DNA of 34,870 nt from Betaproteobacteria bacterium (GTDB taxonomy: Bacteria > Pseudomonadota > Gammaproteobacteria > Burkholderiales > Casimicrobiaceae), in contig JAGXBK010000017.1 of assembly GCA_018971195.1 (NCBI GenBank), forward strand, positions 1 to 34,870, given 5' to 3'. The notes under the pieces are model-generated. The model searched no databases, was not told where the DNA came from, and worked only from the letters and a program-made list of their open reading frames with translations. Made by a program: the position numbers and the translations under genes. Of this stretch, positions 1-34,870 are shown one piece after another (position 1 is the stretch's first letter; every line of letters starts with the position of its first letter).

Positions 1-86
1 CGCCCGTGACCCGCCACCCATCGCACGGAAGGCTCGCGGACTTCGAGCGCGCAACGCCCGTGACCGCCGGGGCCACAGGAGCCGGC

Positions 87-710
87 TCAGGACTTCAGGA
101 GCTCAGCGACCGCATCCGCGTCGAGTCGCGGCTCTTCCCGCCCATGCCGGTCGCGGCGCGGACGCTGGCGCGCCATCGCCGACGTGCGCACGATCAGGCG
201 CAGGACGCCCGCAGGCGCATCGACATGGAGTTCCGCCGTCGCATGCGGCGATTCCGGGCCTGCGCGATAGGCAACGTTGCGATTGATCAGCGCGAGCTCG
301 ACCGCCTTGGCGTCATCCGCGACGAGCTCGAGCCGGATGTCGCTGTGCTCGCCCGCCCAGCCGGCGGCGACCCCGCCGGTCAAGACCGGTTCGAACGAAG
401 CGAGGTCCCGCATCCATCGCAACGCCTCCGTACGCTGCCGCCGCAGCGAGGCCGCGTGCGCGTCGCCACCGAAAAGCGCCTGGTGAGCGATCAGTGCCGT
501 CTCGATTTCGTCGTCCCCGGGCAGAGCGTGGCGCTGCGTCAGCATCAGCTGTCGCGCCGCCTTGCGCTTGGCGAGCGACCAGTCGGCGAGCCCGTGCTCG
601 ACGATGAACCGGGCCGCAAGGTCGGCGATCCTCGCGCGATTCTGCAGTTCGCGGCTTGCAGGCTCGGAGCGCGGTGCCCGGCCGGCGTTCGCTGCGTATC
701 GGCTGCCCAT
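87..710 (-). CDS. Conserved hypothetical protein coupled to PBP1a
   Basis: 207 residues. I do not recognise a proven function. The N-terminal half is charged and helical, with the stretch DWSLAKRKAARQL near residues 42-54 and a region rich in Glu, Ala and Leu. The middle (about residues 105-145) reads GGVAAGWAGEHSDIRLEL followed by a D-D-A-K-A-V-E segment, which loosely resembles a nucleotidyltransferase-like core; this is a tentative impression only. There is no signal peptide or membrane segment, so it is probably cytoplasmic. The ATG overlaps the stop of the upstream PBP1a gene as TGATG, which argues for translational coupling and fixes the start. I recall similar proteins in betaproteobacterial genomes, sometimes under unreliable names, so no name is assigned. 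Confidence 0.7.
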   Translation of the reverse strand: MGSRYAANAGRAPRSEPASRELQNRARIADLAARFIVEHGLADWSLAKRKAARQLMLTQRHALPGDDEIETALIAHQALFGGDAHAASLRRQRTEALRWMRDLASFEPVLTGGVAAGWAGEHSDIRLELVADDAKAVELALINRNVAYRAGPESPHATAELHVDAPAGVLRLIVRTSAMARQRPRRDRHGREEPRLDADAVAELLKS

Positions 711-3046
711 CAGAACAGCTGGTTGCGCACGTCGTGCGCAGGCCCCGGCGCCGCACCCGGGACCGTGGCGGGGGCGAGGGCATCCTGCGCGCGGCGCGGG
801 GTGAACTCGGCCATGAACCAGTCGGACAGCGTGGAGGAGTCGTCACGCAGTCCGGTGTCGGGGTTGATCGGCACCGATACGACGCCCGCCGGCGGGGTGG
901 GCACGTCCTGGGGCACGCCCTTGAGGGCGCGCTGCATGTACGACATCCAGATGGGCAGCGCCGCGCGCGCGCCGGTCTCGGCGGTCCCGAGGGTCTTGGG
1001 CTGGTCGTAGCCGATCCATGCGATGCCGACCTTCGCCATGTCGTAGCCGCAGAACCACGCGTCGACGTCCTCGTTGGTCGTCCCGGTCTTGCCTGCGAGG
1101 TCGCTGCGCTTGAGCTCCATCGCCCTTGCGCCGGTCCCGTAGGTCACCACGTCATGGAGCAGCGAGCTCATGATGAACGCGTTGCGCGGATCGATCGCCT
1201 GCTCGGCGTCCTTGCCGGCCACGGCAGGCTTGGCCTCGGACAGCAGGTCGCCGTGGCTGTCGGTGATCCTGGCGATCAGGTAGGGGGTGATGCGATAGCC
1301 GCCATTGGCGAATACCGAATAGGCCGTTGCCATCTGCATCGGCGTCGCGGAGCCGGCGCCGAGGCCCATCGTCAGGTAGGCCGGGTGCAGCTTGGGGTCG
1401 AAGCCGAAGCGCGCGATGTAATCCTGTGCGTACTGAGGTCCGATCGCCTGCAGGATCCGGATCGTGACCAGGTTCTTCGACTTGGCGAGCGCCATGCGCA
1501 GACGCATCGGGCCGTCGAACTTGCCGTCGTAGTTCTTGGGCTCCCAGGCGACGCCACCGGCCTGGTCGGCGGGGACGAAGAACGGCGCGTCGTTGATGAC
1601 GGTCGCCGGCGTGAAACCCTTCTCGAGCGCGGCCGAATAGATGAACGGCTTGAACGCCGAACCGGGCTGCCTGAACGCCTGGGTCACATGATTGAATTCG
1701 TTGCGTGCGAAATCGAAGCCGCCGACCAGCGCGAGGATCGCACCGTCCTGCGGACGTACCGATACGAACGCCGCCTCGGCGAGCGGGATCTGGGTGATCG
1801 CGTAATGCCCGTTGTCGTCGCGGGTCACCCGCACGATGGCGCCCGGCCGGATGCGCTGGTTGACGGGGGTCTTGTCCGACAGCGCGCGCTGGACGAACTT
1901 GAGGCCCGGACCCGACACGACCGCCTGGTCGCCGTCGGCCAGCACGGCGCGCACCTCCTGGGGAGTCGCCTGCAGGACCACCGCAGCCAGGATGTTGTCG
2001 CTGTCGGGGTGGTCCTGGAACACCCGGTCGAGCACCGGTTCCTGGTCCGCGGCGTCGGCCGGGAGATTGACGAAACCCTCCGGGCCGCGGTAGCCGTGAC
2101 GCTGGTCGTAATCGACCAGTCCGCGCCGGACCGCGGCGTAGGCCGCGTCCTGATCCGAGCGCTGGATCGTGGTCCAGACCGTGATCCCCCGCGTGTAGGT
2201 CTCGTCGCCGTAGGCTTCGAATACGACCTGGCGCGCCATCTCGGCCACGTACTCGGCGTGAATCGAGATCGGTTCGCGCGAGTTCTGCCGGACGTTCAGT
2301 GGCGCGTTTTGTGCTTCGCGCCATTGGTCGTCGGTGATGTAGTGAAGATCATGCATGCGCCTCAGGACGTACTGCTGGCGGGTCTTGGCCCGGCGCGGGT
2401 TGGTGATCGGGTTGTACGCCGACGGCGCCTTGGGCAGGCCGGCGAGCATCGCGGCCTCGGGGAGCGTGATCTCCTCGAGCGGCGTGCCGAAGTAGATCTG
2501 CGACGCCGCCGCGAAGCCGTAGGCGCGCTGCCCGAGGTAGATCTGGTTGATGTAGAGCTCGAGGATTTCGTCCTTGGTGAAGTTGGCTTCGATCTTCCAG
2601 GCGAGCAGGGCCTCGCGGAGCTTGCGCGACATGGTCTTCTCGCGCGTCAGGAAGAAGTTGCGCGCGACCTGCATCGTGATCGTTCCGGCGCCCTGTTGGG
2701 TGGCGCCGGCGGTCAGGTTGGACAAGGCGGCGCGCAGGACGCTCAAATAGTCGACACCCCCGTGTTGGTAGAAACGCTCGTCCTCAGCGGCCAAAATGGC
2801 GTGTTTCATGACATCCGGGACTTCGCCGATGTGGATGATCGCCCGCCGTTCCTCCCCGAATTCCCCGAGCAGGTCCCCGTCGGCCGACAGGACCCGCAGC
2901 GGCACTTTTGGCTGGTAATCGGTCAGGGCGTCGAGGGGGGGAAGCGTCGGCCACAGCAGGGCCAGGACGAAGCCCCCCAAGAGGGCGCCGACGACGGCGA
3001 GACCGGCGGCGACCGACCCGATATACAGTATCCAGCGCTTTAGCAC
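710..3046 (-). CDS. mrcA: Penicillin-binding protein 1A, bifunctional glycosyltransferase/transpeptidase
   Basis: 778 residues, normal for a class A PBP. It polymerises lipid II into glycan strands and cross-links the peptides in the periplasm. A short cytoplasmic N-terminus is followed by one membrane anchor (about residues 6-32). The glycosyltransferase 51 domain shows EDERFYQH at 88-95 (E88 the probable catalytic Glu), GAGTITMQVARNFF near 119-132 and RKLREALLAWKIE near 141-153. The transpeptidase domain has the SxxK nucleophile motif SAFK (S463, K466), SKN at 523-525 and KTGT at 653-656. All three penicillin-binding motifs are intact. The start codon is GTG. The gene diverges from pilM across a 151-bp region, an arrangement common in betaproteobacteria. 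The symbol ponA is also used. Confidence 0.95.
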   Translation of the reverse strand: MLKRWILYIGSVAAGLAVVGALLGGFVLALLWPTLPPLDALTDYQPKVPLRVLSADGDLLGEFGEERRAIIHIGEVPDVMKHAILAAEDERFYQHGGVDYLSVLRAALSNLTAGATQQGAGTITMQVARNFFLTREKTMSRKLREALLAWKIEANFTKDEILELYINQIYLGQRAYGFAAASQIYFGTPLEEITLPEAAMLAGLPKAPSAYNPITNPRRAKTRQQYVLRRMHDLHYITDDQWREAQNAPLNVRQNSREPISIHAEYVAEMARQVVFEAYGDETYTRGITVWTTIQRSDQDAAYAAVRRGLVDYDQRHGYRGPEGFVNLPADAADQEPVLDRVFQDHPDSDNILAAVVLQATPQEVRAVLADGDQAVVSGPGLKFVQRALSDKTPVNQRIRPGAIVRVTRDDNGHYAITQIPLAEAAFVSVRPQDGAILALVGGFDFARNEFNHVTQAFRQPGSAFKPFIYSAALEKGFTPATVINDAPFFVPADQAGGVAWEPKNYDGKFDGPMRLRMALAKSKNLVTIRILQAIGPQYAQDYIARFGFDPKLHPAYLTMGLGAGSATPMQMATAYSVFANGGYRITPYLIARITDSHGDLLSEAKPAVAGKDAEQAIDPRNAFIMSSLLHDVVTYGTGARAMELKRSDLAGKTGTTNEDVDAWFCGYDMAKVGIAWIGYDQPKTLGTAETGARAALPIWMSYMQRALKGVPQDVPTPPAGVVSVPINPDTGLRDDSSTLSDWFMAEFTPRRAQDALAPATVPGAAPGPAHDVRNQLF

Positions 3047-3087
3047 GACGGAATAAAAGTTACGTTTGAGGTGGGGGTTCCCGCCCG

Positions 3088-3093
3088 ATTATA
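3088..3093 (-). promoter_or_regulatory. Candidate -10 element of the PBP1a gene
   Basis: On the minus strand these bases read TATAAT, a perfect sigma70 -10 hexamer, about 42 bases upstream of the GTG start of the PBP1a gene. No good -35 hexamer lies 16-18 bases further upstream, so the assignment rests on the -10 alone. On the plus strand of the same gap a perfect TTGACA occurs at 3133-3138, 59 bases before the pilM ATG, but I see no convincing -10 at normal spacing; AT-rich sequence at 3161-3175 may hold the pilM start site. Confidence 0.4.
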
Positions 3094-3197
3094 GGCGTGC
3101 ATGCAACACTCGTACGCGGAAAAGGAAACAATTTGACAACAGTGATACTTGCTGCCAGAGTTTAATGTAGATTATCAGCAACAGGCCCACTACAGCC

Positions 3198-4289
3198 ATG
3201 CTTGCCGAAAACCTCGCGTCCGTCGCGGACTTGTTCAAAACCAAGTCCCCCGTGCTATTGGGTGTCGACATCGCCTCGACGTCGATCAAGCTCGTCGAAC
3301 TCGCCGACGCCGGCAAGGGCCTCTACCGGCTCGAGCGCTACGTCATCGAGCCGCTGCCCAAGGACGTGGTGACCGATGGCAACATCGTCAACGTCGAGGC
3401 GGCCGGCGAGGTGCTCCGGCGGGCCTGGAAGCGCCTCGGCAGCCGCAACCGGAATGTCGCCCTGGCCCTCCCGGCGGCGATGGTCATCACCAAGAAGATC
3501 ATCGTCGCCGCCGGCCAGCGGGAGGAGGACCTGGAGCTGACGGTGGAGGCCGAGGCCAACCAATATATCCCGTTCGCGCTCGACGAGGTCAACCTCGACT
3601 TCCAGACGCTCGGTCCCGCGCCCAACAATCCGGACGAGGTCGAGGTCCTGATCGCCGCGTCGCGCAAGGAAAAGGTCGAGGACCGGGTCGCGGTCGCCGA
3701 GACGGCGGGCCTCAAGGCGCGCATTCTCGACGCCGAGTCCTACGCGACCCAGGAGGCGTTCCGCCTGATCGCGCCTTCGCTGCCGGCGAACGGCCGCGAC
3801 CAGAACATCGCGCTGGTCGACATCGGCGCGCACGTCACCCACTTCTACGTCCTTCGCAACCACCAGATCCTATTCTCGCGCGACCAGGCGTTCGGCGGCA
3901 ATCAACTGACGCAGGACATCCAGCGTGCGTTCAACCTGTCGCCCGACGAGGCCGAGTCGGCCCGCAAGAACCAGGGCCTGCCCGAGAACTACGACCGCGA
4001 TGTCCTGCAGCCGTTCATGGAATCGCTGGCCCTCGAGGTGACCCGCGCGCTGCAGTTCTTCTTCACGTCGACCTCCTACAACCAGGTCGACCAGATCGTG
4101 CTGGCGGGCGGCTGCGCGCTGCTGCCAGGGCTCGACGAGCTGGTGGCGAAGCGCGCAGGGGTGGCGACGCTCGTCGCCAATCCGTTCGCCTCGATGCAGG
4201 CGTCGGACCGGATCCGGCCCCGGCAGCTCGCCCAGGAGGCGCCGATGCTGATGATCGCGACCGGGCTCGCCATGCGCAGTTTCGAATAG
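3198..4289 (+). CDS. pilM: Type IV pilus assembly protein PilM
   Basis: 363 residues, typical size. PilM is a cytoplasmic actin/FtsA-like ATPase-fold protein that docks onto the N-terminal tail of PilN and links the pilus motor to the inner-membrane alignment complex. Visible signs are the first phosphate-type loop GVDIASTSIKLVEL (about residues 22-35), a second one, ALVDIGAHVTHFYVL (about 205-219), and the glycine-rich VLAGGCALLPG near 302-312. There is no signal peptide or membrane segment. It is the first gene of the pilMNOPQ cluster, with pilN 10 bases downstream. The ATG has only a weak ribosome-binding site, but the reading frame has no better upstream start before the divergent promoter region. 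Confidence 0.95.
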   Translation: MLAENLASVADLFKTKSPVLLGVDIASTSIKLVELADAGKGLYRLERYVIEPLPKDVVTDGNIVNVEAAGEVLRRAWKRLGSRNRNVALALPAAMVITKKIIVAAGQREEDLELTVEAEANQYIPFALDEVNLDFQTLGPAPNNPDEVEVLIAASRKEKVEDRVAVAETAGLKARILDAESYATQEAFRLIAPSLPANGRDQNIALVDIGAHVTHFYVLRNHQILFSRDQAFGGNQLTQDIQRAFNLSPDEAESARKNQGLPENYDRDVLQPFMESLALEVTRALQFFFTSTSYNQVDQIVLAGGCALLPGLDELVAKRAGVATLVANPFASMQASDRIRPRQLAQEAPMLMIATGLAMRSFE

Positions 4290-4299
4290 GAACCGGGCC

Positions 4300-4908
4300 A
4301 TGCGCATCAACCTGCTGCCCCATCGCGAGCAAGCGCGGCAAGCGCGCCAGCGCCAGTTCGTCACGCTGGCGGTCCTGCTCGCTATCGTGGGCCTCGCGAT
4401 CGTCGGGGTGGTGCACGCGATCTTCGTGGCCCAGATCGACAACCAGATTTCGCGCAACAACCTGCTCAAGACCGAGATCGCCAAGCTCGACGCGCAGATC
4501 AAGGAGATCGACAAGCTGCGCGACCAGATCGCCCAGGTGCTGGCACGCAAGCAGGTGGTCGAGACCCTGCAGGCCAACCGCAATGAGGCGGTGCACCTGC
4601 TCGACCAGCTGGTGCGCCAGTTGCCCGACGGCACCTATCTCAAATCGGTGCAGCAGAGCGGCGCGAAGGTGACGATCGTCGGCTACGCCCAGTCGAACGC
4701 GCGCGTCTCGACGCTGATGCGCAACATCGACTCTTCGCCCTGGCTCGAGAAGGCCGAGCTGGTCGAGGTCAGGCTGGTGACGCTGCCGGCCCAGGGCAGA
4801 ACCGAGGCGACGCGCGTCAACCAGTTCACGCTGACGTTCATGATCAAGCGTGCGACGCCCGCGCCGATCCCGCATGCGCCGGGAGCGCCGGCCGCCAAGG
4901 GAGCCTAG
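4300..4908 (+). CDS. pilN: Type IV pilus inner-membrane protein PilN
   Basis: 202 residues. It begins MRINLLPHRE, the conserved cytoplasmic tail of PilN that inserts into PilM. One membrane helix follows (about residues 20-43), then a coiled-coil stretch rich in Lys, Asp and Gln (about 48-95) and a periplasmic ferredoxin-like domain. PilN pairs with PilO to form the periplasmic cage that joins the motor to PilP and the secretin. The C-terminal tail is rich in Ala and Pro. The stop lies two bases before the pilO start, so the genes are certainly co-transcribed. Confidence 0.95.
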   Translation: MRINLLPHREQARQARQRQFVTLAVLLAIVGLAIVGVVHAIFVAQIDNQISRNNLLKTEIAKLDAQIKEIDKLRDQIAQVLARKQVVETLQANRNEAVHLLDQLVRQLPDGTYLKSVQQSGAKVTIVGYAQSNARVSTLMRNIDSSPWLEKAELVEVRLVTLPAQGRTEATRVNQFTLTFMIKRATPAPIPHAPGAPAAKGA

Positions 4909-4910
4909 GC

Positions 4911-5537
4911 ATGACGCTCGACGATTTCCGCCGGCTGAATCTGCGCGAGGTTGGCAAGTGGCCGCCGGGGCCCAAGATCGTCATCCTGACGCTGCTCGTC
5001 CTGACCATTCTCGCGCTGGGCGCGTACTTCGACTGGAAGGACCAGTGGGATGCGCTGACCGCTGCCCAGCACGACGAGGTCCGCCTGAAGGCGCAGTACA
5101 GCGAGAAGAAGGCCAAGGCCATCAACTACGACCTGTACGTGCAGCAGCTCGCCGAAGTCGACCAGGCGTTCGGCGCGTTGGTCAAGCAGCTGCCCAACAA
5201 GTCGGAGATCGACGCGCTGCTGACCGACATCAACCAGGCGGGGCTGGGCCGCGGCCTGCAGTTCGACCTGTTCAAGCCGGCGCCGCAGGAGAAGATGGCC
5301 GACTTCTACGCCGAGCTGCCGATCAACATCAAGATCACCGGCAACTACCACGACATCGGCGCGTTCGCGAGCGACGTCGCGGCGCTGCCGCGCATCGTCA
5401 CGCTGAACGACCTCTCCATCACCAACGACAAGGGGACGCTCAGCATGGAGGCCGTCGCCAAGACCTTCCGCTATCTCGACGAGAACGAGATCGCGAAGCA
5501 GCGCGCGCTGGAAAAGGACAAGGGGCGCAGGAAATGA
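4911..5537 (+). CDS. pilO: Type IV pilus inner-membrane protein PilO
   Basis: 208 residues, typical of the family. A cytoplasmic N-terminal segment of about 20 residues with the motif FRRLNLREVGKWP precedes one membrane helix (about residues 22-40). A coiled coil follows (about 45-85), then a periplasmic domain containing ADFYAELPINIKITGNYHD, the conserved pseudopilin-like strand region of PilO. It forms heterodimers with PilN and contacts PilP. The stop codon overlaps the pilP ATG by four bases (ATGA), a sign of translational coupling. Confidence 0.95.
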   Translation: MTLDDFRRLNLREVGKWPPGPKIVILTLLVLTILALGAYFDWKDQWDALTAAQHDEVRLKAQYSEKKAKAINYDLYVQQLAEVDQAFGALVKQLPNKSEIDALLTDINQAGLGRGLQFDLFKPAPQEKMADFYAELPINIKITGNYHDIGAFASDVAALPRIVTLNDLSITNDKGTLSMEAVAKTFRYLDENEIAKQRALEKDKGRRK

Positions 5538-6076
5538 GACCTGCCGCGATCGCCGCCGCCGCCATGGCTGCGCTGCTGCTCGCCGGATGTGGCGGGGAAT
5601 CCCACCAGGATCTGCGTGACTGGATGGCCGCGCAGGGCAAGGGCATGCGCGGCCACCTCGATCCGATTCCGCAGATCAAGCCGTACGAGCCTTTCGCCTA
5701 CAACGACTTCGACCTTCCCGACCCGTTCAAGCCGCGCAAGATCGAGCCGGCCAAGGGCGACAACGCGAACAAGCTCGCCCCTGATCTGACGCGACGCAAG
5801 GAGCCGCTCGAGGCCTACCCGCTGGAGTCGCTGTCGATGGTGGGGACCATCGAGAAGGGCAAGACGCGCTATGCGCTCGTGAAGACCCCCGGGCGCGACA
5901 TCTACCAGGTGCGCCAGGGCAATCACATGGGACAGGATTACGGCGTGATCACCGCGATCACCGACTCCGAGATCGATCTCAAGGAACTCGTGCAGGACGG
6001 CTCGGGCGACTGGTCCGAGCGCTCCAGCACGCTGAATCTGCTGCAGGCGGACCAGAATACACAGGAGAAGAAATGA
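5534..6076 (+). CDS. pilP: Type IV pilus pilotin-like lipoprotein PilP
   Basis: 180 residues. The ATG at 5534 overlaps the end of pilO and gives a lipoprotein signal peptide with lipobox LLAGC (lipidated Cys at residue 19). The mature protein has the usual disordered linker, including PYEPFAYNDFDLPDPFKPRKIEP, then a small beta-sandwich domain with LESLSMVGTI and the strand-rich GRDIYQVRQGNHMGQDYGVI. PilP connects the PilN/PilO cage to the N0 domain of the PilQ secretin in the periplasm. The stop overlaps the pilQ ATG by four bases. A longer open frame upstream of 5534 has no lipobox and runs inside pilO, so it is not used. Confidence 0.94.
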   Translation: MRPAAIAAAAMAALLLAGCGGESHQDLRDWMAAQGKGMRGHLDPIPQIKPYEPFAYNDFDLPDPFKPRKIEPAKGDNANKLAPDLTRRKEPLEAYPLESLSMVGTIEKGKTRYALVKTPGRDIYQVRQGNHMGQDYGVITAITDSEIDLKELVQDGSGDWSERSSTLNLLQADQNTQEKK

Positions 6077-8322
6077 ACGCCTATCGCGTCGGTCACCGGG
6101 TGGGCTGGGGAGGTCGTTCTGCCTGGAGCACGTGGATCCCCCGCATCGCCGGGTTTTTCGCGCTCGTCGTGGCCGGCGCCGCGCTCGCCCAATCCGCCAA
6201 CAGCATCGACCAGGTCTCGGTGATTCGCGGCGCATCCGGCAATACGGTCGTCCGCTTCACGCTGAAGGCGCCCCCCGCCAATCCTCCGGCCGGATTCGCG
6301 GTCGTCAGTCCGCCGCGGATCGCGCTCGACTTCATGAACACGACCAACGCGACGTCGAGCAACCAGCGCGCCGTCGACGATCCCGCGCTGCGCAGCCTGC
6401 AGTTCGTCGAGGCCGGCGGGCGCACGCGCGTCGTGTTCAACCTCAACAAGCCGCAGACCTTCCAGACCAGCGTCGAAGGCAACGTGGTGCTCGTCACGCT
6501 CGCCGACAGCGGCGCCGCGTCGACGCAGGCGGGGGGCGAGCAGGTCCAGCGCTTCGCGCAGGCTGCGGCCACCGACCAGCAGCATGCGCTGCGCGACGTC
6601 GATTTCCGGCGCGGCAGGAACGGCGAGGGCCGGGTCATCGTCGACCTCTCGGACAGCAGCACGGGCATCGACATCCGGCAGCAGGGCCGGCGGCTGATCG
6701 TCGATTTCCACAAGACGGCGGTGCCGAAGAACCTCGAGCGCCGCATGGACGTCGGTGACTACAATACGCCGGTGGTGACCGTCGACACCTTCCCGCAGAA
6801 TGGCGACGCGCGGATGGTGATCGAGCCCAAGGGCATCTGGGAATACTCGGCCTACCAGGCCGACAACCGGTTCATCGTCGAGGTGAAGCCGATCCAGGAC
6901 GATCCGAACAAGCTCGTCCAGGGCAGCCGCACCGGCTACAAGGGCGAGAAGCTCTCGCTCAACTTCCAGAACATCGAAGTGCGATCGGTGCTGCAGGTGA
7001 TCGCCGACTTCACCGGCCTCAACATCGTCACCAGCGACACGGTGACCGGCAACCTGACGCTGCGGCTGAAGGACGTGCCCTGGGACCAGGCGCTCGACAT
7101 CATCATGCAGACCAAGGGCCTCGACATGCGCAAGAACGGCAATATCGTTCTGATCGCGCCCCGCGAGGAACTTGCGCTCAAGGAGAAGCAGCAGCTCGAA
7201 GCGCAGGCGCAGATCAACGAGCTCGAGCCGCTGCAGACCGAGACCTTCCAGCTGAACTACGCCAAGGCATCCGACATCCTGAACATCATCAACTCGGGCA
7301 GGCCCGGTTCGACCGGGGCGGATACCGGCGGGCGCTTCCTGTCGAAGCGCGGCAGCGCGTTCGTCGATCCGCGCACCAACATCCTGTTCGTCACCGACAT
7401 CGCAAGCCGGCTCGAGGAAGTGCGGCGGGTGATCCGACAGGTCGACACCGCGGTGCGCCAGGTGCTGATCGAGGCGCGCATCGTCATCGCCGACGATTCG
7501 TTCAGCCGTCAGCTCGGCGTGCGCTTCGGCGAGCAGACCGGGGCGACGGTGTTCGGTCGTCGCTTTGCGCTCGGCAGCGGCGGGTCGCTGGCGACGACCC
7601 CGGTCGTCTCGCTGGGCAGCGGTGCCGGCGGCACGCTGACGCGCACGACCAACACGCAGACGCCGTTCGAGCTCGCCTCGGGCGTTGCCTCGGCCGGTTA
7701 CTCCACCCCGGACCAGCTGAACGTCAACCTTCCGGTGGCCAACCCGGCGGGCCAGCTCGCGCTCACCCTGATCAACCTCGGCAGCGGCAACCTGATCAAC
7801 CTCGAGCTGTCGGCGCTCGAAGCCGACAACCGCGGCAAGGTGGTGTCGAGCCCGCGCGTCATCACCGGCGACAACCAGAAAGCCCATATCGAGCAGGGTA
7901 CCGAGATACCCTACGTGACGCCGGGCGCCGCGAATTCGCCGGCGACGGTGGCCTTCAAGAAGGCCGTGCTTTCGCTCGACGTGACGCCACAGATCACGCC
8001 TGACGGCCGCGTCATCATGCAAGTCGAGATCCGCAAGGATTCCGTCGGCCAGCTGGTCAACGTGCAGGGTGGCGGACAGGTGCCGGCGATCGACACCAAG
8101 AACGTGCTGACGCAGATCGCCGTCAACAACGGTGACACGGCGGTGATCGGCGGCATCTACGAGGAAACGATCCGCAACGACACGACCAAGGTGCCATTCC
8201 TGGGCGACGTCCCGGTGGTCGGCAATCTGTTCAAGAACACGACCCGGTCGAGCGAAAAGACCGAGCTCCTGATCTTCCTCACACCCCGCATCGTCAAGGA
8301 CACGGTGACGTCGGCGCGCTAG
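6073..8322 (+). CDS. pilQ: Type IV pilus secretin PilQ
   Basis: 749 residues; the outer-membrane ring through which the pilus fibre leaves. The signal peptide has an extended n-region and cleaves probably after ALA39. Two AMIN-type beta domains that bind peptidoglycan occupy about residues 40-280. The STN/N0 domain (about 292-350) contains [20 protein letters not shown] and [12 protein letters not shown]. The N1 domain follows (about 385-460) with [13 protein letters not shown]. The secretin core, about 555-742, shows [37 protein letters not shown] and [10 protein letters not shown], and it ends with [11 protein letters not shown]. It is the last gene of the pil operon. Transcription out of it meets the large palindrome at 8335-8439. 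Confidence 0.96.
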
Positions 8323-8334
8323 CGCCACCCCCGA

Positions 8335-8439
8335 AAATCAGGGACGGACCACGTTTTAAAATCAGGGACGGACCACCTTTTCCGGGTCACGGAAAAGGTG
8401 GTCCGTCCCTGATTTTAAAACGTGGTCCGTCCCTGATTT
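8335..8439. repeat. 105-bp near-perfect palindrome built of four 18-bp units
   Basis: Positions 8335 and 8439 pair, and pairing continues without a break for 50 bases per arm down to a 5-base loop at 8385-8389. Each arm holds two direct copies of an 18-base unit, AAATCAGGGACGGACCAC, at 8335-8352 and 8359-8376 (period 24). The right arm carries the two inverted copies. The arms include A/T runs, unlike the GC-rich flanks. It begins 13 bases after the pilQ stop and ends 36 bases before aroK. The layout resembles REP/BIME-type or miniature inverted-repeat elements mobilised by IS200/RAYT-type transposases; no transposase lies in this window. Transcribed, it would form a very stable hairpin and could act as a 3' barrier for the pil transcript. 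Confidence 0.9.
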
Positions 8440-8463
8440 GCGTTCCGGATTTGCTCCATCCAC

Positions 8464-8469
8464 TACAAT
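8464..8469 (+). promoter_or_regulatory. Candidate -10 element immediately before aroK
   Basis: The hexamer TACAAT matches the sigma70 -10 consensus at five of six positions and ends six bases before the aroK ATG at 8476. A start site 6-8 bases downstream would place the transcript 5' end at or within a base or two of the ATG. No purine-rich ribosome-binding site lies between the palindrome and the ATG. No strong -35 is visible; TTGCGT at 8438-8443 would need a 20-base spacer. Confidence 0.35.
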
Positions 8470-8475
8470 GCCCCG

Positions 8476-9072
8476 ATGTCACTGCATCGGGGCAATTTGT
8501 TCCTGGTCGGTTTGATGGGCGCGGGCAAGACGACGCTCGGGCGCGCCCTTGCCAAGCGACTGGACAAGCGCTTCATCGATGCGGACCACGAGCTCGAGGC
8601 CAGGCTCGGCGTGACCATTCCCACGATCTTCGAGGTCGAGGGCGAGGCCGGATTCCGCGCCCGCGAAGAGGCGATGATCGCGGAGCTCTCGAGCCTGGCC
8701 GACATCGTCCTGTCGACCGGCGGCGGCGCCGTGATGCGGGCGGGCTCGCGGGTGCGGCTGCGGGAAAACGGCACCGTCCTCTACCTGCATGCCAAGCCCG
8801 AGATCCTGTGGCAGCGGCTGCGCGGCAGCCGTCACCGCCCGATGCTGCAGGCGGCGGACCCGCGGACCCGGCTGGTCGATCTCTACACGTTGCGCGACCC
8901 GCTGTATCGCGAGGTCGCGCATTTCGTCATCGAATCGGATCGCGACTCGGTGATGCGGTTCGTGCGCTGGCTCGACGCCGATACGCAGGGTGGCGCAGAC
9001 GCGCCTGCGGAGGGCGGCGAAGCGCCGGCGACCGCCGATCCGGCGGCGCTGCCCGCGAACGAGGACAAGTGA
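8476..9072 (+). CDS. aroK: Shikimate kinase
   Basis: 198 residues. It phosphorylates shikimate with ATP to shikimate 3-phosphate in the cytoplasm. The P-loop GLMGAGKT is at residues 12-19, the shikimate-contacting DADHELE segment follows at about 35-41, [10 protein letters not shown] near 56-65, GGGAV near 79-83, and the lid with RGSRHRPML near 117-125. The last 30 or so residues after the core are an Ala/Pro/Glu-rich tail beyond the usual kinase length (about 170-180). The ATG at 8476 fits the family start. The stop overlaps the aroB GTG as GTGA, so the two are translationally coupled. Confidence 0.95.
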
Positions 9073-10139
9073 CGACCCTCACCGTAGGTCTGGGCGACCG
9101 CGCCTACCCGATCCACATCGATTCGGGGCTGCTGCCGCGGGCCGGCGAGCTGCTCGCAGCCGGGCCGCGCCAGCGCACCGTGATCGTGACCAATGCCGTC
9201 ATCGCGTCCCGGCACCTGGCGCCTCTCAAGGCGTCGCTGCGCGACCGTGGCGCGCAGGTCGACGTCGTCCTGCTGCCCGACGGCGAAGCGCACAAGAACC
9301 TGTCGACGTTGAACGACCTGCTCACGCGGTTGCTCGAGCTGCGCGCCGAGCGCGGGACGACGCTGATCGCGCTTGGTGGCGGCGTCATCGGCGACATCGC
9401 CGGCTTCGCGGCCGCGGTCTACCAGCGCGGCATGCCTTTCGTGCAGGTGCCCACGACGCTGCTGGCCCAGGTCGATTCGTCGGTCGGCGGCAAGACCGGC
9501 GTCAACCATCCCTTGGGCAAGAATATGATCGGCGCATTCTGGCAGCCGCGCGCCGTGCTGATCGACACCGATTGCCTCGCGACGCTGCCCGACCGCGAAC
9601 TGCGCGCGGGGCTGGCCGAGGTGATCAAGTACGGGGCGATCCGCGACGCCGCATTCTTCGCATGGCTCGAGGCGAACATGCCGGCGCTGCTCGCGAAGGA
9701 CACCGCAGCGCTTGCGTACGCGATTCGTCGCAGCTGCGAGATCAAGTCCGGGATCGTCGCCGCCGACGAGCGTGAATCGGGCGAGCGCGCATTGCTCAAC
9801 TTCGGCCACACGTTCGGCCATGCGATCGAGGCCGCGCAGGGCTACGGTGCGTGGCTGCACGGCGAAGCCGTGGCGGCCGGAATGGTCTGCGCGGCGCGGC
9901 TCTCCGAGCGCGCCTGCGGCCTCGATCCGGCCGGGACGCGGCGGCTGTCGGCGCTGATCGCAGCGGCGGGGCTGCCTGTTGCGCCGCCGAAGATCGCCCG
10001 CGGGCGATGGCTGGAGCTGATGCGACGCGACAAGAAGGTCGAGGGCGGCGCGATGCGCTTCGTGCTTCTCGACGCTCTGGGGCGTGCACAGGTTCGCGAC
10101 GACGTGGCGGACGCCGACGTTGCCGCCAGCGTCGCCTGA
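9069..10139 (+). CDS. aroB: 3-dehydroquinate synthase
   Basis: 356 residues, normal length. It converts DAHP to 3-dehydroquinate using bound NAD and a divalent metal, the second step of the shikimate pathway. Motifs seen are [19 protein letters not shown] (NAD-binding region, about residues 101-119), [20 protein letters not shown] (about 124-143), [13 protein letters not shown] with the metal-ligand Glu, and [13 protein letters not shown] with metal-ligand His. The start is the GTG at 9069, overlapping the aroK stop; the frame stays open further upstream only because it lies inside aroK. The next plus-strand gene is more than 1.7 kb away, so aroKB probably ends a transcript here. Confidence 0.95.
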
Positions 10140-10207
10140 TTCGAGGGGCGATCGCCGCAGATCGCGGACAGCGAGTCCCCCCCGACGCTGCGCGACCTGC
10201 AGTCAAA

Positions 10208-10227
10208 ATGGCGCCCGGAGGCGCCAT
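10208..10227 (-). terminator. Probable intrinsic terminator of the minus-strand lipoprotein gene
   Basis: An 8-bp perfect stem (ATGGCGCC / GGCGCCAT) with a 4-base loop. On the minus strand it is followed by TTTT, and it sits 22 bases beyond the lipoprotein stop codon. On the plus strand it is followed only by CTT, so it would be a weaker stop for aroB, which converges on it. It could serve both convergent units. Confidence 0.55.
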
Positions 10228-10249
10228 CTTGCGTCGCAGTCGACGGCGC

Positions 10250-11554
10250 TCAGTTGCAGGTGAGCACGGCGGTGACGATCTGGCTGCCCGAGGCGACGTT
10301 GACGTCGAACTTGCCGGTCGCGGGGGCGCTGAACGACACGGTGACGTTGGCTCCGCTCGGAGACACCGTTGCGGTCCCGGTTGCGCCCGCTTCCGGATTG
10401 ACCGCGTTGGTATAGGTTCCGGTTCCCCCCGTGGCGAGGAACGAGAACGTCGAACCGGAGCTGCAGGTACCGCTGAGCGACCCTGGAGTCACGTTCAAGG
10501 GCGGTGGCGCCGCGGCCGCGGTTCCGAACCCATTGGTTGCCGTGGGCGGATTGAGAAGCACGCGGCCGGTCGCATCGGTGATCGCGAACGTCAGGTTGGT
10601 AAAGCAGATGCCCGTCGTCGTGATCGTGAAGCCGCCGCCGCTGTGCTGGACCGGCGCGCCTCGGATCGTGATCGCCTGCGGAAAGTTCGTGGTCACCGTG
10701 TAGGGCGGGGTTCCGCCGAAAATGTAGAACGTGGCCTGGCCGCCTGCGTTGCAGGTCGCCGTATCAGGGCCGGTGAACGTCGTCGTGCCGCTGGGCAGCA
10801 CCGACAGGATCGAGTTGCCGTTCACGTATTGGGCGATCGTGAACTGGCCCAGGACGTTGCTGCCGCTGGTGACGTCGGTGGCGCGGATCGAGGCGATCTG
10901 CGTCGCCGCGGATACGGACACGAGGAGGCGCACCGTTGCATTCCCGTTCTGGTCCGTCGTGACCGTCAGCGTCGGGACCGATGCCTGTCCGGGTGGGGAG
11001 ATCGTGAAATCGCCCTGGACGACGTCGAAGCGCACGCTGCGACCGGCAAGCCCCGCACCGCCGGGTCCGGTCACCTTGACCGATGCGGATCCATCCTGGC
11101 CCGAACACAGCGTGGCGCCGGACGCCGCGCAGTTGGGATTGCCGGTGATGGTGATCGACGCAGGCAACAGCAGCGCGGGGTTGACGTTCAGCGATCCCGT
11201 GACCTGGTGGCCGGCCGAATCGCTGACCGTGAAGCTCACCGAAGTCGCCGCGACCACGTTGCCGGGGACGACCACCAGCGAATTGCCGGAAACGCCGGAC
11301 GTTACCGGCAGGATCACGGAATCGCTCGAGATGACCGAGTACGGCGCGGTGCCCCCGGTGACCGAGAACATGAACGGGACCCCGGAATAGCCGGTCGCGG
11401 TGGTCGGCGTAATGGTGAGCGGTCCCGCCCCCGGTTGGTAGGGGTTGTTCGGAGCCCCGTTGCCGCCGCCGCAGGCCGCGAGCGACAGCACGCCGGCCAG
11501 CGCGGCGAGAGTGAGGAGCGGGCGCAGCCACGCGGTCACACGGTATCCGGGCAT
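10250..11554 (-). CDS. Putative outer-membrane or surface lipoprotein with Ig-like segments
   Basis: 434 residues, not recognised as a named protein. The start at 11554 gives a signal peptide, ending in a lipobox LAAC with Cys at residue 28, then a Gly/Asn/Pro-rich linker. The rest is rich in Thr, Ser, Gly and Val with alternating strand patterns. One segment, SVKVTGPGGAGLAGRSVRFDVV followed later by TTDQNGNATVRLLV, resembles bacterial Ig-like group 1 (invasin-type) domains. Several Cys pairs in the mature part could form disulfides. An open frame extends to a TTG at 11599, but AGGA seven bases upstream of 11554 supports the later start. The gene sits between aroB and gltB, where related genomes often carry dgt (from memory). 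It converges with aroB and diverges from gltB. Confidence 0.75.
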   Translation of the reverse strand: MPGYRVTAWLRPLLTLAALAGVLSLAACGGGNGAPNNPYQPGAGPLTITPTTATGYSGVPFMFSVTGGTAPYSVISSDSVILPVTSGVSGNSLVVVPGNVVAATSVSFTVSDSAGHQVTGSLNVNPALLLPASITITGNPNCAASGATLCSGQDGSASVKVTGPGGAGLAGRSVRFDVVQGDFTISPPGQASVPTLTVTTDQNGNATVRLLVSVSAATQIASIRATDVTSGSNVLGQFTIAQYVNGNSILSVLPSGTTTFTGPDTATCNAGGQATFYIFGGTPPYTVTTNFPQAITIRGAPVQHSGGGFTITTTGICFTNLTFAITDATGRVLLNPPTATNGFGTAAAAPPPLNVTPGSLSGTCSSGSTFSFLATGGTGTYTNAVNPEAGATGTATVSPSGANVTVSFSAPATGKFDVNVASGSQIVTAVLTCN

Positions 11555-11579
11555 GATGTTGTCCTGATGATGTTGTCCT
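11553..11579 (-). repeat. Tandem duplication of the ribosome-binding site before the lipoprotein gene
   Basis: A 13-base sequence (plus strand ATGATGTTGTCCT) occurs at 11553-11565 and again at 11567-11579, period 14. Read on the minus strand, each copy contains AGGA and a spacer. In the downstream copy the unit runs into ATG, the chosen start; in the upstream copy the matching triplet is ATC. The second AGGA is therefore a spare ribosome-binding site without a start codon. Confidence 0.7.
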
Positions 11580-11870
11580 AAAGATGCAATTTCACCCAAG
11601 TCGAATTAAGCGCTGCAACAACGATATAGGCGATTTTGTTCAGATTAAAGCCTAACAAGGTGACCGGTGCAAGTGTTTCCGGCGGAATGGTCGCTTTCGC
11701 CGCCGCCGGCTGTTGCAGGCTCGTGCGCCTGGCGATCCCCGTACGCGCCTTGCCGCAATGCAGCATCCTGCGTAACATTGACAGGTTTCGCCTGAACTTT
11801 CGCGCCGATTCGCGACCGCGGCTTCCCGGCGCCAATCCTGGTCAGGCCGCCCCAGCGCAACGAGGTCATC
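11580..11870. other. Divergent intergenic region between lipoprotein gene and gltB
   Basis: No gene is supported here. The half nearest the lipoprotein gene (11580-11665) is AT-richer than the surroundings and probably holds its promoter. A candidate sigma70 promoter for gltB is TTGCCG at 11750-11755, a 17-base spacer, then TAACAT at 11773-11778 (four of six -10 matches). It would give a leader of about 85 bases. A perfect TTGACA at 11778-11783 has no matching -10. I see no convincing riboswitch fold. Confidence 0.4.
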
Positions 11871-16625
<4,755 letters not shown>

Positions 16626-16645
16626 TCCGCGAGCCGAAGACGTCG

Positions 16646-18082
16646 ATGGGCAAGATCACCGGTTTTCTCGAGTTCCAGCGCATTGCCGAGGTCTGCGACC
16701 CGGTGACCGCGCGCCTGCGGCACTACCGCGAGTTCGTCCATGCGCTGGATGACGCGGCCGCGTCGAAGCAGGGCGCACGCTGCATGGACTGCGGGATACC
16801 GTTCTGCCAGAGCGGCTGTCCGGTCAACAACATCATTCCCGACTGGAACGACCTCGTCTACCGGCAGCAGTGGAAGGATGCGCTCGACGTCCTGCACTCG
16901 ACGAACAATTTTCCCGAGTTCACCGGGCGGGTGTGCCCGGCGCCCTGCGAGGCGGCGTGCACCTTGAACATCAACAGCGATCCCGTCGGCATCAAGTCGA
17001 TCGAGCATTTCATCATCGACAAGGGATGGGAGGAGGGCTGGGTGGTTCCGCAGCCGGCCGCGCACAAGACCGGGCGGCGCGTCGCCGTCATCGGATCGGG
17101 GCCCGCCGGGCTCGCCTGTGCGCAGCAGCTCGCGCGCGCCGGGCACGACGTCGTGGTGTTCGAGAAAGCCGACCGCATCGGGGGCCTGCTGCGCTACGGC
17201 ATTCCGGACTTCAAGATGGAAAAGCACCTGATCGACCGGCGCATGGCGCAGATGTCGATCGAGGGCGTCGAGTTCCGGCCGAATTCGCGGGTCGGCGGCG
17301 ACGTCGACGCGCGCGCGCTGCTGGCCGAGTACGATGCGATCGTGCTGGCGGGCGGGGCCGAGAAGCCGCGCGACCTGCCGGTGCCCGGTCGCGAGCTCGA
17401 CGGCGTCCACTTCGCGATGGACTTCCTTCCGCAGCAGAACCGCGTCGTCGCGGGCGACGCCGTCGACGGGCAGATCACCGCGACCGGCAAGCACGTGATC
17501 GTGATCGGCGGCGGGGACACCGGTTCCGACTGCGTCGGCACGTCGAACCGCCAGGGCGCCGCGTCGGTCACGCAGTTCGAATTGCTGCAGCAACCCCCGG
17601 CCGCGGAGAACAAGCCACTGGTGTGGCCGTACTGGCCGATCAGGCTGCGCACGTCGTCGTCGCACGAGGAAGGATGCGACCGCGACTGGTCGGTGTCGAC
17701 GAGGCGTTTCGAAGGATCGAACGGGCGCGTCGAGCGGCTCGTCGCCGTGCGCGTCGATTGGCGGCGCGACGGCAGCGGCGCGATGCGCATGGTCGAGATG
17801 CCCGGGACCGAGTTCGCGATGAAGGCCGAACTGGTGCTGCTCGCGATGGGTTTCACCGGTCCTGGCGACACCGGGCTGCTCGAGCAGCTCGGCGTCGAGC
17901 GGGATGCGCGCAGCAACGTCAAGGCCGATACCGACGGCTATCGGACCAGCGTGGCCAACGTGTTCGCGGCCGGCGACACGCGCCGCGGCCAGTCGCTGGT
18001 CGTGTGGGCGATCCACGAAGGCCGGCAGTGCGCGCGCGCGGTCGACGCGCATCTGATGGGCGCATCGGAGCTCCCCCGCTGA
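16646..18082 (+). CDS. gltD: Glutamate synthase (NADPH) small subunit
   Basis: 478 residues. It takes electrons from NADPH through FAD and 4Fe-4S clusters to GltB. The N-terminal ferredoxin-like domain has Cys 46, 49, 54 and 58 in [14 protein letters not shown], and Cys 97, 101 and 105 in CPAPCEAAC. The FAD dinucleotide fold is [17 protein letters not shown] and the NADPH fold is [15 protein letters not shown]. The C-terminal [17 protein letters not shown] is the second FAD-contact motif. The chosen ATG yields the standard start [12 protein letters not shown]. The open frame that extends far upstream lies inside gltB and is a shadow. The Kdo hydroxylase gene begins four bases after the stop. 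Confidence 0.97.
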
Positions 18083-18086
18083 GTCT

Positions 18087-18995
18087 GTGCAACGCTTGGA
18101 CACATCGGAACCGACGGTGACGCCGATCGTCACGCTCGACATCGAGCGCTGGCGGCCGGAGGTTCGCGCGCAGGACACCGAGCGCTGCGCGCGGGCGCTG
18201 GAGGCAGGCGCCGTGCTCGTGCTGCCGCGCCTGCCTTTCGCCATCGCGCCGGATGAAACCCGCTTTCTCGACGTCCGCTGGTCCGACGGCAAGGCCAAGA
18301 ACATCAGTCTCGACGGTGCGTCGATCCGGGGAGCGGTTGGCAGCGCCGACGATCTCGCCGCGCTCGCGCGGATGGTCGGGCGCTTCGCCGCCGATGCGAG
18401 CGCGCTCGTCACGGCGCTGTTCCCGCGTTACGCGCCGTGGTTGAAGCGCGCGCGCACGAGCTACCGCCCGCACGGCGTTACCGGCCGCGCGATGTCCTGG
18501 CGCAAGGACGACACGCGTCTGCACGTCGACGCCTTCCCGTCGCGCCCGACCCGCGGCGAGCGGATCCTGCGCGTGTTCTCCAACGTCAGCCCGCAGGGCG
18601 AGGATCGCGTCTGGCGCGTCGGCGAGCCTTTCGAGGCGATGGCGCGGCGCCTGCTGCCGCGGGTGCGCCCGATGCTCCCGGGCGAGGCGGCGTGCCTGTC
18701 GGCGCTGCACGTCACGCGGGGGCGGCGCAGCGAATACGACCACATGATGCTGGGGCTGCACGACTGCGCCAAGAGCGACCTCGGCTACCAGCGCGCGTCG
18801 CCGCAGCGCGAGGTCCGCTTCGCGCCGGGCACGACGTGGATCTGCTACTCCGACCAGGTGATGCACGCCGCGGCATCGGGGCAGTACATGCTCGAGCAGA
18901 CGACGCACCTGCCGCTCGACGCGCTCTACGATCCGGGCTCGTCGCCGCTCACCATCCTGGAGCGCATCAGCGGCCGCCCGCTGGTCGACGCGTAG
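18087..18995 (+). CDS. kdoO: Kdo hydroxylase (Fe(II)/2-oxoglutarate dioxygenase)
   Basis: 302 residues. I read it as the lipopolysaccharide Kdo 3-hydroxylase described in Burkholderia and Yersinia, which converts Kdo of the inner core to Ko with Fe(II), oxygen and 2-oxoglutarate. The key segment is [20 protein letters not shown], followed by SNV. H146 and D148 with the distal H260 (in SDQVMHAA) form a plausible 2-His-1-carboxylate iron site. There is no signal peptide or membrane helix. The gene sits between gltD (four bases) and hemE (three bases) on one strand, so it is likely co-transcribed although its pathway differs. The GTG at 18087 is the furthest upstream start compatible with gltD; a slightly later start cannot be excluded. 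Confidence 0.85.
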
Positions 18996-18998
18996 CCG

Positions 18999-20114
18999 AT
19001 GCCACTCGAGAACGACACGCTGCTGCGTGCGCTTCGGCGCGAGCCCGTCGACCACGTTCCGGTATGGCTGATGCGCCAGGCGGGCCGCTATCTTCCCGAG
19101 TACGCAGCGTTGCGCGCCCGTGCGGGAAGCTTCATGGCGCTCGCGACGACGCCGTCGCTCGCGACCGAAGCGACGCTGCAACCGCTCGCCCGCTTTCCGC
19201 TCGATGCGGCGATCCTCTTCTCGGACATCCTGACCATTCCCGACGCGATGGGGCTGGGCCTGTCGTTCGCCGAGGGCGAAGGCCCGCGGTTCGCCCGCGC
19301 CGTCGCCGACGAGGCGTCGATTGGCGCACTCGAGGTCCCCGACCTTTCGAGGCTGTCCTACGTCTTCGATGCGGTCGGGCAGATCAAGCGGGCCCTGGCC
19401 GGGCGCGTACCGCTGATCGGCTTCGCCGGCAGCCCGTTCACGCTCGCCTGCTACATGATCGAAGGCGGGGCCAGCGACGACTTCGCGACGGTCCGAAAGA
19501 TGGCATTCGCGCGACCGGATCTGCTCGACCGCATCGTCGCCGTCAATGCCGACGCGGTCGCGGGCTACCTGGCCGAGCAGCTGCGGGCGGGCGCAGATGC
19601 GTTGATGCTCTTCGACACCTGGGGTGGGCTGCTCTGCGAGCCTGCGTATCGCCGCTTTTCCCTCGAGCCGATGCGCAGGGTGCTGCGCCGATTGCCTGCT
19701 GGGGTCCCGACGATCCTGTTCACCAAGGGGCGCGCGGGCTCACTGGCGTCGATCGCGGAGTCGGGGGCGAGCTGCATGGGCCTCGACTGGACGGCCGACC
19801 TGGGCGAGGCGCGCCGGCGTCATGGCGCAAGGATCGCAATCCAGGGGAATCTCGACCCGCTGGCGTTGCTGACCGACCCGCGCAGCGTCGAAGCGGCGGT
19901 GGCGGACCTGCTGTGCGCCGCCGGACCGGAGCCGGGTTACGTGTTCAACCTGGGGCACGGCATCGTTCCGGCAACCCCGCCCGAGAATGTCGCAGCGCTG
20001 GTCGCCGCCGTGCACGCGATCTCGCGCAGCGCCACGCCCGGCGCAGTTGCACGCGGTGTCGCCCCGGGAGAATCGGCCGCAAGCCGCGCCGGGCCTCGCG
20101 TTCACGGGGGTTGA
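18999..20114 (+). CDS. hemE: Uroporphyrinogen decarboxylase
   Basis: 371 residues. It removes four carboxyl groups from uroporphyrinogen III to give coproporphyrinogen III in haem synthesis. [11 protein letters not shown] holds R26 and R30 of the substrate-binding signature, [13 protein letters not shown] holds the key Asp (D76), and [17 protein letters not shown] and FNLGHGI match the family. Most bacterial HemE proteins have about 345-360 residues; this one has an Ala/Gly/Arg-rich tail of about 20 residues after the conserved end HAISRSA. The tail could be genuine or simply reflect a late stop in GC-rich sequence. The start is three bases after the Kdo hydroxylase stop. Confidence 0.96.
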
Positions 20115-20466
20115 CAAACGCGGCGACCTCGAGGGCGCGTCCCCAGTTATGCACAAAATCGAGCCCGGCGTCCTACACGGGGCCATATGACGAATTTTGC
20201 ACGAAGCGCAAGGGATAACCCGCTGAAAACAGGCGGCAATTTATGGGCCGTCACCATAATGCAACATTCGCGCCATGATCGCGCCCGCCGGCCGCTGTCG
20301 CAGAGCGATGACTTACGCACAAAGTTATCCACATCAAATGTCGGCCCGTTTTCCAAGATATGTCCTAAATTAAGGGGTTGCGTGAGTAAGCTTAGGCCAG
20401 GCCTCAACTGTCGCGCGGTGGTGTTACGCGCTCCGGAAGCCGCGACCTGATCAGCGCCGGAATGGC
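20115..20466. other. Intergenic region hemE-priA, relatively AT-rich
   Basis: No gene is supported across about 350 bases. Short open frames at 20187-20450 (plus) and 20147-20407 (minus) have no recognisable protein character and overlap the DnaA-box cluster. The stretch has several A/T-rich patches, among them the area around 20344-20376 and the AATTT/TTTAT runs at 20191-20245. They stand out against the roughly two-thirds-GC surroundings. It must also hold the priA promoter, but no good -35/-10 pair was found. Confidence 0.6.
20147..20333 (+). promoter_or_regulatory. Cluster of DnaA-box sequences
   Basis: Two exact matches to the DnaA-box consensus TTWTNCACA are present: TTATGCACA at 20147-20155 and TTATCCACA at 20325-20333. 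Two one-mismatch copies lie between them: TTTTGCACG at 20195-20203 and TTACGCACA at 20313-20321. The last is three bases before the perfect TTATCCACA box, a closely spaced pair. All four point the same way. Such boxes bind the initiator DnaA; functions could be origin activity, DnaA titration or regulation of priA or hemE. No dnaA, dnaN, gyrB or parAB gene is nearby. Confidence 0.6.
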
Positions 20467-22449
20467 ATGGGAATCGCCCGAGTTGCGCTGCCGGTCGCGG
20501 TCCCCCACGCGTTCGACTACTGGATACCCGAGGGCCTCGACGTACGTCGAGGCTCGGTCGTGCGCGTGCGCCTCGCGAACCGCAGCAGCCTCGGCGTCGT
20601 GGTCGGGATCGATTCTGCTTCCGAGCCCGGACTGCGCGTGCAGCCGATCGACGAGGTCATCGCAATCCCGCCGATCGCCGACGAGATCCTGGACCTCGCC
20701 CTGTTCGTCGGCCGCTACTACCAGGCGGCGCCGGGCCTCGCACTCGAGCTCGCGGTGCCGCCGTCCTGCAAGGCTCGGTCGCGCCGACGCGACGGCGCCG
20801 GCGTCGCCGATGTCCCGCAGCTTGCCCCTGCCTCGCACGCGCTGAACCCGGCGCAGCGCGCGGCAGCGCAGGCGATCCTCGACGCGCGCGGAACCTCCGC
20901 CGTCTTCATGCTGCACGGGGTCACCGGCAGCGGCAAGACCGAGGTCTACCTCGCGGCTGCCCAGGACGCGGTGGAGCGCGGCGGCCAGGTGCTGATCCTG
21001 ATGCCGGAGATCAACCTGACCCCGCAGTTCGAGCTGCGCGTGCGCGCCGCACTGCCCGGCATACGGGCGGTGACGCTGCACAGCGGCCTCGCCGCCGGCA
21101 CGCGCCGCGCGAGCTGGGATGCCGCGGCGAGCGGTGCGGCGCGGATCGTCCTCGGAACGCGCCTTGCCATGTTCACCCCGATGCCGGAGCTTGCGCTGGT
21201 CGTCGTCGACGAGGAGCACGACGATTCGTTCAAGCAGCAGGAAGCCGTCCGCTATCACGCGCGCGACCTCGCGATACTTCGCGCCCGCAGGCGTGGCATC
21301 CCGGTCGTCTTGGGGAGCGCCACGCCGTCGCTCGAGACCTGGGCGCGCTCGCGGCAGGGCCGCTACCGCGCGCTGGCGCTTCCCGCGCGCGCCGATCCGC
21401 GCGCGTCGCCGCCCTCGATCGCGTTCGTCCCGTTGCGGGGATCGCGAACGCAGGACGGCCTCTCGCCGCCGCTGCGCGACGCCATTGCGCAGCGACTTGC
21501 GCGCCGCGAGCAGTCGCTGCTGTTCATCAACCGCCGGGGCTACGCGCCTTCGCTCAAGTGCGCGTCGTGCGCCTGGGAATCGGAATGCCCGCGCTGCGCT
21601 GCGCGGCTGGTGGTCCATCACGCGCCGGATCGGCTGCGCTGCCATCATTGCGCGCACGTCGAGCGCGTCACCCGCGCATGCCCGCAGTGCGGCAACGTCG
21701 ACCTGACGCCGCTGGGCTTCGGCACGCAACGCCTCGAGCAGGCGATACGAACGGCGTTTCCGCAGGCGCGGGTCGCGCGCATCGACCGCGACACGACGCG
21801 AAGCCGCGGCGCTTTCGCCGCGGTCAGGCAGCAGGTCGAGGACCTCGAGGTCGACATCCTGGTCGGAACGCAGATGCTCGCCAAGGGTCACGATTTTCCG
21901 CGCCTCACCCTGGTCGGCATCCTGGGCGCCGACAACGCGCTCTACAGCGCCGATTTTCGCGCGACCGAGCGCCTGGTCGCCTTGCTGATGCAGGTTGCCG
22001 GTCGCGCCGGTCGCGCCGGCCTGCCGGGGCAGGTGATCGTGCAGACCGATTTTCCCGACCACCCCGTCTACCGCGCCCTGGCGACGCAGGATTACGCCGC
22101 GTTCGCCGACGAGCTTCTCGCCGAACGCGAGCTGGCACAGCTGCCACCGGTCACGCGCGTCGCGCTGCTCGCCGCGGAGGCGCACTCACGCGACGACGTC
22201 GATCGCTTTCTCGCCTCCGCCGTCGAACGGGCGCACGCGCTCGCGGAGGGGGCCGGCGGCATCGAGGTCTTCCCCCCGGTACCTGCGGCGATGGCGCGCA
22301 GGGCGGGCTACGAGCGCGGGCAGGTTCTCGTCCAGTGCCCGCGGCGCGCGCCGCTGCAGGCGTTCCTGCCACGCTGGCGCGACGCGCTGGTCGGCATCGG
22401 CGGATCGAAGCTGCGGTGGGCGATCGACGTCGATCCGGTGGCGTTCTGA
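20467..22449 (+). CDS. priA: Replication restart helicase PriA, short form
   Basis: 660 residues. PriA recognises stalled forks and loads the replicative helicase. The N-terminal 3'-end-binding domain occupies about residues 1-100. Walker A GVTGSGKT is at 151-158 and DEEH at 248-251. Eight Cys of the two zinc sites are all present (365, 368, 374, 377, 392, 395, 405, 408), and helicase motifs VGTQMLAKGHDFP and LMQVAGRAGR follow. In E. coli PriA (about 730 residues) a winged-helix domain separates the N-terminal domain from Walker A. Here only about 50 residues, partly basic and low-complexity, lie between residue 100 and Walker A, so that domain appears to be missing. The ATG at 20467 gives the usual start ARVALPV. 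Confidence 0.95.
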   Translation: MGIARVALPVAVPHAFDYWIPEGLDVRRGSVVRVRLANRSSLGVVVGIDSASEPGLRVQPIDEVIAIPPIADEILDLALFVGRYYQAAPGLALELAVPPSCKARSRRRDGAGVADVPQLAPASHALNPAQRAAAQAILDARGTSAVFMLHGVTGSGKTEVYLAAAQDAVERGGQVLILMPEINLTPQFELRVRAALPGIRAVTLHSGLAAGTRRASWDAAASGAARIVLGTRLAMFTPMPELALVVVDEEHDDSFKQQEAVRYHARDLAILRARRRGIPVVLGSATPSLETWARSRQGRYRALALPARADPRASPPSIAFVPLRGSRTQDGLSPPLRDAIAQRLARREQSLLFINRRGYAPSLKCASCAWESECPRCAARLVVHHAPDRLRCHHCAHVERVTRACPQCGNVDLTPLGFGTQRLEQAIRTAFPQARVARIDRDTTRSRGAFAAVRQQVEDLEVDILVGTQMLAKGHDFPRLTLVGILGADNALYSADFRATERLVALLMQVAGRAGRAGLPGQVIVQTDFPDHPVYRALATQDYAAFADELLAERELAQLPPVTRVALLAAEAHSRDDVDRFLASAVERAHALAEGAGGIEVFPPVPAAMARRAGYERGQVLVQCPRRAPLQAFLPRWRDALVGIGGSKLRWAIDVDPVAF

Positions 22450-22481
22450 CCCCGCGAGGGCGTCCCACGGGGTGGTTCTGA

Positions 22482-22487
22482 CATAAT
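22482..22487 (+). promoter_or_regulatory. Candidate -10 element immediately before argS
   Basis: CATAAT matches the -10 consensus at five of six positions and ends nine bases before the argS ATG. The bases between are pyrimidine-rich (TCCCCTCTT), with no ribosome-binding site. No clear -35 element is seen. If used, the transcript would start with almost no leader. Confidence 0.3.
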
Positions 22488-22496
22488 TCCCCTCTT

Positions 22497-24179
22497 ATGC
22501 CTTCGTCCCGCGTCGACGCGCCCGCAAGCGCCAATCCCAGGCAGCGAATCGCGCAAACCGTCCTGCGCATCGTGCGCGAGCAGTTTCCCGGCGCAGCCGC
22601 GACCCCGGTCGTCATCGAGCGCCCCCGCGATCGATCGCATGGCGATTACGCGACGAATGTCGCGCTGACGCTCGCCAGGCCGGCGCGTCGCAACCCGCGC
22701 GAGCTGGCACAGGCGATCGCATCGTCGCTGAAGGGCATCCTCGCCGACGTGGTCGAGGACTGCGAAGTCGCGGGTCCCGGATTCATCAACCTTCACCTGC
22801 GCGATGCCGCAAGGCAGGCGGTGGTCGCCGAGGTCCTCGCCGCGGGCGCGGACTATGGCCGCACTGCATCGCGCGCCGGGGAACGCATCATCGTCGAGTT
22901 CGTCTCCGCCAATCCGACCGGGCCGCTGCACGTGGGCCACGCGCGGCAGGGCGCACTGGGCGACGCGATCTCGACGCTGCTCGAATGGCAGGGTTGCGAC
23001 GTCACGCGCGAGTTCTATTACAACGACGCGGGACAGCAGATCCACAACCTCGCGGTGTCGGTGCGCGCGCGCGCGAAGGAGCTGCTCGGCGAGTCGGGCG
23101 AGTTCCCGGAAGACGGGTACCGCGGAGAATACGTGCGGGAGCTCGCGCAACGCTATCTCGACGAGGTCGGCCACGACCTGTCCGACATCGAGGCGATACG
23201 CCGCTATGCGGTGACCGAATTGCGCAAGGAGCAGGACCGCGACCTGCGCGCGTTCGGCGTTACGTTCGACAACTACTACCTGGAGAGCTCGCTGTACCTC
23301 GACGGGCGCGTCGATGCGACGGTCGCCAAGCTCGTCGAATCGGGGCACACCTACGAGCGGGACGGCGCGCTGTGGCTGCGCACGACCGACTTCGGCGACG
23401 ACAAGGACCGCGTGATGCGCAAGTCCGACGGCGGATACACGTATTTCGTTCCCGACGTCGCCTATCACCTGACCAAGTTCGAGCGCGGCTATCTGCGCGC
23501 GCTCGACATCCAGGGATCGGACCATCACGGCACGGTCGCGCGCGTGCGCGCAGGGCTGCAGGCGATCGGGATGGGTATTCCCGACGGCTATCCGGATTAC
23601 GTCCTGCACAAGATGGTCACCGTGATGCGCGGCGGGCAGGAAGTCAGGATCAGCAAGCGCGCGGGCAGCTATGTGACGCTGCGCGACCTGATCGACGAGG
23701 TCGGGCGCGACGCGGTGCGCTTCTTCCTGGTGTCGCGCAAGGCCGATTCGGAGTTCGTCTTCGACATCGACCTCGCCCGCTCGCAGTCCGAGGAGAATCC
23801 GGTCTACTACCTGCAGTACGCCCACGCGCGCGTCGCGGCGGTGCTGCGCCAGGCGGGGATCGCTCGCGACGACGCGCTCGTCCGGTTCCGCGGCGTCGAC
23901 CTGGCGCCCCTGACCAGCGTCTACGAGATTCCGCTGCTGCGCAGGGTCGCCGATTTTCCAGACGAGCTCGCGGCCGCGGCGGCGGAGTTCGCGCCGCATC
24001 AGCTGACGTTCTACCTGAAGGATTTGGCGCAGGAATTCCACAGTTACTATAATGCCGAGCGCTTCCTGGTCGACGATCTGCGCCTGAGGGATGCAAGACT
24101 CGCGCTGGTCGTCGCCGTGGGCCAGGTCCTCGCCAACGGACTGTCGATCATCGGCATCGACGCGCCCGACACGATGTGA
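22497..24179 (+). CDS. argS: Arginyl-tRNA synthetase
   Basis: 560 residues, usual length. It charges tRNA-Arg with arginine. An N-terminal additional domain (about residues 1-110) contains [14 protein letters not shown]. The class I catalytic core follows with [20 protein letters not shown] (HIGH-type HVGH at 145-148), [32 protein letters not shown] and [14 protein letters not shown], which stands in the place of KMSKS. The C-terminal DALR anticodon-binding domain includes [12 protein letters not shown] and [13 protein letters not shown]. The ATG follows priA by 47 bases. A SPOR protein gene and dsbA follow, an order I associate with Burkholderia-type genomes. Confidence 0.97.
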
Positions 24180-24225
24180 CGCGTCACGACGACCCGACCC
24201 GATCGCAGGCCTCTTCACTGCCCCG

Positions 24226-24969
24226 ATGACCGCACCCACCGCAACGCGCCGACCCTCAACGCACCGCGCAGCCCGGCGCAGCTCCGCCGTTGGCGGCACG
24301 CTGCTCGGCGTATTCATCGGCATCGTCGTCGGGCTCGGGCTCGCCGCCGGTGTCGCGTACTGGCTGATGAGGAACAATCCCGCGATCCGGTTCCCGTCGC
24401 CGGCCGGGAGCGCGCAGGAGCCGCCGCAGGATGCGAGCGCAGCCGCGAAGAGCGGCGACGCCGACAAGCCGCGCTTCGACTTCTACAAGATCCTCCCAGG
24501 GGTCGAGGAGCCGAAAGTGCAGTCCGGGGTCCGCCCCGCCGAGCGCGGTGATCGCGCCGTTGCCGAGCAGGCCCGGGGTCGATCGGCGGGTTCGCCGCCA
24601 GGCGCTGCGCCCACCGGCGGCAGCGCAGGATCCGGCGCAGCGCCGACGCCATCGGCTGCGGCGGCGCCTCCTCGCGGCGCCGCGCCATCGGCGGCAGTCG
24701 CAGCGATCGATCACGGCGCCACGACCCCGCAGCCGGGGAGCCGGTACTGGCTGCAGGCCGGTTCCTTCACCGGCGAATCCGATGCGGAGAACCTGAAGGC
24801 CAGGCTCGCATTCGCCGGCCTGGAGGCGGCGGTGCAGCAGGGCGTCCTTCCGGACAAGAGCATCCGCTACCGCGTCCGGCTGGGGCCGTACGACAATCTC
24901 GACGAGCTCGGCAGGATGAAAGCCGAGCTCTCGAAGCGCGGATTCGACGTTGCCGTCGTCAGGTATTGA
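24226..24969 (+). CDS. SPOR-domain membrane protein (FtsN-like)
   Basis: 247 residues. A basic cytoplasmic N-terminus of about 22 residues is followed by one membrane helix (about 24-47). A long periplasmic linker rich in Pro, Ala, Gly and Ser comes next (about 55-165). The C-terminal SPOR domain (about 170-247) contains YWLQAGSFTGESDAENLKARL and YRVRLGPYDNLDELGRMKAEL. SPOR domains bind denuded glycan strands at the division septum, so a role in cell division or wall remodelling is inferred. The FDFYKILPG segment after the helix is seen in similar betaproteobacterial proteins. The ATG at 24226 lies just upstream of the membrane segment; the frame extends back into argS without a better start. 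Confidence 0.88.
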   Translation: MTAPTATRRPSTHRAARRSSAVGGTLLGVFIGIVVGLGLAAGVAYWLMRNNPAIRFPSPAGSAQEPPQDASAAAKSGDADKPRFDFYKILPGVEEPKVQSGVRPAERGDRAVAEQARGRSAGSPPGAAPTGGSAGSGAAPTPSAAAAPPRGAAPSAAVAAIDHGATTPQPGSRYWLQAGSFTGESDAENLKARLAFAGLEAAVQQGVLPDKSIRYRVRLGPYDNLDELGRMKAELSKRGFDVAVVRY

Positions 24970-25093
24970 GCGTGTTTCCGATCATTGGCGGGAACTTGGG
25001 CGGATTCGATCCGTCCCAACCCGTTGCCGCGGGTGCCTCGGTGTCATCGGGACGTGATTCCGATGCGCCGGTCCCGTCATTCTGGGAGTCCAC

Positions 25094-25759
25094 ATGAGCA
25101 TGACTGCAATGCGCAAGTCCCGCCGGGTTGCGCTGGCCATGATCGCGGCGGTGGCCGCGATGACCTTCGCCGGAGGCAGCGTCGCTGCGTCGCTGGTCGA
25201 GGGGAAGAACTACATGCGCCTTTCCAATCCCCAGCCGGTCGACACCGGCAAGAAAATCGAGGTGATCGAGTTCTTCTCCTATGGCTGCCCGCATTGCGCG
25301 GCGCTCGAGCCCTTTCTCGACGCCTGGCGCGCCAAGCTGCCGCCCGACGTCGCGTTTCGCCGCGTGCCGGTGATGTTCCACGACCAGTGGGTGCATCTCG
25401 CCCGGATCTACTACACCCTCGAGGCGATGGGTGACGAGGCCAAGCTCTCGCCCGAGGTCTTCAAGGCGATCCACGGCGACGGCATCGCGCTGTGGGACGA
25501 CAGCAAGTTCTTCGACTGGGCCGCGTCCAAGGGCCTCGACCGCAAGAAGGTCGAGGGAATCTTCACCTCGTTCACCGTCGACAGCAAGATGAAGCGCGCG
25601 ATGCAGCTCGGCAAGGACTATGCGATCGACTCGGTGCCCACGGTCATCGTCGACGGGAAATACATGACGTCCTCTGCGATGGTCGGCACGCATGCCGCGC
25701 TGCCGGGCGCGATCGACGAACTGATCGCCAAGGCCCGCGCGGAGCGAACGAAGGGCTGA
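25094..25759 (+). CDS. dsbA: Thiol:disulfide interchange protein DsbA
   Basis: 221 residues. It is a periplasmic oxidase that introduces disulfides into exported proteins and is reoxidised by DsbB. The signal peptide runs to about residue 32 (AAS). The thioredoxin-fold active site is FFSYGCPHCAALEP with C65 and C68. The cis-proline loop is SVPTVIVDGKYMTS near the C-terminus. The helical insertion domain lies between. GGGAG-like sequence (GGGAG at 25084-25088) five bases before the ATG supports this start. Likely clients encoded nearby include the Cys-containing lipoprotein and envelope proteins, which is inference only. The SDR gene follows after 14 bases. Confidence 0.95.
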   Translation: MSMTAMRKSRRVALAMIAAVAAMTFAGGSVAASLVEGKNYMRLSNPQPVDTGKKIEVIEFFSYGCPHCAALEPFLDAWRAKLPPDVAFRRVPVMFHDQWVHLARIYYTLEAMGDEAKLSPEVFKAIHGDGIALWDDSKFFDWAASKGLDRKKVEGIFTSFTVDSKMKRAMQLGKDYAIDSVPTVIVDGKYMTSSAMVGTHAALPGAIDELIAKARAERTKG

Positions 25760-25773
25760 GCGCGGCGCCCGGC

Positions 25774-26535
25774 TTGAACGTCTTCATCACGGGCGCATCG
25801 TCGGGCATCGGCGAGGCGCTGGCGCGACATTACGCGGCGACCGGGTCGAACCTGGGGTTGTTCGCGCGCCGCGAGGCCGAGCTTGCCCGCGTTGCCGCCG
25901 CGCTTGCGCCCGCGCGCATCGCGGTCTACGCGGGCGACGTCCGCGACGCGCCGGCGCTGGCGCTCGCCGGCGGGGATTTCCTGGCGCGCTTCGGCGCACC
26001 CGACGTCGTCATCGCCAATGCCGGGGTGTCGCGCGGGACCGTCACCGACTTCGCCGAGGACATGCCGGCATTCGCCGAGGTCCTCGGCACCAACGTCCTC
26101 GGCATCGTCCACACGTTCCAGCCGTTCATCGCGGCGATGCGCGCGGCGCGGCGTGGGGCGCTGGTCGGAATCGCGAGCGTCGCGGGCTTTCGAGGGATCC
26201 CGGGCTCGGGCGCCTACGGCGCTTCCAAGGCCGCCGCGATCAATTACCTGGAGAGCCTGCGCGTCGAGCTTCGCGGCAGCGGCATCGCGGTCGTCACCGT
26301 ATGTCCCGGCTACGTCGAGACCCCGATGACCGCGGGAAACCCGTACCGGATGCCGTTCCTGATGCGGCCCGAGGTCGCGGCGCGCAAGATCGCGCGCGCA
26401 ATCGCGCGACGCCGGCGTTTCTACGTGCTGCCGTGGCAGATGGCGCTCGCCGGCCGCGCATTGCGCTGGCTGCCGCGCCCGCTGCACGAGCGCGCCTTCG
26501 CACGCGTCAAGGTCAAGCCGCGCCGGCCCGGTTGA
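25774..26535 (+). CDS. Short-chain dehydrogenase/reductase
   Basis: 253 residues, classical SDR length. It is an NAD(P)-dependent oxidoreductase of unknown substrate. The nucleotide-binding motif TGASSGIG is at residues 6-13, the NAG motif appears in VIANAGVSRG, and the catalytic Tyr and Lys are Y148 and K152 in YGASK. CPGYVETPMT follows the active site. The last 45 residues are basic and hydrophobic (RRRRFYVLPWQMALAGRALRWLP), suggesting membrane association. The likely start is TTG at 25774, since no ATG or GTG in frame gives the N-terminal strand NVFITGAS; a CTG at 25756 overlapping the dsbA stop is a less likely alternative. Probably co-transcribed with dsbA. Confidence 0.85.
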   Translation: MNVFITGASSGIGEALARHYAATGSNLGLFARREAELARVAAALAPARIAVYAGDVRDAPALALAGGDFLARFGAPDVVIANAGVSRGTVTDFAEDMPAFAEVLGTNVLGIVHTFQPFIAAMRAARRGALVGIASVAGFRGIPGSGAYGASKAAAINYLESLRVELRGSGIAVVTVCPGYVETPMTAGNPYRMPFLMRPEVAARKIARAIARRRRFYVLPWQMALAGRALRWLPRPLHERAFARVKVKPRRPG

Positions 26536-26573
26536 CCGAACGCGCGGCGTGCCCCGGCGCGTGCTCGCGCTCG

Positions 26574-28400
26574 CTACAGCGGGACGCGCAATCCCACCGT
26601 CACCGTGTAGCCGTTGCCACCGCTCCGGCCCGACGTCGTCGATCCCGTCACGTAGCCGGTGACATGACCGAAGTCGCTGCTTGCGCCGAGCTCGTAGCGC
26701 ATGTAGCTGCTGTCCGGCGCGAGCACGGGCATCGAGTAGCTGCCCCCGAGCGACACCGACGATGCGGACACCATGCGCGCATCGGCGCGGCCTTCGTGTT
26801 CCCAGGTCGCGCGCGCGAACGGCCGCAGGTTCGCAATCCGGCCGCTGACCTGCCAGCCAAGCTCGGAAACGAGCGACGTCCGATCCTGTGCACCGTAGTA
26901 GAGCGCGGTGCTGTCGCTGCCGCGCTCGGCGAAGGCATCCACGTGGATCTTCTGGTAGGCGACGCGCGCGAACGGACCATGCAGCCAGCCCCGGTAGTCG
27001 AACCAGTACCCGCCCAGCACGCTGCCCATCATGTGCCAGCCGCGCGTGGTGGCGGATTCGACGCGGTTCATCGCGCCGATCTGGATGTCGCGGTGGACGT
27101 CGGCGTAATCGAGGTCGCCGGCGCCGAGCGTCGCGCCGACGTACCAGGGTGCGGTGCCGTAGCCGACGTACGCGGTGCCGGAGGTTTCCCTGAGCTTGTA
27201 GCCGCCGCTGCCGCCCCCGAAATCGCCCTTGTTCTCGGCATAGCCGAACGCGGCGCCTGCCAGCAGGCGATCGGACAGCCTGACGTCGCCGCCGGCGTGC
27301 AGGCCGTTGACGTCGGCGTTGCCCGAGAGGAAGCGACCGCCGAGGTCGTTGTGCCCGTAGTCGTAGGAGGCCCAGGCCTCGAGCCTGCCCGGTGCGCCTG
27401 CGGCCGCGAGGCTCGACATCATCCGGCTGTCGATGGCCTGGAAATTCGCCTGCTCGACGGCCAGTGGCGCTTCGGCGAGCGCGCCGATCTTCGACGGGCC
27501 TTCGAGCATCGATGCGACGAGCTGCGCGATCATCGCGTGGCCCGCGGTCGTCGGGTGGACGCCGTCGGCGAACAGGAAGGTGCTCGCTGCGTTGGGCGTG
27601 ACCAGGTTGGCCGGCGTGCACAGCAGCGACGGCGTCGCGCCGCAGGCGGGAATGCTGGTGTTGGCAATGCCATAGGCCGCCGGGTCCGCCAGGACCTCAT
27701 TCAGGAACGCGAAGACGTTGACGCGGATCGTCGACACCTGCAGCGCATCGAGACCTGCCAGAAGTGCGCTGTTGTACAGCGAGGAAATGGCGCTGATCTG
27801 CGCGCTCTGCCCGGACGCGATGCCGAACGGGGACTTGCCGATGTCGGGCAGGTTGAACACGACGACGTAGCGCGCGCCGGCGGACTCGAGCACCGCGACC
27901 TGCCCGGCGAGGTTGCCTGCCGCCGTGGTGACGTTCGCCTGCAGCTGGGCGGGGGTGATGGCGCCCATCTGGAGCGCACCGAGCTGGGTGAAGATGTCAT
28001 TGGCGCCGCCCCACACCGTGTACAGCGCGTTGCCGTCGAGCGGCCCGTGGGCGAGGAGCTGCGATACCTGGGTGGCGATCGGTGTCGCGGTTCCCGTCGG
28101 CGGCTTGTCGGGGACGCCGGGAAGGTCGGTGACGCGGGCGCCGCCCTGCGCGTAATCGGTGCCGCCCTGGTCGGCGGGGATCGCCGTCAATCCGTAGCGC
28201 TGTGCGAGCACCTGCGTCCAGACCGGACCCGGATTGGTCGTGAACAGGCCGGTGCCCGGAGGCAACACCGGGGCGAACGACCCGGCATCGCTGAGGCTGT
28301 CGCCGAAAGAGTAGATGTTCGAGAACTGCGCGAACGCCGGGGTCGCGCACAGCGCGAGCGCGATGCTGCTCGCAGCGAGGGTGGCACGGAAGGAGGGCAT
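26574..28400 (-). CDS. GDSL esterase/lipase autotransporter (EstA-like)
   Basis: 608 residues. The signal peptide ends at AFA24. The passenger is a GDSL hydrolase: block I FGDSLSD with nucleophile S35, Gly in block II (YAQGGAR, about 83-89), block III GGAND with N134, and block V DGVHPT with D279 and H282. The C-terminal part (about 340-608) has the alternating aromatic pattern of an autotransporter beta-barrel and ends YTVTVGLRVPL, with Leu rather than the usual aromatic residue. Like Pseudomonas EstA it should hold the esterase at the cell surface. AGGA eight bases before the ATG supports the start. It lies downstream of phaC on the same strand but 184 bases away, with a possible own promoter. 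Confidence 0.92.
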   Translation of the reverse strand: MPSFRATLAASSIALALCATPAFAQFSNIYSFGDSLSDAGSFAPVLPPGTGLFTTNPGPVWTQVLAQRYGLTAIPADQGGTDYAQGGARVTDLPGVPDKPPTGTATPIATQVSQLLAHGPLDGNALYTVWGGANDIFTQLGALQMGAITPAQLQANVTTAAGNLAGQVAVLESAGARYVVVFNLPDIGKSPFGIASGQSAQISAISSLYNSALLAGLDALQVSTIRVNVFAFLNEVLADPAAYGIANTSIPACGATPSLLCTPANLVTPNAASTFLFADGVHPTTAGHAMIAQLVASMLEGPSKIGALAEAPLAVEQANFQAIDSRMMSSLAAAGAPGRLEAWASYDYGHNDLGGRFLSGNADVNGLHAGGDVRLSDRLLAGAAFGYAENKGDFGGGSGGYKLRETSGTAYVGYGTAPWYVGATLGAGDLDYADVHRDIQIGAMNRVESATTRGWHMMGSVLGGYWFDYRGWLHGPFARVAYQKIHVDAFAERGSDSTALYYGAQDRTSLVSELGWQVSGRIANLRPFARATWEHEGRADARMVSASSVSLGGSYSMPVLAPDSSYMRYELGASSDFGHVTGYVTGSTTSGRSGGNGYTVTVGLRVPL

Positions 28401-28478
28401 GTCGGGATTCCTGGGTGTATGCCGGTGGACGAAGCGGTGCAGAATCGGCGACAGCAGCGGTCGACCACGGGTCCCCGC

Positions 28479-28484
28479 ATTCTA
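28479..28484 (-). promoter_or_regulatory. Candidate -10 element of the esterase autotransporter gene
   Basis: On the minus strand the bases read TAGAAT (five of six matches), 78 bases upstream of the esterase ATG, inside the 184-base gap after phaC. The expected -35 position is GC-rich and a poor match, so support is weak. Confidence 0.25.
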
Positions 28485-28584
28485 GCCGCAGGGTGGCGCA
28501 TGACGCCAGACGCGCGGGAAGGTCGATGAACACCGCGGAGGCCCCGTCGTCGTCGCCACCCAGGCCGGACTGAATCGCGTCGCG

Positions 28585-30408
28585 TCAGCCTGCGTCGGCG
28601 CGCTGCCGGGCATACGAGCCCGGCGCCGGCTCGACAATCGGCAGCTTGCCTTTGCCCGGCACCCGCGCGGGAACCTCGCGGCCGGCGTGGGACGCGATCC
28701 AGGCGCGCCAGTCGGTCCACCACGATCCGTCGTGCTGGGTGGCGTCCGCTAGCCACCGGTCGGCGCTCGCCGGGAGCTTGTCGTTGGTCCAGTAGGCGTA
28801 CTTGTGGGCGGCCGGCGGGTTGATCATTCCGGCAATGTGACCCGAGCCCGACAGCACGAAGCGCGACTTGCCTTTCAGCAACCGCGGCCCGGCGTACGTC
28901 GCCTTCCACGGCGCGATGTGATCCTCGATCGCGGAGACGAAATAGCTCGGGGTCGTCACTTTCGACAGGTCGATCGGCACGCCGGCGAGGTTCAGCCCGC
29001 CCGGCTCGCGCAGGCGGTTGTTCATGTACATGTTGCGAAGGTAGTAGCTGTGCATCGTCGCGGGCATCCGCGTCGAGTCGCAGTTCCAGTGCAGCAGGTC
29101 GAAGGGGAAAGGGTCGCGGCCCATCAGGTAGTTGTTGATCACGAACGACCAGATCAGGTCGTTGGCGCGAAGCAGGTTGAAGGTATTCGCCATCTCGCTG
29201 CCTTCGAGATAGCCGCGTTCCTTCATCTTCCTTTCCAGCGACCGGACCTGGTCCTCGTCGATGAACACCTCGAGCTCGCCGGGCGCGGTGAAATCGATCA
29301 GCGCCGTCATGAAGGTCGCGCTGGCGATGCGCTTCTGCCCCTTCGCCGCGAGCCAGCCGAGCGTGGCGGCGAGCAGCGTTCCTCCGAGGCAGTAGCCGAC
29401 GACGTTGGCATCGGGCTCGCCGGTCGCCTTCTCGATCGCGTCGAGCGCAGCAATCGGTCCCTCGATCAGGTAGTCCTCGAAATCCTTGTGCGCGAGGCGC
29501 TCGTCGGGGTTCACCCAGGAAACGACGAACACCGTCATGCCCTCGTGGACCGCCCAGCGGATGAGCGAGTTCTTCTCGCGCAGGTCGAGGATGTAGTACT
29601 TGTTGATCCACGGCGGAATGATCAGCAGCGGCCGCTTCCACTGCTTCTTCGTCGCCGGCTCGTACTGGATGAGCTGCATCAGGTCGTTCTGGAACACGAC
29701 CTTGCCGGGCGTGGTCGCGATGTTGACGCCGAGCTCGAAGGCCTTCGAATCGGTCATCGAGATCCTGAGCTGGCCGTTGCCGCGCTCGATGTCGTCGAGC
29801 AGGTTGTGCAGGCCGCGCACGAGGTTCTGGCCGCCGCTCGCGACGGTCTCGCGGAACACCTCGGGATTGGTCAGGGCGAAGTTCGACGGCGCGAGCGCGT
29901 CGATGTACTGGCGCGTGAAGAAGTCGATCTTCTTCTTCGTCGGCTCGGGCATGCCTTCGACGCTTGCGACCTGCTCGTGCATCCAGCGCGCGGCGATAAG
30001 GTACGACTGCTTCACGTAGTCGAACAGGAAATGCTCCTGCCAGCCCGCGTCCTTGAAGCGCCTGTCGCCTTTCGCCGGCTCGGCGACGGCGATGGCCGGC
30101 GCGCCCATCATCCGCAGCATCGAGCTCTGCCACAGGCTCATGTAGTCGCGCCAGAGGTTCATCTGCCCCTCGGCGAGCCGCGCCGGATTGGTCAGCATCT
30201 TGGCGGCGAGCTCCATGAACGCCTGGCCGAGCCCGAGCTCGTCGCCGGGGACGACCGAATGACTGCCGGCGTGGCGGGCGGCGAATTCGCCCATCAGCTT
30301 GGCGCTCTTCTCGGCTGCCGAGGCCAGCGACTCGGCGAGCGCCATCGGGTCGTAGCTGGCCGCGCCGGGCGCTGCAGCGGCGGATGCGGTCGGAGCGGGG
30401 GTGGCCAT
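28585..30408 (-). CDS. phaC: Class I polyhydroxyalkanoate synthase
   Basis: 607 residues, typical of class I PhaC from betaproteobacteria. It polymerises (R)-3-hydroxyacyl-CoA, mainly 3-hydroxybutyryl-CoA, into storage polyester at the granule surface. The variable N-terminal domain (about 1-200) includes RFKDAGWQEHFLFDYVKQSY. The alpha/beta-hydrolase domain carries the lipase-like box GYCLGG with nucleophile C340, the acid D496 in IEDHIAPW and the base H524 in GSGHIAG. PLLIIPPWINKYYILDL is a family signature. The start at 30408 is preceded by GAGAGG at four bases. The frame remains open 332 codons further upstream, but that part lies on the hydrolase gene and is a shadow. No phaB or phasin is adjacent. 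Confidence 0.96.
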   Translation of the reverse strand: MATPAPTASAAAAPGAASYDPMALAESLASAAEKSAKLMGEFAARHAGSHSVVPGDELGLGQAFMELAAKMLTNPARLAEGQMNLWRDYMSLWQSSMLRMMGAPAIAVAEPAKGDRRFKDAGWQEHFLFDYVKQSYLIAARWMHEQVASVEGMPEPTKKKIDFFTRQYIDALAPSNFALTNPEVFRETVASGGQNLVRGLHNLLDDIERGNGQLRISMTDSKAFELGVNIATTPGKVVFQNDLMQLIQYEPATKKQWKRPLLIIPPWINKYYILDLREKNSLIRWAVHEGMTVFVVSWVNPDERLAHKDFEDYLIEGPIAALDAIEKATGEPDANVVGYCLGGTLLAATLGWLAAKGQKRIASATFMTALIDFTAPGELEVFIDEDQVRSLERKMKERGYLEGSEMANTFNLLRANDLIWSFVINNYLMGRDPFPFDLLHWNCDSTRMPATMHSYYLRNMYMNNRLREPGGLNLAGVPIDLSKVTTPSYFVSAIEDHIAPWKATYAGPRLLKGKSRFVLSGSGHIAGMINPPAAHKYAYWTNDKLPASADRWLADATQHDGSWWTDWRAWIASHAGREVPARVPGKGKLPIVEPAPGSYARQRADAG

Positions 30409-30449
30409 CGAGCCTCTCGCAGGGTCGTCAGGAACGTCGGTCGGACATT

Positions 30450-31469
30450 CTACGCGGCGTAACGGATCGTGCCGTCGGGCGCAACCTCGCGCGACGCGCG
30501 CCCGCTCCTCCACAGGTGGTTCAGGTGGGCGATCGCCTCGCCCATCGCGAAGAACCGCTGCTGGAGGTCGAGCTCGCGCCGGAACAGCACCGGGATCATG
30601 TCGGACGCGGTCCGTGACGACGGCGCTGCGGCGAGCGCCGCGTGCAGTTCGGCGAGGCGCTCGGCATGATGGCGGCGCAGCGCGTCGACGCGCTCGGCAA
30701 TGCCGTAAAACGGGCGGCCGTGCGAAGGCAGGACCAGCGTATCGGGCGGCAGCGGCGCGAAGCGCGACAGCGACGAGAGGAACCTCGCGACGGGATCGCC
30801 ATCGGGCTCGCCGGGCCACACGGCGACATTGGTCGAAATCCGCGGCAGCAGCATGTCGCCCGAGATCAGCAGACGTGCCGGTACGCAGGAGAGCGAGGCG
30901 TGCTCGGGCGAATGCCCGTAGCCGGCGATGACCTCCCACTGCCACGGTCCGGCGGCCACGCGGTCGCCATCGATCAAGCGCAGGAACGTATGCGGCGCTT
31001 CCGGCACGCCGCGATGGTAATGGTTGCCTCGCGCTGCCAGTGCCGCGAGATGCTCGGCGGGCATTCCGTGGCGCGCGAAGAGGCCGCCGACATCGGCCTG
31101 GCCGAGCCCGGCACCGCCGGCGATCAGTGCATGCGAGGCCAGGAATTCGGCCTGCGTCATCGCGATCGTGCAGCCGAAGCGCGCGGCCAGCCATTCGGCA
31201 TTGCCGAGATGGTCGGGATGGCAGTGCGTCGCGATGATGCGGCGGATCGGCCGGTCGCGCAGCGTCGTTTCGAAGTGGGTGTGCCAGTGGCCGCGGGTCA
31301 CCGCATCGCCGTACCCGCAATCGACCAGCGTATGACCGTCGGGCTCGGCGACGAGCCACAGGTTGATGTGGTCGAGCGCGAATGGCAGCGGCATTCGCAG
31401 CCACAGCACGCCCGGAGCGATTGCGACCGCGTGTCCGGGTGCGGGCGGGTGCAGCGCATGCTCTTCCAT
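30450..31469 (-). CDS. Metallo-beta-lactamase-fold hydrolase
   Basis: 339 residues. The metal site signature is THCHPDHLG (H82, H84, D86, H87), with further ligands likely in YGHSPEH, SGDMLLP and LPSHGRPF. This is a glyoxalase-II-like or thioesterase-like member of the superfamily. The C-terminal 80 residues have the form of the winged-helix domain found in some MBL hydrolases (ELDLQQRFFAMGEAIAHLNHL). Cytoplasmic; substrate unknown, possibly an acyl-thioester given its place between phaC and an acyl-CoA catabolism cluster, which is inference. The ATG at 31469 follows a TACCAT hexamer at six bases and lacks a ribosome-binding site. phaC starts 41 bases after its stop, so co-transcription is likely. 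Confidence 0.85.
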   Translation of the reverse strand: MEEHALHPPAPGHAVAIAPGVLWLRMPLPFALDHINLWLVAEPDGHTLVDCGYGDAVTRGHWHTHFETTLRDRPIRRIIATHCHPDHLGNAEWLAARFGCTIAMTQAEFLASHALIAGGAGLGQADVGGLFARHGMPAEHLAALAARGNHYHRGVPEAPHTFLRLIDGDRVAAGPWQWEVIAGYGHSPEHASLSCVPARLLISGDMLLPRISTNVAVWPGEPDGDPVARFLSSLSRFAPLPPDTLVLPSHGRPFYGIAERVDALRRHHAERLAELHAALAAAPSSRTASDMIPVLFRRELDLQQRFFAMGEAIAHLNHLWRSGRASREVAPDGTIRYAA

Positions 31470-31534
31470 TTCGCTATGGTATCGTGGCGCAGGCGGCGTG
31501 CCCGCGCCGATTCGCAGCTCCCGTTCCGAACGCC

Positions 31535-31975
31535 ATGTCCTCCAGAGTCCGCGAGACCGCCGCGTCGACGACGCGGACGCCAACGTACACGATTTCCGAG
31601 CTCGCCCGCGAGTTTGCGCTGACCACGCGGGCGATCCGCTTCTACGAGGATTGCGGCCTGATCTCTCCGCGCCGCGAGAAGCGCAGCCGCATCTATGGCG
31701 AGCGCGAGCGCGTGCGCATCAAGCTGATCCTGCGCGGCAAGCGCCTGGGCCTCGCGCTTTCCGAGATCGGCGAGCTGCTCGACCTCTACGAGGTGCGACG
31801 CAACGAGCGCGCGCAACTGACGGCGTTCCTCGCGCTGCTGGCCGACCGGCGGATGCGCCTGCTGCAGCAGCGGGAGGACATCGAGATCGTGCTGGCCGAG
31901 ATCGACGGTATCGAGCGCGAGTGCCGGCGCCGCCTCGCCGTCGAGGCCAGGGGGACGGGGGCAGGGGACGATTGA
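31535..31975 (+). CDS. liuR: MerR-family regulator, probable LiuR
   Basis: 146 residues. The N-terminal winged helix reads TISELAREFALTTRAIRFYEDCGLI followed by the wing with SRIYGERERVRIKLIL; helix stretches after it form the dimerising coiled coil (about 85-135). The metal-binding Cys of MerR/CueR types are absent. LiuR proteins control leucine and isovalerate degradation and recognise a palindrome around TTTACGTAAA. The 20-bp palindrome at the end of this gene and the isovaleryl-CoA dehydrogenase downstream support the LiuR name. The ATG at 31535 is chosen because it lies shortly before the helix-turn-helix; the frame is open upstream but antisense to the hydrolase gene. The stop codon forms part of the operator. 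Confidence 0.85.
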   Translation: MSSRVRETAASTTRTPTYTISELAREFALTTRAIRFYEDCGLISPRREKRSRIYGERERVRIKLILRGKRLGLALSEIGELLDLYEVRRNERAQLTAFLALLADRRMRLLQQREDIEIVLAEIDGIERECRRRLAVEARGTGAGDD

Positions 31976-32000
31976 CGTTTACGTAAACGTCATGGAGAAT
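31972..32000 (+). promoter_or_regulatory. LiuR-type operator and promoter of the acyl-CoA operon
   Basis: Positions 31973-31992 form a perfect 20-bp palindrome (TGACGTTTAC and its complement), like the LiuR operators proposed for proteobacterial branched-chain catabolic operons. A candidate -35 TTGACG at 31972-31977 overlaps its left end. With a 17-base spacer, GAGAAT at 31995-32000 matches the -10 at four of six positions. The operator therefore fills the space between -35 and -10, the place where MerR-family proteins act. Its first three bases are the regulator's own stop codon. Confidence 0.8.
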
Positions 32001-32068
32001 CTGCCCACGCGAAGCGCCCGACGGGACCCGTTGCCGGGTGCCGCGCGGGCGACGCGAAACCGACGGCC

Positions 32069-32521
32069 ATGCCACAGGCGTTCACCCCTGCATTTGCGGA
32101 TTTCGAGGCTCGCGTACGCGCGAGCTTTGCCCGCCAGGGAGCGATGGCGCTGGTGGGCGCGGTGCTGGGCGAGGTGCGAGCGGGATACTGCTCGATCGCG
32201 CTGGTGCCGCGCCCCGAGGTGTCGCAGCAGCACGGCTACGTCCATGCGGGTATTCTGGCGACGCTGGTCGACACGGCGGGCGGTTATGCCGGCTACACGC
32301 TGTTTCCCGAGGACAGCTCGGTACTGACGGTCGAGTTCAAGCTGAACCTGCTCGCGCCTGCCCAGGGCGAGCGGATCGTCGCCGAAGGCTTCGTCGTCAA
32401 GGCAGGACGCACGCTCGCGATCACGCGCGGCGAGGTCCACGCCGAGCGCGACGGACAACGGGTGCAAGTCGCGATGATGCAGCAGACATTGATCGTGATG
32501 CGCGGCCGGACCGAGGGCTGA
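32069..32521 (+). CDS. PaaI-type hotdog-fold acyl-CoA thioesterase
   Basis: 150 residues, normal size for a single hotdog domain. The signature [25 protein letters not shown] contains the HGGxxx-like turn ([12 protein letters not shown]) with Asp and the helix typical of PaaI/YbgC-type thioesterases. The strand [21 protein letters not shown] is the second motif. It probably hydrolyses acyl- or aryl-CoA esters in the cytoplasm. It is the first gene after the LiuR operator, 93 bases past the regulator stop, so it may relieve CoA trapping during branched-chain acyl-CoA oxidation; this is inference. The ATG at 32069 begins MPQAFTPAF; an ATG inside the operator (31992) opens a different, unconvincing frame. 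Confidence 0.85.
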
Positions 32522-32606
32522 CTGGCCGGCGGCGGATCGTCGGATCACGGCGGAACGCCGGATGGCGGCCGCGGGGCGAACCGGGGACCGCGAAACGAGG
32601 CTTGGC

Positions 32607-33773
32607 ATGGACGCATTTCCTGCACTGGATTTCGAGCTCGGCGAGACCGTCGACATGCTGCGCGCATCGGTGCGCCAGTTCGCCGCCGCCGAGATCGCGC
32701 CGCGCGCGGCGGACATCGACCGCGACAACGCCTTTCCCTCGGATCTGTGGCGCAAGCTCGGCGACATGGGGCTGCTCGGCATCACCGTCGAGGAGGACTA
32801 CGGCGGCAGCGGGCTCGGCTACCTCGCGCACGTCGTCGCCATGGAGGAGATCTCACGCGCCTCGGCGTCCGTCGGTCTGTCCTACGGTGCGCACTCGAAC
32901 CTCTGCGTCAACCAGGTCCGGCGCAATGGCAGCGACGCCCAGCGGCGTCGCTACCTGCCCGGCCTCGTTTCGGGCGAGAAGGTCGGCGCGCTGGCGATGA
33001 GCGAGCCGGGGTCGGGATCGGACGTCGTGTCGATGCGTCTTGCGGCGACACGGCGCGGTGACGGCTTCGTCCTGAACGGCACCAAGATGTGGATCACCAA
33101 CGGTCCGGACGCCGACACGCTGGTGGTCTATGCCAAGACCGATCCGCAGGCGGGCGCCCGAGGCATCACCGCGTTCATCGTCGAGAAGGGGATGCCCGGC
33201 TTCACGACGGCGCAGAAGCTCGACAAGCTCGGCATGCGCGGATCGAACACCTGCGAGCTGGTGTTCGACGGCTGCTTCGTTCCCGCGGCGAACGTGCTGG
33301 GCGAGGAAGGGCGTGGCGTCAACGTGCTGATGAGCGGGCTCGATTACGAGCGCGCCGTGCTCGCCGGCGGACCGCTGGGCATCATGGCCGCCTGCCTCGA
33401 CCAGGTGCTGCCCTATGTCCACGAGCGCCGGCAGTTCGGCCAGCCGATCGGCGAGTTCCAGCTGATGCAGGGCAAGCTCGCCGACATGTACACGACGATG
33501 AACGCATGCCGCGCCTATGTCTACGCGGTCGCTCGCGCCTGCGACCGCGGGCTGACGACGCGCAAGGACGCCGCCGGCGCGATCCTCTACGCGGCCGAGA
33601 AGGCGACGTGGATGGCGGGCGAGGCGATCCAGTGCCTGGGCGGCAATGGCTACATCAACGAGTTCCCCACCGGCCGGCTGTGGCGCGACGCCAAGCTCTA
33701 CGAGATCGGCGCCGGCACGTCGGAGATCCGGCGCATGCTGATCGGTCGCGAGCTTTTCAACGACACGAAATAG
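32607..33773 (+). CDS. liuA: Isovaleryl-CoA dehydrogenase
   Basis: 388 residues. This FAD enzyme oxidises isovaleryl-CoA to 3-methylcrotonyl-CoA in leucine degradation. [12 protein letters not shown] and [16 protein letters not shown] with [17 protein letters not shown] are IVD-like. The catalytic base fits IVD: E248 lies in [15 protein letters not shown]. At the place where other acyl-CoA dehydrogenases keep Glu in the sequence YEGT, this protein has [12 protein letters not shown]. The C-terminal [22 protein letters not shown] is a general family signature. The ATG at 32607 has GAGG seven bases upstream and gives the normal length; an earlier start at 32562 would add 15 residues of low quality. 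Sixteen bases separate it from the thiolase. Confidence 0.94.
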
Positions 33774-33789
33774 CGGGCAAGGAACGCGC

Positions 33790-34870
33790 ATGATCAACGA
33801 CCCCATCGTCATCGTCGGCGCGGCGCGCACGCCCATGGGCGGGTTCCAGGGCGTGTTCTCGCCGCTTGCCGCGAGCGAGCTCGGCGCGGTCGCGATCAAG
33901 GCCGCGGTCGAGCGCTCTGGCATCGCGCCGCAGGACGTCGACAAGACGATCTTCGGCTGCGTACTGCCTGCCGGGCAGGGCCAGGCGCCCGCGCGCCAGG
34001 CGTCGATCAAGGCGGGACTGCCGCTTGCCACCGGCTGCACGACGGTCAACAAGATGTGTGGCTCGGCGATGGAGGCGGCGATACTCGCGCACGACGCGCT
34101 GGCTGCAGGCTCCTGCGACGTCGTCGTCGCCGGCGGCATGGAGAGCATGACCAATGCCCCCTACCTGATGCCCAGGGCTCGTGCCGGCTACCGGATGGGG
34201 CACCAGAGCGTCTACGACCACATGTTCCTCGACGGCCTCGAGGATGCCTACGACAAGGGGCGGCTGATGGGGGCCTTCGCCGAGGATTGCGCGGCGAGCT
34301 TCGCCTTCACCCGCGAGGCCCAGGACGAGTTCGCGCTCGCTTCGCTGTCGCGGGCGCTGGCCGCGAACCAGGACGGCACCTTCGCCTGGGAGATCGCGCC
34401 GGTGACCGTGAGCGGAAAGACGGGTGATGTCGTCGTCGACCGCGACGAGCAGCCGGCCAAGGCCGCTCCCGACAAGATTCCCACCCTCAAGCCGGCGTTC
34501 CGCAAGGACGGCACGGTCACGGCGGCGAACTCGAGCTCCATTTCCGACGGCGCCGCGGCGCTGGTGCTGATGCGCCGCTCGACCGCCGAGGCGCGCGGCC
34601 TGAAGCCACTGGCGGTCATCGTCGCGCACGCGACGCATTCGCAGGAGCCCGCGTTGTTCACCACCGCACCGGTCGGGGCGATCTGCAAGATCTATGCGAA
34701 GACCGGCTGGACGACCCGCGACGTCGACCTGTTCGAGATCAACGAGGCCTTCGCGGTGGTGTCGATGGCGGCGATGAAGGAGCACGGCATCGCCCAAGAC
34801 CGAGTCAACGTCCACGGCGGCGCCTGTGCTCTTGGCCATCCGAGCGGCGACTCGGGTGGGGGCATCGTCG
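33790..34870 (+). CDS. Acetyl-CoA C-acyltransferase (thiolase), 3' end outside window
   Basis: The first 360 residues are present; about 30 are missing. Thiolases condense or cleave acyl-CoA units, forming acetyl-CoA and, from acetoacetyl-CoA, the last step of leucine breakdown. The nucleophilic Cys is C90 in VNKMCGSAMEA. NEAFAVV and NVHGGACALGHP (with H350) match the family. The segment after GHP reads SGDSGGG where the family usually has IGASGAR. These four residues fall in the final bases of the window. The gene is probably the last visible member of the LiuR-controlled operon and could also supply acetoacetyl-CoA for PHA synthesis. GenBank synonyms atoB or phaA would depend on its direction of use, so no symbol is given. 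Confidence 0.9.
   Translation, partial: MINDPIVIVGAARTPMGGFQGVFSPLAASELGAVAIKAAVERSGIAPQDVDKTIFGCVLPAGQGQAPARQASIKAGLPLATGCTTVNKMCGSAMEAAILAHDALAAGSCDVVVAGGMESMTNAPYLMPRARAGYRMGHQSVYDHMFLDGLEDAYDKGRLMGAFAEDCAASFAFTREAQDEFALASLSRALAANQDGTFAWEIAPVTVSGKTGDVVVDRDEQPAKAAPDKIPTLKPAFRKDGTVTAANSSSISDGAAALVLMRRSTAEARGLKPLAVIVAHATHSQEPALFTTAPVGAICKIYAKTGWTTRDVDLFEINEAFAVVSMAAMKEHGIAQDRVNVHGGACALGHPSGDSGGGIV

Follow-up and report, generated by a model that had tools for sequence, protein, structure and literature searches.

The window analysed here, a stretch of 34,870 nucleotides from a Betaproteobacteria bacterium, encodes hemE and priA one after the other on the plus strand, and the gap between the two genes holds a cluster of DnaA boxes around a putative IHF site (Table 1). 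A sequence-only reading of this DNA had pointed to two exact and two one-mismatch boxes, all in one orientation, within 187 bases, and we found these four boxes as described, all on the plus strand, the hemE stop codon lying 32 bp 5' of the distal box (20147). The box at 20195 is weak and was absent from the relatives in a comparison of 10 loci (nine of the same genus including the window, and one of another family), and it is probably fortuitous. We also found that the gap is AT-richer (57.7% GC) than the GC-rich window as a whole, as that reading had noted. The total number of boxes with at most one mismatch in the whole window is ordinary (10, compared with 6.8 in shuffled sequence, with 13 of 100 shuffles reaching 10). 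It is the clustering that is unusual: both exact boxes of the window, and four of all 10 boxes with at most one mismatch, fall within 187 bp. The genome to which the window belongs (G000, 3.17 Mb) contains nine exact matches to TTWTNCACA, two of them in the hemE-priA gap, and 15 matches to a reversed-pattern control.

Table 1. Genes and DnaA-related features of the hemE-priA region (positions are those of the window; offsets are relative to box II)
Feature	Position	Strand	Remarks
hemE (uroporphyrinogen decarboxylase)	18999..20114	+	Pfam URO-D, E 3e-123
Distal DnaA box TTATGCACA	20147..20155	+	Exact; -178 from box II; datA box 2-like
Weak DnaA-like box TTTTGCACG	20195..20203	+	1 mismatch to TTWTNCACA, 2 to TTATNCACA
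Putative IHF site TTTCAGCGGGTTA	20216..20228	-	7/9 consensus letters; position coincides exactly with the -109 slot of the relatives
DnaA box III-like TTACGCACA	20313..20321	+	1 mismatch; 97 bp past the start of the IHF slot, 12 bp before box II
DnaA box II TTATCCACA	20325..20333	+	Exact; anchor, position 0
Expected site of inverted DARS-type box I	20339..20347	-	Degenerate in the window, 3/8 letters
priA (primosomal helicase)	20467..22449	+	Pfam PriA_3primeBD, PriA_C, Zn_ribbon_PriA; start 133 bp after box II

The two exact boxes had been judged too many for chance, and this judgement held: the Poisson probability of finding two in one given 187-bp stretch is 1.4e-7, or about 0.002 over the roughly 17,000 such stretches, and their spacing is conserved. 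Across the 10 compared loci, the distal box, boxes III and II and the IHF slot are retained while the remaining DNA of the gap has diverged; the distance between the boxes at 20147 and 20313 is 165-166 bp in 10 out of 10, and the IHF slot keeps seven or eight of nine letters in every one. These findings confirm that the DnaA-box cluster between hemE and priA is real, its conservation being stronger proof than its clustering. Short BLAST matches without a box cluster (L023, L026 and L030-L033) were dropped, and L027, in which the boxes have diverged, was used solely for the alignment. No DNA match to the locus was obtained from 25 of 41 genomes, which has no bearing on the presence of the element in them. 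No RNA element was matched by Rfam in positions 18900-21000 up to an E-value of 1. A TTGACAA block 5' of the first box contains the hemE stop codon and yielded no good -10. The same-genus alignment also contains a short conserved AT-rich block at about 20360-20382 of the window (AAATNAAG..TTG), around +45 after box II.

We examined 109 hemE loci in Burkholderiales (29 plus 80 named), in 76 of which priA lies next to hemE. We looked for the same boxes in the hemE-priA gaps of relatives, a check that the sequence-only reading had proposed: the gaps of these 76 loci hold 149 exact boxes in 37.7 kb, versus 14 in 455 kb of flanking sequence. The exact forward TTATCCACA is present in 61 of the 76 gaps and missing in 15, and seven gaps contain no exact box at all. 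The layout was measured around 64 anchors, with TTATCCACA set at position 0. An exact box on the same strand lies at -164 to -191 in 61 out of 64 anchors, and a reverse box in that range in none. The score for forward boxes peaks at -12 (6.41 of 8, background 2.01), where box III matches in at least six of eight letters in 63 of the 64. An inverted box at +14 has at least six of eight letters in 30 anchors and at least seven in 15.

The IHF consensus is WATCAANNNNTTR. Matches to all nine letters, on the minus strand near -109, were observed in 21 of 63 loci (0.5 in shuffled sequence), 20 of these 21 at -112 to -106, and matches to at least eight letters in 52 of 63 (10.3 in shuffled sequence). 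Among 55 loci that carry the -12/0/+14 trio of boxes III, II and inverted I, a set that partly overlaps with the 63, an IHF site occupies the slot on the minus strand in 38 and on the plus strand in one, with other slots reaching at most two. The interval from IHF to box III is 96-98 bp in 35 of 43 loci, and the distances from the distal box to IHF group near 56-57, 66-70 and 76-79 bp, in steps of about one helical turn. Among the named organisms that show this layout are Thiobacillus thioparus, Chromobacterium aquaticum, Pseudogulbenkiania ferrooxidans, a Herminiimonas sp. and Paraburkholderia tropica. In three loci (L070, L087 and L126) a single hemE-priA gap contains two tandem copies of the box module, separated by about 350 to 470 bp.

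The element also occurs without priA. Of the 33 hemE loci without an adjacent priA, six show an exact box no more than 700 bp from hemE, and four of these, all from one family (L080, L085, L086 and L089), carry the complete element downstream of hemE, in inverted sense and between convergent genes, with no priA found. In these four, the distal box lies at -176 or -177, an IHF match of eight out of nine letters lies at -109, and all three core boxes are present; the gene whose 3' end faces the element encodes a 5-FTHF cyclo-ligase (three loci) or a dehydrogenase (one locus). Most hemE loci of Nitrosomonadaceae (L112, L114 and L116 among them) have neither an adjacent priA nor an exact box in the first 700 bp downstream of hemE. 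One Nitrosomonadaceae locus, L147, has an isolated exact box there.

Genome-wide, we found the trio, with at most three mismatches, in 156 of 200 Burkholderiales genomes and in 215 of 276 genomes of the class; a backward control pattern gave no match in either set, and a control with swapped spacers matched in one of 200 genomes. A simpler pair pattern was found in 129 of 200 genomes but also had some control matches and is not counted as proof. When 150 listed trio places were compared with 156 listed hemE places, at least 28 trios proved to be within 1.6 kb downstream of hemE, and 28 out of 28 are on the hemE strand. When the neighbours of the trio were inspected in 30 loci of the order, xseA was found on the opposite strand in 15 and priA downstream in nine; in 28 loci from other orders, priA was downstream in eight. 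For seven of these eight, no hemE lies within about 1.5 kb of sequence examined, and the earlier suggestion of a relic of a Caulobacter-type origin at hemE is thus needless. The genome of the window itself has a complete DARS-type trio between xseA and glnS (C32:26549-26583, L013 1550-1584); this copy lacks a distal box and has, at -98, an IHF match of eight out of nine letters on the plus strand. Other trios were seen next to parE/uup-like and yifB-like genes (L236 and L234).

Alphaproteobacterial origins, as in Caulobacter and Rickettsia, lie beside hemE, and an origin was among the options raised in the sequence-only reading. GC skew was sampled in four single-contig Burkholderiales chromosomes with mapped dnaA and hemE; the window's own genome is fragmented (288 contigs, 98% complete). 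We found no minus-to-plus switch at the hemE gap in these four relatives, where between 0.09 and 1.4 Mb separate the gap from dnaA. The skew is plus on both sides of the gap in G483 (280 kb), where it switches near dnaA, and minus on both sides in G031 (5.09 Mb), where the switch falls between 5.14 and 0.02 Mb. In G481 the gap (1.40 Mb) is 1.4 Mb from dnaA and inside the plus arm, and the skew switches near 0 and near 2.1 Mb. The skew of G447 is noisy, with the minus-to-plus switch absent at 4.98 Mb, and that of a 342-kb contig from the same genus as the window (G015 C3) is weak and does not switch at the gap. As there is no origin-type switch at the gap, we reject oriC at this place for the relatives tested, and the skew data agree with the earlier remark that betaproteobacterial origins normally lie near dnaA.

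For the window, an origin or second origin in the gap is very improbable, although several observations would suit one besides the alphaproteobacterial precedent. The window's own dnaA, on a separate contig (C189) in the order rnpA-rpmH-dnaA, has only a single exact box upstream (L011, about 4344) and no cluster in the stretch read, and in 25 out of 32 single-contig genomes (lengths rounded to 0.1 Mb) the distance between hemE and dnaA is at most about a quarter of a replichore. According to a passage of PMC2864759, a skew transition of Cupriavidus metallidurans CHR1 lies some 90 kb away from dnaA and adjoins 213 nt of sequence with three perfect DnaA boxes, which may or may not be the hemE-priA gap. 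Against an origin stand the clear skew of G483, G031 and G481, the missing switch in the noisy G447 and in G015 C3, and the fact that G028 and G348 retain elements at distances of 1.1 to 1.6 Mb from dnaA. What the gap has in common with the origins of Caulobacter and Rickettsia is the DnaA boxes adjoining hemE; unlike those origins, it shows no origin skew in the relatives, and the element can part from hemE and remain with priA, or lie next to xseA. A DnaA-box cluster beside hemE is no proof of oriC, which calls for caution in origin finders.

We weighed three further explanations. A DnaA- and IHF-dependent element controlling priA, by which transcription of the restart helicase would be timed with initiation, had been proposed in the sequence-only reading and fits the position just upstream of priA in the window and in the priA-linked trios of Burkholderiales and other orders counted above. 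That the element adjoins priA in several orders would be consistent with a promoter element as well, and E. coli DARS1 lies upstream of uvrB, so such sites can adjoin repair genes. However, the proposal is weakened by the trios that sit beside xseA on the opposite strand and by the four loci of one family in which the full element is flanked by convergent genes and no priA was found. No such element is present in the priA-rpmE gap of E. coli, and a passage of PMC5010248 reports that the activity of DARS and datA suffers from transcription. Taking these points together, we consider control of priA unlikely. The scarcity of exact boxes genome-wide, with two of the nine in this gap, and the presence of multiple strong boxes would be expected of a passive sink that merely titrates DnaA, without looping or any effect on its nucleotide. 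Such a sink needs neither fixed spacings nor a single strand sense nor a fixed IHF slot, and we hold it to be quite improbable. Of the options raised earlier, a DnaA-titration locus agrees best with the evidence, but what we observe is a more specific arrangement, a DnaA-IHF-DnaA layout common to E. coli datA and DARS. As for a chance cluster or a decayed, functionless relic in the genus of the window, the lost inverted box and the complete trio elsewhere in the same genome (C32) would be compatible with decay, whereas the retention of the distal box, boxes III and II and the IHF slot in 10 loci with otherwise diverging gaps makes it extremely improbable.

We propose that the hemE-priA gap probably contains a regulatory locus of the datA/DARS type, acting through DnaA and IHF and distinct from the origin. 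In the window, DnaA would bind the distal box at 20147 and the pair at 20313 and 20325, and IHF would bend the DNA at about 20216, thereby drawing together the DnaA groups on either side. Where relatives carry an inverted box at +14, the pair would turn into a DARS-type core, which could help ADP-DnaA to lose its nucleotide. The genus of the window has no inverted box, and its same-direction boxes around one IHF site would resemble the minimal datA of E. coli. A datA-like activity is the likeliest in this genus: the element may retain DnaA and stimulate the hydrolysis of its ATP once initiation has taken place. Our results demonstrate the anatomy of the element, how its parts are conserved and spaced, that it can exist apart from priA in one family, and that it lies away from the origin indicated by skew in four relatives; binding by both proteins, the loop and the way in which DnaA would be affected are what we infer from this arrangement. 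The genome of the window encodes IHF alpha (a match over the cut-off), and its DnaA is 51% identical to that of E. coli, with 20 of 21 inspected residues kept, including R281, R285, L290, R334 and D269. Little is known about how DnaA is reset between replication rounds in betaproteobacteria, and a passage of PMC4948915 describes the exact location of the c1 origin of Burkholderia cenocepacia as unclear. The gap offers a delimited target of 187 bp in which the boxes and the IHF slot are mapped; as the inverted box is present in some natural variants and absent from others, datA-like and DARS-like action could be separated experimentally. In the open-licence papers that our literature search covered, we found no report of such an element at hemE-priA or xseA.

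To compare the element with its E. coli counterparts, we numbered the boxes of datA and DARS in the E. coli sequence ourselves, according to their published spacing and orientation. In datA, box 7 is followed after 12 bp by box 2, after a further 65 bp by the IHF-binding site (IBS), after 97 bp by box 3 and after 12 bp by the inverted box 4; from the start of box 7 to the end of box 3 we measured 183 bp, in agreement with the figure in the published review. Minimal datA is described in a passage of PMC5742627 as 183 bp long, with boxes 2, 3 and 7 in one direction and one IBS, and as being looped by IHF, which promotes hydrolysis of DnaA-ATP. The window element is similar in length (187 bp) and in build, with the boxes at 20147, 20313 and 20325 all on the plus strand and flanking one IHF slot (with only seven of nine letters) of the same strand sense. 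Its intervals are 69 bp from box to IHF, 97 bp from IHF to box and 12 bp from box to box, compared with 65 and 97 bp for the first two in datA; the 97-bp distance, shared with a single E. coli locus, could be a coincidence. Unlike datA, the window has no counterpart of box 7 at 12 bp before 20147 (GCGCGTCCC, one of eight letters), it carries an extra box at +12 in the same direction where datA has the inverted box 4, and its flanking genes are different (datA lies downstream of glyVXY).

The likeness to DARS lies in the core. E. coli DARS1 has the identical -12/0/+14 trio, and the weaker boxes of DARS2 fit the same offsets. According to passages of PMC5742627, boxes I-III are equally spaced in both DARS with box I reversed, and a passage of PMC10380432 describes this inverted box I, head-to-head with box II, as essential. 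The same order, box III, 12 bp, box II, 14 bp, inverted box I, is what we observed in 30 of the 64 hemE-priA anchors of relatives. The window keeps the boxes at 20313 and 20325, in the same direction and 12 bp apart, but not the inverted box I (three of eight letters), so the DARS core is incomplete there. The IHF slot of the relatives lies on the box III side, whereas the footprinted IHF sites IBS1-2 of E. coli DARS2, which we assign to an IHF pair at +217/+233 that fits the published spacing, are apparently on the box I side. E. coli DARS2 (L228) also has, separate from that pair, an IHF match of eight out of nine letters on the minus strand at -109, the slot used by the relatives. DARS2 is attributed to beta- or gammaproteobacteria in a passage of PMC5742627 and to gammaproteobacteria only in PMC4245941, and the review PMC10380432 cites Fujimitsu 2009 for DARS-like sequences across many proteobacteria; broad conservation of DARS-like sequences is not claimed as new here.

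Judged by sequence, the relatives combine a datA-like loop with a DARS-like core, and the genus of the window has retained the former and lost the inverted box of the latter. We file the window locus under neither datA nor DARS, since a search of the window for datA box 7 and for DARS box I found neither. More tentatively, one ancestral DnaA-IHF switch may have existed across Gammaproteobacteria in the GTDB sense, betaproteobacteria included, with a distal box, IHF at -109 and a III-II-I core, present once or a few times in each genome, next to priA and xseA. Such a switch would fuse the loop of datA with the core of DARS, and E. coli datA and DARS might then be specialised or decayed versions of it.
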